Of a stretch of 64,000 bases of DNA, positions 1-64,000 are shown piece by piece. The stretch is taken from assembly GCF_000373245.1 (NCBI RefSeq), contig NZ_KB890754.1:241635-305634 (forward strand). The letters run 5' to 3'. The stretch is from Echinicola pacifica DSM 19836. GTDB lineage: Bacteria; Bacteroidota; Bacteroidia; Cytophagales; Cyclobacteriaceae. The translations under genes were made by a program, and so were the position numbers. How positions within the stretch are numbered: position 1 is the stretch's first letter; every line of letters begins with the position of its first letter. The notes beneath the pieces were generated by a model, which saw only the letters and a program-made list of their open reading frames with translations, ran no database searches and was not told where the DNA came from.

Positions 1-2
1 AT

Positions 3-1199
3 GCGGATAAGCTAGAGAAGATAATGTTTAACCTGCTTTCCAATGCATTTAAGTTTACTGATGAGGGTGGTCAGATCAAGGTGAATGTTCAGTATTCTCC
101 GGAGGAGAAACCAAAGGGCACCTTAACTATAGAGGTCGCTGATACTGGAATGGGGATAAGCGAGGAGGACCAGCAGCAGATTTTTGAGCGGTACTTTACG
201 GGCCAAGCTCCCAGTGATTCGCTCAATCAGGGAAGTGGTATCGGTCTGAGCATAGTCAGGGAGTTTACCCGACTGCACGGAGGCACTATCAGGCTGAAAA
301 GCCAACTGGGAAAAGGAAGTGTTTTCACTATTTCCCTGCCCGTGGAGGCGCTTAGTCCGGGCATGGAGGAGGAAGAATATAGGGAAGAATGGGAAGCTGA
401 CAGTGATAGGAAGACCATCCTTTTGGTGGAGGACAATGAAGAATTTATCCATTACCTCAAAGGAGTGCTGGTGGAAGAGTATGCCGTCATCACCGCCCCA
501 AATGGTATAGAAGGTGAAAAACAAGCCTTTCAGCATATTCCAGATCTGATCATAAGTGATATCATGATGCCTGGTAAGACAGGGGTGGAGCTATGCCAGC
601 TGCTGAAACATGACCTGCGTACCTCTCATATTCCCATCATCCTGCTGACGGCCAAGACCTCCGAGGAGAAACAGCTGGAAGGGCTCGACAGCGGGGCAAA
701 TCACTATATCACTAAGCCCTTCAAGGTGGAGCTATTAATGCTAAGAATAAGAAATCTTCTGGCAGAAAGGCAGTTGCTTCAGGAGCGTTTTCAGAAGCGG
801 ATAGGCGTCATCACCAGTGAAGTGCAGCTGGAATCTATGGATGATAAGCTCATTCAGAAGGCGGTAAAAATAGTGGAAGACAATATGGATAATCCTGAGC
901 TATCTGTGGAGATGCTCAGCAGTGAGCTGGCGATGAGCCGAGTGCACCTGTATAAGAAGCTCACCTCACTGACAGGGCAGAAGCCGCTGGAATTTATCCG
1001 GCTCATTCGCCTGGAGCGCGCAGCACAGCTACTGCAGCAAAACCAACTCAATGTTTCCGAAGTAGCCTATGAAGTAGGCTATACCAATGCCAAGTATTTC
1101 ACCAAACACTTCAAAGCGAGGTATAAGGTGATTCCTTCAGTATATGCCAAGCAGCCTTATGCTATTTCTGAAAATGGCGATGAAGCAGAGGACGATTAA
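3..1199 (+). CDS. Hybrid two-component system regulator (HTCS), C-terminal part
   Basis: The gene is open at the left edge; the frame is readable from base 3, and the first in-frame ATG (24) lies inside the domain, so it is not the start. What remains is a histidine-kinase ATPase domain (N box with NLLSNAFKFT, then DTGMGI and GSGIGLSIV), a receiver domain (ILLVEDNEE, phospho-acceptor Asp in SDIMMPG, the conserved Lys in ITKPF) and a C-terminal AraC-type double helix-turn-helix (LYKKLTSLTGQKP and VAYEVGYTNAKYFTKHFK). This kinase-receiver-AraC order is the signature of Bacteroidota HTCS proteins, which sense glycan fragments through a periplasmic region (here off the window) and switch on the adjacent Sus-type locus. 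It lies directly upstream of susC-like and susD-like genes in the same orientation, so it is very likely their activator. The sensor half cannot be judged. Confidence 0.95.
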   Translation, partial: ADKLEKIMFNLLSNAFKFTDEGGQIKVNVQYSPEEKPKGTLTIEVADTGMGISEEDQQQIFERYFTGQAPSDSLNQGSGIGLSIVREFTRLHGGTIRLKSQLGKGSVFTISLPVEALSPGMEEEEYREEWEADSDRKTILLVEDNEEFIHYLKGVLVEEYAVITAPNGIEGEKQAFQHIPDLIISDIMMPGKTGVELCQLLKHDLRTSHIPIILLTAKTSEEKQLEGLDSGANHYITKPFKVELLMLRIRNLLAERQLLQERFQKRIGVITSEVQLESMDDKLIQKAVKIVEDNMDNPELSVEMLSSELAMSRVHLYKKLTSLTGQKPLEFIRLIRLERAAQLLQQNQLNVSEVAYEVGYTNAKYFTKHFKARYKVIPSVYAKQPYAISENGDEAEDD

Positions 1200-1693
1200 T
1201 AGTGGAATAGGGCTTTGCCAAAGGCAGGTGATAATGGGCTGGAAAAGGGAGTAAAAGGGAGTAGTGGCAGGTAGATACTCTGCTGTCAGGAGGACCGGGA
1301 CTTCGACAAACTTGTATAGATTACCAATTTTAGATTTTGATCTCAAAATTTTTTCTCTAAAAATCATGCATAATACTCCCTGAAAACGGCCTTGAATGGG
1401 TTTTTAAGCATTGTTAACATTTGTACCCCATCAAATAAACATTTCATCACCCTGATATTTTTTCCTTCATGGTACATTAGATTAGGAAATTAACCTAAAC
1501 CCAATATGCAGAACATAACCGAACGAATTCTCCCGAGGATTGGCTATACTTCAGTCCTTTCTAATGTCTTACTTTATATGTTTCCGATGAGGCATCTCCA
1601 GATAGCGAGATGTATATCGGTGAATCGTGAGTGTGAAGCCAGACCTTCTTATTCTCCCACTGAAATTTCTAATACCTATTACACCTATTGAAT
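1200..1693. other. Intergenic region between the HTCS gene and susC-like gene
   Basis: This non-coding stretch precedes the leader hairpin of the susC-like gene. A 61-codon open frame at 1506-1691 ends just before that hairpin, but it has no recognisable motif and is not called as a gene. No convincing pair of Bacteroidota promoter boxes (TTTG / TAnnTTTG) was found by eye. The susC-like promoter is expected somewhere here. Confidence 0.5.
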
Positions 1694-1732
1694 AAGTGTT
1701 TCTGGCAGCGCTATGTCAGGGACACTTTTTTC
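1694..1732 (+). promoter_or_regulatory. Terminator-like hairpin in the susC leader
   Basis: An 11-base arm (1694-1704) pairs with 1717-1727 through nine Watson-Crick and two G-U pairs, with a 12-base loop, and a run of T follows (1726-1732). It sits 35 bases upstream of the susC-like start codon, in the same orientation. It could be an attenuator within the susC mRNA leader, or the terminator of a short upstream transcript. The structure is seen directly; the function is inferred. Confidence 0.55.
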
Positions 1733-1767
1733 CATTTTAATAACCCAATAAATAAACCTGATAAATT

Positions 1768-4700
1768 ATGAAAAAATGCTTACTGCTAGGGTTTCTGTTG
1801 TTATTGACAGGAATCACTTACGCTCAGGTCACGGTGACCGGTAAGGTGAGCTCGGCCAAAGGAGGGGAAGCCATCCCCGGGGTCAGCATCCTGATCAAAG
1901 GGACCACCAAAGGCGTGACCACCAACCTGGAAGGGAATTATACTATCACGGTAAATTCTGAGGATGAGCTAATCTATCGCTCCCTCGGGTATGCTACTCA
2001 GGAAGCTACGGTGGGCAATCAAAGTGTCATCAATATCTCCCTCGAGGAAGATGTTTCCAATCTGGATGAATTTGTCGTGGTCGGCTATGGCACCATGAAG
2101 AAGGCAGATATGACCAGCGCCCATGTGACGGTCTCAGCAGATGCGATCGAAAAGACCGTAAATACCACTTTGGAGCAGGCGATACAAGGTCGTGCTGCCG
2201 GGGTATATGTGACCAAAAATACCGGTGCGCCGGGAGGAGGGCTATCCGTTAATATCCGCGGGGTCAATTCCATCGGAGGAAGCAACGAGCCGCTGTATGT
2301 GGTGGATGGCGTGCAGATCCAGCCGAATACCGTATCCTATGGACCCACCTCCAGCACCAACCCGCTGGCAGGGCTGAATCCCAGTGATATAGAATCCATG
2401 GAGATCCTCCAAGGACCTTCCGCTACAGCCATCTATGGATCCCGAGCCACCAATGGGGTGGTGCTCATCACGACCAAGCGGGGTAAGGCAGGACAGACGA
2501 ATATCAATTATACCTATCTCTATAGCTTACAGGATAAGCCCGAAGAGCTAGATGTGATGAACCTACGCCAATATGCTGAAATGACCAATACTATCAGAGA
2601 GCTGACAGGTGGATCATCCCCGGCAGCATTCCTGGATCCGAGCCTCCTGGGCGAAGGGACCGACTGGCAGGATGCACTCTTCAAGACCGCAGCGCTAAAC
2701 AAGCACGCACTGAGCCTCAGCGGAGGAAATGAAGCGACCAAATACTACCTCTCGGGCGAGTACTTTAACCAGGAAGGGGTGGCCCAGGGCTCAGGTTTTG
2801 AGCGGTACAGCTTAAGGCTAAACCTTGACAATGACGTCCGGGACTGGCTGACTATCGGGGTAAACCTGGCACTCAGTGAGACGGATGAGCAACTGGCGAC
2901 CAGCAGCAGTGATATCATCAATAATGCCATCCAAATGGCGCCAAATATCCCCGTCCAAAATCCTGATGGCAGCTGGGGTGGAGCAGATGGCCTGAATGGA
3001 AGCAGCTTGCAGTTTACACCACCAAACCCCATCGCACTTGCCAATCTCCTGGATCGTTCATTTAAGCGAAGAGGTGCCCTTGGTGGGATCAATGTGAATA
3101 TTCGTGTAATGGAGGGATTGACATTCACCTCCCAGCTCAATGGTAATATCAACTATGCTAATGGTACTTTTTGGACCCCAACTTATACCCTTGGATCCGT
3201 TCGAAATGATGTGAATAGTTTGTCCAATAAGGCCGAAAATAGCTTTTACTGGAATTGGTCGCAGACCCTTACCTATAATAAAACCATTGATAAGCATGAC
3301 TTCACCGCCATGTTTACCCACGAGGCTCAGGAATCCAACTGGCAGTCTATCGAGGGGTCGAGACAGAACTTTACTTCCAATGATCTTCCTGTGCTGGGCT
3401 TAGGATCCTCCCAGGGAGCTACCAATGCCGGCAATAAGAACCAGTGGGCAATGGAGTCCTACCTAGGCCGGCTAAATTATATTTACGATGATAGATACAT
3501 TATTCTGGCGGCATTGAGAGCGGATGGGTCGGCGAACTTCGGTCCGGAAAACCGCTGGGGATATTTTCCTTCCATCTCCGCGGCTTGGAGAGCGTCTGAG
3601 GAAAACTTCATGAAGGGAATTGAGCAGATTGACGAATTGAAGATAAGGTTAGAAACTGGCCTTACCGGAAATCAAGGCAGTGCCAATGCAATCTATGCCC
3701 CGCTCAGCTCACCCAGTGTCCCTACCCCTTGGGGAGGAGGATTCTTAGTCACTAGGTATGGTAATCCAGAGCTCGCATGGGAAGAAACACAGACCTATAA
3801 TTTAGGTTTCAATTTGAATATGTTTAATAATCGCCTGCAGATCGAAGGCGATATCTATAAGAAAGTCACTGACAACCTGCTATTGCCCAATCCACTGCCT
3901 TGGTATATGGGCACAGAGGGCGAAGGAAGCATAGGTACACCTACGGTGAATATTGGTGCATTGGAGAATAGTGGATATGCTTTCACGATCAACACCATCA
4001 ATATTGACAACCGTGCCAGTACCTTCCGCTGGACTTCCAACTTCAACTTTTCTGGCTTCAAAACGGAGGTAACCAAGTTTTATAGTGAGTCAGCCTTCAT
4101 CGATCGTACGGCCTGGTATATGAATGATTTCACACAGCGAGCTGTAGTAGGAAGATCCCCATGGTTGTTTTATGGCTATGAATATGAGGGTATATTCCAG
4201 TCGGTGGAAGAGATCGAGGGGAGTGCCATTCCGGCAGACAATAACGGGCAGCGCCTACCGATCAGTGAAGATGATATCTGGGTGGGAGACGTAAAATATA
4301 AAGACCAAAACGGTGATAATATTATCGATGAGCGGGATCAAACGTTTATCGGTAATCCTTGGCCAAAATTCACCTTTGGTACCACCCAAACTCTGGAGTA
4401 CAAGGGGTTCAAACTGGACATATTATTATTAGGAGCCTTGGGGGCAGATGTATTTAACTATTCCCGATTCTATAATACCAACCCTAATAATATAAATCTA
4501 GGCCGAAACCTGTTGGTGGAGACCTTTGAGTATGCTCGGGTGGAGACGGACGATGATGGAAATCCCTATTTGGCCAATCCCAATACTGATATCCCTAGAA
4601 TCACAGTGAGTGATCCGAATGGAAATGGCAATCGAATCAGTGACCGTTTTGTGGAGGATGGCTCCTATATAAGGCTAAAGAATATTAACCTGAGCTATGA

Positions 4701-4923
4701 GTTCAACAAGCAAATCCTAGGATGGCAAAATGTCATTCGTGGAGCTAGACTTTCTTTTGGGATGCAGAATGTGGCGACCTGGACCAAGTACAAGGGCTAT
4801 GACCCAGAGGTGGGAGCCTATGTGGGCAATAATGTGGAGGCAAGTAAGCAGCTTATCGGCGTGGATTACGGCAGATATCCTTCCACACGTATGTATAACT
4901 TAAGCCTAGGGATTGATTTCTAA
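1768..4923 (+). CDS. SusC/RagA-family TonB-linked outer membrane protein
   Basis: This 1051-residue protein has a signal peptide (about residues 1-19, ending TYAQ), a CarboxypepD_reg-like domain (about 20-100, with PGVSILIKGTTKG and GNYTITV), the family linker DEFVVVGYGTMKKAD, a TonB plug with NIRGVNS and PLYVVDGVQI, and a long C-terminal beta-barrel ending in an aromatic residue (GIDF). SusC proteins form the outer-membrane pore of a TonB-powered importer whose lid is the SusD lipoprotein. The susD-like gene follows after 20 bases, and an HTCS regulator precedes it, so this is the import core of a polysaccharide utilisation locus. The substrate cannot be deduced, because no glycoside hydrolase lies in the window. 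Confidence 0.97.
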   Translation: MKKCLLLGFLLLLTGITYAQVTVTGKVSSAKGGEAIPGVSILIKGTTKGVTTNLEGNYTITVNSEDELIYRSLGYATQEATVGNQSVINISLEEDVSNLDEFVVVGYGTMKKADMTSAHVTVSADAIEKTVNTTLEQAIQGRAAGVYVTKNTGAPGGGLSVNIRGVNSIGGSNEPLYVVDGVQIQPNTVSYGPTSSTNPLAGLNPSDIESMEILQGPSATAIYGSRATNGVVLITTKRGKAGQTNINYTYLYSLQDKPEELDVMNLRQYAEMTNTIRELTGGSSPAAFLDPSLLGEGTDWQDALFKTAALNKHALSLSGGNEATKYYLSGEYFNQEGVAQGSGFERYSLRLNLDNDVRDWLTIGVNLALSETDEQLATSSSDIINNAIQMAPNIPVQNPDGSWGGADGLNGSSLQFTPPNPIALANLLDRSFKRRGALGGINVNIRVMEGLTFTSQLNGNINYANGTFWTPTYTLGSVRNDVNSLSNKAENSFYWNWSQTLTYNKTIDKHDFTAMFTHEAQESNWQSIEGSRQNFTSNDLPVLGLGSSQGATNAGNKNQWAMESYLGRLNYIYDDRYIILAALRADGSANFGPENRWGYFPSISAAWRASEENFMKGIEQIDELKIRLETGLTGNQGSANAIYAPLSSPSVPTPWGGGFLVTRYGNPELAWEETQTYNLGFNLNMFNNRLQIEGDIYKKVTDNLLLPNPLPWYMGTEGEGSIGTPTVNIGALENSGYAFTINTINIDNRASTFRWTSNFNFSGFKTEVTKFYSESAFIDRTAWYMNDFTQRAVVGRSPWLFYGYEYEGIFQSVEEIEGSAIPADNNGQRLPISEDDIWVGDVKYKDQNGDNIIDERDQTFIGNPWPKFTFGTTQTLEYKGFKLDILLLGALGADVFNYSRFYNTNPNNINLGRNLLVETFEYARVETDDDGNPYLANPNTDIPRITVSDPNGNGNRISDRFVEDGSYIRLKNINLSYEFNKQILGWQNVIRGARLSFGMQNVATWTKYKGYDPEVGAYVGNNVEASKQLIGVDYGRYPSTRMYNLSLGIDF

Positions 4924-4943
4924 TTACAAAAATGGACATAATC

Positions 4944-6608
4944 ATGAAAAAATATATAAGTCAAACGCTTTCACTACTCACAGTGGCCACCCTGCTCGGT
5001 GGGCTATGGAGCTGTGGGGAGGAGTTTTTGGACAGACCCCCATTGGATGCCATTGTGGATGCCAATTTCTACCAAAATGATGAGCAGATCCTCGCTGGCA
5101 CTGCGCCATTGTATAATATCGTGTGGTTTTCTTATAATGATAAGGCTTCCCATGGGATAGGAGATGCTCGTGGTGGCGTGCTCACCTCCGGCTCTTACCA
5201 GATCGAGAACGTACGCTTCAATACTACCGGGGAAACTCCCGAAAATGGAGCCTCTTGGAGGGCTTTTTATAATGTGGTAGGCCAGTCCAACACCCTTATC
5301 AATAATGTGAAACAATATGCGGGTGCAGCAGTAACAGATCGTATCAAGCGTCATGGAATTGCCGAAGGCCGCTTTATGAGAGGTCTAGCCTATTCCTATC
5401 TGGTACAAAACTGGGGCCCTGTGCCCTTGATTACCAATAATACCACCTTGCTTCAGGACACCACCATCGCTAGGAATACCGTGGAATCGGTCTGGCAGTT
5501 TATCATCAAAGACTTTCGCTATGCGGCGGAGAATCTTCCTGATGAATCGGTGCAGGAAGGTAGGCTGAATCAGTGGAGTGCTGAAGGGATGCTGGCAAAG
5601 ATGTACCTGACTCGTGCCGGTATCAGCGGCACACGTGATCAGAATGATCTGGACAGCGCGGCTTACTTTGCCAAAAGGGTGATTGATAATAGCGGCGCCA
5701 CGCTGATGGAGGAATATGAGGACCTGTTCAAGACCGTCAATAATAATAACGTGGAGACCTTGGCGGCGCTTCAGTGGACCTATAATGCCGGCAACCTCAA
5801 TGCCTGGGGAGCACAAAACTCGGTGCAGGCATTCCTAGCCTTTGGTTCTGAGATTACCGGCTTTTCTGACGGATGGGGAGGGGATATTGGAGGATCAAAA
5901 TGGATGCTCGAGCTATATGATGATTGGACTTTTGACACACGAAGAAAGGCTAGTTTTATGTTTCCCGGAGATCATTATGATTATATCACTCAGGTGCCTG
6001 CTGGCGGCAGCGCACAGGAACTGAGAGTTCCGGCGCCTAGTGAGGATGCTGGTCAGCCTTATGGATCACGCGCATGGGTGAAAAAATATGTGGTCGGCCG
6101 GCCAGAAGATAACGATGGCAAAGTGGTGCAGCAGGGGACAGAGATAAATACCTATATTCTTCGTCTGGCAGAGGTGTACCTTATCTATGCGGAGGCAGTC
6201 TTGCAGAGCAATCCTAGCGATGCCCTTACCTATTATAATAAGGTCCGGGACAGAGCCGGCGTATCACCGAAGACTTCTGTGGATTGGGAGGATATCTTTT
6301 ATGAGCGTATCAAAGAATTGGCAATGGAGGGACAAGCTTGGTATGAGTTTACCCGCCTGCAATATTATAATCCACAGCTGGCTTACCAGCTTTTGAGCAG
6401 TCAGGATAGAGGTACTTTCAGGATCTATCCGGATCAGATTCCTGATCCTAGAATGTGGGAAATCGAGATCCCTGAAGATGATACCAGCCCGAGGTTTTTT
6501 GATGTGAATGCAAGTAATTTTAACCTGCCGATTCCATCTGTGGAGCTTTCTAAAGCTCCAAATCTGAGAAAACCTCCCGTACCCTATGATTTCAGCGCAG
6601 GAGAATAA
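4944..6608 (+). CDS. SusD/RagB-family nutrient-binding outer membrane lipoprotein
   Basis: The protein has 554 residues from the chosen ATG at 4944 (MKKYISQTLS). An ATG at 4932 would add four residues before a normal signal peptide and is less likely. The lipobox is LWSC with the acylated Cys at residue 24, followed by EEFLDRPPLDAI, the typical SusD N-terminus. The middle holds the TPR-like helices usual for the family (RFMRGLAYSYLVQNWGPVPL), and the C-terminal part has YILRLAEVYLIYAEAVL and the YYNKVRDRAG segment, both SusD hallmarks. It acts as the surface lid of the upstream SusC-type transporter and helps to capture oligosaccharide. It is co-transcribed with that gene and overlaps the next open frame by one base. 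Confidence 0.97.
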   Translation: MKKYISQTLSLLTVATLLGGLWSCGEEFLDRPPLDAIVDANFYQNDEQILAGTAPLYNIVWFSYNDKASHGIGDARGGVLTSGSYQIENVRFNTTGETPENGASWRAFYNVVGQSNTLINNVKQYAGAAVTDRIKRHGIAEGRFMRGLAYSYLVQNWGPVPLITNNTTLLQDTTIARNTVESVWQFIIKDFRYAAENLPDESVQEGRLNQWSAEGMLAKMYLTRAGISGTRDQNDLDSAAYFAKRVIDNSGATLMEEYEDLFKTVNNNNVETLAALQWTYNAGNLNAWGAQNSVQAFLAFGSEITGFSDGWGGDIGGSKWMLELYDDWTFDTRRKASFMFPGDHYDYITQVPAGGSAQELRVPAPSEDAGQPYGSRAWVKKYVVGRPEDNDGKVVQQGTEINTYILRLAEVYLIYAEAVLQSNPSDALTYYNKVRDRAGVSPKTSVDWEDIFYERIKELAMEGQAWYEFTRLQYYNPQLAYQLLSSQDRGTFRIYPDQIPDPRMWEIEIPEDDTSPRFFDVNASNFNLPIPSVELSKAPNLRKPPVPYDFSAGE

Positions 6609-6634
6609 TGCTCACACCCAAAAAGAAAAGGATC

Positions 6635-7912
6635 ATGAAAAAGATAAATAACTATACATTACCGCTGAATATCCTCAGCAGTTTATTGGTCATCCTATTG
6701 GCCATAACCTCCTTGGCCTGCCAGGAAGATGAAGATGAAGTCACCGGTATGCCCACCATAGATCGTATCCGATATACCGACCCTGAGACTGCGGACAGTG
6801 CCTTTACCCGGGCGACACTCGGAAGTACCCTGGCCATCATGGGCAGGAACTTAGGGACCACTCAGCAGGTATATCTAAATGGCTATTCGGTAGGCGTAAA
6901 TCCCGCCTATGTCACCAATGATAATGTGATCGTCACCATCACAGACAGCGTGCCGACGGTGGCCACCGACCCGAATGTATCCAATATGCTAAGGCTAGTC
7001 ACCAAAGGTGGAGAAACATCCATTCCCTTCCAGACCCTGCCTCCAGCACCGCAGATCAGCCGCGTGGGTAATGAATACCTGAAGCCGGGGGATAATTTGA
7101 CACTATTTGGTAGATATTTCTACTTTATCGATACAGTGTTCTTCCCCGGAGAAGGTAATTATGTGACCGAAGGCTTCACGGCCAATAGTACAGGTAGTAA
7201 GCTGACAGTGAAAGTTCCCGATGGATTGGACTTCTCAGAGGGAAATTTTGTGTCTGTGGTCACCCAAAGTGGGGGATCTGCAACCAGCAGAAGGACGCAG
7301 ATCTATGATGGCAACGGCATGGTAGCAGATTTTGATACCGATGGTGCTTTGGAATGGCCTTGGAACTGGGGCTGGGGAATTTCCGGCAATATGATCGTGC
7401 CTTCTATCGGCCCGGTAAATGGCATCGATGGAAACTTTGGAGCCATCGATATGGAGCTGCCTCCAAAGGGCGGCTGGAGTAATGATAAGGTGATGAACTT
7501 TACCAACTGGGGGGGAGCACAGATTTTCCCTACCAGTCCGGCCGATAAATATGCCCCATCGACCCCAGCGGGCAAGTTTGAGATCAGAGTGGAAATCGCT
7601 ATCTCCACCGCCAGCTCCATAGAAGATGTGGAACTTATGATATGGTTTCCTGATAATAAAGGCAATGAACTCACTACCAATGTACCTCTCGTGGATTATG
7701 TAAGCACCACAGACGGTACCTGGTACACGGTCTCCACTAACCTCAGCCAGCTAACCAGCGGAAATGTCCGTCTGGGAACCTATGCAGACTTACTCGCAGG
7801 GGATACCGGAGGGGTGAAGCAACTGAGATTGGTAATACAGAATTATGGCACCGATGGTGTCCCCGTCGTAATGGGCGTGGACAACGTACGCGTGGTACGA
7901 GCGGAACAATAA
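6635..7912 (+). CDS. Surface glycan-binding lipoprotein with IPT/TIG-type domains (SGBP-like)
   Basis: This 425-residue protein starts at ATG 6635; the frame is open from 6608, but that start adds a charged tail before the signal peptide. The lipobox ITSLAC puts the lipid-bearing Cys at residue 29. After it come Ig-like IPT/TIG folds (TLGSTLAIMGRNLGTTQQVYLNG and PGDNLTLFGRYF-type strands, the latter read as PAPQISRVGNEYLKPGD onward). The C-terminal part is a beta-rich, Trp-rich module (ALEWPWNWGWG, WSNDKVMNFTNWGG) like the carbohydrate-binding domain of SGBP-B proteins. Third in order after SusC and SusD, it is most likely the locus-specific glycan-binding protein on the cell surface. A perfect terminator follows 37 bases after the stop, which closes the operon. 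Confidence 0.85.
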   Translation: MKKINNYTLPLNILSSLLVILLAITSLACQEDEDEVTGMPTIDRIRYTDPETADSAFTRATLGSTLAIMGRNLGTTQQVYLNGYSVGVNPAYVTNDNVIVTITDSVPTVATDPNVSNMLRLVTKGGETSIPFQTLPPAPQISRVGNEYLKPGDNLTLFGRYFYFIDTVFFPGEGNYVTEGFTANSTGSKLTVKVPDGLDFSEGNFVSVVTQSGGSATSRRTQIYDGNGMVADFDTDGALEWPWNWGWGISGNMIVPSIGPVNGIDGNFGAIDMELPPKGGWSNDKVMNFTNWGGAQIFPTSPADKYAPSTPAGKFEIRVEIAISTASSIEDVELMIWFPDNKGNELTTNVPLVDYVSTTDGTWYTVSTNLSQLTSGNVRLGTYADLLAGDTGGVKQLRLVIQNYGTDGVPVVMGVDNVRVVRAEQ

Positions 7913-7949
7913 AAAGCGATTAAAAGAATTTTGGATAATGGTTCACACT

Positions 7950-7980
7950 CTCGAAGCGGTAAATTACCGCTTCGAGTTTT
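7950..7980 (+). terminator. Intrinsic terminator of the susCD-like operon
   Basis: A perfect 11-bp stem (7950-7960 with 7966-7976) has a 5-base loop and is followed by TTTT. It lies 37 bases after the glycan-binding protein gene. Confidence 0.9.
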
Positions 7981-8405
7981 AGTTTATAGACCAGGCAGGT
8001 TTTTTCTGGTATCATAGTCAATGGTATTCAGATCAAAAATATAAGTAATGAGCCAAACACCTAGCCCTGCATGACAAGTATCCTATTTGAAAGTGGGGCA
8101 TTGGCTACCCTCGAATCCATGCCTACCGCCGATTTACTAAATGAACTTTAAGGTCTGGAGCCTTAAAATCAATAATTCAAATCAGGGCAGTTGGAAGAAT
8201 AGAAACTTAGCCAGTATAATACAGCGGATAATTGGGGTTTGGATTGACGGATTTATCCAGAGAAATACCCGTGGCGATGTGATGGAATTCCCTTTCCCTG
8301 TCTGTAAATGTGATTCTATTCCCTATTTTAGATGGAGCCATTTGGCTTAGGTCAAAAAGAATGCAGGGGAAAATAATATTCTGAGGAAAAATTGAAATTA
8401 AATCT
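7981..8405. other. Intergenic region before the FG-GAP lipoprotein gene
   Basis: A 69-codon open frame at 8141-8350 (+) resembles no known protein and has no plausible start context, so it is not called. Nothing else was recognised. The promoter of the FG-GAP lipoprotein gene should lie here, since a terminator separates it from the susCD-like operon. Confidence 0.4.
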
Positions 8406-11400
8406 ATGCCAAAAAATCTACTGATAAGCAGCCTGATCCTGATCAATAGCCTCATATATATCGGCTGTGAGACTCCTGATGCGGCCCCTGAGCCAAAAGC
8501 TCCCTTATTCACTATTGTGGATCCTTCTGTGACGGGTGTGGATTTCAGCAATACGCTTACCGAGAGCCCTGAGGCCAATATTTTTCAGTATCAGTATTTT
8601 TATAATGGGGGAGGAGTGGCGATCGGAGATGTCAATAATGATGGACTGGAAGACCTTTATTTCTCAGGAAATATGAGTAATAATAAGCTTTACCTAAATC
8701 GTGGTTCCCTGCAATTTCAGGACATCAGTTTAGCCTCAAATGTTTCTGGCAGACCACGATCCTGGGCCACAGGGGTGGCCATGGTGGATATCAATCAGGA
8801 TGGCTGGATGGACATTTATGTTTGCTATAGTGGAGATCTGGCAGAGGAGCAAAGAAGGAATCAGCTATTTGTAAATCAAGGGGCAGATGCTCAGGGGATT
8901 CCTTACTTTAAGGAGATGGCCGAAGAGTATGGCTTGGATAACGCCGCTTATAGTAGCGCTGCGGCGTTTTTTGATCATGATGCCGATGGCGATTTGGATA
9001 TGGTTCTGCTGAATCACCATCCCCAGCTATTTCGAAATCTGGATGAAGTCTCCTTTCAGCATATTTTAGCCCAAAAAGATCCCAATAGCAGCAGCCGGCT
9101 TTTAGAAAATCGCTCAGGCATATTTGTGGACATCACCGAGGAGGCAGGATGGGATACCAGCCCCCTGTCTTACGGACTTGGGATGAGCATTAGTGACTTT
9201 GATGGAGACGGCCTTCCGGAGGTTTATATAGGAAATGATTATTCCGCTGCCGATCACCTGTACCAGAAGCAGGAAGATGGGACCTATCGGGAGGTCCTCG
9301 CCCAGCGGCTGGATCATACTTCCCTTTACACCATGGGGATGGATGCGGCAGATTATAATAATGACGGCAAGGTGGATTTGCTAAGTTTGGATATGCTTCC
9401 CGAGGATAATAAGCGGCAGAAGCTATTGTTTATGCCAGACAATTACTCTCATTTCAATCTGTTTTTGAGCGTTGGGCTGCACTATCAGTATATGCGGAAT
9501 ATGCTGCAAGTCAATAATGGCGATGGTACTTTCAGCGAGCTGGGGCAGGTAGCAGGAATCTCCAATACGGATTGGAGTTGGGCGCCATTATGGGCGGATT
9601 TTGACCAGGATGGCTGGAAGGATCTGTTTATTAGCAATGGCTTCCTGCATGATTTTACGAATCTTGACTTTATTAAATACAGAAGCTCCTTCTTTCAAAA
9701 TGGCAAGATGTCCACCGAGAATCTAATGACCTTAATTCATGAGATGCCTTCCTCGGCGGTGACCAATTATATTTACCAAAATAATGCGGATCTGACCTTT
9801 ACCAATCAGCAGCAAAACTGGGGCTTTGATCGAGCTTCCAATAGTAATGGTGCCGCCTATGCAGATCTGGATAATGACGGCGACCTGGATCTGGTCATCA
9901 ATAATATCAATGAGGAAGCCTTTATTTATGAGAACCATCGAAATGAAAGTCCAAACCACCACTGGCTAAAAATCCATTTGCAAGGCCCTAAAGGGAATCT
10001 TCAAGGCATAGGTTCTCAGGTGAGGCTGTACCAGCGGGGTACAGAGCAGCTGATGGAGCAGATGCCATATAGAGGTTATCAGTCCAGTGTAAGCCCTATC
10101 CTGACCTTTGGCCTGTCTGCGGCAGAGGTAGATTCTGTGCTGGTGACCTGGCCAGATGGCGCCACCCAATGTCTGGTCTCTCCAAGGACCAGCCAAAGCC
10201 TTATCTTAAACCATGCGGCAGCGGACAAGCCAGTGAAGGACCAAACAGCTGCTCCATCGACTCCCCTCTGGGTCGAAAATAAGGAGGGGAATATTCTGAT
10301 CCAAAAGGAGGAAACTTTCAATGATTTCAAGCGCCAGCCCCTTTTGACCTATCCCCTAAGCGATATCGGTCCAGTGATGGCCAGCAGCTCAGGGCAGGGA
10401 GAGGTGATGGTATATATAGGTGCGGGAATGGGGGCTAGGCCCTTATTATTTCGAGGTATAAGTGGGGAGGAATTAAAAGAGACCGTGCAGCGAGCTTTTC
10501 AGAATTCATCCCGATCGGTGGATACAGATGCCGTGTTTTTCGATGCTGATGGCGATGGAGATAGGGATTTGTATGTGGCCAGTGGAGGATATCATGACTT
10601 TTCTGCTTCCGATGTACGTCTTCAGGATCGATTTTATGAAAATATGGGTGGAGGGATTATGGAAGAACGCCCGCTGGCCATTCCCGAAAGGCATGCGGCC
10701 ACGGGGGCCGTTTTGGCTTTGGATGCGAATGCTGATGGAGCCTTGGATTTATTCATCGGAGGGGCGGCCATCCCTGGAAGGCATCCGGAATCTTACCCTT
10801 CACAGCTCCTGATCAATGATGGTAAGGGGCACTTTAGCCTTGCTTCTCCTAGGATGAGCAGTGCCCTTGAAGGCTTGCATTTGGTGAGAGATGCTCAGAG
10901 TGCCGACTTAGATGGGGACGGGATTCCAGAAATGGTCGTGGCTGGAGAGTGGATGGGTCTGGAGGTATTTTCCTTCCAGGAGGGAAAGGTACTTCGTCAA
11001 ACCGACCTGTACTTTGATCATTCCTATGCTGGAATATGGTTTTCTCTGTTGCTGGAAGATATGAATGGGGATGGTGAGCCTGAACTGTTAGCAGGGAATT
11101 TCGGATTAAATTCTCAAATTAAAGCCTCTAGGGAGGAGCCGGCACGCCTTAGTTTTGGGGATTTTGATGGGAATGGCTCTGTGGATCCTTTTTTGAATTT
11201 TTATATTCAGACCAAAGAATATCCCTATATCAGCCGAGATGAGCTGATGGATCAGATCAGTGCAAAACGAAATAGCTTTAAGGATTATGCCAGCTATGCA
11301 GAAGCTAAGCTGGAGGATATCCTGTCGGACAGTGAACAGGCAATCGCTTTGACATACGAAGTAAACACCCTGGAAACTATGCTTTTTACGCTTAAGGATG

Positions 11401-11717
11401 GCCGTTTTGTAGCCCTTGATTTGCCCATGCAGGCGCAAATCGCCCCGGTTTATACTGCTGCATTTATCCCTAGTCCTAAGGGCAACTATTTATGGCTGGG
11501 CGGGAATATTCACCAAGGACGTATTAAAATAGGGAATATCGATGCCAATCACGGCTTGCTCATGGAGCTGAGCCCAAGCCTGGAGAGTCATTATATCCCT
11601 CAGGATCAAAGTGGATTTTGCCTCCGAGGGGAGGTGCGCAGTAGCCTATGGCTGGGGGATGTCCTATGGCTAGGCGAACACCAAGGGCCCATCCGACACT
11701 ATGCTATGAAAAAATGA
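8406..11717 (+). CDS. FG-GAP/VCBS-repeat lipoprotein with ASPIC/UnbV domain (CRTAC1-like)
   Basis: This 1103-residue protein starts with a lipoprotein signal (IYIGC, Cys at residue 21). It then carries many FG-GAP/VCBS repeats with calcium-type loops such as DVNNDGLEDLY, DINQDGWMDIY, DHDADGDLDM, DFDGDGLPEVY and DLDNDGDLDLV. An ASPIC/UnbV module lies at about 535-600 (GIGSQVRLYQRG, VLVTWPDGATQ). A second set of repeats follows at about 710-960 (DADGDGDRDLYVASGG, DANADGALDLFIGG). Such proteins are integrin-like beta-propellers, exported and anchored in the outer membrane, and are frequently found next to SusCD pairs in Bacteroidota; the role is unknown, with adhesion or glycan binding as guesses. 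A terminator and about 490 bases separate it from the susCD-like operon, so it may be a separate unit of the same locus. Confidence 0.9.
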   Translation: MPKNLLISSLILINSLIYIGCETPDAAPEPKAPLFTIVDPSVTGVDFSNTLTESPEANIFQYQYFYNGGGVAIGDVNNDGLEDLYFSGNMSNNKLYLNRGSLQFQDISLASNVSGRPRSWATGVAMVDINQDGWMDIYVCYSGDLAEEQRRNQLFVNQGADAQGIPYFKEMAEEYGLDNAAYSSAAAFFDHDADGDLDMVLLNHHPQLFRNLDEVSFQHILAQKDPNSSSRLLENRSGIFVDITEEAGWDTSPLSYGLGMSISDFDGDGLPEVYIGNDYSAADHLYQKQEDGTYREVLAQRLDHTSLYTMGMDAADYNNDGKVDLLSLDMLPEDNKRQKLLFMPDNYSHFNLFLSVGLHYQYMRNMLQVNNGDGTFSELGQVAGISNTDWSWAPLWADFDQDGWKDLFISNGFLHDFTNLDFIKYRSSFFQNGKMSTENLMTLIHEMPSSAVTNYIYQNNADLTFTNQQQNWGFDRASNSNGAAYADLDNDGDLDLVINNINEEAFIYENHRNESPNHHWLKIHLQGPKGNLQGIGSQVRLYQRGTEQLMEQMPYRGYQSSVSPILTFGLSAAEVDSVLVTWPDGATQCLVSPRTSQSLILNHAAADKPVKDQTAAPSTPLWVENKEGNILIQKEETFNDFKRQPLLTYPLSDIGPVMASSSGQGEVMVYIGAGMGARPLLFRGISGEELKETVQRAFQNSSRSVDTDAVFFDADGDGDRDLYVASGGYHDFSASDVRLQDRFYENMGGGIMEERPLAIPERHAATGAVLALDANADGALDLFIGGAAIPGRHPESYPSQLLINDGKGHFSLASPRMSSALEGLHLVRDAQSADLDGDGIPEMVVAGEWMGLEVFSFQEGKVLRQTDLYFDHSYAGIWFSLLLEDMNGDGEPELLAGNFGLNSQIKASREEPARLSFGDFDGNGSVDPFLNFYIQTKEYPYISRDELMDQISAKRNSFKDYASYAEAKLEDILSDSEQAIALTYEVNTLETMLFTLKDGRFVALDLPMQAQIAPVYTAAFIPSPKGNYLWLGGNIHQGRIKIGNIDANHGLLMELSPSLESHYIPQDQSGFCLRGEVRSSLWLGDVLWLGEHQGPIRHYAMKK

Positions 11718-11909
11718 AAGCGCTTCCCTTCCCGCTGATTTATACCCTATTGACTCTGATTTGGTAGGGGAAATAGCAAGACTATAACTATAGCTCATCA
11801 CTCTCCTCCGCGCCAATTGTATGGTCTGGACGGGTATTTTGCAGGAAGGCAAGCGCTTTAATACCAGAATTTCACAATCCGAATAACCCCAGGGCTTATT
11901 TAAGCGCTT
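11718..11909. repeat. Three copies of the palindromic octamer AAGCGCTT
   Basis: The self-complementary octamer AAGCGCTT occurs at 11718-11725, 11851-11858 and 11902-11909, all in the 223-bp gap between two convergent genes. The second and third copies could pair with each other as a long-range stem. The octamer resembles the centre of LacI-family operators, but no promoter is expected between convergent genes. No function is claimed. Confidence 0.45.
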
Positions 11910-11940
11910 CACTAATGGGGTTTGGGAGAAATGCTAAATT

Positions 11941-12936
11941 CTATTTATTCAATATCTGTTCGATTCTGCTCAGTTCTTTTTCCTCAAAATCAAGATTATC
12001 AAGACATTTTAGGGAATCTTCCAGTTGTGAGGTTTTGCTTACGCCAATAAGCACTGAGCTGACTCTTTCATCTTTCAGGAGCCAAGACAGTGCGAGTTGG
12101 GCCAAGCTTTGTCCTCGTTCCATCGCCACTTCATTAAGTGCTTTGATTCTGGCTAGGGTATCCTCGGTTATGGCGGATTTTTGCAGGAATCCATGGGATT
12201 TTGCTGCTCTGGAGTCTTCGGGAATTCCTTTCAGGTATTTATCGGTCAGCAGTCCCTGTGCCAGTGGTGAGAAGGGAATACAGCCGACACCCTTATTCCC
12301 CAGAAGGTCCATCAGTCCACTTTCCACCCATCTTTCGAACATAGAGTATTTGGGTTGGTGGATCAGGCATGGAGTGCCCAGATCTTTCAGGATTTGGATC
12401 GCTTGGGCCGCTTCTTCCGCCTGATAGTTGGAGATTCCGACGTATAGTGCCTTGCCCTGCCTTACGAGGAGGTCGAGGGTGGCCATGGTCTCTTCCAGCG
12501 GGGTGTCAGGATCAGGCCGGTGGTGATAGAAAATATCGACATAGTCCAAGCCCATTCGCTGGAGGCTTTGATCTAGGCTGGATACCAGGTATTTTTTGGA
12601 GCCCCATTCTCCATAGGGACCTTCCCACATATAGTATCCCGCTTTGGAGGAGATGACGAGCTGGTCACGGTATCCTGCAAAGTCTTCTTTGAGGATCTTG
12701 CCGAAGTTTTCTTCCGCAGAGCCTGGCGGAGGACCATAGTTATTGGCTAGGTCAAAATGGGTGATGCCTCTGTCAAAGGCAAGCTGGAGGATCTTTCGGG
12801 AATTGTCTAGTACATCCACATGGCCGAAATTATGCCATAGGCCCAGCGATAAGGCGGGGAGTTTCAGGCCACTTTTGCCACATCGGCGATATAGCATTTT
12901 TTGGTACCTGTCAGGTGCAGGTTGATAGCTGCTCAT
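11941..12936 (-). CDS. mgrA: Aldo/keto reductase, L-glyceraldehyde-3-phosphate reductase type (YghZ/MgrA-like)
   Basis: This 331-residue protein has the full length of the AKR14/YghZ group. Visible features are the N-terminal YQKMLYRRCGKSGLKLPALS, the DLANNYGPPPGSAEENFG segment with the catalytic Tyr, YVDIFYHHRPDPDTPLEETM, and the NADPH-binding C-terminal region SPLAQGLLTDKYLKG and SVLIGVSKTSQLEDSL. E. coli YghZ reduces L-glyceraldehyde 3-phosphate and detoxifies methylglyoxal. The gene is monocistronic, convergent with the FG-GAP lipoprotein gene, and 381 bases from the divergent orphan gene. The reaction is inferred from the family; the substrate could be another aldehyde. Confidence 0.9.
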   Translation of the reverse strand: MSSYQPAPDRYQKMLYRRCGKSGLKLPALSLGLWHNFGHVDVLDNSRKILQLAFDRGITHFDLANNYGPPPGSAEENFGKILKEDFAGYRDQLVISSKAGYYMWEGPYGEWGSKKYLVSSLDQSLQRMGLDYVDIFYHHRPDPDTPLEETMATLDLLVRQGKALYVGISNYQAEEAAQAIQILKDLGTPCLIHQPKYSMFERWVESGLMDLLGNKGVGCIPFSPLAQGLLTDKYLKGIPEDSRAAKSHGFLQKSAITEDTLARIKALNEVAMERGQSLAQLALSWLLKDERVSSVLIGVSKTSQLEDSLKCLDNLDFEEKELSRIEQILNK

Positions 12937-13317
12937 AAGTGTAAAACAAGGTTAGGTTTAATTGATTCTACAATATAAATATTACCTTCTAAATGACCCT
13001 CAGTTATTGGCCTTAAAAAATCAATATTGACATGAAAATTCAATGAAATTTGGATTAAAGTAGTAAGTAAAGTTTAAAAATTGACTATGGTGGAGTGATT
13101 TTTGGGCGGTATTGTATTAAGTAAAGAAAATTTATGAAAGTGTTGTGAGTTTATTTAAAAAGCATTTTTTTATATAAAAAGAGGAAAAAAGGTTGTGTAT
13201 TAAAAAATATATTCTCAACTTAGATGCATAGAAAGTCGGTAAAAAGATACTGACAGAAAAGTAAGAACGTGCTGAGAGATTAGTAGCTGATTGGGTCATC
13301 GTTTAGCCTCCTGCCTT
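12937..13317. other. AT-rich divergent intergenic region
   Basis: It separates the aldo-keto reductase gene (-) from the orphan small gene (+). It is very AT-rich from about 13020 on. Promoters for both genes should lie here, but no clear TTTG / TAnnTTTG pair was found. The sequence at 12949-12956 read on the minus strand (TAACCTTG) differs from the -7 box by one base. Confidence 0.35.
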
Positions 13318-13734
13318 ATGAATGAAACAAGGGATATTTTACGTTATGATGCTTCCAGTGTGTGGTTATCGGATGTACACTTTGAGGAGTTGTTGCCATA
13401 TATTTCGGAGATGGAGGAGGAGTTTCTGCGAGTTGAGCGGATAGTAGGGAAGGAATTGACTCCGGAAGCAGCTTATCATTATTATGATTTCTATGATCTT
13501 GCACAGATCATTCGGAACAAGCTCATTGCTGAGGTCAAAGATTGGCCAGAGAAAAGAGTGGTACCGGAATTGAATTCTATCGATACTGAAGCCGGATGGC
13601 CGATGTTTAGACTCTGTGATATCTTATTACAAGTCGTTAGTGTGGATCGATATAATCATGGTTTCTTACAGAAAAAAATAAAAGACAAAACAATACTAAA
13701 AATATTAAAAGGATTACAAAGATCTTTTCGTTGA
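13318..13734 (+). CDS. Uncharacterised small protein
   Basis: I do not recognise this 138-residue protein. The ATG at 13318 is chosen; the frame runs open from a TTG at 13291, which is a poor start. It has no signal peptide and no membrane segment, is rich in acidic and aromatic residues in the first half (EELLPYISEMEEEFLRVERIVG, AAYHYYDFYDL in part) and ends in a basic tail (KKIKDKTILKILKGLQRSFR in part). It therefore looks like a soluble helical cytoplasmic protein. A good terminator follows 27 bases after the stop, which supports that this is a real single-gene transcript. Confidence 0.6.
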   Translation: MNETRDILRYDASSVWLSDVHFEELLPYISEMEEEFLRVERIVGKELTPEAAYHYYDFYDLAQIIRNKLIAEVKDWPEKRVVPELNSIDTEAGWPMFRLCDILLQVVSVDRYNHGFLQKKIKDKTILKILKGLQRSFR

Positions 13735-13761
13735 TTTTTTAATATGTCAAACTTGGTGAAA

Positions 13762-13796
13762 AAAAAGGTTCAGGAATTTTTTCTGGACCTTTTTAT
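13762..13796 (+). terminator. Intrinsic terminator after the orphan small gene
   Basis: A 12-bp stem (13762-13773 with 13783-13794, one G-U pair) has a 9-base loop and ends in a T-rich tail. Confidence 0.85.
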
Positions 13797-13799
13797 TTT

Positions 13800-14334
13800 C
13801 TATTAATTCTAATTCCTAATCATTCCCCTTCCCCTTCCCAAACTGGGGATTCCTCATTTTACCTCCCCGCAAGTATACTCCTAGAGAGTATTCTGAGGCT
13901 TTTCTAGACCTATGTGATGTAAACCTAATTCCCATCCAGACTTACTTTTCTTTAGCTATGACGATTAAATGAACGGCGATTTTGGTGTATCCCGAGCTTT
14001 GGCAGGGAGCGTATTGATCTCAGCAATCTTAATCCAGCCTTAAAGCCTTAAAGACAGAGGGCTCTGGGCATCCTAAACTTTATACATCCTTCTGCACTTC
14101 CAGGTTTAATCGTATAACGAAAAGGTAATACTGCTTTAATCCTAGCGTAATAGTAGGCCATTTGTCTTAAAGATTGCTGAAGAGTTATTTTTCATTCTAT
14201 ATTGTTTTTGTTTCGGGAAAAATCTATTTGGCTTATATCCAATTGATTATAATGTTAATTTTTTGTTTCGGGTCTTTGGCGAATAATGACTTTTTCATAA
14301 TAAACTAGGGTAGCCTATACTGATCGCTAGCCCG
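13800..14334. other. Intergenic region upstream of the phytase gene
   Basis: No gene was found here. The distal part is unremarkable; the proximal part holds a 13-bp direct repeat, listed separately, and the phytase promoter. Confidence 0.5.
14205..14272 (+). promoter_or_regulatory. 13-bp direct repeat upstream of the phytase promoter
   Basis: The sequence TTTTTGTTTCGGG occurs at 14205-14217 and again, identically, at 14260-14272. The 55-bp period is close to five helical turns, so both copies would face the same side of the DNA. They lie 63-130 bases upstream of the likely -7 box of the phytase gene, a natural place for activator sites. The repeat is seen; the role is inferred. Confidence 0.45.
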
Positions 14335-14342
14335 TACTTTTG
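14335..14342 (+). promoter_or_regulatory. Candidate -7 box of the phytase-receptor operon
   Basis: TACTTTTG matches the Bacteroidota -7 consensus TAnnTTTG and ends 25 bases before the phytase ATG. No TTTG is seen at the expected -33 position, so the promoter may need an activator. Confidence 0.45.
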
Positions 14343-14367
14343 CATCCTAAATAATAAACCAAAACTT

Positions 14368-15465
14368 ATGAATAGAAGATTACGCTATTTTTCACCACTG
14401 ATGTTGAGTGGTTTGATTTTTACAAATTGTAATACCCCTAATCAAAATGAGAATAAGAAAGAGGAAGTGCAGGTAGCACAAAGAGTTCAGCCGGTATTTG
14501 TAACGGATAGCCTGGCGCATGATTCAGATGATCCAGCAGTATGGATCAATCCTCAGGATCCATCCAAGAGCCTGATCCTAGGTACAGACAAGGATAAGGA
14601 CGGCGCTATATATGTATTTGACCTGGAGGGAAAGACGATAGACTCCTTGGTGGTGCGAGACATTCAGCGGCCCAACAATGTGGATATCGGTTATGGATTG
14701 CAGCTTGGAGATCGGACTGTGGATTTTGCGGTTACGGGAGAGAGATTGACCTCAAAACTCCGTTTTTTTTCACTTCCTGATATGAAAGAGATCGTTCCCG
14801 GTGGACTGGAGGTCTATGAAGGGGAGACAGGTCCTGAATTTAGAGATTTGATGGGGGTGGCCATATATACTCAGCCGGAAACGGGCAAGCATTATGTCAT
14901 TGCCGGTAGGAAAAACGGCCCTCAAGATGGCAGCTACCTCTGGCAGTATGAAATTATCAGCGATGCATCCGGTATTTCCCTGAATTTGGTTCGCAAGTTT
15001 GGTCAGTTTAGTGGCCAGAAGGAGATCGAGGCCATTGCGGTGGACAACGAACTTGGTTACATCTACTATTCTGATGAGGGGATAGGGGTAAGGAAGTACT
15101 ATGCAGATCCCGCCAAAGGCAATGAAGAGTTGACGCTTTTTGGAACGGAAGGTTTCACTAAAGATCACGAGGGGATCAGTATCTATAAATTGGACGAAAA
15201 CACAGGCTATATTTTGGTCTCTGACCAGGAAGCTAACCAGTTTCATGTTTTTCCTCGTGAGGGCACCGCGGAGAACCCCAATCAGCATGAGCTGATCACA
15301 ATTATCAAGACCAGCACCCTCAGTAGTGATGGCTCAGAGCTTGTCAGCCTGCCTTTGAATAAGACTTTTCCTAAAGGCCTTTTTGTGGCCATGTCTGATG
15401 ACAGAACTTTCCAGATCTACCGTTGGGAAGATATGGCGGGAGAGGAATTAAAATCGATTAAGTAA
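14368..15465 (+). CDS. Beta-propeller phytase (3-phytase-type) lipoprotein
   Basis: This 365-residue protein has a lipobox (IFTNC, Cys at residue 21) and the beta-propeller phytase fold. Family landmarks are DSDDPAVWI near residue 53, GTDKDKDGAIYVFDLEGK, RPNNVDIGYG, KEIEAIAVDNELGYIYYSDE (the Ca2+/substrate-binding face), DHEGISIYKL and ILVSDQEANQFHVFPREG. These enzymes cleave phosphate from myo-inositol hexakisphosphate and need Ca2+. The lipid anchor puts it in the outer membrane, at the surface or on the periplasmic side. A TonB-dependent receptor gene follows after 21 bases and must be co-transcribed, so the pair probably acquires phosphorus, and perhaps inositol phosphate, from phytate. 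Confidence 0.93.
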   Translation: MNRRLRYFSPLMLSGLIFTNCNTPNQNENKKEEVQVAQRVQPVFVTDSLAHDSDDPAVWINPQDPSKSLILGTDKDKDGAIYVFDLEGKTIDSLVVRDIQRPNNVDIGYGLQLGDRTVDFAVTGERLTSKLRFFSLPDMKEIVPGGLEVYEGETGPEFRDLMGVAIYTQPETGKHYVIAGRKNGPQDGSYLWQYEIISDASGISLNLVRKFGQFSGQKEIEAIAVDNELGYIYYSDEGIGVRKYYADPAKGNEELTLFGTEGFTKDHEGISIYKLDENTGYILVSDQEANQFHVFPREGTAENPNQHELITIIKTSTLSSDGSELVSLPLNKTFPKGLFVAMSDDRTFQIYRWEDMAGEELKSIK

Positions 15466-15486
15466 TAATTCTTAAAGAACGATACG

Positions 15487-18252
15487 ATGAATAAATTTTT
15501 ACCGCTTTTGGTGCTACTGCTTATGACTTTTGCAGGAAGTGCAGCCTTCGGGCAAGGAGCGATCAAAGGAAAAGTAAAGGATAATCAGAACCTATCCCTT
15601 CCTGGTGCAAATGTGATTATTTTAAGCTTGAACAAGATGGCCATTACCGACCAGTCAGGCGAATTTGTATTGATGGGAATTCCAGAAGGTCTCCATGATA
15701 TCCAAGTATCCTATTTGGGATATGAGATGCAGACCAACCAGGTTCAGGTAAAAAGAGGACAGACTCACGAAACCATGTTTGAGATGAGTCCAGGCCTGGT
15801 AGAGGGAGCCGAGTTTATCGTGTTTGGCGATCGGCTAAAGGGCCAGGCCAAGGCGCTGAACCAACAAAAGAACAATCAGAATATCACCAATATCGTGTCC
15901 TCGGATCAGATTGGTCGATTTCCGGATGCCAATATTGGTGATGCCCTGAAGCGTATCCCCGGGATCACCATGCAGAATGACCAAGGCGAGGCTAGGGATA
16001 TTATCATCCGTGGCATGGCACCGCAACTCAATTCGGTGACGCTAAATGGTGAAAGAATTCCCTCAGCAGAAGGAGATAATCGCCGCGTGCAGATGGATCT
16101 TATTCCTTCGGATATGATCCAGACCATAGAAGTCAATAAGGCAGTCCTGCCAAATATGGATGCTGATGCCATCGGCGGATCCGTCAACCTGGTCACGCGT
16201 AAGGCGCCCAATGCACTCCGGATTTCCGGAACCGCCGCCACAGGGTTGAATTTACTTACCGAAAAACCCATTTGGACCGGATCAGTGATTCTGGGTAATA
16301 GGTTTTTGGATGATAAACTGGGGGCGATCGTATCAGCTTCTTATAATAATCACAATTTTGGCTCGGATAATATAGAGGCCGTCTGGTATGAGTCTGACAA
16401 TGGCCTAGCCTTGGAAGAGTTTGAGATGAGGAAGTATTTGGTGCAGCGAATCCGGAAGTCAGTATCCCTCTCCCTAGACTATGAGGTGAATGCCAATCAC
16501 AGCTTTATATTTTCCTCCATGTACAACCATCGAAATGACTGGGAAAATAGGTTTGGGATGAAAGTGGATGAATTGGATGAGGCTTTTGATGACGGGAATT
16601 TTGAGGAGATTTCGCCGAATGTATTCAATACCGTTGGCAGAGTGGAATACCAAACCAAGGGAGGAATCGGATCTGATCATGTGAAAAACAAGCGTTTGGA
16701 AGATCAGCGTGTGCAGAACTTCACCCTGGGTGGAGATCACATATTCAATCGCCTTAAGATGGATTGGTCTGCGACCTATGCCAAGGCTTCTGAAAAGCGA
16801 CCTACCGAGAGATATATCGGGTATCGCTCAGGCGGCCAGGAGGTTTTGGTGGATATCATGGATACTGAGAAGCCTTATGCGGCATTGCTGAATCATGAGG
16901 ATAATTTCGGCTTGGAGCTGGATGAGCTGGTGGAGGAAAATGGCAATACCTTTGACGAGGATATCAATGCTAAAATGGACTTTAAACTGCCATATAGCAA
17001 TAGTGGTGTTCTTCAATTTGGTGGCAGATATCGCTCCAAATATAAAATGAGGAATAATAATTACTACGAATACAGCCCTGTGGATGAGGATGCCTTTGGC
17101 AGAACTCTCGGTGAGGTGCCAAACACCGACCAATCTGATCCGAATTTCCTTGCGGGAAGCCAGTACCAAATCGGAAACTTTGCAGATCCAGAATTCTTAG
17201 GTTCATTGGATTTTTATGATGAGGGACAATTTGAGGGAGAGCTGAAGACAGATGAGTTTATACCAGGCAACTATTCTGCGAATGAAGCGATCTACGGTGC
17301 TTATATGATGGCCGATCATCAGCTTACTGAGAAGCTTTCGGCGATAGTGGGGCTGAGATGGGAGTACACCGACATCAGCTATACCGGTAACCTCTTTGAT
17401 ATGGACAATGAGGAGTATATAGAGGATACCGCAGGTGATACCTATCATAATGTCATGCCAGGTGTGCACCTGAAGTATGATTTGGATCCAAACAGCATAC
17501 TTCGATTTGCTTGGACGAATACTCTGGCCAGGCCTAATTACTATGATTTGGTGCCTTATGCAGAATATAGCGCCTCGGATGAGGAGCTGGCTACTGGGAA
17601 TCCTAATTTGGTACCGACCACCTCTATGAATTTTGACCTGATGGCTGAGAAGTATTTTGATAATGTGGGGCTGTTTTCTGTTGGGGGTTTTTATAAGGAT
17701 ATTGATAAGTTTATATATTATATCACCGACCTGGACTATACCGATCCGGTATTTGGGTCCAACCTGGAATATACTCGACCCGAAAATGGCGGTACCGCCT
17801 CGGTATATGGCTTGGAGGCATCGGTGCAGAAGCAGATTTGGAAAGGCCTTGGGATCTATCTGAACTATACCTTCACCAAATCCTCTACCACGGGGATAGA
17901 AGGTCGTGAAGAAAGTGACCTGATGCTGCCAGGGACGGCGGAGAATATGTTTAATGCCTCGCTTTCATATGAAACCAAAAAGCTAGTGCTTAGAGCTTCT
18001 CTCAATTACGCCAGTGATTACCTGGATGAGTTGGGAGGAGAGGAGTTTGAAGACCGATATTATGATAAACAAACCTTCTTGGACTTCAATGCATCCTATG
18101 CATTTACCCCTAAATGGAGAGTCTTTTTGGAGGGCAATAATCTGACGAATCAACCTTTGAGATATTATCAAGGAATTAGGTCTCGAACGATGCAAGCGGA
18201 GTACTATAATGCCCGTTTTAATTTGGGTATTAAATTCGATGTTTTCCAATAG
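15487..18252 (+). CDS. TonB-dependent receptor linked to the phytase
   Basis: The protein has 921 residues: a signal peptide (about 1-22, ending AAFGQ), a CarboxypepD_reg-like domain (about 25-105, PGANVIILSLNKMAITDQSG), a plug with IGRFPDANIGDALKRIPGI, IIRGMAPQLNSVTLNG and IEVNKAVLPNMDADAIGG, and a barrel that ends GIKFDVFQ. The plug sequence matches the TonB-Xanth-Caul type of receptor, not SusC. There is no SusD partner. Its tight linkage to the phytase suggests uptake of phytate or its partially dephosphorylated products, or of a metal complex of them; that is inference. A strong terminator lies 64 bases downstream and closes the two-gene operon. Confidence 0.95.
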   Translation: MNKFLPLLVLLLMTFAGSAAFGQGAIKGKVKDNQNLSLPGANVIILSLNKMAITDQSGEFVLMGIPEGLHDIQVSYLGYEMQTNQVQVKRGQTHETMFEMSPGLVEGAEFIVFGDRLKGQAKALNQQKNNQNITNIVSSDQIGRFPDANIGDALKRIPGITMQNDQGEARDIIIRGMAPQLNSVTLNGERIPSAEGDNRRVQMDLIPSDMIQTIEVNKAVLPNMDADAIGGSVNLVTRKAPNALRISGTAATGLNLLTEKPIWTGSVILGNRFLDDKLGAIVSASYNNHNFGSDNIEAVWYESDNGLALEEFEMRKYLVQRIRKSVSLSLDYEVNANHSFIFSSMYNHRNDWENRFGMKVDELDEAFDDGNFEEISPNVFNTVGRVEYQTKGGIGSDHVKNKRLEDQRVQNFTLGGDHIFNRLKMDWSATYAKASEKRPTERYIGYRSGGQEVLVDIMDTEKPYAALLNHEDNFGLELDELVEENGNTFDEDINAKMDFKLPYSNSGVLQFGGRYRSKYKMRNNNYYEYSPVDEDAFGRTLGEVPNTDQSDPNFLAGSQYQIGNFADPEFLGSLDFYDEGQFEGELKTDEFIPGNYSANEAIYGAYMMADHQLTEKLSAIVGLRWEYTDISYTGNLFDMDNEEYIEDTAGDTYHNVMPGVHLKYDLDPNSILRFAWTNTLARPNYYDLVPYAEYSASDEELATGNPNLVPTTSMNFDLMAEKYFDNVGLFSVGGFYKDIDKFIYYITDLDYTDPVFGSNLEYTRPENGGTASVYGLEASVQKQIWKGLGIYLNYTFTKSSTTGIEGREESDLMLPGTAENMFNASLSYETKKLVLRASLNYASDYLDELGGEEFEDRYYDKQTFLDFNASYAFTPKWRVFLEGNNLTNQPLRYYQGIRSRTMQAEYYNARFNLGIKFDVFQ

Positions 18253-18316
18253 GTAAATTTAAACTAACGTTTGAATAACTTATTTTTGGTGATAAATGAC
18301 ATAATTAGGTAAATAA

Positions 18317-18345
18317 AAAATACCCCATTTGGGGTATTTTTATTT
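18317..18345 (+). terminator. Intrinsic terminator of the phytase-receptor operon
   Basis: A 10-bp stem (18317-18326 with 18331-18340) with an ATTT loop is followed by further T residues. Confidence 0.9.
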
Positions 18346-18484
18346 TCAATTTTTAGATTAAGGGAAGGTATTTTGTGGATAACTTGTTGATAAAAACCAG
18401 TTTATCGCCCTATTTTTTCATTGCAAATCTTGATTTCTATCCTTACATTTAATCTATTCAAACCCCTTATAGGTTTGATGGTTT

Positions 18485-18601
18485 ATGAAATTAAGTAAGT
18501 ACTTTTTTCAATCTCTGAAAAAGGTGGTCCCAGAGACCGGTGTTTCTTTACTGGTTTTAGGTTTATTAAACGTAGTGTATTCGTCGTTTTTATATAAATA
18601 A
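18485..18601 (+). CDS. Possible 38-residue single-pass membrane peptide
   Basis: An ATG-started frame of 38 codons encodes a basic N-terminus (MKLSKYFFQSLKKV) and one hydrophobic segment (about residues 20-35, VSLLVLGLLNVVYSSFLY). It is shorter than the usual cutoff, but its topology is typical of small inner-membrane peptides. It ends nine bases before the next frame (18611), so the two could be translated together. It is not recognised, and coding is not proven. Confidence 0.3.
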   Translation: MKLSKYFFQSLKKVVPETGVSLLVLGLLNVVYSSFLYK

Positions 18602-18610
18602 GTTATCCTA

Positions 18611-18862
18611 ATGTTAATTACTTCATCCAATGGGTTCCTATCCGTGGTCAATAAGCCTAATGAGGTTGATCACCTGATAGTAAGAGCGAAGTTCAAGGGG
18701 GATTTATCGCGGTTATTTGATGATTGTAGAATTTGGCCTACTCAGGATCCGGATTTTCCTTTCGCCATTTCCATTTGCAAGCAGGAGTTTGTTGGTATTC
18801 TGATCAAAATGGTCAAGTCAATAGATTATACCAATTTCTCCACAGACTTAATAGCCGTATGA
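18611..18862 (+). CDS. Small uncharacterised protein, possibly C-terminally shortened
   Basis: This 83-residue frame has no signal peptide. The pattern NGFLSVVNKP, DHLIVRAKFKGDL, and a C-terminal IDYTNF resembles a widespread family of small proteins of unknown function, in which a longer tail with conserved aromatic residues usually follows the YxNF motif. Here the frame stops seven residues after that motif (after STDLIAV), so the protein may be truncated or decayed. This family match is from memory of the pattern, not from a search. It may form a small operon with the 38-residue frame just upstream. Confidence 0.5.
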   Translation: MLITSSNGFLSVVNKPNEVDHLIVRAKFKGDLSRLFDDCRIWPTQDPDFPFAISICKQEFVGILIKMVKSIDYTNFSTDLIAV

Positions 18863-19580
18863 GTTCTTAGGACAGGTGCCGTCCTTTAATTGAAAGGAGG
18901 CCTACAATAAATAGTGCAGAGGATTGAATTATGATGATTGCTTTTTTACTTCCTTATATTTATTCATCCATAGATTGAGATTATCCACCTCTCTTTATAT
19001 CGAATTATTTTTTTGTTAAGCCCAATTTACCTAGCCACAGTTTCCATATTAAGCACCTGTCTCGTTGCGATCTCCAATCGATGCAGGCAAGCTTGCGACA
19101 GCAAGCTTTAAATGCTGCTGGTGTTTGGGAAACATGTCGGATATACTGATAAGGGGTTGGGATGAAACAAGTCTAACTTCCTTTTTTCCAGCGAAGGCGC
19201 CTGAGAGAGATTCATGACTTCGCCTACCCATAAAATTGGTCCCGCTTTTTTCCCCCTTAATATATTGCTGGAATCACGTATTGTATTCATTGGCTGGGAC
19301 CTTGAGGACCATTTTATCAGAAGTCCTGATTTTGGCCCAGCCATTTCCATCCTATTCTAAAACTAAGTTACCCGCTAGCACCTAAGCCCCTATGGGCATC
19401 AGCTCTAGTTTCCAGGCCATTCAGCTCTAATCTGTTTTTAAGCAAAAACCTTATTGATTTCAATAAATTTCCTCTCTACGGGAAACTTAAACGGTTGTTT
19501 AGGAGTTGCTTATAAATTGTGTTAAAAAGCAGATAAAAAAAAATAAAGGAATGGGGAACTATTGGAGCTTAGATATGATT
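18863..19580. other. Long low-coding region upstream of the TetR gene
   Basis: About 700 bases hold no convincing gene. Two overlapping minus-strand frames (19049-19231 and 19108-19350) have no recognisable motif. An 8-bp inverted repeat, AAGCTTGC, lies at 19089-19108 with a 4-base loop and no T run. The region could contain decayed coding sequence. Confidence 0.4.
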
Positions 19581-19592
19581 GAATGTTCATTC
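19581..19592. promoter_or_regulatory. Candidate TetR operator
   Basis: GAATG-TT-CATTC is an inverted repeat 23 bases upstream of the tetR-like start codon, in the position for autoregulation. No second copy was seen before the tolC-like gene, which fits control of the whole operon from this single site. Confidence 0.55.
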
Positions 19593-19615
19593 GGTTTTCT
19601 TAATCTGAAGAACCT

Positions 19616-20200
19616 ATGAACAAAAAAGAGAAAATAATGGAGGCAACTTTGGACCTGATCAGAGATCATGGATTCCACGGATGCCCGATGTCCATGGTCG
19701 CCAAGAACTCCTCTGTTGCCGCAGGCACCATATATCATTACTTCGAAAGTAAGGATGAGCTCATCATGGAGCTGTATCATTACCTCGTGGCCAAGGTGGT
19801 GGATGCCGCCCAGTCTGGGGATGATGACCAGCTGCCCTTCAAAGAGCGCTTCATGCGATTTTGGCACAATATGAAAAAGCTCTATGTGCAGGATCGCTCC
19901 ATCCACCGATTTATGGAGCAATTTTACAATTCCCCTTACTTCACCGAAGAAATGGAGATGACCGATAACCAATGGCATAATTGGATGCGGAATTTCTTCA
20001 CCGATGGGATCAATTCCGGCGAACTCCGATCAGGGGTGAAGCCTGAGATTCTTAGCATTATGGTGCATGGCACCATCCTCAGCTCCGTGAAGGTGACGAT
20101 CTACCATGGTAAGAAAATGGATATGGATCAGATCAACCTAGGTCATATCGCAGAAATCGTCTGGGACGGCATCAAAAAACAACCGGAAGCAAAAAGCTAA
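19616..20200 (+). CDS. TetR/AcrR-family transcriptional regulator
   Basis: The protein has 194 residues, the normal TetR size. The N-terminal helix-turn-helix is clear: KIMEATLDLIRDHGFHG, then about residues 25-44 with MVAKNSSVAAGTIYHYF and the following ESKDEL. The C-terminal part (about 55-190) is the variable helical ligand-binding domain. It is the first gene before a complete tolC-acrA-acrB-like set in the same direction, 97 bases from the next start, so it is the probable repressor of this efflux operon and of itself; ligand binding would release it. An inverted repeat just upstream is a plausible operator. Confidence 0.92.
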   Translation: MNKKEKIMEATLDLIRDHGFHGCPMSMVAKNSSVAAGTIYHYFESKDELIMELYHYLVAKVVDAAQSGDDDQLPFKERFMRFWHNMKKLYVQDRSIHRFMEQFYNSPYFTEEMEMTDNQWHNWMRNFFTDGINSGELRSGVKPEILSIMVHGTILSSVKVTIYHGKKMDMDQINLGHIAEIVWDGIKKQPEAKS

Positions 20201-20297
20201 GCCTAGAATGGATTTTAGCCCAAGGGGCTACCTCTTTCAGCATTAGTATTATATCAATTATATGGAGTTTAATTACCAATTTTCAACCAACATTATT

Positions 20298-21638
20298 ATG
20301 AAAAAGAGCATCCAGATCTTATCGATGATTATGATCGGATATTTGCTGCCATTTAGCACTTTTGGGCAGTCGACGAGCAGCAGTTCCGCTTCACTGAGCC
20401 TGGACCAGGTCATCCAGTATGCCATGGACCATGCTCCGGCGATGCAGCAGGCATCATTGGATCAGGAAATAGGGGATCGTGAGGTCAAGTCAAGCCTGGC
20501 TGGCTGGTATCCGCAGATCAATGCCAGTGCTAGTGGCAATAAGAATATCAAACTGCAGCAGCAACCAATCGGGGGAGAGCTGATTACCTTTGGCCAAACG
20601 TATAACTCTGGCCTGCTCCTTCAAGTGGATCAGAATCTTATCAACCGAGATCAGATTTTTGCGGGAAGGACTTCCAGGTATGTCAAGCAGCAGTATGACC
20701 AAAATAAGACGGATGTGCAGATCAGCACCGTGGTGGAGGTAAGTAAGGCGTATTATGATATTCTGCTGACGTATGAGCAGCTGAATATCCTCGAGGAAAA
20801 CCTGCTGCGCCAGGAGAAGCAGTATAAAGATGCCAAGAGCAGATTTGAATCCGGACTCGTGGATAAGACCGATTACCAACGCGCCGAGATTACCCTGTCC
20901 AATATTCGAAGCAATAACCGCAGGGCACAGGAAAGTGTGGATGCCAAAATCGCCTACCTGAAGCAGCTGATTGGCTATCCAGTGGAGGCTGATATTTCCT
21001 TGGATTATAGCTATGAGGAGATGGAACAAAGAGCCCTTACTGACACGACTCAGATCATGCTTCCTGAAAACCGAATCGAATACCAACAGGTGGAAACTCA
21101 GGCTACCTTGGCTGAACTCAATACAGGCTATCAGAAATGGGCTTATCTGCCCACGCTTTCTGCAAACTACAATTATAACTGGTTGTATTTTAATAATACT
21201 TTTTCTGATTTATATCAGACCAGCTATCCCAAGTCTTCCATTGGCCTGACCCTTTCCCTGCCGATTTTTCAGGGAGGAAAAAGGCATCAGGATATAAAAA
21301 TTGCCGAGCTTCAGCAGAACAAAATCGCGGTGCAGCGGGAGAATCTGGAGAAGCAGATCAATACCGAATACATCACGGCCATGGCCAACTATAAAAGTGA
21401 CCTGTACGAGTGGAGAACCATCAAGAGAAATATGGAACTCGCCGAGGAGGTTTATAATATCATTAAGCTTCAATACGATCAAGGCATTAAAGCTTATGTC
21501 GATCTTATTGTGGCAGAGACGGAGCTTAGAACCTCCCAATTGAGTCATTATAATGCTATGTACAATCTTCTGGCTTCCAAGCTGGATCTGGACAGAGCTT
21601 TAGGAAATATCGAAATCAACTATACAGAAAATAATTAA
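20298..21638 (+). CDS. TolC-family outer membrane efflux protein
   Basis: The protein has 446 residues from ATG 20298; the frame is open from 20262, but the signal peptide begins with MKKSIQILSM. It has a Sec signal (about 1-23), and two repeated OEP halves with long coiled-coil helices, for example ISTVVEVSKAYYDILLTYEQ and YITAMANYKSDLYEWRTIKR. It forms the trimeric outer-membrane duct of a tripartite efflux pump with the two gene products encoded just downstream (7 bases to the periplasmic adaptor gene). It lacks the lipobox seen in NodT-type relatives. Confidence 0.94.
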   Translation: MKKSIQILSMIMIGYLLPFSTFGQSTSSSSASLSLDQVIQYAMDHAPAMQQASLDQEIGDREVKSSLAGWYPQINASASGNKNIKLQQQPIGGELITFGQTYNSGLLLQVDQNLINRDQIFAGRTSRYVKQQYDQNKTDVQISTVVEVSKAYYDILLTYEQLNILEENLLRQEKQYKDAKSRFESGLVDKTDYQRAEITLSNIRSNNRRAQESVDAKIAYLKQLIGYPVEADISLDYSYEEMEQRALTDTTQIMLPENRIEYQQVETQATLAELNTGYQKWAYLPTLSANYNYNWLYFNNTFSDLYQTSYPKSSIGLTLSLPIFQGGKRHQDIKIAELQQNKIAVQRENLEKQINTEYITAMANYKSDLYEWRTIKRNMELAEEVYNIIKLQYDQGIKAYVDLIVAETELRTSQLSHYNAMYNLLASKLDLDRALGNIEINYTENN

Positions 21639-21645
21639 TCGGGAC

Positions 21646-22746
21646 ATGAAAAAGTTTTTAGGTTTAATGCTGGTGGCTGCAATACCGGCTTTTATAAGTG
21701 CATGTGGAAGTGAGGCGACCACTCAAAGAGCCCCTCAGGTGATCTCTGTCCGTGCGACGGAAGTAGCAAAGAAGCATGTGACAGGAACGGACGTCTATCC
21801 GGGTACGGTCATCCCCCTTATGGAAGTGGAGATACGCCCGCAGGTCACAGGTTATATTACTAATATATATATAGAAGATGGTCAGGAAGTGAAGAAAGGC
21901 CAAAAGCTATATGAAATAGATCGTAGCAAATACAGATCTTCCCATCAGCAGGCGCAGGCCAATCTCAAAAGTGCCGAAGCTAACCTGGAGCGTGTGAAGA
22001 AGGATTTGGGAAGATATGAAGAGCTGGACAAGCAGGATGCCATCGCCAAGCAGCAATTGGATTACGCCCGTGCGGACATCCTGACAGCAGAGGCTCAGGT
22101 GGCTTCCGCAGAGGCTCAGGTGCGCAGCGCAGAGACTGATTTCAATTATTCCCTGATGACGGCCCCTTTTGCGGGAACCATCGGGATCTCCCAGGTTCGC
22201 TTAGGCGCACAGGTTTCCCCTGGTCAGTCTCTATTAAATACCCTTTCCTCTGATGATCCAGTGTTGGTGGACTTTGTGGTCAATGAAAAAGACGTGAGAA
22301 GATTTACCAAGATGCTGAAGGCAGAGAGCCTTCCAGACTCCACTTTTTCTATTCAGTTTAGTCAGCAAGATATCTATCCTCATTTTGGAGAATTGACGAC
22401 TATCGATCGCGCAGTAGGCCGTACTTCAGGTACGATCAATTTACGTGTGAAATTCCCTAATCCAGATAGAGACCTTATTGCCGGGATGACGGTCAACTTA
22501 ATAGTGCTGAACCAGGATATAGGTGAGCAAATGACCATTCCATTTAAGGCGGTGACCGAGCAGATGGGTGAGTACTTTGTGTATGTCATAGACCAGGAAA
22601 ATACAGTGCATCAGCGGAATGTACAATTAGGGACCAAGGTGAAAGATGAAATTGTCATCCGTGAAGGACTAAAAGTAGGGGAGAAAATAGTAACGGAAGG
22701 TATCCAGAAGCTCCGTGAGGGCGCAAAAATCAGTGTAGATGCCTGA
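21646..22746 (+). CDS. RND efflux periplasmic adaptor subunit (AcrA/MexE-like)
   Basis: This 366-residue lipoprotein has a lipobox (FISAC, Cys at residue 20). The membrane-fusion domains follow in order: a beta-barrel strand and lipoyl half (VEIRPQVTGYITNIYIEDGQ, VKKGQKLYEID), a helical hairpin (about 95-165, with AEAQVASAEAQVRSAETDF), the second lipoyl half (TAPFAGTIGISQVRLGAQV), a beta-barrel domain and a membrane-proximal domain (IPFKAVTEQMGEYFVYVID). It bridges the inner-membrane RND pump and the TolC-like duct. It is the middle gene of the efflux operon. Confidence 0.95.
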   Translation: MKKFLGLMLVAAIPAFISACGSEATTQRAPQVISVRATEVAKKHVTGTDVYPGTVIPLMEVEIRPQVTGYITNIYIEDGQEVKKGQKLYEIDRSKYRSSHQQAQANLKSAEANLERVKKDLGRYEELDKQDAIAKQQLDYARADILTAEAQVASAEAQVRSAETDFNYSLMTAPFAGTIGISQVRLGAQVSPGQSLLNTLSSDDPVLVDFVVNEKDVRRFTKMLKAESLPDSTFSIQFSQQDIYPHFGELTTIDRAVGRTSGTINLRVKFPNPDRDLIAGMTVNLIVLNQDIGEQMTIPFKAVTEQMGEYFVYVIDQENTVHQRNVQLGTKVKDEIVIREGLKVGEKIVTEGIQKLREGAKISVDA

Positions 22747-22791
22747 GTTTTTAATCAATGACCATTTTAATATCGTAAGCACGATCATTTT

Positions 22792-25700
22792 ATGATAGCA
22801 GAAGTATTTATAAAACGCCCTGTGACAGCGATGGTGATTTCCATTGTCATCCTGCTGGTAGGGGCCATCGCTATAGTTAACCTACCCGTCACCCAATATC
22901 CTGATATTACCCCACCAGTGGTGTCAGTATCAGCCAATTATACTGGGGCGGATGCGCAGACGGTGGAGCAGACAGTCGCCACACCGATCGAGACGCAGGT
23001 AAACGGTACGCCAGGTATGGCGTATATCAGTAGTACCAATACGAGTACAGGTCAGATGAATATGAATGTGACCTTCGATGTGGGTACAGATATTAATATC
23101 GCCACGCTGGACGTCCAGAACAGGGTGAGTATTGCCGAGCCCCGCCTTCCTGAGGCGGTAAAGCGCCTTGGCGTGACGGTGCGGAAGAGAAATCCAAGTA
23201 TCATGATGGTGATCAGTATGTATTCGCCAGAAGGTACCCACGATACCAAATTCCTCAGCAACTATACCAATATCTTCATCAAAGATGCCCTGCTAAGGGT
23301 CAAAGGAGTGGGGGATATCACGGCCATCGGGCAGGATTTCAGTATGAGAGTATGGCTGAAGCCGGATAAGATGGCCCAGTATAATATCTCCACTGCAGAA
23401 GTGACCGCCGCCATTCAGGAGCAAAACCTCCAGGTAGCGGCTGGTACAGTAGGTGGTATGCCACAGCTAAGCTCCCAGACCTTCGAATATCCCATTACCG
23501 TAAATGGTAAATTGGAGCGTGGCGAGGACTTTGAAGATATTATTGTAAGGTCCAGCCCCGAAGAGGGTAAGCTGGTTTACCTGAAGGATATTGCGAGAGT
23601 GGAGTTTGGCGAGTTTGATTACGGTCGTTTTTCTACCGTAAATGGTGATCCAGCAGCGGTGCTCCTCGTCTATCAGGCTCCAGGAAGTAATGCGCTAGAA
23701 ACTGCCGAAGGTATATATGAGGCTTTGGATGAGATGAAAGCGACCTTCCCGGCAGATATGGATTATGTGATTCCATTTGAGTCGGTATCTGTGGTTCAGG
23801 TCTCCATCGATGAGGTATTGCATACCTTGGTGGAAGCTTTGATCCTGGTGATCCTAGTGGTATTTATATTCCTCCAAAACTGGAGAGCCACGCTGATTCC
23901 GATTTTGGCCATTCCGGTGTCGATTATCGGTACCTTTATCTTCTTTATTCCTTTGGGCTTTACGATCAATACACTGACTATGTTTGGCTTTGTATTGGCC
24001 ATTGGGATTGTGGTGGATGATGCGATTGTGGTGGTGGAAGCTGCCCAGCATTATATCGATACCTTAAAAGTGTCAGCTAAGGAAGCCACGAGGCGAGCGA
24101 TGAAAGATATCACGGCGCCGGTGATTGCTATTGCCCTGATCCTTTCGGCGGTATTTATCCCTGTAGGATTTATCCCCGGTATTGTGGGAAGGATGTATCA
24201 GCAGTTTGCGATTACCATTGCGATCTCGGTGTTGATTTCAGCCTTCGTAGCCTTGACCTTGACCCCAGCGCTTTGTAGTCTCATGCTGAGACCTACTGAG
24301 GTGGGAGCAAACTCCAAGGGCCTCAATCGCCTATTTTATAAATTCAATACCTGGTTTGAGAGAGTAACCAATTCCTATGGTAATGGGGTGAAAAAGTCCA
24401 TTAAAGCGACTCCGTTGGTGCTGATCATCTTGGTATGTATCTATGCGGGTACCTTTGGTCTATTTCAGGCTAAGCCCACAGGCTTCCTGCCAACAGAGGA
24501 TGAAGGGCGTTTGTTTGTGTCTTTAGAATTGCCTCATAGTGCCTCTACCAGTCGTACTAGTGCTATTATGGATGAGATGGTGGAGATGATCACTAGCACA
24601 GATGGGATTAGGAATGTGACGGGTATTGGTGGATTGAATGCGATCAACTTTAGTTTCAAGTCCAATAGTGGTACTTTCTTTATTCAGATGGATCCCTGGG
24701 ATGAGCGTAAGGATCCTTCCAAGCAGTTATTTGGTCTTATTGGCCAGCTGAATCAGAAGTTTGCGGCTATCAAGGAGGCAAATATCATTGTGGTACCGCC
24801 ACCAGCCATTCCAGGTTTGGGACAGACGGGTGGATTTAGCTTCATGCTGGAGCAGCGCTCCACAGGGAGTATCAAGGAGTTTGAGCAGGTGATGGGCCAG
24901 TTCCTGGCGGCTGCCAACCAGCGGCCGGAAATTGCCATGGCCTATAGCTTCTTTACCGCCAAGACACCGGGGTATCATATCACGGTGGACCGTGAGAAAG
25001 CCAAGAAACTTGGGGTAGCGGTATCGGATGTATTCAGCACCATGTCCACTTATATGGGGAGCTCTTATGTCAATGACTTCACAAGGTATGGCCGTAATTT
25101 CCGGGTGGTCGCTCAGGCGGATACTGCTTATAGAATGGATATTAAGGATCTGGAGCAATATTATGTCATGAGCCGAGGCGGAGGATCTGTTCCTTTGGGA
25201 GCTTTGATCAATTATGATGTAGTGGAAAACGCCCCTGTGATTAGTCATTATAATCTCTTCCGTTCCACAGAGATCAATGGTAATGCCGCTCCTGGATACA
25301 GTAGTGGTCAGGCCTTGGCTGCACTGGAGGAAGTCGCTGAAGAAGTGCTGCCAGCAGGCTATGGATATGATTTCTCAGGCTTGAGTAGGGAGGAATTGGC
25401 CTCCGGCAATACCACTATCCTGATCTTTGCCTTGTCGATCATCCTAGTATCGCTATTATTGGCGGCCTTGTATGAGAGTTGGTCCGTGCCATTCTCCATC
25501 TTATTGGCCTTACCATTGGGGGCATTTGGGGCCATACTGGCGCTTACCTTCTTGCCAAAATTAGATAATAACGTCTATGCGCAGATTGGTTTGGTGACTC
25601 TGATCGGTCTGGCTGCCAAGAATGCCATTTTGATAGTGGAGTTTGCCAAAGAAAGGGTGGACAGTGGGATGCCTTTACTTGCGGCGACTATCGAAGCGGT

Positions 25701-25950
25701 TAAGTTAAGGTTAAGACCAATCGTCATGACCTCCCTAGCCTTTATCTTAGGGGTGGTTCCGCTGGCACTTTCTAATGGTGCCGGAGCCGTGGCAAGGCAA
25801 ACAATTGGTTGGACTGTGATCGGTGGGATGCTCGCTGCCACATTCCTGGCAATATTTATAGTACCTGTTTTATATGTGGTAATTACGAAAATCGCATACG
25901 GCAGTAAAAAATTGAAAGAATTAGAGAGTCAATACCAGCCTGAGAGCTGA
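22792..25950 (+). CDS. RND efflux transporter permease (AcrB/MexF-like, HAE1 family)
   Basis: At 1052 residues this is a full-length hydrophobe/amphiphile RND pump. It has 12 predicted membrane helices, with two large periplasmic loops after TM1 and TM7. The proton-relay residues are intact: Asp409-Asp410 in TM4 (GIVVDDAIVVVEA) and Lys943 in TM10 (IGLAAKNAILIVEFA). The N-terminus MIAEVFIKRPVTAMVISIVI is typical. It exports hydrophobic compounds such as drugs, solvents or bile-like detergents; the substrate is not predictable. It ends the tetR-tolC-acrA-acrB operon, and a strong terminator follows 23 bases after the stop. Confidence 0.96.
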   Translation: MIAEVFIKRPVTAMVISIVILLVGAIAIVNLPVTQYPDITPPVVSVSANYTGADAQTVEQTVATPIETQVNGTPGMAYISSTNTSTGQMNMNVTFDVGTDINIATLDVQNRVSIAEPRLPEAVKRLGVTVRKRNPSIMMVISMYSPEGTHDTKFLSNYTNIFIKDALLRVKGVGDITAIGQDFSMRVWLKPDKMAQYNISTAEVTAAIQEQNLQVAAGTVGGMPQLSSQTFEYPITVNGKLERGEDFEDIIVRSSPEEGKLVYLKDIARVEFGEFDYGRFSTVNGDPAAVLLVYQAPGSNALETAEGIYEALDEMKATFPADMDYVIPFESVSVVQVSIDEVLHTLVEALILVILVVFIFLQNWRATLIPILAIPVSIIGTFIFFIPLGFTINTLTMFGFVLAIGIVVDDAIVVVEAAQHYIDTLKVSAKEATRRAMKDITAPVIAIALILSAVFIPVGFIPGIVGRMYQQFAITIAISVLISAFVALTLTPALCSLMLRPTEVGANSKGLNRLFYKFNTWFERVTNSYGNGVKKSIKATPLVLIILVCIYAGTFGLFQAKPTGFLPTEDEGRLFVSLELPHSASTSRTSAIMDEMVEMITSTDGIRNVTGIGGLNAINFSFKSNSGTFFIQMDPWDERKDPSKQLFGLIGQLNQKFAAIKEANIIVVPPPAIPGLGQTGGFSFMLEQRSTGSIKEFEQVMGQFLAAANQRPEIAMAYSFFTAKTPGYHITVDREKAKKLGVAVSDVFSTMSTYMGSSYVNDFTRYGRNFRVVAQADTAYRMDIKDLEQYYVMSRGGGSVPLGALINYDVVENAPVISHYNLFRSTEINGNAAPGYSSGQALAALEEVAEEVLPAGYGYDFSGLSREELASGNTTILIFALSIILVSLLLAALYESWSVPFSILLALPLGAFGAILALTFLPKLDNNVYAQIGLVTLIGLAAKNAILIVEFAKERVDSGMPLLAATIEAVKLRLRPIVMTSLAFILGVVPLALSNGAGAVARQTIGWTVIGGMLAATFLAIFIVPVLYVVITKIAYGSKKLKELESQYQPES

Positions 25951-25973
25951 TAATCGGCATATTTTAGCGTATG

Positions 25974-26012
25974 AAACAGCCTGTCGGATCCTCCGTCAGG
26001 CTGTTTTTGTTT
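25974..26012 (+). terminator. Intrinsic terminator of the RND operon
   Basis: A 15-bp stem with one mismatch (25974-25988 with 25992-26006) has a 3-base loop and a T-rich tail. Confidence 0.92.
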
Positions 26013-26039
26013 TTATTTTTATCAAAAAAAATGATTTTT

Positions 26040-26059
26040 ATATACATAAATATGTATAT
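26040..26059. promoter_or_regulatory. Perfect 9-bp inverted repeat upstream of the LytTR gene
   Basis: ATATACATA-AA-TATGTATAT is a perfect palindrome with a 2-base spacer, about 210 bases upstream of the LytTR start codon. Its symmetry suits a dimeric regulator, although LytTR proteins themselves usually bind direct repeats. The rest of the 26013-26268 gap holds no gene. Confidence 0.35.
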
Positions 26060-26268
26060 TGTGTTTATATTTATGCGTGAATAAGAATAAGAGGAGGTCT
26101 ATTTCAACCCGCCAACAAATTTAGATCATTTTCTTATCCCAATTTGGGTAGGATAATGTGATGTCTGAGCTTGGCAATTCTCCAAATACTTAACATTAAT
26201 CAACAGGAATAGAAATACAATTTAGTTTTTAAAAGTATAACTCTCCAAAAAAACAAACAAACCATATT

Positions 26269-26685
26269 ATGGGAGAAGTAATTTATCATCACGGGACTGC
26301 AATGAATAAAAAAGATTCAAACTTAGAGAACCACCACTCTGAACAAGAAGACCTACTGATCAAGGACGCATTATTCGTTCGAGATAAGGGATGCCTACGC
26401 CGGGTAAAGTTTAAGAATGTGCTATGGTTAAAGGGAGACGGAAACTACACCACTTTGGTCACACAAGACAAAGTGTACTCGCTGCGAAATATCCTTAAGG
26501 AATTTGAAGCTATCCTTCCGGAAAATGAATTTGTGAGAATTCATAAATCATACCTTGTACGGCTTGACAGAATCACCACCATCTCGCCAAAAGAGGTCAC
26601 TATCGAACAAGAAAAGGTTCCTGTAGGAAGAACCTATTACCAAAAGCTTATCCACGGCATCAATAAATTAGGTGCTGGAGCTTAA
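26269..26685 (+). CDS. LytTR-domain DNA-binding protein without receiver domain
   Basis: The protein has 138 residues. Residues about 35-135 form a LytTR domain: FVRDKGCLRRVKFKNVLWLK, GDGNYTTLV, YSLRNILKEFEAILPENEF, RIHKSYLVRLDRI and VPVGRTYYQKL are family hallmarks. The first 35 residues are polar and probably disordered. The usual N-terminal receiver domain is absent, so it is not a classical response regulator and must be controlled in another way. The start could also be the ATG at 26302. The gene converges with queA, and the two coding ends overlap by four bases. Confidence 0.9.
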   Translation: MGEVIYHHGTAMNKKDSNLENHHSEQEDLLIKDALFVRDKGCLRRVKFKNVLWLKGDGNYTTLVTQDKVYSLRNILKEFEAILPENEFVRIHKSYLVRLDRITTISPKEVTIEQEKVPVGRTYYQKLIHGINKLGAGA

Positions 26686-27905
26686 TCCTTTTTGCGGTTC
26701 CATAACAAACTACTATCTCCGTAACTAAGGAATCTATAACCATGTGACAGGGCTTCTTCATAGATGCCCTGCCACATGTTATTTGTATATGCTGCCACCA
26801 ATAAGATCAAGGTTGATCCTGGTTGGTGAAAATTGGTCACCAGACCATTACATACTCTGAATTCGTACCCAGGCATGATGAAAATCTCGGTATTCCCCGT
26901 GATTTCATCCATGTCATTCTCTTTCATATAAGCCAATATGGCATCCAGGCTCTCTTGCAAGGTCGCCCTCACTTCATGTGATTGATAAGGGTACAGCTTG
27001 GCAATATGGAATTCATCTCCATCATTGTTCAGCAACTTGACCCCATACCAATAGATACTTTCTAGCGAACGCATAGACGTGGTACCCACGGCTACAATAT
27101 TGCCGTCATGGCTGCTCAATGCTTCTATGGTGCCTCGCTCCAATACGATCTGCTCCCTATGCATAGGGTGCTTGCTGACTAGTTCCTCCTTGATGGGCTG
27201 GAAGGTGCCTGCCCCTACATGAAGGGTGAGGTATTCTGATTTTATGCCTTTTTGTGCGAGTTTTTCTAATGTCTGCTCCGTGAAGTGTAAGCCTGCCGTG
27301 GGAGCAGCCACAGCCCCTTCCTTCTTGGAATAAACCGTCTGATAGCGTGGTTTGTCCTCCTCTGTGGCCTTTCTGTTAAGGTAAGGAGGTAAGGGAACTT
27401 CGCCCGTCGCTTCCACCACCTCCGCAAAAGATACCGTAGCGCCTTCCCAGCTGATCTCTACCAAACGGTCCTGTCGCTGCAGAAGCTTTGCTTTCACGAT
27501 AAGCTCTTGCTCGCTTACTTTTATCAAGCCTTGGAGAATTTCCCCATCCTTCCATTTCTTTAAATTTCCTATCATCGCCTGCCAGGCCACAGGATGGCTG
27601 CTTTCCATGACCTGATTGATGATATTGCTCGGCGATACAGGCTGCAATAGAAATATCTCTATTCGCGCTCCCGACTGCCTTTGGAAAATCATTCTGGCGG
27701 GGATCACCTTGGTGTTATTAAACACCATGAGACTATTAGAGGGTAGGAGTGCCGGTAAGTCCTTGAAGCTATAATGATCGATCGTGCCCTGCTCAAAATG
27801 TAATAATTTCGACTGATCCCGCTCCTCTAATGGAAATTTAGCAATCCTCTCCTCTGGCAATTCGTAATGGTAATCAGATAGTTTGATGCTGTTGATACTT
27901 TCCAT
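26682..27905 (-). CDS. queA: S-adenosylmethionine:tRNA ribosyltransferase-isomerase (QueA), long form
   Basis: QueA transfers the ribosyl part of SAM to 7-aminomethyl-7-deazaguanine in tRNA to make epoxyqueuosine. The motifs are present: DYHYELPEERIAKFPLEERD, LMVFNNTKVIPARM, a beta-barrel insertion, TVYSKKEGAVAAPTAGLHFT (substrate site), HVGAGTFQPI, HREQIVLERGTI in part, and VTNFHQPGSTLILLVAAYT. The protein is 407 residues, about 50 longer than E. coli QueA (356), so it belongs to a long subgroup. A queuosine-precursor transporter of the YhhQ type is encoded at 54325-55128. The start lies 113 bases from the divergent menC start. Confidence 0.9.
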   Translation of the reverse strand: MESINSIKLSDYHYELPEERIAKFPLEERDQSKLLHFEQGTIDHYSFKDLPALLPSNSLMVFNNTKVIPARMIFQRQSGARIEIFLLQPVSPSNIINQVMESSHPVAWQAMIGNLKKWKDGEILQGLIKVSEQELIVKAKLLQRQDRLVEISWEGATVSFAEVVEATGEVPLPPYLNRKATEEDKPRYQTVYSKKEGAVAAPTAGLHFTEQTLEKLAQKGIKSEYLTLHVGAGTFQPIKEELVSKHPMHREQIVLERGTIEALSSHDGNIVAVGTTSMRSLESIYWYGVKLLNNDGDEFHIAKLYPYQSHEVRATLQESLDAILAYMKENDMDEITGNTEIFIMPGYEFRVCNGLVTNFHQPGSTLILLVAAYTNNMWQGIYEEALSHGYRFLSYGDSSLLWNRKKD

Positions 27906-28018
27906 GGATCAGTTTTTTGTATGAAGAAAGGATTATCTTAGAAACCGGTTTATTTCTTAGTGAGATTCCTTTAGCTTTGTTTTTTGAATCCGCAAATATA
28001 AGGTTTAATGACCAGCCC

Positions 28019-29119
28019 ATGAATAAAAATCAAGCAAATCCTATTCACCTGCAAGCAAGTTGGAAAAAGAGAACCTTGGAGTTTAAGTTTGAAGCAGGGA
28101 CCTCCCGGGGTGTTTTGAATACCAAAGATTCTTATTTTATCCAGGTATTTGATCCCTCTTCACCCCTGCAATCAGGCTGGGGAGAGGCGGGGCCACTACC
28201 AAATTTAAGTGTGGATGATGTACCGAACCTGGGGGCTCAGATAGAGGAGTTGGTGAGGGGCTTAGCTGGGCAGCCGGTGGACTGGACAGCAGAGGGGGTT
28301 CTTCGATTCTGTAGGGGCTATATTCCTGAGAGCCTTCCTAGCGTTCGCTTTGCCTTTGAAACCGCCCTGCTGGACTTATTTTATGGTGGAGAGAAAGTGA
28401 TTTTTCCTAATTCCTTCGTGAGGGGTCAATTAGAAATCCCCATCAATGGTTTGATTTGGATGGGTAAAAAGGACTTTATGCTGCAGCAAATCCAGGAAAA
28501 GCTGGATCAGGGTTATTCATGCATTAAAATGAAAATTGGAGCCATTGATTTTCAACAGGAATGTGAGCTATTAGGCTATATTCGTAAGCGTTTTTCTGCG
28601 GATCAAATTACACTGAGGGTAGATGCAAATGGTGCCTTTAAGGCGGAAGATGCGTTTGAGAAATTAGAAGCATTGGCGCAGTATGAGCTGCACAGCATAG
28701 AGCAGCCTATTCGCCAAGGACAAGAAAAGGAAATGGCCGCCTTATGCAAGGTGAGCCCCATACCGATAGCCTTGGACGAGGAGCTAATCGGAGTTTCTCG
28801 AAGAGAGCATCGTGAGCGGTTATTAGATACACTCCTGCCTCCTTATATTATTCTCAAGCCAAGTTTGGTAGGGGGGATTTATGATACGAGGGAGTGGATT
28901 GGCCTGGCAGAGGAAAGAGGCATTGCCTGGTGGATGACTTCTGCTTTGGAAAGTAATATAGGCCTGAATGCGATCACGCAGCTAGCAGCTTCCTATCCAC
29001 TTGCCCTGCCCCAGGGGCTAGGTACTGGTCAATTATATCATAATAATATTGACTCTCCATTATGCATTACGAATGGCAATATACATTATACGCAAGGAGG
29101 TTCATGGGGGCAAGTATGA
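28019..29119 (+). CDS. menC: o-Succinylbenzoate synthase (MenC)
   Basis: The protein has 366 residues from ATG 28019. The frame is open from 27917, but the upstream part overlaps the region where the divergent promoters must be and has no family similarity. The enolase-superfamily residues are all visible: a KMKIG lysine pair, RVDANGAF (metal Asp), SIEQPI (metal Glu), ALDEELIG (metal acid) and ILKPSLVGG (catalytic Lys). MenC dehydrates SHCHC to o-succinylbenzoate in menaquinone synthesis. No other men gene lies nearby, so the pathway is dispersed here. Muconate cycloisomerase-like or N-acylamino acid racemase activity is the alternative in this family. Confidence 0.88.
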   Translation: MNKNQANPIHLQASWKKRTLEFKFEAGTSRGVLNTKDSYFIQVFDPSSPLQSGWGEAGPLPNLSVDDVPNLGAQIEELVRGLAGQPVDWTAEGVLRFCRGYIPESLPSVRFAFETALLDLFYGGEKVIFPNSFVRGQLEIPINGLIWMGKKDFMLQQIQEKLDQGYSCIKMKIGAIDFQQECELLGYIRKRFSADQITLRVDANGAFKAEDAFEKLEALAQYELHSIEQPIRQGQEKEMAALCKVSPIPIALDEELIGVSRREHRERLLDTLLPPYIILKPSLVGGIYDTREWIGLAEERGIAWWMTSALESNIGLNAITQLAASYPLALPQGLGTGQLYHNNIDSPLCITNGNIHYTQGGSWGQV

Positions 29120-29127
29120 AGTAGTTT

Positions 29128-29149
29128 TAGCGCGCCAGCGCTATTTCTT
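29128..29149 (+). terminator. Probable terminator of menC
   Basis: A perfect 6-bp GC-rich stem (29128-29133 with 29138-29143) and 4-base loop is followed by TTTCTT, eight bases after the menC stop. Confidence 0.65.
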
Positions 29150-29279
29150 ATTGAGATACTGGAGGTAATTTACCGATGATATGTCCTACCTTCGGATGTA
29201 GAAGGGATTTTGCTCTTATTAGCCGTGGAAGAGTGAGCCTTGGAGAGTAGGGGGGAGAGGATTAGGGAAATATAGGCAC

Positions 29280-29309
29280 AAAAAAAAGCCACTTACTAGG
29301 TAAGTGGCT
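29280..29309 (-). terminator. Intrinsic terminator of the cold-shock gene
   Basis: A perfect 10-bp stem (29287-29296 with 29300-29309) has a 3-base loop. The A run at 29280-29287 gives the U tract on the minus strand. Confidence 0.92.
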
Positions 29310-29339
29310 CTTCTCAATAATGTCACTAAATGCTATATG

Positions 29340-29531
29340 TTATGATAACTTTACATTCACGGCATTAAGACCTTTTCTTCCTTCTTTAAGGTCGAAAGTC
29401 ACGTCGTCGTCTTCTCTTACTTCGTCAACTAATCCAGTGATGTGAACGAAATACTCTTTTGAAGATTCATCGTCAATGATAAAACCGAATCCTTTAGATT
29501 CATTAAAAAATTTAACTTTTCCTGTGTTCAT
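29340..29531 (-). CDS. Cold-shock domain protein (CspA family)
   Basis: The 63-residue protein is a single cold-shock domain. It begins MNTGKVKFFNESKGFGFI with the RNP1 motif KGFGFI at residues 13-18, and RNP2 follows as YFVHITGL. It binds single-stranded RNA and DNA and acts as an RNA chaperone. The gene stands alone, with a perfect terminator about 30 bases downstream and two -7-like boxes upstream. The AT-rich leader is a likely place for temperature-dependent control, as in other csp genes, though no specific structure was identified. Confidence 0.95.
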   Translation of the reverse strand: MNTGKVKFFNESKGFGFIIDDESSKEYFVHITGLVDEVREDDDVTFDLKEGRKGLNAVNVKLS

Positions 29532-29568
29532 AATAATGATAATAAATGATATTTTTTAATTAATAATT

Positions 29569-29627
29569 CAAAGGTAAGCATACTTTTCGGAATTGCACGA
29601 TATATCCAATATATTTTTTCAAAGATA
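29569..29627 (-). promoter_or_regulatory. Two candidate -7 boxes for the cold-shock gene
   Basis: On the minus strand TACCTTTG (29569-29576) and TATCTTTG (29620-29627) both match TAnnTTTG. The outer one has a near-match to the -33 TTTG about 16 bases further upstream (TTTC). They would give leaders of roughly 30 and 80 bases. Confidence 0.4.
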
Positions 29628-29783
29628 AAGTATACTTAATATTCGAAATAGGGGTTTTTGGATTTGCCAATACGGTATTATCTACTGAATAATCGCTGTT
29701 TATGCTTGTTTAAGCCTGTTTTAAGACTTGCCTATCTCATTGATTTTATGCTGTTTAGGCCAGCTTTTTAGGTCATTGTTTTT

Positions 29784-30965
29784 TTATTTAACCATAAAGA
29801 AATACACTGGCTTGGGAATGGAATACTCTGCGTCCAGCATTTTTATTATTCCTGTTTCGGGATTTCGCTCATAGGCAATTAGGGTATTGCTACCTTGATT
29901 TCCGGCAAATAAATATTGACCATCAGGGCTGATTGCAAAATTCCTGGGCGTTTTGCCACCTGAGCTGATCGTTTGGATTTTGCTAAGCGTGCCGCTGGTT
30001 TCGTCCACCTTAAAGACTATAATTTCATTAGAGTCTCCTCGATTGGAGGCATAAAGGTATCGGCCATCTTCGGAAAGTCTGATTTCTGCCGCACCCATGG
30101 CGCCTTGGAAGCCATCAGGGGTGAGGCGATAGCGGTCAAGCTCGGTGATTTTATTGGTTTCCAGGTTGAGGTCATATACCGCCACTTCAGAGGTCATTTC
30201 GTGGATCATATAGATCTTGTCACCTGCCGCATTGAAGGTTAGGTGACGAGGGCCAGCCCCTGGGCTTACTTCAAAATAGGAGGGGGTGGAAGCGCTGAGG
30301 GGCTTAGCCTGATCGGGAGTATAGTCATATATATTGACCTTGTCCGTACCCAGATCTGCCACGAATAGCTTTTTGCCATCAGGATGGAAGGTGAGGCTAT
30401 GCACGTGAGGGGAGTTTTGCCGGTCTTTGTTGACACTGCTGCCTGTATGAGTGATGTCCTGTACTGCCTCGCCAATATTGCCATCTTCAGCAATAGGGAA
30501 TACCGCCAAATCCCCACTTCCATAGTTGCCGGCAAATAGAAATTTCTCGTCGGGCGAAAGGGTGAGATAGCAAGGTCCGCTGCCAATTGTGCTTTGGCAG
30601 CTTAGTTTTTCGATGGTATTGGCATTAGAATTGTAGCGGAATGCGCAAACACTGCCTCCCTCGGCACCTCCTTCCTCCTGTACGGCATAGATAAGGTCGC
30701 CAGTAGAATTGCTAAGGACAAAGGAGGGGTTGTTGATATCACTCTCAGTCAGTACGACTTTGAATTTTGCAGAATCGGGAAGGAATTGCGCCAGATGAAA
30801 ACCTTCCTCGGGGCTGTTGGTATAGGTTCCCAGCCAAAATGAAATGGGATCCGCTTCTGGTGAAGGTGTTGCTTCAGTTTCCATATTGTTTTGATTTTGA
30901 GGCTTACTACAGGAGATAATGCCGAAAAGTAATGCTAGAAATAACAGATGTTGGTGATTTTTCAC
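29784..30965 (-). CDS. Lactonase-family beta-propeller lipoprotein (6-phosphogluconolactonase-like)
   Basis: This 393-residue lipoprotein (lipobox GIISC, Cys at residue 19) carries a seven-bladed lactonase domain of the Pgl type. Repeated blade strands include YLTLSPDEKFLFAGNYGSGD, HSLTFHPDGKKLFVADLGTD, RHLTFNAAGDKIYMIHE, IRLSEDGRYLYASNRGDSN and FAISPDGQYLFAGNQGSNT. Cytoplasmic members hydrolyse 6-phosphogluconolactone, but this one is exported and lipid-anchored, so a role on an extracytoplasmic sugar lactone or another ligand is more likely. The gene stands alone and is divergent from ppc. Confidence 0.88.
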   Translation of the reverse strand: MKNHQHLLFLALLFGIISCSKPQNQNNMETEATPSPEADPISFWLGTYTNSPEEGFHLAQFLPDSAKFKVVLTESDINNPSFVLSNSTGDLIYAVQEEGGAEGGSVCAFRYNSNANTIEKLSCQSTIGSGPCYLTLSPDEKFLFAGNYGSGDLAVFPIAEDGNIGEAVQDITHTGSSVNKDRQNSPHVHSLTFHPDGKKLFVADLGTDKVNIYDYTPDQAKPLSASTPSYFEVSPGAGPRHLTFNAAGDKIYMIHEMTSEVAVYDLNLETNKITELDRYRLTPDGFQGAMGAAEIRLSEDGRYLYASNRGDSNEIIVFKVDETSGTLSKIQTISSGGKTPRNFAISPDGQYLFAGNQGSNTLIAYERNPETGIIKMLDAEYSIPKPVYFFMVK

Positions 30966-31299
30966 AGTATTTATGTTTATTTTTAGATGGAAGATAGTGA
31001 TATTTCTTGTCCTAGGCCAGTGCTAATGCTCGATTTTGTTCTAAGTAGTTCAGATTCTGGTGACTGACTTGCCTCTTTTTGGAGGGGAAGGATTGCAAGT
31101 GCTTTTGAAACTGGTGATATTTCTTAAAGTGATATTGTGAAATTGATGATGAAACTCCCTTTTTTTTAAATTTTAATCAATGAAAATAATGATTTTGTAA
31201 ATTATTTTCTATAAATTAGGGGTGTTTTTGATCATATTGTTATTGGATCAGAATAGTTTGAATGTATATAATTTTCAAAAAAAAAAGTAACCATAAACC
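30966..31299. other. AT-rich divergent region between the lactonase and ppc genes
   Basis: No gene was found. It must contain both promoters. The ppc-proximal 150 bases are strongly AT-rich. TAGTTTG at 31253-31259 is one base short of the -7 consensus spacing. Confidence 0.35.
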
Positions 31300-33849
31300 A
31301 TGTCAAATACCTACCAGACTGAGGTAGCCAAGCGGTTTACCATTTATAACAGTTTATTCCTTGATTTGCCCTTTGATGATATTTATAGGACTGGGACATT
31401 GCTTCCGATATTGTCCTCAGAATGTAAGAAAGGCTTTGCAGAAGGAAAAACCCCAAAAGAAATCGTTCATTCTTTTTTTGATGGGATGCTTGCTTCCACC
31501 TCTTCTAAAGAAAAACATAATTTACTTTTCAAGCTGGTTCAATATGTAGAAAGACAGGTTGTGCTTTTTGATTCTATTGAAGATGCAGCATTTGAGAAAA
31601 TAAACGATGTCAAAGGAAAGGGGAGTATGAATGCCCTTATTTCCAGAGTCGAAACTGATAAGAAAAAGGCGGAGTTGATCGAGAAACTTAAGACTTTCTC
31701 CATTCGACTGACCCTGACGGCTCACCCTACCCAGTTTTACCCAGGCAATGTATTGTCCATCATTACCGATCTCGAAAAATCGATTCGTAATAATGATCTG
31801 GGTAGCATTGACCTTTTATTGCGTCAGTTAGGCAAAACCGCCTTTATCAATAAAGAAAAGCCATCTCCCTTTGAGGAAGCGGTCAGCTTATGCTGGTTTC
31901 TGGAGCATGTATTCTACCATTCCATTCCTGATATTTTGGCCCGTGTACTTAGACGTCTGGACATCCCCCTTCACGAATGGGACAATCCTGACTTGCTAAA
32001 AGTAGGGTTTTGGCCAGGAGGAGATCGTGATGGAAATCCATTTGTGACCCATCAGATCACCAAGGATGTAGCAGATAAGCTGCAAGAAACCATCCTGAAA
32101 TGTCTTTATCGTGATGTGCGAAAGGTGCGTCGTAGATTGACTTTTACAGGTGTGGAAGCGCTTATGTTGGAGGCCGAAAATGGCATCTACCAAACCTTAT
32201 ACGGAGGAGAAAAGGTATTCAAAAATAAGGAAGACCTGATCAACGTACTCCTAAAAGCCCGTGAGATCATCATAGAATCCCATGATGGGCTATTCCTGGA
32301 CCTGCTGGATGAGTTTATTCTTAAAGTAAATGTTTTCGGATTCTACTTCGCTTCCATGGACATGCGTCAGGATAGCCGTAAGCATGAAGCCCTGTGGGAG
32401 GAAATCATCGAGCTTACTCAGGGAACTGAAGCGCTGGAGCAATACAAAAGTGGCACAGAGGAAGAGCAGATCAATACGATTCTTTCTTTCAAAGAGCTGC
32501 CTGCACCGAAGCAACTGAAAGATGAATTTCATCAGGAAATGCTGGAAAGCATCGCTTCTATCAGCTATGTACAAGATAATAATGGCAGTGAAGGCCTGCA
32601 TAGGTACATCATCTCCAATTGCCAATCGGCACTCCATATGATGCAAGTTTACCAGTTGAATAAACTGACGCTGGCACCTAAGGGGGATTTGAATTTGGAT
32701 ATTGTGCCATTATTCGAGACTATTGATGACCTCGCTGCTGCACCAGCGGTGATGGAACAGCTCTATACTCATGAGGTTTATGCTGCTCATCTTAAGTTGA
32801 GAGGGCAGAAGCAAACCATCATGCTTGGTTTCTCTGATGGTACTAAGGATGGTGGATATATTCGTGCCAACTGGTCCATCTTACGTGCCAAGGAAGAATT
32901 AAGCAAAATGGCTAAGAAATATGAAGCCAGTGTGGTCTTCTTTGACGGAAGAGGGGGACCTCCTGCCAGGGGTGGTGGAAATATGCATAACTTCTACGCC
33001 TCTCTTGGTGATCAGGTAAATAACGAAGAGATTCAGGTAACCATCCAGGGACAGACCATCAGCGCCAACTATGGTAAGCAGGTGTCTTGTACCTATAACC
33101 TCGAGCAGCTTCTGAGTGCCGGACTGGAAAATCACCTCTATCCAACACCAGAAAATAGACTCACGGATACCCAACGTGCACTTATCGACGAGATGGCCGA
33201 TGTGAGTTATCAGGCATATAAAGAATTCAAAAGCCACCCTCAATTCGTTCCCTACCTTGAGAAAGTCACTCCTTTGAAATTCTTTGGATTGACTAATATC
33301 GGATCGAGACCACTCAAAAGAAGTAAGGGTGAAGCGATGAAATTCGAGGACCTTCGTGCCATACCATTTGTGGGTTCCTGGGCGCAGATGAAGCAGAATA
33401 TCCCTGGTTTCTACGGGGTGGGCAAGGCAATTGCTGAAATGGAGAAAAGAGGAAAAATGGACCAGGTCAAGCAATTGTATCAGGACAGCTTATTCTTCCG
33501 ATCACTCATGGGCAATTCTATGCAGTCCCTGGCGAAATCCTATTATCCTGCCACGGCCTATTTGAAAGAAGACAAAACATATGGTGAATTTTGGGAAGTG
33601 ATGTATGAAGAATACCAGCGCTCCTTCCAAAAGATCCTTGATATCTCAGGCATGAACAGCCTTCTGGAAGATAATGAAGTCAGTAAAAGCTCCATTGCGA
33701 TCAGAGAGAAGATAGTATTGCCACTGATCACCATACAGCAATATGCAATCCAGGAAATGCTGGATTCCGGTAAAGAAAATACCGTCCTGCAGAAGTTGAT
33801 CCTCCGAACGATGTTTGGAATCATCAATGCAGCACGAAATGCCGCGTAA
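31300..33849 (+). CDS. ppc: Phosphoenolpyruvate carboxylase
   Basis: The enzyme adds bicarbonate to phosphoenolpyruvate to give oxaloacetate, refilling the TCA cycle. The protein is 849 residues against 883 in E. coli. Catalytic motifs are intact: LTAHPTQ with His142, WPGGDRDGNPFVT, FASMDMRQDSRKHE, GFSDGTKDGGYIRANW, and the mobile glycine-rich loop FDGRGGPPARGGG with Arg551 and Arg557. The C-terminus RTMFGIINAARNAA corresponds to the QNTG-type end of the E. coli enzyme, although the last residues differ. It forms a single-gene unit with a strong terminator 20 bases after the stop. Confidence 0.97.
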   Translation: MSNTYQTEVAKRFTIYNSLFLDLPFDDIYRTGTLLPILSSECKKGFAEGKTPKEIVHSFFDGMLASTSSKEKHNLLFKLVQYVERQVVLFDSIEDAAFEKINDVKGKGSMNALISRVETDKKKAELIEKLKTFSIRLTLTAHPTQFYPGNVLSIITDLEKSIRNNDLGSIDLLLRQLGKTAFINKEKPSPFEEAVSLCWFLEHVFYHSIPDILARVLRRLDIPLHEWDNPDLLKVGFWPGGDRDGNPFVTHQITKDVADKLQETILKCLYRDVRKVRRRLTFTGVEALMLEAENGIYQTLYGGEKVFKNKEDLINVLLKAREIIIESHDGLFLDLLDEFILKVNVFGFYFASMDMRQDSRKHEALWEEIIELTQGTEALEQYKSGTEEEQINTILSFKELPAPKQLKDEFHQEMLESIASISYVQDNNGSEGLHRYIISNCQSALHMMQVYQLNKLTLAPKGDLNLDIVPLFETIDDLAAAPAVMEQLYTHEVYAAHLKLRGQKQTIMLGFSDGTKDGGYIRANWSILRAKEELSKMAKKYEASVVFFDGRGGPPARGGGNMHNFYASLGDQVNNEEIQVTIQGQTISANYGKQVSCTYNLEQLLSAGLENHLYPTPENRLTDTQRALIDEMADVSYQAYKEFKSHPQFVPYLEKVTPLKFFGLTNIGSRPLKRSKGEAMKFEDLRAIPFVGSWAQMKQNIPGFYGVGKAIAEMEKRGKMDQVKQLYQDSLFFRSLMGNSMQSLAKSYYPATAYLKEDKTYGEFWEVMYEEYQRSFQKILDISGMNSLLEDNEVSKSSIAIREKIVLPLITIQQYAIQEMLDSGKENTVLQKLILRTMFGIINAARNAA

Positions 33850-33869
33850 CAACCAACCACTAAGTAACG

Positions 33870-33897
33870 AAAAAGCCTCCTATTGGAGGCTTTTTTT
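33870..33897 (+). terminator. Intrinsic terminator of ppc
   Basis: An 11-bp stem (33870-33880, GAAAAGCCTCC side, with 33885-33894) has a TATT loop and ends in seven T. The following 33898-34174 region holds no gene. Confidence 0.9.
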
Positions 33898-34174
33898 GGT
33901 TATAGGGAGTGCTAACCTTTCTCAGGACTTATTATGGACCGAAGTAATTAGGAGTAGTTTTAGAAGGGAGTGGCCTTAGTTTTATTTTTGAAAGTTTCGT
34001 AAGGAAGGCCTATTCCTCCTTCCGAAAACTACAACAGGCTAATAAAAGTTTATACTTGGCCATTAGTTAAATAATATGGCTATTGTTTACAAAATCTACT
34101 TAAGGTGGAGAAACAAATTTATTTAAAACAGGAAAGATGGTCTGGTTACTTTCAAAGGAAACTTTTTCTTCTCA

Positions 34175-34642
34175 TTAATTGCATGGCAGGTTTTCATTGA
34201 GTCGATAAGCACTGGCGGCCTCTATTAGTTCAGTTTCTAAATTGACATCATATTGAAATTTTTGAACCTGCCATTTGTTATTTGGTTTATAATAAATAAA
34301 CATATATCGGATAGCTTGTCGATCATATTTTATTAAAAAAGTATATAAAAGAAGATTTTCACCGACACTTCTTTTGGAAATGGCTTCTTTTCCATGATAG
34401 TTACCTAACTGTTCTGTAAATTCATTCAGTTTAACTTTTACATCAGAGGTTTGGTTTTTATCCATCCAAGCATTTGTCGAAAAGGCATAGTCCAATGCTT
34501 CCCCTGGTCCTTTAGAGGCATAAAGATCAAAAAAGCGTTCATTTATTTTTTCAGGAGTTTGTGCTTCTCCCGACTGTGAACTTGCAAATTGACAACTAGA
34601 AAAAGCAAGAATAATTATAATTAAATTTAGGATAGGTTTCAT
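34175..34642 (-). CDS. Uncharacterised lipoprotein
   Basis: The 155-residue protein has a lipobox (AFSSC, Cys at residue 17) and then a polar stretch. The mature part (about 30-145) alternates helix (EKINERFFDLYASKGPGEAL) with beta-strands (YTFLIKYDRQAIRYMFIYYK, NKWQVQKFQYDV). This layout resembles small NTF2-like or DUF3887-like domains, but no family can be assigned with confidence. The gene starts an AT-rich patch and is divergent from another small lipoprotein gene. Confidence 0.75.
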   Translation of the reverse strand: MKPILNLIIIILAFSSCQFASSQSGEAQTPEKINERFFDLYASKGPGEALDYAFSTNAWMDKNQTSDVKVKLNEFTEQLGNYHGKEAISKRSVGENLLLYTFLIKYDRQAIRYMFIYYKPNNKWQVQKFQYDVNLETELIEAASAYRLNENLPCN

Positions 34643-34803
34643 ATGTTAATAATAATAATTTTATATATCTTAATCCCCAAATACGTCGCTTTTTTTAATG
34701 CTGCGACTCATCAATTAACAAAAGGTAACAATCTTTGCTTTGTTTCGACTGCTTTAGGTTATGAAGGCGGAAAGAATACTGAAAATTCTAATAATTAAAA
34801 CCA

Positions 34804-35250
34804 ATGCAAATGAGAAATCTAAACCACTTATTTTATTATTTTCTTACCCTATTTTTTGCAGCATCCTGTTCTCTAGAAAACAGTACTGACGAAATTTTAA
34901 TAATCGACCCTCCAACGTATGGTTATTTAACAGAATGGAAAGAGATAGAACTCAACGCTGGGGCAACAAGTTGGGAACCTATATTCGATGGAGATACCCT
35001 TTCACTTTATTCAGTTTATGCTGATAATATACAACCGAGAGATGGTGCGTACCTATATAATCCTGTCAAATTACAAATTGATGTAGACGCATCTGGTTTT
35101 TTTATACAAGAAGACAATCAATTATCACTTTTTACAAATATAAATACAGATAGATTAACTGTGGAATTTGAAGAGGAGGGGAACACACTTATTATTACCA
35201 ATGGTTTAGTGAGTCCCAGTATACAGATTAAATACGAAAAAATAGATTAA
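34804..35250 (+). CDS. Uncharacterised small lipoprotein
   Basis: The 148-residue protein has a lipobox (FFAASC, Cys at residue 22 from the first ATG; ATG 34810 is an alternative start). The mature part is beta-rich and acidic, with no recognised family; it looks like a small beta-sandwich (EWKEIELNAGATSWEPIFDG, LTVEFEEEGNTLIITNG). Codon use is strongly AT-rich compared with the genes before 33.8 kb and after 36.7 kb, which suggests recent acquisition. Confidence 0.7.
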   Translation: MQMRNLNHLFYYFLTLFFAASCSLENSTDEILIIDPPTYGYLTEWKEIELNAGATSWEPIFDGDTLSLYSVYADNIQPRDGAYLYNPVKLQIDVDASGFFIQEDNQLSLFTNINTDRLTVEFEEEGNTLIITNGLVSPSIQIKYEKID

Positions 35251-35361
35251 TTATCCTTGTTTTTAAATTTTGACTTTATAAGTAGATAAAATAAAACAAA
35301 TTGAACAGCAATGATTTCCTAAAAATAAGATAAATGGTGAAATTTAAATATTCTGCTAGTT

Positions 35362-35440
35362 GTTAATCAAAAGAGTTATAGCGCGTTTTTAGCGTTACTA
35401 TTCGTGTAGGAGTTATTGTGGTGCTAAAAATAGTCACAAA
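35362..35440. other. Distinct higher-GC motif in front of the hydrolase gene
   Basis: Within an AT-rich gap, a block with TTATAGCGCG and TAGCGTTACTATTCGTG stands out. It precedes a small AT-rich gene the way a gene-cassette recombination site might, with GTTA-type core steps. A paired site after the gene was not found, so this is a suggestion only. Confidence 0.2.
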
Positions 35441-35445
35441 ATTTC

Positions 35446-36102
35446 ATGAAAATATTTGCAATAAGTGGACTTGGAGCAGACAAAAGAGTTTTTGAATATT
35501 TAACTCTTGAATACGAAATAATTAATGTAGAATGGATCAAGCCAGAATTAAAAGAATCGATTATTCACTACTCACAGCGGTTAATTACTGAATACCGAAT
35601 AGATAAAGATGATGAATATGGGATTTTAGGAGTGAGTTTTGGAGGTTTAATCGCCACCGAGATATCTAAATTAACGAAACCTAAATTTACAATTCTAATT
35701 TCCTCAGTCGAAAACCGAAAGGAATTGGGAGGGCTAATAAGACTAGCTGGTAAATCGAAAATCTTGGATTTGATTCCCGAAAAGCTATTAAACCCACCAA
35801 AATTTCTTGCTTATTTTATGTTTGGTACGGAAAAGAAAGAGTTATTAGACTCGATTCTGAGTGAAACGGATTTTTATTTTTTGAAATGGGCTGTTCGAGA
35901 ACTAATGAATTGGAAAAATCAAACTCGGATAATAAATTTGATTAAAATTGGAGGTTCAAAAGATAAATTACTTCCACCAAAAGGGAATAACACCATCATT
36001 ATTGAAAATGGGGAGCATTTTATGATAGTTGATAGGGCAAAAGAAATAAGTGAAATTATAAATGTAGAAGTAAAAACGATCCTCAATAATGGCAATAATT
36101 AA
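35446..36102 (+). CDS. Alpha/beta-fold hydrolase
   Basis: The 218-residue protein has no signal peptide. It begins with a hydrolase strand and oxyanion region (KIFAISGLGADKRVFEYL), has the nucleophile elbow GVSFGG with Ser as the nucleophile, a candidate acid in GGSKDKLLPP, and the catalytic His in ENGEHFMIVDRA. Substrate unknown; an esterase or thioesterase is likely. It is AT-rich, stands alone and lies in the accessory patch. All three catalytic residues are present, so it is probably active. Confidence 0.82.
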   Translation: MKIFAISGLGADKRVFEYLTLEYEIINVEWIKPELKESIIHYSQRLITEYRIDKDDEYGILGVSFGGLIATEISKLTKPKFTILISSVENRKELGGLIRLAGKSKILDLIPEKLLNPPKFLAYFMFGTEKKELLDSILSETDFYFLKWAVRELMNWKNQTRIINLIKIGGSKDKLLPPKGNNTIIIENGEHFMIVDRAKEISEIINVEVKTILNNGNN

Positions 36103-36692
36103 TTCGAATTTTTGTCCATAATTTGGATTTTCCCGAGCTTGCTGCCCCCTTCTTTGCGGAGTATTTTTGACTAATTAAACGGGCCTTAAAAGCAGTATTC
36201 GACTGCCATTCCCGCGCATTGTTGACCTCTTTAGATTAGTGGTAATATTCCGAATCATTCAGGTTCCTCAAATGAATGCACTTTTAGGCATTTTGCTTTC
36301 CCCCATCTCCTTTTTGAAAAAAAAATCTTCACACGAAATCAACGCTGGATTATACGATTTCTTGACCTTGCTTTTGCTCCTTTAGATAGGGAAGTCTTAT
36401 TTTTTTTTGTAGCCCATGATCCGAACATTATAGTATTCTCTCTCGTCCACATCTTCCTGATATCCAAGATATAAAGATGAAATACAGATCATCCGTTATG
36501 AAATTATTATTGAGGAAAGGGTCAAACAAATTTCCCTGGATAAAGTTATAAGGCTGGTTTGTATTTGATAGCATTTCCCATCTTCTGTACGATTTACCTC
36601 GAACAGGATTTCCGAAGTTGGCATAAAATTTATGGACTATATGTATATAAATTTTTATTTAGGTTGGATTTATTCCATAAAATATAACGGAT
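36103..36692. other. Intergenic region upstream of the PLP-enzyme cluster
   Basis: About 590 bases hold no gene; short frames here lack motifs. The promoter of the three-gene cluster should lie in the last part. No Fur-box-like inverted repeat and no clear TAnnTTTG box was recognised by eye. Confidence 0.4.
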
Positions 36693-37697
36693 ATGATAAC
36701 GACAGCTAATGTTTCGAGTGTTGCCAATAATATAGTAGGAACTATAGGGGAGACTCCTCTGGTGCGTTTGGATAAGCTTTTTCCTTCTAGCCACGCATCG
36801 TTTTATGGGAAATTGGAAGCCGCCAATCCCTCCGGAAGTTTGAAGGATAGAACTTCGATTTTTATCGTGAAAAGAGCATTGGAAGAGGGGGAAATTAGTA
36901 GGGGCCATACCATCATTGAATCAAGTTCTGGTAATATGGCTTTGGGCCTTGCTCAAGCCTGCATTCACTATGGATTAAAATTAATAGTGGTCGTGGATCC
37001 TAATCTGAATGCTCATACCGAAAAATTGCTAAAAGCCTATGGCGCTCAAATAGAATATGTGAAAACTCCCGCAGAGGAGGGAGGCTTTCTGGCTGCCAGA
37101 TTAAATAGGGTTCAGGAGCTCCTGAAGGATATACCCAATAGTTTCTGGACCAATCAGTATGGAAATAAAAATAATCCACTGGCTCATCATAAAACCATTG
37201 ATGAAATAATGCGAGACTTGAGTGGCGCGGTGGATTATCTCTTTGTGTCCACCAGTACCTGCGGCACCTTGATGGGTTATGCAGATTATATTGCAGAGAA
37301 TCACCATCGCACGAAGGTCATAGCAGTGGATGCCTTGGGAAGCGTCTTATTTGGTGGTAGGCCAGCTCCTAGGCTTATTCCGGGGCATGGAGCAGGGGTG
37401 CAATCCCAATTTTTGGATTCAGACAAAATTGAAGGACATATAAAGGTAAGCGATTTGGATTGTATCAAGGGATGCTGGTCCTTGCTGAAGAAGGAGGGTA
37501 TCCTATGCGGAGGATCCACGGGAGGCGTGGTGGCCGCCATTAGCCGATACATCAGGCATATCCCCGATGGTAGTAATTGTGTTTTTCTACTGGCAGATAA
37601 AGGTGAGCGGTACCTCGATACCATCTATAATCCAGACTGGGTGTTGACAAACTTTCCTGAAAGCAAGGCCTTGTTAAAAACTAAGGTGGGATGGTAA
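36693..37697 (+). CDS. SbnA-like PLP-dependent enzyme (cysteine synthase family)
   Basis: The 334-residue fold-type II PLP enzyme has the PLP lysine Lys51 in NPSGSLKDR, the substrate loop ESSSGNMALGLA, and a phosphate-binding segment GGSTGGVVAAI. The SSSGN loop and the RTSIFIVKRALEEGEI segment are closer to SbnA (N-(2-amino-2-carboxyethyl)-L-glutamate synthase, the first step to 2,3-diaminopropionate) than to housekeeping CysK. In SbnA, O-phosphoserine and glutamate are condensed. The downstream gene starts inside its last codons (7-base overlap), so the three genes 36693-40970 form a coupled operon. No SbnB-like partner is present, so the product may differ; an ordinary O-acetylserine sulfhydrylase-like activity is the alternative. 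Confidence 0.85.
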   Translation: MITTANVSSVANNIVGTIGETPLVRLDKLFPSSHASFYGKLEAANPSGSLKDRTSIFIVKRALEEGEISRGHTIIESSSGNMALGLAQACIHYGLKLIVVVDPNLNAHTEKLLKAYGAQIEYVKTPAEEGGFLAARLNRVQELLKDIPNSFWTNQYGNKNNPLAHHKTIDEIMRDLSGAVDYLFVSTSTCGTLMGYADYIAENHHRTKVIAVDALGSVLFGGRPAPRLIPGHGAGVQSQFLDSDKIEGHIKVSDLDCIKGCWSLLKKEGILCGGSTGGVVAAISRYIRHIPDGSNCVFLLADKGERYLDTIYNPDWVLTNFPESKALLKTKVGW

Positions 37698-39508
37698 GGT
37701 ATAAGAACGACCGCGTCATGAACCCTTCGATTTTTAATATTGCGATTGTAGGCTTGGGGCCTAAAGGCTTCTATGCTTTTGAGCGGCTAGTGGCTCAGCT
37801 CAAGGCAAGGCAGATTACGCAGCCTATAGCCATACATCTCTTCAATCAAAATGAGTTTTTTGGTGCTGGAAATATTTACCGTGATGATCAGCCACCCTAT
37901 CTGATTATGAATTATGCGAATAAAAATATCAATTGCTGGACGGATGAACTTCCCAAGGCCATCACCGATTCAACACTTAGTTTTGTGGACTGGCTACAAA
38001 GCAAAACTGATGATGCTAAGGAGCATTTGGAGGAAAGTTTTGCCTCTCGGGCCAAAGTGGGGACTTATTTGATGGAGGGCTTCGCCCAAATAGAAGAGCA
38101 TTTACCCGACACTATTTCATTGGTGAAACATATCACTACCGTACGCAGTATCGAAAAGTGTGGAGAAAAGTACCAAATAGCTTCCGATAATAATGGGAAG
38201 AATTCATTACCGTTGTTTGATAGAATTTTACTAAGTACCGGGCATTTGGGCAGCGGAGCAGGGTTTGAGGAGCATAAAGAAATGGGTCCATCTATCGATT
38301 TTATTTACCCCTGTACTCAGGCCTTGGGTCATATTGATCCGGGTGCCAGGGTGGCCATCAAAGGCTTTGGATTGACCTGTATTGATGCTGTGCTAGCACT
38401 TACAGAAGGGCGAGAGGGGAGGTTTGAATCCACCGAATCGGGAAAAATGACCTATATTCCTTCCGGAAAGGAACCGCTACAGATGTTTCCCTATTCCAGA
38501 ACAGGCCTCCCAATGATGCCCCGCACTGGTGTCTCAGAGGATAACCATCCGCTGTATATTCTTACTGAGAAGCGGATGTCGTCTCTGCAAGGGTCTAGGC
38601 CTGTTTCTTTTGAACAGGACATTTTACCATGGATTATTGAGGAATGCCGCTTTGCCTATTACAGGGTGCTTTTTAAGGAAAATGCTCGCGAATTCATGTT
38701 CAGCTCAGATTTTGAATTTCTCAATCAGCAAATTGATGCATTCCATAACGATTTTCCAGAGCTGGAGAAGTTTCACTGGGATAGCCTGCTCGATCCATTC
38801 CTCCATCAGACTTCCCTGAACCATAGTGAGGTGTCCTCCTATATCGAAAAGCTAATCAATGCCGCTGAGAAAGGGCCGGATCAAAGTCCATTAAATGCTG
38901 CCTTTGCTACCTGGCGTAAAATAAGTCGGGGATTCAACGAGATCTATAGTTTTGGAGGGCTGGATGCCCCCTCTCATCGCCTCTTTGATCAGCATTATTT
39001 TGGACTCTTCAACCGTATTTCCTATGGTCCACCGGTTCAGAATATGAAGAAAATCCTTGCCCTTGCCGAAGCCGGCATAGTGGATTTTACTTTCCTGAGA
39101 GGATCGAGCTTTATAGTCTCCGATGCCTTGGGTGCCTATGGGATTTTGGAAGGCAATCAACAGTTGATGCAAGCCATAGACTTTCATATTAATGCGCAGA
39201 TTCCTCGAAATAATAAGAGTAATACCCCGGGTAAACTCCACCAGTCACTATTGGAAAAAGGCTTGGGAAGAAAATTCCTGAATGACCAAAATGGACATTA
39301 TTGCCCAGGGGCCTTGGACATTGATGTTCAGGGCAAGGTAATTGCGCAGGATGGAATGGTGCAGCAAGGGATTACTCTGTACGGTACCCCCACAGAAGGG
39401 CTTACCTATGACAATGATACTTTGTCAAGATCACGAAACAATTTTGCTTCCCTATGGGCCGAGGAAGTAGCCCATGAAATCGAAAAAAAAGAACTAGTAA
39501 ATAATTAA
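37691..39508 (+). CDS. FAD/NAD(P)-binding protein (NAD_binding_9 type)
   Basis: The 605-residue protein starts with a dinucleotide fold (IFNIAIVGLGPKGFYAFERL; GxGPxG). It is related to the FAD-NAD(P)-binding and lysine/ornithine N-monooxygenase-like superfamily. A second dinucleotide-like site appears near residue 220 (ARVAIKGFGLTCIDAVLAL), and FPYSRTGLPMMPR follows. The long C-terminal half is not assigned. ATG 37691 overlaps the stop of the previous gene; ATG 37718 gives the more usual N-terminus. Sandwiched between two PLP-enzyme genes, it is probably a flavin-dependent oxidoreductase or monooxygenase of the same pathway; its substrate is unknown. Confidence 0.85.
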   Translation: MVRYKNDRVMNPSIFNIAIVGLGPKGFYAFERLVAQLKARQITQPIAIHLFNQNEFFGAGNIYRDDQPPYLIMNYANKNINCWTDELPKAITDSTLSFVDWLQSKTDDAKEHLEESFASRAKVGTYLMEGFAQIEEHLPDTISLVKHITTVRSIEKCGEKYQIASDNNGKNSLPLFDRILLSTGHLGSGAGFEEHKEMGPSIDFIYPCTQALGHIDPGARVAIKGFGLTCIDAVLALTEGREGRFESTESGKMTYIPSGKEPLQMFPYSRTGLPMMPRTGVSEDNHPLYILTEKRMSSLQGSRPVSFEQDILPWIIEECRFAYYRVLFKENAREFMFSSDFEFLNQQIDAFHNDFPELEKFHWDSLLDPFLHQTSLNHSEVSSYIEKLINAAEKGPDQSPLNAAFATWRKISRGFNEIYSFGGLDAPSHRLFDQHYFGLFNRISYGPPVQNMKKILALAEAGIVDFTFLRGSSFIVSDALGAYGILEGNQQLMQAIDFHINAQIPRNNKSNTPGKLHQSLLEKGLGRKFLNDQNGHYCPGALDIDVQGKVIAQDGMVQQGITLYGTPTEGLTYDNDTLSRSRNNFASLWAEEVAHEIEKKELVNN

Positions 39509-39515
39509 ATCAAAA

Positions 39516-40970
39516 ATGAATCCTAGCTATACTAAAGGCAATCCAGATGCTGGACTTAGCCCTATTACTTCTCCATGGATGCACCGTATTTTTCAAGACC
39601 AGAAAATCATCACCGGTCTAATCGAGAAATACGGCTCTCCTATAAACCTACACCACCTGCCCACCTTTACGGACAATATAGCCTCCTTCAAAAAGCTATT
39701 TGAGACCTATAGATTAAAGCATCAGTTGTTTTATGCCCGAAAGGCTAATAAATCTCGCTCCTTGGTGAAGCAGGCTTTGGAGGCAGGGATCGGCGTGGAT
39801 ACAGCGAGTCAAAAAGAACTGGAGCAATCTCTCGCTTTGGGAGGAACCGCGGATACCTTGGTCCTAACTTCCGCTATCAAAACCCGAGCACAGTATGAGC
39901 TGGCCATCAAAGCCCGGGTGCCCATTATATTAGACAACTGGGATGAATGCGTTATGGCTCAAGGCATCGCTGAGCAGCTGAACGAGAAGGCCATAATAGG
40001 CATTCGAATCAGCGGATTTATAGTGGAGAATACCAAGTTATATAGTCGGTTTGGATTTGATATTGAGGTAATAGAGACCTTTATCCTTCAGAATTTCGGC
40101 GAAAATGGCGTTTTTAAGAACCTTATGCTTCAGGGTTTTCATTTTCATCTGGACGGCTATTCGACACGACAGCGTGGTAAGGCCCTTTCCGATTGCATTC
40201 ACCTTGCCTCAAAAATAAAGGAGGAGGGACATACTATTCGCTTTATCGATATGGGGGGAGGTATATTAATGAACTATCTGGAAAGTGAGCAGCAATGGAG
40301 GGATTTTGATAAAGCCCTCCAGGAAGGGGTCAAGGCCAATAATAATCCGCTCACCTTCAATGGTAATGGCCTCGGATATGAAGTAATCAATAATGAATTG
40401 AGAGGTCAACTGAAAACCTATCCTTATTTTAATAAGACCAATGGCATAGGATTTCTGAAGGAGGTATTGGACTATGAGGATTCCATAGCAGGAGAAACTA
40501 ATGCTTCTAGATTACGGGAATTGGGTTTGGAAATAAGAATAGAACCGGGGCGATCCTTACTCAGTCAGACGGGGATGACGATTGCGCGTGTGGCTCACCG
40601 GAAGCAAGATGCCAAAGGACAATGGCTCGTAGGTTTGGAAATGAATATGAGTCAAATGATGAGTTCAAGTGAAGACTTCCTTCTGGATCCCTATATTATG
40701 TATGCAGAACAGGCCGGTGCCGACCAGCCAGTTGAGGTGTTTTTTACAGGCGCTTATTGCTTAGAAAGGGATGTGCTGCTAAAGCGAAGTATTACCTTGC
40801 CCCGCTTACCTGAAATAGGTGATTTTGTGGCTTTTGTGAATACAGCTGGCTATATGATGCACTTCTTTGAAACGGAGGCGCATCTCTTTGAGCTGTCCCA
40901 AAACTTAAGTTTTAGTAAGGAGGATAGCCTTTCTGTATCGGATTTTACTGAAGATGATTTGATCGCTTAA
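39516..40970 (+). CDS. DapDC-like PLP-dependent decarboxylase (Y4yA-type)
   Basis: The 484-residue protein is a fold-type III PLP enzyme of the LysA/ornithine decarboxylase superfamily. Lys76 in FYARKANKS is the PLP lysine; GFHFHLDGY, FIDMGGGILMNY (glycine-rich phosphate loop) and EPGRSLLSQTG follow, and FFTGAYCLERDVL corresponds to the C-terminal active-site segment. It is longer than LysA (about 420) and has an inserted region around residues 255-330, as in the uncharacterised Y4yA group. It starts seven bases after the flavoprotein gene. It probably decarboxylates (or epimerises) an amino acid made by that pathway; the housekeeping lysine role is unlikely in this context. Confidence 0.85.
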   Translation: MNPSYTKGNPDAGLSPITSPWMHRIFQDQKIITGLIEKYGSPINLHHLPTFTDNIASFKKLFETYRLKHQLFYARKANKSRSLVKQALEAGIGVDTASQKELEQSLALGGTADTLVLTSAIKTRAQYELAIKARVPIILDNWDECVMAQGIAEQLNEKAIIGIRISGFIVENTKLYSRFGFDIEVIETFILQNFGENGVFKNLMLQGFHFHLDGYSTRQRGKALSDCIHLASKIKEEGHTIRFIDMGGGILMNYLESEQQWRDFDKALQEGVKANNNPLTFNGNGLGYEVINNELRGQLKTYPYFNKTNGIGFLKEVLDYEDSIAGETNASRLRELGLEIRIEPGRSLLSQTGMTIARVAHRKQDAKGQWLVGLEMNMSQMMSSSEDFLLDPYIMYAEQAGADQPVEVFFTGAYCLERDVLLKRSITLPRLPEIGDFVAFVNTAGYMMHFFETEAHLFELSQNLSFSKEDSLSVSDFTEDDLIA

Positions 40971-41056
40971 AGCTTATTTGTAGCGGTGAATGGTCATATT
41001 TCAATGGCTTTTGTAATCATAGTTTCTCCTTATAATAGAGATTTGTTCATAAATGT

Positions 41057-41098
41057 AGCAGCACCTCGCTTGAAAATGGCGATAGGGGCTGCTTTTTT
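41057..41098 (+). terminator. Probable terminator of the PLP-enzyme cluster
   Basis: AGCAGC (41057-41062) pairs with GCTGCT (41088-41093), with further inner pairs around a loop, followed by six T. It lies 86 bases after the last gene. Confidence 0.65.
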
Positions 41099-41220
41099 AG
41101 GCTGAGAAAGTCACCTTTATGTTCTGTAAATAGGACCCTATTTGCTTTAGTAAGAAGGCTGCTTTTTACAGGTGCCAGGAATAGAAGAGCGCAAGCAGCT
41201 CCTGCTTTAGCAGCTTATGC

Positions 41221-41763
41221 CTAGAGGGAGGAGATCGAATAGTTTAGACCTACTGAAAAAAGGACGGGAGGGGGCGTAGTTTCAATATTTATACTTGGAT
41301 CTCTCTTCATGGCCTCAATGGCGTCATTGTAACTTTCCGACCGACTAGGGACGAGTATGCTGATTTTCCAAAATAATGCTGGAGTTTTCAGGGAATTGAT
41401 TTTCACTCCTGCTCCAAAACTCGGCCCGTTATAGGTGTTATTGTATATTTCCTTCCCTTCCACGATCGTGGCGGCATTATATCCATACATCCCTGTTACG
41501 AATAAGGAAGTTTGCCTTTTACTTGGAATCCCAAGTTCAAAGCCTGCATTTCCAGCTGCACCAACAAGATTATAGCCCAATCCACCAAAAACAGTGAAAT
41601 AGTTTTCAATATTATAGGAGAGCTGTGCACCAAATCCACCGTAAGGTAGTCCTGCACCCAAGCCCGCAAAGGCCATGTTTTTTTGGTTAGCAGGCTTTTG
41701 GGAATAAGCAGAAAATGAAATCGTTAGGAATAATAGCAGGAGTACTATATAGTTCTTTTTCAT
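41221..41763 (-). CDS. Small exported protein, probable outer membrane beta-barrel
   Basis: The 180-residue protein has a clear signal peptide (about 1-21, ending SAYSQ). The mature part has alternating glycine- and aromatic-rich strands (FAGLGAGLPYGGFGAQLSYN, FTVFGGLGYNLVGAAGNAGF, SFGAGVKIN, VLFSVGLNYSISSL) that suggest a small beta-barrel of about eight strands. Function unknown. It follows a DUF2846-like gene by 95 bases in the same direction, so the two could be co-transcribed. Confidence 0.75.
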   Translation of the reverse strand: MKKNYIVLLLLFLTISFSAYSQKPANQKNMAFAGLGAGLPYGGFGAQLSYNIENYFTVFGGLGYNLVGAAGNAGFELGIPSKRQTSLFVTGMYGYNAATIVEGKEIYNNTYNGPSFGAGVKINSLKTPALFWKISILVPSRSESYNDAIEAMKRDPSINIETTPPPVLFSVGLNYSISSL

Positions 41764-41858
41764 AGGTTTAGATCTTAGTAAAGATGTGTTTATAATGCAT
41801 ATTCGTTGGCTAATGAACCGTAAGTTTTTCGTACTATCGTTATATAATTTTATCTATA

Positions 41859-42413
41859 TTAATTAAAATAATACTCGGGAAGCAGTTGGCGGAATGGTTT
41901 CTCGTTTTCTTTATCTCGGGTATATTTATCAATGCCATTCTCGATAAAATAATCAAGCTTGGCCTCTTCCAGCGATAAGTCAGACCTATTCAGATAGATG
42001 GGGGGATTTTTGGTCATGTAACGCTTCATTCCTCGGAGGAATTTCTCTTTTGATGGCTCTATGGGGAAGAGCTTTACTGCTGAACTAAAAATACCAACTG
42101 TAGATATTACCTGTATGATATAGGTTTTGCCGGGTAATAAGTTGGCTTCTATAAAAGAGCGATTTTCTGCAGCTACCCAGAATACATGTTCACCTGGCTC
42201 ACATTCAAGTATTAAACATTTTTTACCGCCGAACCTTCCGAGGTATGATTTTCCATCGTAATAGCTGAACTTGGCCAGCGCTCCCGTTCCATTGGATTGG
42301 TAAAAATAGACCAAGGATTTCTTTTCACTCGGCTGTTCAAAATCCTGCGCATAGGCCAAGCTATAGCACCAGAAAAATATAAAGGCCATACCTGTTTTAA
42401 AGAGGGATTTCAT
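41859..42413 (-). CDS. Exported DUF2846-like protein
   Basis: The 184-residue protein has a signal peptide (about 1-22, SLAYAQ). The mature part matches the pattern of DUF2846: VYFYQSNGTGALAKFSYYDG, then LGRFGGKKCLILECEPGEH, FWVAAENRSFIEANLLPGKTY. These are beta-sandwich domains of unknown role found in exported proteins. The C-terminal third is charged and helical (EKFLRGMKRYMTK, LEEAKLDYFIENG). Family assignment is by pattern memory only. Confidence 0.72.
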   Translation of the reverse strand: MKSLFKTGMAFIFFWCYSLAYAQDFEQPSEKKSLVYFYQSNGTGALAKFSYYDGKSYLGRFGGKKCLILECEPGEHVFWVAAENRSFIEANLLPGKTYIIQVISTVGIFSSAVKLFPIEPSKEKFLRGMKRYMTKNPPIYLNRSDLSLEEAKLDYFIENGIDKYTRDKENEKPFRQLLPEYYFN

Positions 42414-42764
42414 AAGTAGTAGGAGTATATAGTACTATAATTAATCGGTGAATATACTTATAATCCTATTATTAAAAAGTGTTTTAATTAAAAAAAAAAT
42501 AAAGCTCTGAAGGTATCAGAATTGGGAATGAATAAAATGGACCTTATCTAAAAGGTTAAGTTGAGGAGTTTTGAGGAGATGTATTTACTAAAAAAAATAT
42601 ATTTTAAATCCAATAAATTAGTTGATTGATCTAATTAATGTAATTGGTTGTTTGGGGATACCCAAACCAGTGCCTAGTCAGCAGAACGTATCCCTTTATA
42701 TAAAAAGCATATTTCTGTATTAATCGGTTATTTAAGAAAAAAAATTTAATTAAACCTCATAAAA
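42414..42764. other. AT-rich intergenic region
   Basis: No gene, RNA or convincing promoter was recognised. It separates the dps terminator from the upstream end of the DUF2846-like gene. Confidence 0.4.
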
Positions 42765-42800
42765 AAAATAGGATTGACCAGTGAAGGTCAATCCTATTTT
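42765..42800 (-). terminator. Intrinsic terminator of dps
   Basis: A perfect 15-bp stem (42765-42779 with 42786-42800) has a 6-base loop, and an A run on the plus strand (from 42761) gives the U tract on the minus strand. Confidence 0.92.
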
Positions 42801-42823
42801 GAATAAAGTCGTGTGAATCGGTT

Positions 42824-43312
42824 TTACTTCTGGAAAGAAGTAAGCATCCAGTGATGAAGTTCTATGCTTTTGATCATTGCAATCAGCATATCTTCTGTGG
42901 CGCTGTCGCCAAGTTCAGCCACTTTTTCGGCACAATCATTCATATTCTCCGAGAGGATCTCAAAATCCTTGAGTACCTCAGTTACCATTTTGTCCGAACT
43001 TAAATCGGTACCTACCTCTTTGATTTCTGAATGCTCGAGATAATCTTTCATTAGGCTCAGTGGTGTCATCCCAAATACCCTAATTCTCTCAGCGATCAAG
43101 TCAATGTTTTCAAAGGCTTCATTGTATAATTCTTCAAACTTCTCATGCAAATCAAAGAAATCTCCACCGGTTACATTCCAGTGAAAGTTACGAAGCTTCT
43201 GATAGTGCACATGGTAGTTTGCAAGTAGTTGATTTAATGATTCAACGATTTTGTCTGACTCACTTTTATTGAATCCTAATTTTTTGAATACTCGTTTTTC
43301 TGACTTAGCCAT
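42824..43312 (-). CDS. dps: Dps-family DNA-protection ferritin
   Basis: The protein has 162 residues from ATG 43312 (MAKSEKRVFKK). The frame is open 20 codons upstream, but that part has no family similarity. The ferroxidase-site residues are present: His44 in NFHWNV, His56 and Glu60 in DLHEKFEELY, Asp71 and Glu75 in NIDLIAERI. Dps dodecamers oxidise Fe(II) with hydrogen peroxide and store the iron, protecting DNA in stress and stationary phase. The lysine-rich N-terminus (KRVFKK) may bind DNA. Single gene with a perfect terminator. Confidence 0.95.
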   Translation of the reverse strand: MAKSEKRVFKKLGFNKSESDKIVESLNQLLANYHVHYQKLRNFHWNVTGGDFFDLHEKFEELYNEAFENIDLIAERIRVFGMTPLSLMKDYLEHSEIKEVGTDLSSDKMVTEVLKDFEILSENMNDCAEKVAELGDSATEDMLIAMIKSIELHHWMLTSFQK

Positions 43313-43665
43313 AAGTATATGTGGTTTGAAATAACAAAATTTATTTAATAGAATTGGAAGGCCAATTATCAAGGTTGGACTTCCGAAAATTAAGTGTGAA
43401 AATCCGTATGATTTTCATGGCTTAAAGCTACTAGCCTATATGCATATTCTATGCCATAGCTGTTTGGGCGCCCATTTAAAATCACCAAAATCTTTTATTT
43501 TTTTTCTAAAAAATGGTGATTAAAACTTAGAACAAGTAATTAATGGAATAGGATGAGCTTTGTTGAAATAAGATTAGAGTATTGAGGCTTGCTTAGACCT
43601 GACCTGAAATAAAAATTGGTACCAAAAGGGAGACTGATCAAAGGATAAATGGGAGAGGGTATTTA
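43313..43665. other. Intergenic region upstream of dps with an inverted repeat
   Basis: No gene was found. AATCACCA (43480-43487) pairs with TGGTGATT (43514-43521) around a 26-base AT-rich loop; it might terminate the kinase-like operon that reads in from the right, or be a binding site upstream of dps. The dps promoter is not clear. Confidence 0.35.
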
Positions 43666-44682
43666 TTATTTCTTCAGCACTTGACGGAGACTCATTCTTA
43701 GGATTTCTCCCATATTACGGCAGTCCAGAAAGGTCGAAGTTTTATAGTGTTTCGCAAGATCTTGTTTTAGGCTGCTAATATTAGCGGGGGTGGAGATCGT
43801 ATCTTTTTCCATACAGTGAAGGATATCTTCGATCTCAGAGGTGGAAGTCTTGAGTCTAAAGGCAATCAGGGCCCTTTCTTCTTTCTGGTATTGGGCCATG
43901 GACTCAGGGGTGATATGTTTCATTCCCAGCTGGATGAGGATATTATTTTGCTTAAAATACTGGGGAAGGTAAACCGATTTTTTGCCCTCATAGGATTGTT
44001 GGTCAAAATCGATCGCTCTTATCCTATAGTGCGTTTCCTCAAAATCAGGAGTCACATCCACCACAAAATTACTTGAATGCATATCTCCTAATAAGCGTAC
44101 AAAACAGCGTTCATTGAATTTTACAAATTCTTTACAGATCCGTATGGGGTTCTGCATGGGCATGTCGAGGTGCTGTCGCATAAATTGCTCCCCGGGAATA
44201 CCAGCAATATGCTCTTCGATCAGTGTGTTTTTATAGACCAGGTAGCTGATGCGGTTGGGGGAAAGGAGGTGCTCCAGCTCCAAGCCATACACACGTGATG
44301 CATCGGCTAGTTTCACGTAGAAATAATCGAAATTATCATTGATCCTGTTGACTATCCTCACCCGAAACGGCTGAGTATTTCCATAAGTACAGAGGTCCAC
44401 CCGATCCACATATAAGTGTTCCATGACGCTCATATCCCCTTCGGCCTTAAGGATTGCATAGATTTTTTTAAGGTTATAGTGGATATCCGCACGGTCTTGC
44501 TCATTATAGAAGACCGTTTCCCAGAGAGTATCTTTACCCTTGGAGTCATAGAGCGAAATGGAGCTAATGAATCTCAGCAGCTCCTTATAATGCACAGGAA
44601 TATCCACCTCTCGACCGTATTTGATGAGGTGCTTTCGCAGGGGAATGCTGATGGGATATATTTCCTTTTTTCGATCGATCAT
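43666..44682 (-). CDS. Uncharacterised protein with kinase-fold (APH-like) motifs
   Basis: The 338-residue cytoplasmic protein is not in a family I can name, but the key motifs of the protein-kinase/aminoglycoside-phosphotransferase fold appear in order: a lysine on a strand (FYVKLADA, Lys124), acidic residues in the next helix (GLELEHLLSP, Glu135/137), a hinge-like LIEEHIAGI (154-162), a catalytic loop GDMHSSNFVV (Asp200, Asn205) and a metal-binding IDFDQQ (Asp225/Asp227) in place of DFG. The first 110 residues are an extra domain. The gene starts ten bases after a DUF3817 membrane protein gene, so both are probably one operon. Substrate unknown. Confidence 0.7.
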   Translation of the reverse strand: MIDRKKEIYPISIPLRKHLIKYGREVDIPVHYKELLRFISSISLYDSKGKDTLWETVFYNEQDRADIHYNLKKIYAILKAEGDMSVMEHLYVDRVDLCTYGNTQPFRVRIVNRINDNFDYFYVKLADASRVYGLELEHLLSPNRISYLVYKNTLIEEHIAGIPGEQFMRQHLDMPMQNPIRICKEFVKFNERCFVRLLGDMHSSNFVVDVTPDFEETHYRIRAIDFDQQSYEGKKSVYLPQYFKQNNILIQLGMKHITPESMAQYQKEERALIAFRLKTSTSEIEDILHCMEKDTISTPANISSLKQDLAKHYKTSTFLDCRNMGEILRMSLRQVLKK

Positions 44683-44692
44683 TAGCTGGGAT

Positions 44693-45016
44693 TTAGGCTA
44701 CAGCCTTTAGTGCACGCTCTTGTTCTTTCAGCTTTCTATCAAATAAAAACGGGCCAAATGGCAAAACGGAGGCGACCATCGCAAACAGAGTCCTTCTCAC
44801 CGTCCATCCCAAAGCGCGCCGGGTAGGGAATACCATATACATATAAAGTACAAATAATGCCCCATGCACCCAGCCAGTATAGGTTACCGCCAATGGCATA
44901 TCCATGGTGTATTTCATAGGCATGGCGACAAATAGCAGGAGTAAAAATGAGATGCCTTCGGCAATGCTGATGATTCTAAATCGCTTAAGAATAGTTAATT
45001 TTTCGGATGTATCCAT
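44693..45016 (-). CDS. DUF3817 integral membrane protein
   Basis: The 107-residue protein has three predicted membrane helices and the DUF3817 pattern: LKRFRIISIAEGISFLLLLF, MPMKYTMDMPLAVTYTGWVHG, LFVLYMYMV, and a C-terminal hydrophobic segment before a charged tail (RKLKEQERALKAVA). The conserved GWVHG and EG motifs are intact. Function unknown. It precedes the kinase-like gene by ten bases. Confidence 0.9.
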   Translation of the reverse strand: MDTSEKLTILKRFRIISIAEGISFLLLLFVAMPMKYTMDMPLAVTYTGWVHGALFVLYMYMVFPTRRALGWTVRRTLFAMVASVLPFGPFLFDRKLKEQERALKAVA

Positions 45017-45112
45017 ACGTGAATTTACTCGGCTGCTTAGCTGCCAGTTAAGACCATTTCCCCTGTCCAGCCGACTGGCACAGACGGAAAAAGGGTTAGT
45101 TAGATTATAATT

Positions 45113-45688
45113 TTACTTTTTGATATTAAAGAAAGCTTGAAGGCTGGTCCATAATTTTCGCTTGAGCTTGTCGTCACCAAATATCAATCCAAGGTCATCA
45201 GCAAAGAGATATTCCGTGCCCTCATTGGACTTTATTTCATAGTCATGCTCTTTAAGCTGAATAATAGGATGACTTAAATTGCCAAATACAATGACCTTAT
45301 GAGGTCCAAGATGCGAAATGCAATTGGGAGGAAGCGTGGAGATTTGACTGGATGATACCAGCGCGATATCCTTAAGGTTATGAGAGACTGCCTGGAGGAT
45401 TTTCAGCAGGAAACCCTTGGTATCCTCTGCCAGACTCGCTCCCTGATAAAGCACCAATAATCGTTTCTCAAAATCCCCTTCATACTCTATCGGTTCCTCG
45501 CTAGCGGAGGCTTCACTGTTTGACTGAGGAAGTGGGGTGGGTTCTTCAACTGTGGCAGCTACTTCGGCAATAGGGGAGTCATAATCCTTAAATTTTTGAG
45601 CTAGTTTAATTTCGTTGACATCTTCGGGAATCAGAAATACATCCTCCTCCATGAATAATCCGAGTTTATCAAGATCCAGTTCTTCCAT
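45113..45688 (-). CDS. Uncharacterised protein, possibly DNA polymerase III psi-like
   Basis: This 191-residue soluble protein has an N-terminal helical part with MEELDLDKLGLFMEEDVFLI, a low-complexity linker rich in Glu, Pro and Ser (about 45-70), and a C-terminal alpha/beta domain (about 72-190): RLLVLYQGASLAEDTKGFLLKILQAV, KDIALVSSS, HLGPHKVIVFGN, and a basic tail. The arrangement recalls HolD-like (psi) and uracil-DNA-glycosylase-like folds, but this is a resemblance only. It lies upstream of the DUF3817 gene (96 bases) in the same direction. Confidence 0.6.
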   Translation of the reverse strand: MEELDLDKLGLFMEEDVFLIPEDVNEIKLAQKFKDYDSPIAEVAATVEEPTPLPQSNSEASASEEPIEYEGDFEKRLLVLYQGASLAEDTKGFLLKILQAVSHNLKDIALVSSSQISTLPPNCISHLGPHKVIVFGNLSHPIIQLKEHDYEIKSNEGTEYLFADDLGLIFGDDKLKRKLWTSLQAFFNIKK

Positions 45689-45794
45689 GTGGCTAAAATC
45701 GGGAAAATTATCCCTGGAAACAAGTGTTTGTCATGAACTAAGCTAGGGGATTTGAAATACTTTTTTATATTCTTTGTGTAGGAAAAAAAGGCAC

Positions 45795-45836
45795 AAAAAA
45801 ACTCCGATCGATCAGCCTATGTGATCTGCCGGAGTT
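45795..45836 (-). terminator. Probable terminator of the thioesterase gene
   Basis: AACTCCG (45800-45806) pairs with CGGAGTT (45830-45836) and an inner GATCA/TGATC stem follows; the A run at 45795-45800 gives the U tract on the minus strand. Confidence 0.7.
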
Positions 45837-45891
45837 GGGAAAGGGGATAAGTTCTAGTTGTGAAAATAAAACTTATATTCCTTGAAAATCT

Positions 45892-46431
45892 TTATTTCTT
45901 AGGCTCAATGACTTCTGTCAGGCCAAAGATAGACTTGAGTTCGACTGCATCTTTTGGGTCCATTCTTTTGGATAGCACCAGGCGGAGCTGACGTCTTCTT
46001 AGGGCGCCATCAAACAGCTCAATTTCTTCTTCGGTTCCGGGTTCGAGTTTAGGAACTTCGATAGGTCGCCCATTTTGATCCACGGCAACATAGGTAAAAA
46101 ATGCACGGTGAGTTTTGGTTTTGCTATTTGCGGGGATATCCTCCGCCCACACCTCAATATAGACCTCCATAGAGCTATTAAAAGACCGGGTAACCTGAGC
46201 TTTTAGGGTCACCACATTGCCCAGATGGATAGGGTGCTGAAATGAAATACTGTCTGCTGAGGCGGTCACCACAATGCGATTGGAGTGCTTCTGAGCGGCT
46301 ATTGCCCCCACAATGTCCAGCCAATGCATGAGTTTTCCTCCCATCAGATTGTTTAAGGTATTGGTATCGTTGGGAAGGACCATTTCGGTCATGATGACCT
46401 CAGATTCTTGTACTTTTTTCGTTTTAGCCAT
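45892..46431 (-). CDS. Acyl-CoA thioesterase, hotdog fold
   Basis: The 179-residue protein is a single-domain hotdog thioesterase of the YciA/BACH type. Visible motifs are NTLNNLMGGKLMHWLDIVGAI, TASADSISFQHPIHLGNVV, and KTKTHRAFFTYVAVD. It hydrolyses acyl-CoA esters; chain-length preference is unknown. The C-terminal extension (about 130-179) is charged and may be a family-specific tail. Downstream lies a terminator-like hairpin. It is followed, in the same direction but upstream on the strand, by pcm (83 bases between). Confidence 0.9.
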   Translation of the reverse strand: MAKTKKVQESEVIMTEMVLPNDTNTLNNLMGGKLMHWLDIVGAIAAQKHSNRIVVTASADSISFQHPIHLGNVVTLKAQVTRSFNSSMEVYIEVWAEDIPANSKTKTHRAFFTYVAVDQNGRPIEVPKLEPGTEEEIELFDGALRRRQLRLVLSKRMDPKDAVELKSIFGLTEVIEPKK

Positions 46432-46514
46432 TTAAATCACATTTTTTACGAAAATACAAAATATTTTTACTTAAAAACAATATTCTTATCCCGTTATTTA
46501 AAATAATATTTCGA

Positions 46515-47171
46515 TTATCCCCAGCCTTCATTACCCAGTAGCGGTACAAAAGCAAACTGATCATAGGATTCCTGAATGATCTGCTTGCTGGTTTTTTTTA
46601 CCAGCTTCATCATCTTTTGGCTTTTCATATCTCCCACAGGTATCACCAGAATTCCGCCTACTTTGAGTTGCTTCAGCAGGCTTTTTGGGACTACTGGCGC
46701 CCCGGCAGTTACGATTATCTTATCGAAAGGAGCCTTTTCTGCAATTCCTAGCGAGCCATCACCATGATAAAAATGCGGTTTTATACCCAAGCGGGGAAGG
46801 AATTTCTTTGTCCTTTGGTAGAGCTTAAGGTTATACTCTATCGTATGTACCTCGGCCCCAAGCATATGCAGAATAGTCGCCTGATAGCCCGATCCAGTGC
46901 CTATTTCTAATACCTTATCCCCTGGATGAATGGAGAGCAATTCGGTCTGAAAGGCCACAGTAAAAGGCTGAGAAATGGTCTGTCCCTCCCCAATTGGGAA
47001 GGCCTTGTCCTCATAAGCATGAGAATGCAAGGCACTATCAAAGAAAAAATGCCTTGGCAGAAGACCTATAGCCTCCAGGACTCTTTCATCCATTATTCCC
47101 TTCTTTTTGAGGGTCCTGACCAGTGCTTTACGCTGGCCTTTATGAGAATAGCTATCCTCTAACTTAATCAT
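46515..47171 (-). CDS. pcm: Protein-L-isoaspartate O-methyltransferase
   Basis: The 218-residue enzyme methylates isoaspartyl residues in damaged proteins and starts their repair. The motifs are intact: MDERVLEAIGLLPRHFF, DKAFPIGEGQTISQPFTVAF, SAM-binding motif I VLEIGTGSGYQATIL, HTIEYNLKLYQRTK, and PFDKIIVTAGAPVVPKSLLK, GGILVIPVG. Length is normal. It is divergent from ribE with 130 bases between the starts. Confidence 0.95.
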   Translation of the reverse strand: MIKLEDSYSHKGQRKALVRTLKKKGIMDERVLEAIGLLPRHFFFDSALHSHAYEDKAFPIGEGQTISQPFTVAFQTELLSIHPGDKVLEIGTGSGYQATILHMLGAEVHTIEYNLKLYQRTKKFLPRLGIKPHFYHGDGSLGIAEKAPFDKIIVTAGAPVVPKSLLKQLKVGGILVIPVGDMKSQKMMKLVKKTSKQIIQESYDQFAFVPLLGNEGWG

Positions 47172-47301
47172 ATCGACGATCTGAACTTTTTGCTTCCAAT
47201 GCTAAGTTAATGGATAAAATCGCTTAATTTTAATCATTGTTGGGCAATTTTTACTTATTGCCTGATTGCTTGATCTTTAAATAATAATATAGTAATTCAA
47301 T

Positions 47302-47892
47302 ATGTTTACCGGAATTGTAGAATCAGTGGGCAAGGTGCTTGGCATTGCCCGTGAGGGCAGTAATATTCATTTTGATATACAGTCTAGCCTCAGCCAGGAG
47401 CTAAAAATCGATCAATCTGTGGCCCATAATGGCGTGTGCCTCACGGTGGTGAAGATCGCAGAGGATAGCTATACCGTCACCGCCATTGACGAAACCCTGC
47501 AAAAAACCAACCTTGAGAGCTGGAAAGAAGGCAGCAAAATCAACCTGGAGCGCTGCATGCCTGCCAATGGCCGATTTGATGGACATATCGTCCAAGGACA
47601 TGTGGATCAGGTGGGCTCCGTAAAGAAAATAGAAAATAAGGACGGAAGCTGGATATTCGATATCATCTATGAGCCCAGCATAGGGAATATAACCGTCGAG
47701 AAAGGATCCATCACCCTGAATGGCACCAGCCTGACCTGCTTCAATAGCATCGAGGGGGGCTTCTCCGTGGCCATTATACCCTATACTTATGAGCATACCA
47801 ATTTTCATCAACTTCAGGAAGGGGATAAGGTCAATCTGGAATTTGATATTGTGGGGAAGTATATCCAAAGAATGATAAAAGGCTATCAATAA
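47302..47892 (+). CDS. ribE: Riboflavin synthase alpha subunit
   Basis: The 196-residue enzyme dismutates two 6,7-dimethyl-8-ribityllumazine molecules to riboflavin. The N-terminal motif MFTGIVESVG is complete, and two lumazine-binding repeats are visible (HNGVCLTVVKI with the first half; RFDGHIVQGHVDQVG, GSITLNGTSLTC with the second). Single gene; no FMN riboswitch was recognised in the 130-base upstream gap. Confidence 0.96.
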   Translation: MFTGIVESVGKVLGIAREGSNIHFDIQSSLSQELKIDQSVAHNGVCLTVVKIAEDSYTVTAIDETLQKTNLESWKEGSKINLERCMPANGRFDGHIVQGHVDQVGSVKKIENKDGSWIFDIIYEPSIGNITVEKGSITLNGTSLTCFNSIEGGFSVAIIPYTYEHTNFHQLQEGDKVNLEFDIVGKYIQRMIKGYQ

Positions 47893-47938
47893 AAAAAAAT
47901 CCCTAAAAATGGCCGCCTCAGGTTCCACTTTTAGGGAT
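47891..47938 (-). terminator. Terminator of the hemF-pap2 operon
   Basis: ATCCCTAAAA (47899-47908) pairs perfectly with TTTTAGGGAT (47929-47938); the nine-A run at 47891-47899 gives the U tract on the minus strand. The hairpin begins right after the ribE stop codon, so it could also end ribE transcripts. Confidence 0.8.
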
Positions 47939-47947
47939 ATGCTCATT

Positions 47948-48532
47948 TTACTGGTCTTGCCCTAGCACTTGTTTAGTGACTAGTTCCTGAAGCCTGAAGG
48001 CCACCCAATAGGCGGCAAAACCAGCTAAGATCCCCACAGTAGCCCCCACAAATACATCCGCGGGATAGTGGACACCTAAATATATTCTGGAATAGGATAC
48101 GATAATGGCCCATGGAAACAGCCATTTTAAATAGCGATTATTCCCTCTAAAGGCCAGGTTCATAAAGGTGGCGAGGGAGAAAGTATTGGAGGCATGAGAG
48201 GAGGCAAAACCATACATGCCACCACAATGGCGGTAATTATGCATGATACTGTCCCAGCGCAGGTCATGGCAGGGACGCAGCCTTTCGAAGTAGGGCTTCA
48301 TCAGCCCGGAAGTGGTCTGATCACTAAATAGGATGGCCAATGCAATCCCAATAAATACCCATATACTTGCTTTTCCCTGAGTTTTGATAATGAAATAAGC
48401 CAATAATGCATATAAGGGAAGCCATAAAGCCGTGCCGGAAATCGCATACATCACCTCATCCAACCAATCTTGATGAAATGAATTTAGGAGTATAAATAAC
48501 TTTTCATCTAAATCTTTAATCGTTTCTATCAC
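47948..48532 (-). CDS. PAP2-family phosphatase (membrane)
   Basis: The 194-residue integral membrane protein has the three acid-phosphatase motifs: KPYFERLRP (Lys79-Pro87), FASSHASNTFS (His113) and SRIYLGVHYPAD (catalytic His). It has about five membrane helices. Family members dephosphorylate phosphatidic acid, undecaprenyl pyrophosphate or related lipids; a BcrC-like role is possible. It starts one base after the hemF stop, so the two genes are one operon. Confidence 0.93.
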   Translation of the reverse strand: MIETIKDLDEKLFILLNSFHQDWLDEVMYAISGTALWLPLYALLAYFIIKTQGKASIWVFIGIALAILFSDQTTSGLMKPYFERLRPCHDLRWDSIMHNYRHCGGMYGFASSHASNTFSLATFMNLAFRGNNRYLKWLFPWAIIVSYSRIYLGVHYPADVFVGATVGILAGFAAYWVAFRLQELVTKQVLGQDQ

Positions 48533-48533
48533 G

Positions 48534-49445
48534 CTATTCTTCTTTTATCCAATTAATACCTTTTTTAAGCAAGGCCAAGGTTTGAGCTTCTTTTGATCCT
48601 ATTGCTGGCTGATGCATGTATTCCCAATTGGCTTGTGGTGGCATACTCATCAGAATGCTCTCCGTACGCCCATTGGTATCTAGTCCAAATTTGGTTCCGG
48701 CATCCCACACCAGGTTGAATTCGACATACCTGCCTCTACGTAAAGCCTGCCATTTTTGTTCCTGCTCGGTATAAGGCAGAGCTTTGTTTTTGGCCATATA
48801 ATGGGTATAAATGTCTGGGAAGAGCATCCCCACTGCTTTTACAAATTCGAATATTGACTCGAAACTATTCTCTTCATTGGCGGTCAGCCGATCAAAAAAT
48901 ATACCTCCAATCCCGCGTGTCTCCTCACGATGGGGGATATAGAAGTAATCATCCGCCCAGCTTTTGAATTTGGTATAATAGTTCTCATTATATTGATCAC
49001 AGAGTCCTTTCAGCTGCTGATGGAAATAGCTGGCATCCTCCTCGTCCACATAATGAGGGGTGAGGTCTATCCCGCCGCCGAACCAATAGGTGCCATTGCT
49101 CATCTCAAAATAGCGGATATTCATATGGATTATAGGCACCATCGGGCTGTGCGGGTGGATGACAATGGATACTCCCGTGGCAAAAAAATCAGCCTGCTCC
49201 AGCTTTAGCTTTTTGAGAATCTTCTCAGGGGTGGGGCCGTGTACAGCCGAAAAAGCCACGCCTCCCTTGGCGATAATCTTTCCAGACTGAAAAATACGAG
49301 TTCTACCACCTCCGCCAGAATCCCGGGTCCATAAGTCCTCAGCAAAATGTCCCGCTCCATCTGCCTGGGTCAGTTGCTCACAAATATGATCTTGAATCCT
49401 TTTGAAATCTTCTGCTATCTGCTCTTTGGTGATTGATCCTGCCAT
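48534..49445 (-). CDS. hemF: Oxygen-dependent coproporphyrinogen III oxidase
   Basis: The 303-residue enzyme decarboxylates coproporphyrinogen III to protoporphyrinogen IX with O2, in haem synthesis. Signature segments are present: GGGGRTRIFQSGKIIAKGG, IHPHSPMVPIIHMNIRYFE, YWFGGGIDLTPHY, HREETRGIGGIFFDRL, GRYVEFNLVWDAGTKFGL. The aerobic enzyme fits an oxygen-respiring lifestyle. First gene of a two-gene operon with the PAP2 phosphatase. Confidence 0.97.
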   Translation of the reverse strand: MAGSITKEQIAEDFKRIQDHICEQLTQADGAGHFAEDLWTRDSGGGGRTRIFQSGKIIAKGGVAFSAVHGPTPEKILKKLKLEQADFFATGVSIVIHPHSPMVPIIHMNIRYFEMSNGTYWFGGGIDLTPHYVDEEDASYFHQQLKGLCDQYNENYYTKFKSWADDYFYIPHREETRGIGGIFFDRLTANEENSFESIFEFVKAVGMLFPDIYTHYMAKNKALPYTEQEQKWQALRRGRYVEFNLVWDAGTKFGLDTNGRTESILMSMPPQANWEYMHQPAIGSKEAQTLALLKKGINWIKEE

Positions 49446-49622
49446 AATTTTGGTTTATTTTGTTAGCCTAAAATTACGGGAAATAATACGGATATCTGAA
49501 TTTATAAAAGGTTAATAGCCTGTAAATGGACCATGATTTTTGTCATGTTTCGGAAGGTAAACCGCATAAGGCTGCCTGAGCGATTGTCTATCAGGAATTT
49601 AGGAAAATGGGGGAGGGCTTCA

Positions 49623-52040
49623 TTAGAAAGGATAACCAATACCAATATTAAATACGGTCTGGCCCTTGTCTCCTAAAGGGCTACGGAAGGAGAGATTGTC
49701 CAACACGAATCGCTCCCCTTCAGGCTGAGCAGGATCCACAGCCTTGATGCCCATATCCAGACGAAGCACCAGGAAATCAAAATCCATGCGGATCCCCAAG
49801 CCTGTGCCCACCGCGATGCCGTTCACAAAGGTGCCAGCCTTAAACTGCGAGCCAGGTCGCGTGGGGTCATATCTGAGGGTCCAAGTATTCCCTGCATCCA
49901 CAAAAAACACCCCATCAAAATAGCCAAATAACTTCCTCCTAAGCTCAAACATCCCCTCTATTAGGATGTCTCCAGGCTGCTCGTACCTATAGTCAAAATT
50001 TCCCTCTTCATCTGTCTGTGGCGTATAAGTTCCCGGTCCCAGTCGGCGGGGCTTCCAAGCTCGAATACTCGTGCTTCCACCCGCAAAAAAGTACTTTTCG
50101 TAAGGCAGTACGCCTTCACTAATACCGTAAGGGATGGCCAGGCCCGCATTGATCCGGTAGGCGAAGGTGGTCTTTCTGCTCAATGGAATATACCTGCGGA
50201 AGTCTGATTGGAATTTGAGGTATTGGAAATATTGCAAACTCCTATCCTTAAAATAATCGGCATTGATTAAGTTGAAACTGGTTCCCCCACTTTCGAAATA
50301 TAAGCGCCATAGCGATGAGCGATCTCTTTGCCATAAGCCATATTGGTTAAAATTGATAATGACCTGGCCAGAAATACTGCTGACATAGGAAGATTGGAAT
50401 GAGTTGATCAGGTTATTCCCTTGTTCTTGGAGCTCCACTAAGCGTTCCTCAAAGGCAGGATCCAGATTGGACCGGATGAGGTTGGCATCTAGCAGACTGA
50501 TCGTGTACTGCTGACGCTGATTGGTGGTGGCCCAGTTATAGGCCAAAACTGTATTAAAACCTTCCCTGATATATTCAGGGCGGTTGACGTAATTATACCC
50601 GATCAGGGTTCTCGTGCGTGGGTTATATTTCCCGTACCTTTTTAGGCCTTGCTTGCTAAAGGGCAAAAGGAATTGGGGGTAAATTATGGAGGCTGAGGTG
50701 CTGAGTTCCCGGCTTCGATAGACTCCTCCGGCAGTGGTGGCGGAGGCGACCCCTTCGAGACCTGCACGAAAATTAAATTCAAAGATTTCCAAACCTCGGA
50801 AGAGGTTGCGGTTTCGCAGTGAATGGGAAAAGAAGGGGCCTGGAAGCTGTTCGGTAATGCTTGCTCCCAGCTGGTTAGTGATTTGGTATTTTTCGTTTGG
50901 CTGGGTGAAGATCCGCGTTGTTATTTGATTGCCGGTGGTGTCAAAGGAGATATTTATAAATCTGAATATATCCAAATTGGCCAATTGTCTTTGCGTTTCC
51001 AGCACAGCGGTTTTGCTGTATTTGCTGCCCTTTTGGATAAATACCCGCGAGTCTATGATTTTTTCCGAATAGCGGTTTTGATACATCAGGTAGGTGATGT
51101 CCCCGTATTGTCTTTGGAAACTCTTGTCCTGAATCACCTCCGTGGGGGTGCTGATATGGAATATCACCGAATCAATAGTATAGACCTTATGCTCATTGGT
51201 ATAGCTGGGATTACGAATGAGCTGCTCGATTACCACGTTTTTGTCCACCGTGTCCTTATAGACATTATAGCTGATATAGGACTTGGAAAAGGTATAATAC
51301 CCCGAATCTTTGAGGAGATCCTCTAGCCGCTGTCTTTCCTGGGTGAGGTTGTCCTGATTATAAGGTCTTCCACTTTTAAGATTGCTGCTTTTGGATCGCT
51401 GCACGAGAAAGTCACTGATGCCCTCGTCACTGGATTTGGTATAGACACTATCTACGAGGTAGGGACTGTTTTCCTCCACAGTATAGGTGATATAGGCCTT
51501 TTTCTTTTCCTTCTTGATGGAGGTAGAAATAGTCGCATCAAAGAAGCCATGATTTACCAAATAATTCTGAATTTCCAATTCGGTGGAGGCGGTTTTAGCG
51601 CTGTCCAATATGCTCTTTGGATTGCCTGTTCGCATAAACCAATTGCCATAATCCAGCTTGCGTTTAATACTTTCTATTCGGTTATTATACTTATATAATT
51701 TTCGTTCAGCCTTTTTATTGGTGGGATTTTGGTCCAGTTCTTCTGCGAGCTCGTTTTGCTTTTGTGTATAATGGTTGATCTTATTGGTCAGCTTGGCGCT
51801 ATCAAAACTTGATTCACCCATATTATAAATAAATACCCCTGGGGAGAAATTTAATACGGGAATTCGGGTGTTCGGATATTGCTTAACGAGCTGCTTTACT
51901 TTGACTTCATTGGCTTTTTTTACGCCTTTTAGGTCCACATCATAGATAAGATATTCCTCTTCCTCCAGGCCTCGTGTCAAAGAACATGAGGTCAGCAAAA
52001 GAATAGCAAGAAGAAAGTTTATATATTTGATATTAATCAC
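49623..52040 (-). CDS. tamL: TamL: lipoprotein BamA/TamA-family outer membrane protein
   Basis: The 805-residue protein is a lipoprotein (LLLTSC, Cys at residue 19) with POTRA-like repeats (for example YLVNHGFFDATISTSIKKEK and EQLIRNPSYTNEHKVYTID), then the Omp85 beta-barrel with the LRNRNLFRGLEIFEFNFRAG segment and the FAGGSTSIRAWKPRRLGPG loop carrying the conserved RxW-type motif, and ends GIGYPF. TamL is the Bacteroidota TamA equivalent with a lipid anchor, and works with TamB in outer-membrane transport or lipid homeostasis; the tamB gene is not in the window. Only 14 bases separate its start codon from the divergent RNA methyltransferase gene. Confidence 0.93.
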   Translation of the reverse strand: MINIKYINFLLAILLLTSCSLTRGLEEEEYLIYDVDLKGVKKANEVKVKQLVKQYPNTRIPVLNFSPGVFIYNMGESSFDSAKLTNKINHYTQKQNELAEELDQNPTNKKAERKLYKYNNRIESIKRKLDYGNWFMRTGNPKSILDSAKTASTELEIQNYLVNHGFFDATISTSIKKEKKKAYITYTVEENSPYLVDSVYTKSSDEGISDFLVQRSKSSNLKSGRPYNQDNLTQERQRLEDLLKDSGYYTFSKSYISYNVYKDTVDKNVVIEQLIRNPSYTNEHKVYTIDSVIFHISTPTEVIQDKSFQRQYGDITYLMYQNRYSEKIIDSRVFIQKGSKYSKTAVLETQRQLANLDIFRFINISFDTTGNQITTRIFTQPNEKYQITNQLGASITEQLPGPFFSHSLRNRNLFRGLEIFEFNFRAGLEGVASATTAGGVYRSRELSTSASIIYPQFLLPFSKQGLKRYGKYNPRTRTLIGYNYVNRPEYIREGFNTVLAYNWATTNQRQQYTISLLDANLIRSNLDPAFEERLVELQEQGNNLINSFQSSYVSSISGQVIINFNQYGLWQRDRSSLWRLYFESGGTSFNLINADYFKDRSLQYFQYLKFQSDFRRYIPLSRKTTFAYRINAGLAIPYGISEGVLPYEKYFFAGGSTSIRAWKPRRLGPGTYTPQTDEEGNFDYRYEQPGDILIEGMFELRRKLFGYFDGVFFVDAGNTWTLRYDPTRPGSQFKAGTFVNGIAVGTGLGIRMDFDFLVLRLDMGIKAVDPAQPEGERFVLDNLSFRSPLGDKGQTVFNIGIGYPF

Positions 52041-52054
52041 AATAATGCACCTTA

Positions 52055-52801
52055 ATGATCAGCAAAAATACGCTTAAGTTTATTAAATCCTTGCAACAGA
52101 AAAAATTCCGTAAGCTCGAAAGGGCTTTTTTCGTGGAAGGATCCAAGAATGTAACGGAAATTTTGAAATCAGATTTCAAAGTTACTCATCTCTTGGCAAC
52201 AGAAAAATATATTTCTGAGCATCATGGCCTGATGAGTCAGCTGGATGTGGAGATTTTGGAAGCCAGCCCTAAGGAGCTCGCTGCCGCAGGGACCTTCCTG
52301 ACCAATGATGCAGCACTTGCTGTTGCAGAGCTCAAAGAAGAGCGTCCTTTTGAGGTGGGGACTGAGGAGCTGGTGCTGGCATTGGATGATATCCGTGATC
52401 CAGGCAATATGGGGACCATCATTAGAATTGCTGATTGGTATGGAATCAGCAAAATGGTTTTCTCTAGCCAGTCCGCCGATTTTTACAATCCCAAAGTGCT
52501 TAATGCAAGTATGGGCTCTTTTTCCAGAGTGCAGTTTTTCTACGCCCCTCTGGAGGAATACCTGAAGACTCAGTCGGCTCCCATTTTTGGGGCCTACCTG
52601 GACGGGGAATCCGTGCATACGGCGAGTTTTGAGCCTACGGGAATTTTGCTCATGGGAAATGAGTCCCAAGGCATCTCCGCAGAGTTGGAGCCTTTGGTGA
52701 CCAAAAAAGTCACCATCCCTAGCTTTGGAGGAGCAGAATCATTGAATGTCGCCACAGCTACTGCGGTATTATGTGACAATTTCCGACGAATAAAGAAATA
52801 A
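52055..52801 (+). CDS. SpoU/TrmH-family RNA 2'-O-methyltransferase
   Basis: The 248-residue protein has an N-terminal substrate-binding domain (KFIKSLQQKKFRKLERAFFV, EGSKNVTEILKSD) and the SPOUT knot domain: LALDDIRDPGNMGTIIRIADW (motif 1), KVLNASMGSFSRVQF (motif 2), LLMGNESQGIS and IPSFGGAESLNVATATAVL (motif 3). It methylates a ribose in rRNA or tRNA; target unknown. It is divergent from tamL and followed after four bases by a transporter gene. Confidence 0.93.
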   Translation: MISKNTLKFIKSLQQKKFRKLERAFFVEGSKNVTEILKSDFKVTHLLATEKYISEHHGLMSQLDVEILEASPKELAAAGTFLTNDAALAVAELKEERPFEVGTEELVLALDDIRDPGNMGTIIRIADWYGISKMVFSSQSADFYNPKVLNASMGSFSRVQFFYAPLEEYLKTQSAPIFGAYLDGESVHTASFEPTGILLMGNESQGISAELEPLVTKKVTIPSFGGAESLNVATATAVLCDNFRRIKK

Positions 52802-52805
52802 GGCC

Positions 52806-53798
52806 ATGGGTCAGTTGAAAAATATTCTTTCCAGAGCAGGCCTAAACGGCTTCTTTCTGGCCCTTATAGGGACAATTTTATTGGCAAATATTTTCCCTGA
52901 ATGGGGCGCCGAAGACAGTATCATCCCATTTAAAGTGATTACTCATTATGGAGTTTCTCTGATTTTCTTCTTCTATGGGGTGAAGATGGATCCGGTAAAG
53001 CTGCGAAGTGGATTGGGCAATTGGAAATTGCATCTCTTGATCCAGAGCACCACTTTTTTAGTTTTCCCGGTTATTGTCCTATTGGTTCAGGCCCTATTTG
53101 GTGCTGGTGATGACCCTATTTGGCTAGGTGCTTTTTACCTGTCGGCATTGCCCTCCACGGTGTCCGCCTCTGTGGTGATGGTGTCCATAGCAGGAGGGAA
53201 TGTACCCGCAGCCATTTTCAACGCCAGTATTTCTAGCATCGTAGGGATATTTATCACCCCGATCTGGATGGAGTTGTTTTTGGAAGGTAGCGAATTGTCT
53301 TTTGACTTGCTAAGTACTTTCTGGCAGCTAAGCTTGCAGGTTTTATTCCCTGTGGTAGCAGGATTTCTTTTGCACCGGGTCCTGGGGCCTTTTGTCAATA
53401 AGTACAGCACGACGCTGAAATATATGGACCAAAGTATCATCCTGATGATTGTGTTTTCGGCATTTTCTGCGGCAGTAGCCCGGGGAATGTTTGAAGGCAG
53501 AAGTTGGGCATTCCTGATAGGTCTGGGAGCCAGCATGGCCTTATTATTTGTGATGATGGCTGCTTTGATGTTTGGCATGGGCAAGCTGCTTGGATTCAAT
53601 CGGGAGGATCAGATCACAGTGCTATTTTGCGGTTCCAAAAAATCCCTGATCCAAGGCGCAGCTATGGGAAAAGTGCTTTTCCCTGATCCGGTGACCTTCG
53701 GGGTGATTTTGCTTCCACTGATGCTTTATCATGCCCTTCAGCTGGTGGCCGGAAGTATTATCGCCCAGCAGCTGGCCGCAAGGCAAAAAATAGAATAG
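52806..53798 (+). CDS. Bile acid:sodium symporter-like (SBF-like) transporter
   Basis: The 330-residue protein has about ten hydrophobic helices and matches the SBF-like family (YfeH/PF13593 group): FFFYGVKMDPVKLRSGL, SALPSTVSASVVMVSIAGGN, NASISSIVGIFITPIWM, and LFCGSKKSLIQGAAMGKVLF are characteristic crossing motifs. It is probably a sodium-coupled symporter of an organic anion; the substrate is unknown, and bile acid is not implied. It lies four bases after the methyltransferase gene, so both are likely co-transcribed. Confidence 0.9.
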   Translation: MGQLKNILSRAGLNGFFLALIGTILLANIFPEWGAEDSIIPFKVITHYGVSLIFFFYGVKMDPVKLRSGLGNWKLHLLIQSTTFLVFPVIVLLVQALFGAGDDPIWLGAFYLSALPSTVSASVVMVSIAGGNVPAAIFNASISSIVGIFITPIWMELFLEGSELSFDLLSTFWQLSLQVLFPVVAGFLLHRVLGPFVNKYSTTLKYMDQSIILMIVFSAFSAAVARGMFEGRSWAFLIGLGASMALLFVMMAALMFGMGKLLGFNREDQITVLFCGSKKSLIQGAAMGKVLFPDPVTFGVILLPLMLYHALQLVAGSIIAQQLAARQKIE

Positions 53799-54324
53799 CG
53801 ATTAGCTGATTTCATTTATAGCCTACCTCTATTTATCATTCATCTCCTTACTGGATGGTAAATAGCGGCAAATTCCGACAAAATCTCCTGAAATAGTATA
53901 AGCAGCTTCCCTTTCAGGAAGGCTGAGAGTAAAGTTATATCCATAAAGTACTGCTCAAGGTCATATTATTGATCCTCTAAGGGTTAGATAAGAGGCATTA
54001 GTGAAGGTAGTAGCTTTCCTCAGAGGGCATTTTAGGATTTTAAGGATAAATTTATTTGACCCTAATAAATCAAAAAAAAAACGCTGGAAGTGAGGATTTC
54101 TATCCCTACAGATACCCTAATATCATAAAATGCAGGAATTGGAGAAGAGGTTTCCTGCAATTACCTTCATAATAGTAAATCTCAACAAATATTATTATGA
54201 AAAATCAAGAGGAGAAAACCTCTTCAATATGAAGCGAAAATTAAGTAATAAAGGTGAATTATGAGCCTCTTTTATACCCGAAAAAAGCGGGCTAAACGCC
54301 AAAGTAATGGGATCGGTAAAGTAT
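53799..54324. other. Intergenic region with several hairpins, no gene
   Basis: About 525 bases between convergent gene ends hold no protein gene. AAGAGG/CCTCTT (54208-54225) could form a short hairpin, and a terminator-like hairpin for the minus strand lies at 54127-54159. A small RNA could be encoded here, but there is no direct sign of one. Confidence 0.4.
54127..54159 (-). terminator. Possible terminator of the minus-strand purC-yhhQ gene group
   Basis: TGCAGGAA (54131-54138) pairs with TTCCTGCA (54152-54159); the AAAA at 54127-54130 gives a short U tract on the minus strand. It lies about 165 bases after the yhhQ-like stop. Confidence 0.5.
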
Positions 54325-55128
54325 CTAGCTAATGGCGGTATTTCCGGCAGCTTCCTCAGCCATTCTCGCTGCGAATTCCTTACCGAGATAGTTGTCTATC
54401 AGTTTATGACCTAGATAGAGCAGAGGGGTAAGAAGTATGGCCACCGAGAATTTATAGATATAATTGATAATGCCCACGGCGACTAACTGATCTATGGACC
54501 AGTTTCCGAATACATAAAAAGCGATTCCCAGTACCACAAAGGAGTCGATAAACTGGGAGACGAGGGTGGATCCGGTAGCTCGCAGCCAAATCATCTTATG
54601 GCCCGTGATTTTTCTTAATTGTTGAAATACATACACGTCAATCAGCTGACCTAATAAAAAGGCGGTGAGGGAGCCGATAATAATGCCCAGACCTTGTCGA
54701 AAGATAACATCAAAGGCATACTCTATATCGAAGGCATTGCCTTCCGGGTCGGTGGCATTGACATCCAGCCAAAACTGTGCGGGAGGCAAGGCGGTAACAA
54801 TTGCGATAAAGACAAAGCTATAAGCGATAAAACCAGCCGTCAAAAAGCTAATTTTCCGCACTCCTTTCTTTCCAAAATATTCATTGATGATGTCGGTAGT
54901 GATGAAAACCACCGGCCAGATGACTGCCCCGGCAGTTAGGTTAAAGTCCAGGACATATTCACCAAAGAACGTCCAGTTGGCAGGAGGAATACCCAAGGTA
55001 CCTTCACCAGAGAAGATTTTTACTCCGATGATCTCTGCTAAGATGGCATTGGTAAGGAAAATACCGCTTAGGATTATGAATAAATTGGTTTTCTTCTGCT
55101 GAAAACGATCCTCCTCTTTGTTTTTCAT
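54325..55128 (-). CDS. yhhQ: Queuosine precursor transporter (YhhQ/DUF165)
   Basis: The 267-residue protein has six or more membrane helices and the DUF165 landmarks: VFITTDIINEYFGKKGVRK, the FVFIAIVTALPP stretch, and SLTAFLLGQLIDVYVFQQL and STLVSQFIDSFVVLGIAF. YhhQ-type proteins import preQ0/preQ1 for queuosine synthesis. A queA gene lies at 26682-27905 in this window. The gene follows rnz by three bases, so it is the last gene of a compact minus-strand run. About 50 residues longer than E. coli YhhQ, mainly at the termini. Confidence 0.9.
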   Translation of the reverse strand: MKNKEEDRFQQKKTNLFIILSGIFLTNAILAEIIGVKIFSGEGTLGIPPANWTFFGEYVLDFNLTAGAVIWPVVFITTDIINEYFGKKGVRKISFLTAGFIAYSFVFIAIVTALPPAQFWLDVNATDPEGNAFDIEYAFDVIFRQGLGIIIGSLTAFLLGQLIDVYVFQQLRKITGHKMIWLRATGSTLVSQFIDSFVVLGIAFYVFGNWSIDQLVAVGIINYIYKFSVAILLTPLLYLGHKLIDNYLGKEFAARMAEEAAGNTAIS

Positions 55129-55131
55129 GGC

Positions 55132-56043
55132 CTACACCCGGTACGTTTGGCCTTCTATACTTAGTCGGCTATTGGAAAATACCCCTTCGGCCTCCATAAG
55201 TAAGCCATCCAACTCTATATATCGCGTGCTATAATGTCCCAAAAGCAAGGATTTAGCTCCTGCTGCTTGGGCGATGGTGGCTGCCTGCTTGGCGGTAGAG
55301 TGGAAGGTCTCGCTGGCTCTTTCTGCTTCTGTTTCCATAAATGTGGCCTCGTGATACAGCAGGTCCACGCCCTTGACGTAAGGGATCAAGTCCTGATCAA
55401 AAATGGTATCCGAGCAGAATGCATACCTCTTAATAGGTAGGGGAGCGGCCGTAAATTCCTCAGCACGATAGACCTTTCCTTCCATATCGGTATAGTCCTT
55501 CCCATTTTTCAATACATTGATAATAGGGATGCTCAGCGGTGTTTCTTGCAATTTTTCCTTTATAAATCGCCGTAAACCGGGTTTTTGCTCAAATTTGAAG
55601 CCTGTGCAAGGCAGTCGGTGCTTGAGGGGAAAGCTATGCACCTTGAAATTCTTGGTTTCTAAAAGCAGTTCCTGCTCTTCCGGATTGGTATGGACAAACT
55701 TCAGGGGATAGCAAAGCTTGGTATTTCCATACTTAAGGTGCGTAGTGATAATTTCATCCAGCCCTTTTGGTCCATAAATGGTGAGCGGGTTGAGTCTTTT
55801 GTTGAGGTGAAAAGTGGAGATCACTCCCATGAGCCCAAGGTAGTGATCTCCATGCAAATGGGATATAAATATATGGTTGATCCGCGTGGACTTCACCTTA
55901 TATCGTTGCATCTGGATTTGGGTGGCTTCGCCACAGTCCACCATCAAGGCTTGGCTTCCCATCGTGATGATTTGGGAAGTCTGGTTTCTGTCGTGGGCAG
56001 GGACAGCGGAGTTAGAACCTAAAATGGTGACGGTAAATTCCAA
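55132..56043 (-). CDS. rnz: Ribonuclease Z
   Basis: The 303-residue tRNA 3'-processing endonuclease has a metallo-beta-lactamase fold with the zinc motif SHLHGDHYLGL (His62, His64, Asp66, His67), LGSNSAVPAHDRNQTSQ, FPLKHRLPCTGFKFEQK (His site), and SLLLGHYSTRYI near the C-terminus. Length is normal for RNase Z of the short type. Its start lies two bases after the STAS gene stop, and a transporter gene follows after three bases. Confidence 0.95.
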   Translation of the reverse strand: MEFTVTILGSNSAVPAHDRNQTSQIITMGSQALMVDCGEATQIQMQRYKVKSTRINHIFISHLHGDHYLGLMGVISTFHLNKRLNPLTIYGPKGLDEIITTHLKYGNTKLCYPLKFVHTNPEEQELLLETKNFKVHSFPLKHRLPCTGFKFEQKPGLRRFIKEKLQETPLSIPIINVLKNGKDYTDMEGKVYRAEEFTAAPLPIKRYAFCSDTIFDQDLIPYVKGVDLLYHEATFMETEAERASETFHSTAKQAATIAQAAGAKSLLLGHYSTRYIELDGLLMEAEGVFSNSRLSIEGQTYRV

Positions 56044-56045
56044 AC

Positions 56046-56417
56046 TTAATTTTCTTCTTTGCTACCGTCGATTTCATGAATGAAGATGGCATCGGCAGCC
56101 CCCTCAATCGAGTCAGCGATATTGAGCACCTTGTCCAGCATAGAGATTTTGATCAACTTGCTTACATGTTCCTGAGGATTAGCAATGATGAATATCCCCC
56201 CGTCCTCACTGAAGGAACGGTGGCCAACAAGCAGGGCACTTAATCCACTGGAATCAGCGTATTTTACATGGCTCATGTCCAATACCAGGTTTTGGTATCC
56301 TTCAGCATGCACGGTAAGAAGCTCAGACTTCAGCACCGGCGATAGAGGAGAGTCTAATTTTTCCTCCTGAAGGGTGAAGATGACGTATTGTTCTTTTTTA
56401 TCAACTGCGTATTTCAT
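56046..56417 (-). CDS. STAS-domain anti-sigma factor antagonist
   Basis: The 123-residue protein is a single STAS domain. The phosphorylatable serine region is YADSSGLSALLVGH (Ser56/Ser57), preceded by LVLDMSHV. Family members such as SpoIIAA/RsbV are controlled by phosphorylation and bind an anti-sigma kinase; no such kinase gene lies nearby. Location just upstream of rnz, with a two-base gap, suggests co-expression but not a shared function. Confidence 0.92.
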   Translation of the reverse strand: MKYAVDKKEQYVIFTLQEEKLDSPLSPVLKSELLTVHAEGYQNLVLDMSHVKYADSSGLSALLVGHRSFSEDGGIFIIANPQEHVSKLIKISMLDKVLNIADSIEGAADAIFIHEIDGSKEEN

Positions 56418-56465
56418 TTTTGTTTGTTCGTTTGGCAGCTTTGGCTGCTTGGTTTAGTGCTGTTA

Positions 56466-57404
56466 TTATTTTATCTCCTGTTCGATAGAGCTCTTGATTC
56501 GCTCCATCAGCTGCGTGGTATCAGCTTTTACAAATTCCTCCCCGGTTATTTTCTCATAGAGTTCAATATACCTTTCAGAAATATCTTTTACAATTTTATT
56601 GGGCATATTAGGGACTTTCTGACCGTCCTTCCCTTGGAAGCTATTAGCAATCAACCACTGACGTACAAATTCTTTGGAAAGTTGCTTTTGAGGCAGTCCT
56701 GCTTCTTGATTTTCTTCATAGCTGTCTGCGTAGAAGTACCTCGAAGAATCCGGCGTATGCACCTCATCTATTAGCAATATCTCCTCTTTATATTTGCCAA
56801 ACTCGTACTTGGTGTCCACCAGGATCAGGCCTTTGTCAGCTGCCATCTCTGTACCTCGCTGAAATAAAGCATGGGTATATTTCTCCAAAACCTCATAGTC
56901 CTCCAGGCTTACAATGCCTTTGGCAAGGATGTCTTCACGGCTGATATCTTCATCGTGCCCATGATCCGCTTTGGTGGTGGGAGTGATGATAGGCTGGGGA
57001 AGCTTATCATTTTCCTTGAGCCCTTCGGGAAGGGATACCCCGCAGATGCTGCGCTTTCCTTCTCTGTATTCTCTCCAAGCATGACCGGCCAAATAGCCTC
57101 TGATGACCATCTCTACCTTAAAAGGCTCACATTTTTTGCCCACAGTTACATTGGCATCCGGGGTGGAGGTCACCCAGTTTGGGACGATGTCGGAGGTGGC
57201 TTTTAGGAATTTGGCCGCTATCTGATTGAGCACCTGCCCCTTGTAAGGAATAGGAAGTGGCAATACTACATCAAAAGCAGAAATTCTATCTGAAGCGACC
57301 ACCGCTATCTGCTCTTCAAACATATATACATCTCTTACCTTTCCTTTATAAAATCCCGTTTGTTTGGGGAATTCAAAATTGGTCTCTTTAATGGCCGTAT
57401 TCAT
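56466..57404 (-). CDS. purC: SAICAR synthase (phosphoribosylaminoimidazole-succinocarboxamide synthase)
   Basis: The 312-residue enzyme (from ATG 57404, [10 protein letters not shown]) couples aspartate to CAIR in purine synthesis. The frame is open 17 codons further, to 57455; the shorter form fits the family N-terminus. Motifs: [44 protein letters not shown] in part, DHGHDEDIS, and [23 protein letters not shown]. Length is typical for the long bacterial type. It lies 49 bases upstream of the STAS gene. Confidence 0.94.
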
Positions 57405-57481
57405 GATGTTGGTATCGCTTAAGGTGAATGAGGGGCTGGTCCTTTCGGGGCCCATGATTTTATTCCTTTATTAATAAATAG

Positions 57482-57489
57482 CAAAAATA
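57482..57489 (-). promoter_or_regulatory. Candidate -7 box of purC
   Basis: On the minus strand TATTTTTG matches TAnnTTTG. It lies about 27 bases before ATG 57455 and 78 bases before ATG 57404. No clear -33 TTTG partner was seen. Confidence 0.4.
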
Positions 57490-57527
57490 GGAGACTGCTG
57501 GATTTTAACCTTTCATTTTCTGAAAAA

Positions 57528-58829
57528 TTATTCAATTAATTGCCCCCAGTTATCATATTTTTCTGTTTTTGATAGCTCTCCTTCTGCGGAATAATAATTC
57601 CATTGCCCTGCTTTAAAGCCATTTTTGTAAAAACCTTCCGTTAACAACCGCCCATCGCTTCCAAAAGTTTTAAACTCTCCCGCTTTTTTTCCTTTAAAAA
57701 ACGTGGTGATCTGGCGAATATTGCCATCCTCATCCAGTTGGATCTCCTTTCCATCTTTCAAATTATTATAATAGTCTTGCTGCAAAACCTCTTTTCCCTC
57801 CGCATTAAAACGAATAAGGGTGCCCTCCAGTAGTCCCAAATGGTAGGGGATGAGCTCGGTTTTGGTTCCCAGTGAATCATATACGAGCACCTGCCCCTCA
57901 GGAAGGTCATTGTCAAACATCACCTTTTTATACAGTTGACCATTTTCATGATAGAATTCATGCATCTGCCTTTGGCCCTTGTTTATATAGCGGATCAGCT
58001 CTGATCGTGCCCCGGAAGGATAATACAGCAGCTGATCGCCTATTGGATTACCATTTTTATAGCTTACTTTTTCCTGAATTTTGCCCGAAGGGAAATATAC
58101 AATGATCTCTCCATCAGGCTGGCCATTATTAAATCTGGCCGTTCTGGCAGGGCTGCCATCCGCATGGAAGCGATTGTTTGGGCCATTTTGCACCCCCTCT
58201 CGATAGATGGAGCTCTCTTTTAACGTTCCATCAGGATAGTAGGTCCTTAGCTCCCCGTGCAATTGACCTTGACGGTAGTTTTCGGAGGCTTTTAGCTGGC
58301 CATCTTCATAGTAGGTTTCCAGGAGACCTTCTTTTTGACCCATGGAATAATGCGTTCTGGATTGGACCTGCCCAGAAGGAAAGTAGATGAGATGCTCGCC
58401 CGAAGGCTTTCCTGCCTGCATCATCACCTCTGAATGGAGACTGCCTTCCGGGTAATAATTAAGCACCTTTCCTTCCAATTTATTCTGAAGGAAATTTGCG
58501 CTTTGAAGGATATTTCCATTTTCGCTAAAACTGAGACTCGGCCCCTCTCTTAAGCCATCCACATAATGGACTACCCGTAAGGTGTCGGTGCCATTTGGGA
58601 AGAACTCCACGAATTTCCCCTCGCGGTATCCTGCTTTGAATTGTCCCCTTAGTCTGAGGTTTCCTTCCTCTGTAAACTGTTCGTAAAGGCCTTCTTTTAA
58701 ACCATTCTTGCTGTCATATTTCTCAAAGATCTTTTGCTCCTCCTCATCATGGTAGGTGATGATCTGCTGTGCCTTTCCGGTGATCGATAGGAGAATAAGG
58801 AGCAGGCCTGTTAATAGGGATTTGTTCAT
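57528..58829 (-). CDS. Exported YwqK-family MORN-like repeat protein
   Basis: The 433-residue protein has a signal peptide (about 1-20, ITGKAQQ) and is otherwise a chain of about 16 repeats of roughly 22-25 residues, each with a Gxx-(E/D)G core and an aromatic Y(Y/F)P-(D/S)G turn (examples: YYPEGSLHSEVMM, YFPSGQVQSRTHYS, YYPDGTLKESSIYR). This is the MORN_2/YwqK pattern. Proteins named as YwqK antitoxins share it, but the toxin-antitoxin role is not supported here because no toxin gene is adjacent. Probably a periplasmic or surface scaffold. It starts 18 bases after the thiolase stop. Confidence 0.88.
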   Translation of the reverse strand: MNKSLLTGLLLILLSITGKAQQIITYHDEEEQKIFEKYDSKNGLKEGLYEQFTEEGNLRLRGQFKAGYREGKFVEFFPNGTDTLRVVHYVDGLREGPSLSFSENGNILQSANFLQNKLEGKVLNYYPEGSLHSEVMMQAGKPSGEHLIYFPSGQVQSRTHYSMGQKEGLLETYYEDGQLKASENYRQGQLHGELRTYYPDGTLKESSIYREGVQNGPNNRFHADGSPARTARFNNGQPDGEIIVYFPSGKIQEKVSYKNGNPIGDQLLYYPSGARSELIRYINKGQRQMHEFYHENGQLYKKVMFDNDLPEGQVLVYDSLGTKTELIPYHLGLLEGTLIRFNAEGKEVLQQDYYNNLKDGKEIQLDEDGNIRQITTFFKGKKAGEFKTFGSDGRLLTEGFYKNGFKAGQWNYYSAEGELSKTEKYDNWGQLIE

Positions 58830-58847
58830 GCAGGGTGTTTACTTATC

Positions 58848-60032
58848 TTAATGGCTAAGGTTTTCGATGATGATGGCGGATGCACCACCTCCTCCGTTGC
58901 AGATTGCCGCAAGGCCATATCTGCCGCCGCGTTGGATCAGAATATTGGAAAGGGTGGCCATGATGCGCGCACCTGAGGCACCCAGCGGATGGCCAAGTGC
59001 CACGGCTCCTCCGAAGATATTGAGGCGGTCTGCGGGGATGTTCAGCTCCATCTGATTGGCGATAGCCACCGCCGCAAAGGCCTCATTGATTTCAAAATAA
59101 TCTATATCAGCCATCGTTAGCCCAGCATTTTTAAGGGCTTTGGGGATCGCCAGAGAAGGGGCAGTGGTAAACCATAAAGGGTCCGTGGCAGCGTCTGCAA
59201 AGGCGATTATTTTGGCCACAGGTTTAAGCCCCAATTCCCTTGCCTTGTCCACCGATGCCAAAACCATAGCGGCAGCACCATCATTCATGGTGGAGGCATT
59301 GGCGGCAGTGACGGTGCCTGTTTTACTGAAAACTGGACGAAGGCCAGGGATTTTTTCAAATAACACCTTCGCATATTCCTCATCTTCCGAGATGCTACTT
59401 AGCTCACCCTTCCTGCCCACCACTTCCACAGGGGTGATTTCCGGAGCAAAGGCACCACTTTTCCAAGCCTCTGCGGCCCTTTGGTAAGACTGAATCGCAT
59501 ACTGATCCTGAGCCTCCCGGCTAATATTCATTTTTTCAGCGGTATTATCCGCACAGTTGCCCATGGGGAAGTCGTTATATACCTCATGTAAGCCATCATG
59601 AGCCAGGCCATCCACGAGCGCCCCATTGCCATATTTATAACCAAATCTTGCCTTTGGGATATAGAATGGCACATTGGACATGCTTTCCATTCCTCCTGCT
59701 AAGACCAATTCATTTTGACCAATCATGATGCTCTGGGCTGCTATCGTGGCCGCCTTCATGCCTGAGGCACATACTTTATTGATGGTGGTGCAGGGAACCT
59801 GATGTCCCAGTCCCGCACCTAGGGCGGCTTGTCGGGCTGGTGCCTGACCGAGATTGGCGGACAATACATTGCCCATAAATACCTCCTCGATTTGATCCGC
59901 ACTTATACCCGCTTTGCTGAGTGCGCCACCTATCGCGATGCTGCCTAGTTTAGTTGCCGATAATCCTGCTAATACTCCTCCAAAACTCCCCATTGGGGTT
60001 CTGGTAAGTGATAAGATGCATACTTCTTTCAT
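58848..60032 (-). CDS. Acetyl-CoA C-acyltransferase (thiolase)
   Basis: The 394-residue thiolase has the N-terminal SLTRTPMGSFGG, the nucleophilic Cys88 in TTINKVCASGMKA, NEAFAAVAIANQ, GGAVALGHPLGASGAR (active-site His) and CNGGGGASA with the second active-site Cys. It condenses or cleaves acetoacetyl-CoA or 3-ketoacyl-CoA. The lack of a beta-oxidation multienzyme partner nearby leaves the direction open; AtoB-type biosynthetic thiolase is likely by sequence. First gene of the minus-strand run that continues with the YwqK-like gene. Confidence 0.94.
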   Translation of the reverse strand: MKEVCILSLTRTPMGSFGGVLAGLSATKLGSIAIGGALSKAGISADQIEEVFMGNVLSANLGQAPARQAALGAGLGHQVPCTTINKVCASGMKAATIAAQSIMIGQNELVLAGGMESMSNVPFYIPKARFGYKYGNGALVDGLAHDGLHEVYNDFPMGNCADNTAEKMNISREAQDQYAIQSYQRAAEAWKSGAFAPEITPVEVVGRKGELSSISEDEEYAKVLFEKIPGLRPVFSKTGTVTAANASTMNDGAAAMVLASVDKARELGLKPVAKIIAFADAATDPLWFTTAPSLAIPKALKNAGLTMADIDYFEINEAFAAVAIANQMELNIPADRLNIFGGAVALGHPLGASGARIMATLSNILIQRGGRYGLAAICNGGGGASAIIIENLSH

Positions 60033-60557
60033 TTGGGCTTATAGTTTAATGGTTGAAATCATTGGTTTTTTTCCTCAGGTTTGCTCCAAATCCAGCCTGT
60101 AAATGATCAAAGCTGAATAGGGAGGTGCTGATCACAGCCATTCCTAGAGGATACACTTATAAATATAAAACTATAAATCAAGGACACCCAATTTTGCACG
60201 CTGGATTCCCTCAAAAGTTAGAAGGTTAAGCCGCCACTTCGTATGGGAATGTTTTGGGGGTGAGGCTCCGGGGTAGAGCTCCCTGCTATGAGGGATTAAT
60301 GATGGGGATGTTCTCCTTCCATTTATATTTTCCGCACTATAATTACCCTTAAAATATCCCTACCAGTCGCTCAATGCAATTTGCCGCTGAGTAAGGCTGA
60401 TCATAAAAAAGAAATAAGAGCTCTTTCCCAGCGCTTCATTTATACCGATTAGCTCCTGAAGTTTTCAGGATAAAGTATGACATCTATATAATTGAACCGA
60501 AATTCACTGCTTATAATGGAGAAATGGTTGCCTAAATAGGAAGAGGAGCAAAGCTTC
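60033..60557. other. Intergenic region upstream of the thiolase gene and after the Bat-like genes
   Basis: About 525 bases with no gene or clear RNA. It holds the thiolase promoter, not identified by its -7 box. CCTGAA/TTCAGG at 60457-60471 forms a weak hairpin. A minus-strand frame at 60449-60646 is a shadow of the adjacent gene. Confidence 0.4.
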
Positions 60558-61232
60558 TTACCAATCGGGAAGGCCTTTGTCGGGACGTTTGGTGGGTTTT
60601 TTGCGAGTTTGCTGAATATACTGCAATTCCGCATTATCCATCGCATCGAGGATTTGCTGGGCTTGCTGAGGCGAGATATTCATTTGTTGCAGCTTTTGCT
60701 TGAGTTCTTCCATGGCCTTTTCACGCTCGCTTAAGTCGCTGTCTAAATTGGAGTTCTGGTCGGAGGGATCCTGATCCTGAGATTTTTGACCCTTCTTTTC
60801 CTGCATTTCCTCAGAATTTTCGGCGCCATCTTCCTGAGTTTGCTCATCGCCTTCCCCGTCCTTGGACTCCTGGCTTTGCTGCTGCTCCTGGTCTTGCTGC
60901 TTTTGATCGCCTTGCTGCTGATCTTGCTGATCCTGCTTGTCTTGATCCTGCTGATCCTGATTTTTCTGATCTTCTTTTTGTTGCTGGTCTTGCTTCTCTT
61001 GTTCTTCCTCCAGCTTGTCTTTTAGCGCATTTAGCTTCGGATCCTGAGGGTATTTCTGTAAGCCTTCGGCCAAAGCCTGACCCATATTTCTATAGTCATT
61101 ATGCACATAGTGCTTTGCCGCCTGATTAAAATAGCTATCCACAGTCTGCGCTGAAACTATGCTGCTGGTCCATAGCAGGGCCACAAGGGCTAAGCTGTAC
61201 TTGATGACGGATTTATTGCTCATTGATTTCAT
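60558..61232 (-). CDS. BatC-like TPR protein with Gln/Asp-rich region
   Basis: The 224-residue protein has a signal peptide (about 1-29, SIVSAQ), one or two TPR-like helices (about 35-75, AAKHYVHNDYRNMGQALAEGL, YPQDPKLNALKDKL), a strongly low-complexity Gln/Asp/Glu/Lys region (about 76-165) and a C-terminal helical part (about 165-205). The repeat-rich region gives direct DNA repeats around 60750-61010. Its start overlaps the previous gene by 20 bases, which means translational coupling. It belongs to the Bat complex group (exported TPR proteins with VWA partners). Confidence 0.8.
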   Translation of the reverse strand: MKSMSNKSVIKYSLALVALLWTSSIVSAQTVDSYFNQAAKHYVHNDYRNMGQALAEGLQKYPQDPKLNALKDKLEEEQEKQDQQQKEDQKNQDQQDQDKQDQQDQQQGDQKQQDQEQQQSQESKDGEGDEQTQEDGAENSEEMQEKKGQKSQDQDPSDQNSNLDSDLSEREKAMEELKQKLQQMNISPQQAQQILDAMDNAELQYIQQTRKKPTKRPDKGLPDW

Positions 61233-61863
61233 TGATGTCTCCTAGGTTTTTGATAAACGACTGATAGTGAGAAACAGTTTCGTCTATTTCCAATGCCTTA
61301 TTCATTAACTCAAAGGCCTCGCCAAATTTAAACTGATCGACAAGTTTGTCCGCCTCCGCTTTCATTCTTTTCGCGTAGTTGGATGGTTCCTGCTGGTCTT
61401 GTTCGTTTTGGTTTTCTTCTTGATTTTGGTCCTCGTTATTCTCCAGCCATCTGGCTAGTAATTCATAGTTATACCGAGCGATTTCATTCGTAGGATCTTT
61501 GATCAGGGCAGTTTTGAAGGCTTCCAAGGCCTCCTTATATTTCTTTTCACTGCCGAGCATCACCCCTTGTTGGTTAGCGGAGGAGGAGGCGATTAGTGGA
61601 TTGGGGGAAGAAAGTAACTCTGTGAACTTTGTTTTGGCTTCTTCTTCCTGACCATTGAGCTGGTAGCTTAGTGCCAGATCATAAGCGGCTTCCTGACCTT
61701 CCAGCTCGTAATTGGTGATCAGGTCCAGGTGAGCGCGGACGGAGGCTTCATAATCGGCCTTTTTATAGGCTTCTTCCGCCTGATCCAGAGCACTGTTCTT
61801 CTTGCTGATCTGAGTCCAGGATGCTGGTAATAATAGCATTAGACCCAATATGACTTTGTTCAT
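61213..61863 (-). CDS. batC: BatC-like TPR protein
   Basis: The 216-residue protein has a signal-anchor N-terminus (about 1-17, MNKVILGLMLLLPA) and TPR repeats (about 25-135: LDQAEEAYKKADYEASVRAHLDL, AAYDLALSYQLNGQEEEAKTKF, YKEALEAFKTALIKDPTNEIARYNYELL), then a Gln/Glu/Asn linker and a C-terminal helical repeat (PSNYAKRMKAEADKLV). The layout matches BatC, the periplasmic TPR partner of the VWA proteins BatA/BatB. It lies 23 bases after the VWA gene and overlaps the next gene by 20 bases. Confidence 0.85.
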   Translation of the reverse strand: MNKVILGLMLLLPASWTQISKKNSALDQAEEAYKKADYEASVRAHLDLITNYELEGQEAAYDLALSYQLNGQEEEAKTKFTELLSSPNPLIASSSANQQGVMLGSEKKYKEALEAFKTALIKDPTNEIARYNYELLARWLENNEDQNQEENQNEQDQQEPSNYAKRMKAEADKLVDQFKFGEAFELMNKALEIDETVSHYQSFIKNLGDINEINEQ

Positions 61864-61886
61864 TCGTCTTTTCTGTTTTTGAATAC

Positions 61887-62852
61887 TTAAATACTCAGGG
61901 TTCTCAGTGGCAAGATCATATCTAATATCGCCAGCCCTAATGCGGCAAGCAGAAAATAGAAATATTTGTTTGCCGAGGCTTCCACGGTTCGGGAACCCGT
62001 GATGGAACCTTCTATTTTCTCTATAGAAGTGATAAGCTGAGGGATTTCCTGCGCCTGATCACTGATTTCAAAGTACTGTCCATTGGTTTCATTTGCCACC
62101 CTCTTGAGCGTGCTGGTGCTCAGCTTACTGATCGCCGGGCTGCTGGAGGCATTATCCATGATGACTCCATTGCCTTTGGGAATTGTGCTTCCGCCTTCGG
62201 TACCTATCCCCAGGCTGAATACTTTGATTCCCTCTTCGCTCAGCTGGTCCAAGGTGCTATTAAGGTTTTCACCAAAGTTTTCACCATCACTGATGAGGAT
62301 GATCGATTTTGATTTGGGGTCTTGATTTTCATCCGTTCTGAATTTTTTAAGAGCTAGCTCCAGGGGAGCTGCAATATCAGTACCATAATTGGGTACAAGG
62401 CCGGTATTCAACCCATCGAGATGCAGCTGAAGGACATTTTGGTCAAAAGTAAGGGGACATTGGATGAAGGCCTCAGAACTAAAGATGATTAAGCCTATAC
62501 GATCGGAATCGAAATTCTTAATGAGGTTTTTCAACTCAAATTTAATTCGCTGAAGCCTGGAAGGACTGATGTCCGCTGCATTCATCGACTGAGATAAGTC
62601 AATCGCTATAAATATGTCCTTGCCTTCTTGCTTTATTTCTTTGAATCCTGTGCCCACCGATGGCCCTGCCATAGCGATCATAAACAAAATGAAGTAGGCG
62701 ATCCGGAGGCCCATCTTCATGAGTAGCCGGTGCTTCTTGATTTTCAGTTGTTTATTGATCCGCCAGAAGCGGTACAGATAGATAAAGTACAGCCCACCAA
62801 AAACGATGGCTAGGATTACGAGTAATTTTACGTCAGGATATGCCCAAATCAT
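61887..62852 (-). CDS. batB: Bat-family VWA-domain membrane protein (BatA/BatB)
   Basis: The 321-residue protein has two N-terminal membrane helices (about 8-26 and 48-66), a von Willebrand A domain with an intact MIDAS motif (IDLSQS, Asp85-Ser87-Ser89; further GLVPNYGTD and SDGENFGEN), and a C-terminal membrane helix (YFYFLLAALGLAILDMILP). It faces the periplasm and binds BatC-type TPR proteins. Position before a TPR gene matches BatB in the usual batA-batB-batC order, but only one VWA gene is present here. It is the first gene of its operon and divergent from a TonB receptor gene. Confidence 0.88.
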   Translation of the reverse strand: MIWAYPDVKLLVILAIVFGGLYFIYLYRFWRINKQLKIKKHRLLMKMGLRIAYFILFMIAMAGPSVGTGFKEIKQEGKDIFIAIDLSQSMNAADISPSRLQRIKFELKNLIKNFDSDRIGLIIFSSEAFIQCPLTFDQNVLQLHLDGLNTGLVPNYGTDIAAPLELALKKFRTDENQDPKSKSIILISDGENFGENLNSTLDQLSEEGIKVFSLGIGTEGGSTIPKGNGVIMDNASSSPAISKLSTSTLKRVANETNGQYFEISDQAQEIPQLITSIEKIEGSITGSRTVEASANKYFYFLLAALGLAILDMILPLRTLSI

Positions 62853-63064
62853 GCCTTGAAATTAGGAATTTTAAATCAAAACGAAACAGACCGAGCTAAA
62901 TTATTCATTGTAGAGAAAAATAGCAATAGGGTAATACCTTCTGGTTTTTTCTGATTTGATTTTTCAATATCTTAATCTAACTAATGGGAAGTATTGCAAA
63001 CAAAATACCCATATTGCGGTTCCAAAAAGAATAAAAAGTAAGACAAACAGTGATTTAGGCCTTT

Positions 63065-64000
63065 ATGAAGCAGGTTGTTTTGGTTTTGATAGGTATTCTT
63101 TGCTGGTTAGGGAATTCTCCCCTCGCCAGCGGCCAATCAAAGATCATTTCTGGACAAGTGGTGGACGTACTGACTGGTGCTGAGCTGCTTGGCGCTACCC
63201 TCTACTGGAAAGATCAGCCTTCCACCGCTGTGGTGAGCGATGATCAGGGGAGGTTCTCATTGCCATCTATTTCCGCCGTGGACAGCCTTGAGCTGAGCTA
63301 TATCGGGTACCAAAAACAAATTATTTATGTGCCCGCCCATAGCTCAAGAGAGCTGCTTATCCGCATGATTCCTTCTGCTCAAGGCCTCGCGGAGTTTGTG
63401 GTGGAAGGAAAATCGCAGTTTGTTCATAGTCAATCCACAGATTTGGGGCGCAATATCATTGATGTGGAAAGACTTAAAAGTCTCCCTAGTTTATTTGGTG
63501 AGGTGGATGTGCTGCGAAGCCTGCAGCTGCTGCCAGGCATCCAGACTGCTGGAGAGGGCACCACCGGCCTTTTTGTACGAGGGGGAGCCGCAGATCAGAA
63601 TCTAATTCAGCTGGATGGTGCTCCAGTCTATAATCCCTCTCATTTCTTTGGGTTTTTCTCGGTATTTAATCCGGATGCTCTGGAGCAGGTGGACCTCTAT
63701 AAAGGGAATATTCCTGCGACCTTCGGTGGGCGAGCCTCCTCCGTGGTGGACATTACGATGAAGGAAGGCCGGCCCGATAGGCTCCACGCCGCAGGTGGAA
63801 TAGGCAATATTAGTTCAAAAATCACCTTAGATGGCCCCTTATTCTCTGAAAAATCCTCCTTCCTGCTTACGGGACGAAGGACCTATGCCGATCTATTCCT
63901 AAAGCTGTCCAATGATGCCTCCATCAATAGCAATAAACTCTACTTCTATGATTTGGGTGCAAAATTCACCTTTAGGCCTTCTGATAGGGATAAATTATCC
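63065..64000 (+). CDS. TonB-dependent receptor, N-terminal part, runs off the window
   Basis: The frame from ATG 63065 has no stop before the end of the window; 312 codons are visible. It has a signal peptide (about 1-23, ending SPLASGQ), a CarboxypepD_reg-like domain (about 27-108: IISGQVVDVLTGAELLGATL, VSDDQGRFSLPS, LELSYIGYQ), and a plug with LLPGIQTAGEGTTGLFVRGG, QNLIQLDGAPVYNPSHF, and VDLYKGNIPATFGGRASSVVDI. The plug sequence is of the non-SusC type of large Bacteroidota receptors. Substrate unknown. It is divergent from the Bat-like operon; the 212-base gap must hold both promoters. Confidence 0.93.
   Translation, partial: MKQVVLVLIGILCWLGNSPLASGQSKIISGQVVDVLTGAELLGATLYWKDQPSTAVVSDDQGRFSLPSISAVDSLELSYIGYQKQIIYVPAHSSRELLIRMIPSAQGLAEFVVEGKSQFVHSQSTDLGRNIIDVERLKSLPSLFGEVDVLRSLQLLPGIQTAGEGTTGLFVRGGAADQNLIQLDGAPVYNPSHFFGFFSVFNPDALEQVDLYKGNIPATFGGRASSVVDITMKEGRPDRLHAAGGIGNISSKITLDGPLFSEKSSFLLTGRRTYADLFLKLSNDASINSNKLYFYDLGAKFTFRPSDRDKLS

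Follow-up and report, generated by a model that had tools for sequence, protein, structure and literature searches.

A conserved gene trio in Echinicola pacifica as a candidate pathway to an N-oxygenated diaminopropionate-type amine

Chemistry of the SbnA type is familiar from siderophores and peptide antibiotics. In a 64,000 nt stretch of the Echinicola pacifica DSM 19836 genome (contig NZ_KB890754.1; hereafter the window), it appears in a small and patchily distributed operon, coupled with a Y4yA-type decarboxylase and with an N-oxygenase-type flavoprotein to which the SbnA-type enzyme is fused in some relatives. An earlier note on this DNA, made from the sequence alone, suggested an undescribed three-enzyme pathway to an unusual amino acid or a metallophore precursor; we recognised no description of the trio in the open-licence literature.

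Organization and conservation of the trio

The three ORFs (Table 1) all lie on the plus strand, with a 7-base overlap between the first two and a 7-base gap before the third, and their coordinates confirm the head-to-tail packing claimed previously. Pfam matches to PALP, NAD_binding_9 and Orn_Arg_deC_N, respectively, bear out the families proposed for them (SbnA-like, NAD_binding_9 and Y4yA-type). The two lysines claimed to be intact are indeed present, Lys51 within GSLKDR and Lys76 within ARKANK, and each of these columns is at least 97% conserved.

Table 1. Features of the trio locus (positions of the window)
Feature	Coordinates	Strand	Length	Residues and family
Stretch TGGCATAAAATTTATG, upstream of the trio; common to the window and two Cyclobacterium loci	36619..36634	+		
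SbnA-type PLP enzyme gene	36693..37697	+	334 aa	Lys51, Arg136, Tyr156, Ser188
NAD_binding_9 flavoprotein gene	37691..39508	+	605 aa	Asn74; PF13454
Y4yA-type PLP decarboxylase gene	39516..40970	+	484 aa	Lys76, EPGRS 343-347, Cys415; PF02784

A scan retrieved 247 relatives, from which we kept the best 80 loci, ranked by similarity to the Y4yA of the window. Conservation in other genomes, the check set beforehand, was evident: the trio is tight and in the same order in 77 of these best 80 of 247 loci and, because of this, the arrangement exceeds chance. Hosts among the 80 loci are mostly Bacteroidota, and Sulfitobacter also carries trios; judging by their names, many of the host genera are marine or saline. 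The SbnA-type enzyme and the flavoprotein share a single open frame in nine of the best 80 of 247 loci (four genera, with Zunongwangia and Gracilimonas among the sources of such fusions, and several of the loci being close kin), so that the two enzymes probably act in succession. An SbnA ORF is lacking from 12 loci, namely these nine fused ones and L053, L061 and L100; column conservation for SbnA was calculated with 69 rows, and L053, which holds remnants, was left out of the column counts.

As the earlier note had claimed, a flavoprotein gene adjoins the SbnA-type gene and SbnB is absent: SbnB gave no match in the best 80 of the 247 loci, and its family (PF02423) gave none in 24 of 31 genomes, that of E. 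pacifica among them. Two other lineages, L016 and L121, contain the order SbnA-SbnB-flavoprotein without Y4yA; free diaminopropionate could be the substrate of the flavoprotein there. Likewise, a Pleomorphovibrio genome has a second SbnA-flavoprotein pair, without Y4yA and adjoining a long catalase gene.

Relationships of the three enzymes

The first enzyme scored 402.9 bits with the SbnA model TIGR03945 (cut-off 349.95) and, among the matches listed, the cysK, cysM and CBS models remained below their own cut-offs. Among solved chains, it comes closest to SbnA (5d84, the nearest, 5.5e-73) and CmnB, and in a tree it grouped with SbnA and not with CysK; the model and the tree thus indicate that it is not a plain cysteine synthase. 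The phosphoserine-selecting residues Arg132, Tyr152 and Ser185 correspond to Arg136, Tyr156 and Ser188 of the window enzyme. This triad is complete in 22 of 23 trio rows (the exception, L074, has Gly188) and in two of five rows of SbnA partnered by SbnB, and occurs together in none of the four CysK/CBS rows; Ser185 is not decisive alone, because the other three SbnB-partnered rows also have Gly188. Judging from these sequence features, the enzyme probably catalyzes an O-phosphoserine-dependent beta-substitution. Family model, tree and active-site residues hence support the SbnA-like character on which the proposed three-enzyme pathway was founded. The trio resembles the SbnA/SbnB pairs of staphyloferrin B and of CmnB and its relatives in having an SbnA-type enzyme with the phosphoserine residues, but differs from them in that SbnB is missing and a flavoprotein comes next, in the same frame in 9 of the best 80 of 247 loci.

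The only significant solved relative of the flavoprotein is the L-aspartate N-hydroxylase 8cp2 (3.3e-30), with an almost full-length alignment (residues 16–573 to residues 4–570 of 8cp2). Asn74 is the counterpart of Asn62 in the hydroxylase, a residue sitting above the flavin C4a (8CP2; excerpts of PMC10404684), and asparagine occupies this position in 79 of 79 rows. Conversely, the aspartate pocket is mostly not kept and, for this reason, we rejected that the flavoprotein is an aspartate N-hydroxylase proper. Positions 412, 413 and 416 are replaced in the flavoprotein rows, with Pro or Glu for Asn413 in 57/79 and Asn for Arg416 in 65/79 (Arg in two); the position of the aspartate-binding Arg276 is variable, that of Arg13 is Lys in 76/79, and Arg577 of 8cp2 lies beyond the aligned region. 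Also, we recognised by eye no nitrosuccinate lyase (CreD) among the recurrent neighbours. In summary, the flavoprotein is like FzmM/CreE in its near full-length match, its dinucleotide-binding glycine motifs and the Asn over the flavin, but most of the aspartate entry-chamber residues are not kept in it, and it is encoded between SbnA and Y4yA (8CP2; PMC10404684, in part). Its sequence makes it a probable NADPH/O2-dependent N-oxygenase.

The third enzyme reached only 130.6 bits with the lysA model TIGR01048 (cut-off 297.9) and, as judged by this model, is not a plain diaminopimelate decarboxylase. Its plasmid relatives are annotated as 'Y4yA family PLP-dependent enzyme', and it shows around 36–37% to Sulfitobacter rows and 26–29% to rhizobial rows. 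The PLP lysine and the EPGRS and Cys motifs of Y4yA-type enzymes are present in the window protein, and Lys76, EPGRS 343–347 and Cys415 presumably have the roles that they have in the family.

The parallel with a rhizobial y4xP-y4xO-y4yA group drawn in the earlier note is not supported. In the y4yA-y4xP-y4xO-y4xN-y4xM group of a T3SS locus, Y4yA likewise stands beside an enzyme of the cysteine synthase family, but there Y4yA leads the group, the redox enzyme belongs to the opine dehydrogenase type, and an IucA/IucC gene and an MFS gene are attached (PMC3973906, in part). What occupies the y4xO position carries the annotation octopine/nopaline dehydrogenase, not that of a flavoprotein. In the tree, y4xP falls beside CysK on a long branch; of the phosphoserine triad, it lacks Tyr and Ser. 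With another middle enzyme, and with y4xP grouping beside CysK, we rejected the rhizobial genes as the same trio.

Gene neighbourhood and upstream region

In many relatives the trio often sits among stress-protection genes, not metal-uptake genes. YetF occurs in 21, a long catalase in 14 and either of them in 24 of the best 80 of 247 loci. One or the other lies within 10 kb of the trio in 13 of 30 genomes (neither in 17), versus 1 of 71 other SbnA/CysK homologues used as a control (Fisher p 1.7e-7, for 30 genomes that were hand-picked after the neighbourhoods were seen); the sole positive control is itself an SbnA-flavoprotein pair. None of six stress families was found within approximately 9 kb of the trio in the window or in its nearest relatives, L026 and L027, and the genes that flank the trio in the window reappear in none of the best 80 of 247 loci; the only stress-type gene near the trio in the window is Dps-like. 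Neither were YetF or catalase genes found in the annotated stretches around the Sulfitobacter trios.

The 1380 neighbour ORFs from the best 80 of 247 loci plus the window contained no homologues, at 1e-4, of IucA/IucC, opine dehydrogenase or SbnB, nor of a Methylocystis MFS exporter (one query), and IucA/IucC was also absent among the Pfam-scanned neighbours in the window. Of the 45 neighbour clusters listed, three are the trio itself, 10 have a Pfam-scanned representative (clusters 16 and 25 matched no Pfam family) and the rest were assessed by eye; the smaller recurrent clusters are mostly named in this way or nameless, and distant transport genes would escape. SusC-like receptors, named by eye, appear in only nine of these 80 loci. 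The neighbour ORF search therefore agrees with the lack of an adjacent synthetase claimed in the earlier note; since no siderophore synthetase lies beside the trio, it is reasonable to expect an unusual amino acid or amine in free form as the product, and the metallophore-precursor idea is not supported.

Upstream of the trio, the stretch TGGCATAAAATTTATG is found in only three of 79 upstream regions and could, weakly, be a promoter element. No common upstream motif was found (the most enriched 8-mer is in 9/79 regions), Rfam gave no match in positions 35900–41300, and consensus promoters were no better than in shuffles (nine found, versus a mean of 11.6).

A candidate pathway and its alternatives

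The explanation that we favour, with a probability of about 0.45, is an intracellular, stress-linked and self-contained three-step pathway that ends in a diaminopropionate-type amine, both N-oxygenated and decarboxylated, its product probably being an unusual nitrogen-rich small molecule. The SbnA-type enzyme would, very probably, couple O-phospho-L-serine to an amino acid, perhaps most likely, by analogy, L-glutamate, to give an N-substituted 2,3-diaminopropionate such as ACEGA. The flavoprotein, placed after SbnA because natural fusions of the two exist, might then act as a class-B-type NADPH/O2 monooxygenase directly on the nitrogen centre formed in the first step; where SbnB is absent, nitrone hydrolysis would, in addition, account for the release of 2-oxoglutarate and would leave a 3-(hydroxyamino)alanine-type compound. 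Y4yA might finally remove the alanyl carboxylate, yielding a small N-oxygenated aminoethylamine, although the Pleomorphovibrio pair and L016/L121, without Y4yA, imply that this step is not general. The product would stay in the cell and serve in stress protection, a role suggested by the gene neighbourhoods. A wider and rather speculative extension is a new class of stress metabolite, a phosphoserine/amino-acid-derived organic hydroxylamine or nitrone acting as an intracellular redox-active protectant, made by an SbnA-N-monooxygenase module (sometimes a bifunctional protein) with an optional decarboxylase, in general-stress islands with YetF, long catalase, DUF2383 and Ku. If the product is such a protectant, many marine Bacteroidota would hold an unknown stress metabolite.

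The flavoprotein could instead stand in for SbnB, releasing L-2,3-diaminopropionate oxidatively from ACEGA without an N-O group, with Y4yA then producing ethylenediamine or a derivative. The missing SbnB, the SbnA-flavoprotein fusions and the rhizobial opine dehydrogenase, another redox family adjoining a cysteine-synthase-type gene, agree with such a role; nevertheless, it would be needless in L016 and L121, where relatives of the flavoprotein co-occur with SbnB, and the single significant solved relative is an N-hydroxylase whose Asn over the flavin is invariant here, making this scheme doubtful. Were its product ethylenediamine-like, the trio would approach the chemistry of the aminopolycarboxylate metallophores [S,S]-EDDS and EDHA. 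A chelator pathway of this kind, or one to a staphyloferrin-B precursor, would fit with the presence of SbnA, and sometimes of SbnH- or Y4yA-type decarboxylases, in such clusters, as well as with the rhizobial group carrying IucA/IucC and an MFS transporter and with the SbnA-SbnB-IucA/IucC genes of Methylocystis. We consider it improbable, given the neighbours described above, with stress genes in place of synthetase, exporter and SbnB and with few SusC-like receptors. The likeness to [S,S]-EDDS and EDHA would be one of ethylenediamine-type chemistry, with [S,S]-EDDS set apart as, reportedly, a zinc-regulated zincophore.

The lack of siderophore-type partner genes, the stress neighbours and the marine or saline habit of many host genera, as judged by their names, would also suit the synthesis of a zwitterionic osmolyte as a compatible solute, yet an O2-dependent N-oxygenase would be an odd step towards a bulk osmolyte, and we see little likelihood in this option either. 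General fold similarity is what speaks for a plain cysteine synthase and a plain diaminopimelate decarboxylase next to an unrelated flavoprotein, an interpretation that is barely credible: it was rejected by the family models for both enzymes and by the SbnA tree, and is contradicted by the phosphoserine residues, the co-occurrence and the fusions.

The N-oxygenating pathway that we prefer has a chemical counterpart in the formation of L-alanosine, in which diaminopropionate is N-hydroxylated and whose cluster contains a CreE homologue; there, however, aspartate is the substrate assigned to this homologue, and diaminopropionate bound to a carrier protein that of a different flavoprotein (PMC11705231, PMC7347517).

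Organization and distribution of the three genes

The SbnA-type, flavoprotein and Y4yA-type genes of the window (see table), which come from an assembly of 5.44 Mb in 22 contigs, are packed head-to-tail as the earlier note described, with a 7-base overlap between the first two and a 7-base gap between the second and the third. A scan of genome contigs with a Y4yA alignment retrieved 247 relatives, and the trio was tight and in the same order in 77 of the best 80 loci, showing that it is conserved in other genomes. The exceptions were L061, in which the contig end is reached before the SbnA gene; L053, with trio remnants; and L100, a lone second Y4yA from a Mesonia algae strain that, in another record (L031), has a full trio.

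Judged by their record titles, the hosts of these best 80 loci belong mainly to Bacteroidota and also include a Balneolaceae MAG, Gracilimonas, an Opitutales MAG, a Kiritimatiellaeota genome and a Chloroflexi MAG. Among named genomes with the trio, those closest to the window are from Cyclobacterium, with an SbnA identity of 82–87%. Beyond the 80 loci, the same trio occurs on Sulfitobacter plasmids and in L004, a genome from a different genus of the window's family, and a Tsukamurella plasmid carries it with the flavoprotein in two pieces. The distribution within the phylum is patchy, and the flavoprotein alignment matched 16 of 395 genomes at 1e-30; among the 10 of these 16 that were fetched as loci, SbnA and Y4yA adjoin the flavoprotein in eight, our own genome included, and do not in L115 and L118. 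Ten other genomes of the same genus gave a weak flavoprotein match at most (best 7.7e-10). Among the papers listed by literature searches, we recognised none as describing the trio.

Positions of the trio and of related genes and loci
Sequence	Position	Strand	Feature
Window	36693-37697	+	SbnA-type ORF (Pfam PALP)
Window	37691-39508	+	Flavoprotein ORF (Pfam NAD_binding_9)
Window	39516-40970	+	Y4yA-type ORF (Pfam Orn_Arg_deC_N)
Window	42824-43372	-	Dps-like ferritin-domain gene
L015, Pantoea agglomerans plasmid	6037-11267		Unrelated cluster with 724-aa flavoprotein relative
L022, Tsukamurella paurometabola plasmid	6375-10296		Flavoprotein match in two pieces, middle missing; SbnA- and Y4yA-type genes annotated
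L027, Cyclobacterium sp. 1_MG-2023	8848-12658		AbiE-type toxin-antitoxin-like ORF pair (by eye) behind Y4yA, then a partial Y4yA copy
L053, Maribacter sp. ACAM166	8325-10443		SbnA and flavoprotein fragments; Y4yA split over three ORFs
L100, Mesonia algae	8980-11449		Lone Y4yA paralogue amid YetF/DUF2383/SDR; AraC-like ORF (by eye) next
L126 (G087:C2), Pleomorphovibrio marinus	6431-11910		Second SbnA-flavoprotein pair

In L027, one of the two nearest relatives of the window, a second but incomplete Y4yA copy (84% identity) lies beyond the AbiE-like ORFs, an arrangement that might reflect an insertion accompanied by duplication.

Affiliation of the three enzymes

By sequence, the first enzyme is of the SbnA type. 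It passed the SbnA model TIGR03945 (402.9 bits; cut-off, 349.95), whereas, among the matches listed, all cysteine-synthase and CBS models were below their own cut-offs; the closest solved chains were SbnA 5d84 (5.5e-73) and its variants, followed by CmnB 8if7. A tree separated 23 trio rows and five SbnB-partnered rows (100/99) from four CysK/CBS rows and y4xP, the latter on a long branch. The trio rows are not an exclusive group: L119, an SbnB-partnered SbnA, branches next to those from Sulfitobacter and Tsukamurella, although this position is weakly supported (89/65). The phosphoserine triad, Arg136, Tyr156 and Ser188 in the window by alignment to SbnA, is complete in 22 of the 23 trio rows (the exception, L074, has Gly188), in two of the five SbnB-partnered rows (Gly188 in the other three) and in none of the four CysK/CBS rows (Tyr present in one). 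Models, tree and triad thus argue against a plain cysteine synthase, a possibility raised in the earlier note. The third enzyme is similar to Y4yA-family decarboxylases and, judged by the curated model (130.6 bits vs. a cut-off of 297.9), is not a diaminopimelate decarboxylase.

The only solved relatives of the flavoprotein at E <0.001 were 8cp2/8cp5 (3.3e-30, residues 16-573), the L-aspartate N-hydroxylase from Streptomyces sp. V2, whose Asn62 is placed over the flavin (PMC10404684). In a single phmmer alignment, ending before Arg577, this flavin-side residue pairs with Asn74, present in 79/79 rows, whereas the substrate residues of 8cp2 are mostly not carried over: Lys replaces Arg13 in 76 of the 79 rows, Ser replaces Arg412 in 62, and Pro or Glu replaces Asn413 in 57 (the window has Arg there); Arg416 gives way to Asn in 65 and remains Arg in two, and Arg276 falls in a variable column. 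Better preserved are Arg266, with Arg or Lys in all 79, and Arg409, with Arg in 54. Because Asn74 is invariant and most substrate residues are replaced, the N-oxygenase machinery looks intact and the substrate should differ from that of 8cp2.

Flavoprotein relatives also occur in other contexts. The cluster in L015 includes genes for a PEP-binding protein, an alkaline-phosphatase-family protein and an aminotransferase, and is perhaps a phosphonate pathway; on plasmids of Vibrio crassostreae (L018) and Helicobacter pylori (L020), typed as conjugative and mobilizable, distant relatives are paired with a YbfB/YjiJ-family MFS transporter.

Fused frames and a putative pathway

SbnA and the flavoprotein are read through as a single open frame, without an intervening stop, in nine of the best 80 loci (L045, L047, L048, L049, L050, L052, L058, L066 and L089), from Mesonia, Salegentibacter, Zunongwangia and Gracilimonas, with a length of 949–964 aa in four of these genomes; no flavoprotein-Y4yA fusion was seen. 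The junctions are similar in the eight flavobacterial loci, which may therefore derive from one event, and the linker is different in Gracilimonas, a member of Balneolota. These natural fusions are good evidence that SbnA and the flavoprotein work in the same pathway, probably one after the other. Additionally, in Pleomorphovibrio marinus (genome of L105), a stretch of 18 kb contains a second pair of SbnA and flavoprotein genes but no Y4yA; the core of the system thus seems to consist of these two enzymes. The pair adjoins an oppositely oriented gene for a catalase of 708 aa, with a response regulator/sensor pair upstream (by eye).

The absence of SbnB, in whose place the earlier note saw a flavoprotein, held in the best 80 loci, with no match to a Streptomyces SbnB query; of 31 genomes searched for the SbnB family (PF02423), 24, our own included, had no match at 0.001, two had sub-threshold matches and five were over the cut-off. 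Two plasmids, L016 from Deefgea and L121 from Rhizobium sp. CB3171, carry SbnA-SbnB-flavoprotein without Y4yA. Since SbnB stands there beside the flavoprotein, the latter need not replace it, and this speaks for an additional oxidation of the newly introduced nitrogen. The rhizobial y4xP-y4xO-y4yA parallel drawn in the earlier note did not hold, because the redox gene in S. fredii is of the opine-dehydrogenase type, not a flavoprotein, and is followed by IucA/IucC and MFS genes (PMC3973906).

The SbnA-type enzyme very probably catalyses a phosphoserine-dependent beta-substitution, the product of which would be N-oxygenated by the flavoprotein, and the Y4yA-type enzyme would carry out a decarboxylation; the exact product, a nitrone route freeing 2-oxoglutarate and a protective role are speculative. 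Reviews on alanosine propose that diaminopropionate is N-hydroxylated in nature, but by another flavoprotein (PMC11705231, PMC7347517).

Neighbourhood of the trio

Clustering of all 1380 ORFs within ~9 kb of the 80 loci and the window revealed no family beyond the trio in more than 21 loci. The recurrent families, named by the Pfam match of one representative each (many smaller clusters by eye) and counted with the trio-less L100, were YetF/DUF421 and DUF2383 (21/80 each), a VOC/3-dmu-9 protein (20), SDR (16), long catalase (14), S30AE hibernation factor (13), SemiSWEET (8) and Ku (7); response regulators and PAS-type kinases also recur, by eye. At least one of YetF, DUF2383, SDR, catalase, S30AE and Ku was present in 46 of these best 80 loci, 12 of them Maribacter with one shared block, and YetF or catalase in 24, which come from many genera and vary in the position and strand of these genes. 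Two IucA/IucC queries, as well as a single MFS exporter, y4xO and SbnB, had no match at 1e-4 among the 1380 ORFs, in agreement with the lack of an adjacent siderophore synthetase noted earlier; SusC-like receptors were seen by eye in nine of the 80 loci.

The bias toward stress genes was compared with a control in 30 trio genomes, containing 41 YetF genes and 19 catalases with frames >700 residues. The trio SbnA was at most 10 kb from YetF or such a catalase in 13 genomes (YetF in 10, catalase in 7) and from neither in 17, vs. 1 of the 71 remaining SbnA/CysK-family genes in these genomes (Fisher p 1.7e-7, indicative only, because the genomes were hand-picked, about one per genus, after the neighbourhoods were known). 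The lone control case is the extra Pleomorphovibrio SbnA-flavoprotein pair, 0.4 kb from the catalase gene. The whole set points in the same direction, with YetF in 21 of 80 loci vs. ~0.5 expected, given 41 copies across the 30 genomes with their mean size of 4.8 Mb.

Counting against this association are the 17 genomes with neither gene, as well as the window and its nearest relatives, L026 and L027, which lack YetF, DUF2383, SDR, catalase, S30AE and Ku. Apart from the trio itself, none of the genes around it in the window is recurrent in the 80 loci. The Dps-like gene of the window lies 1.9 kb from the trio.
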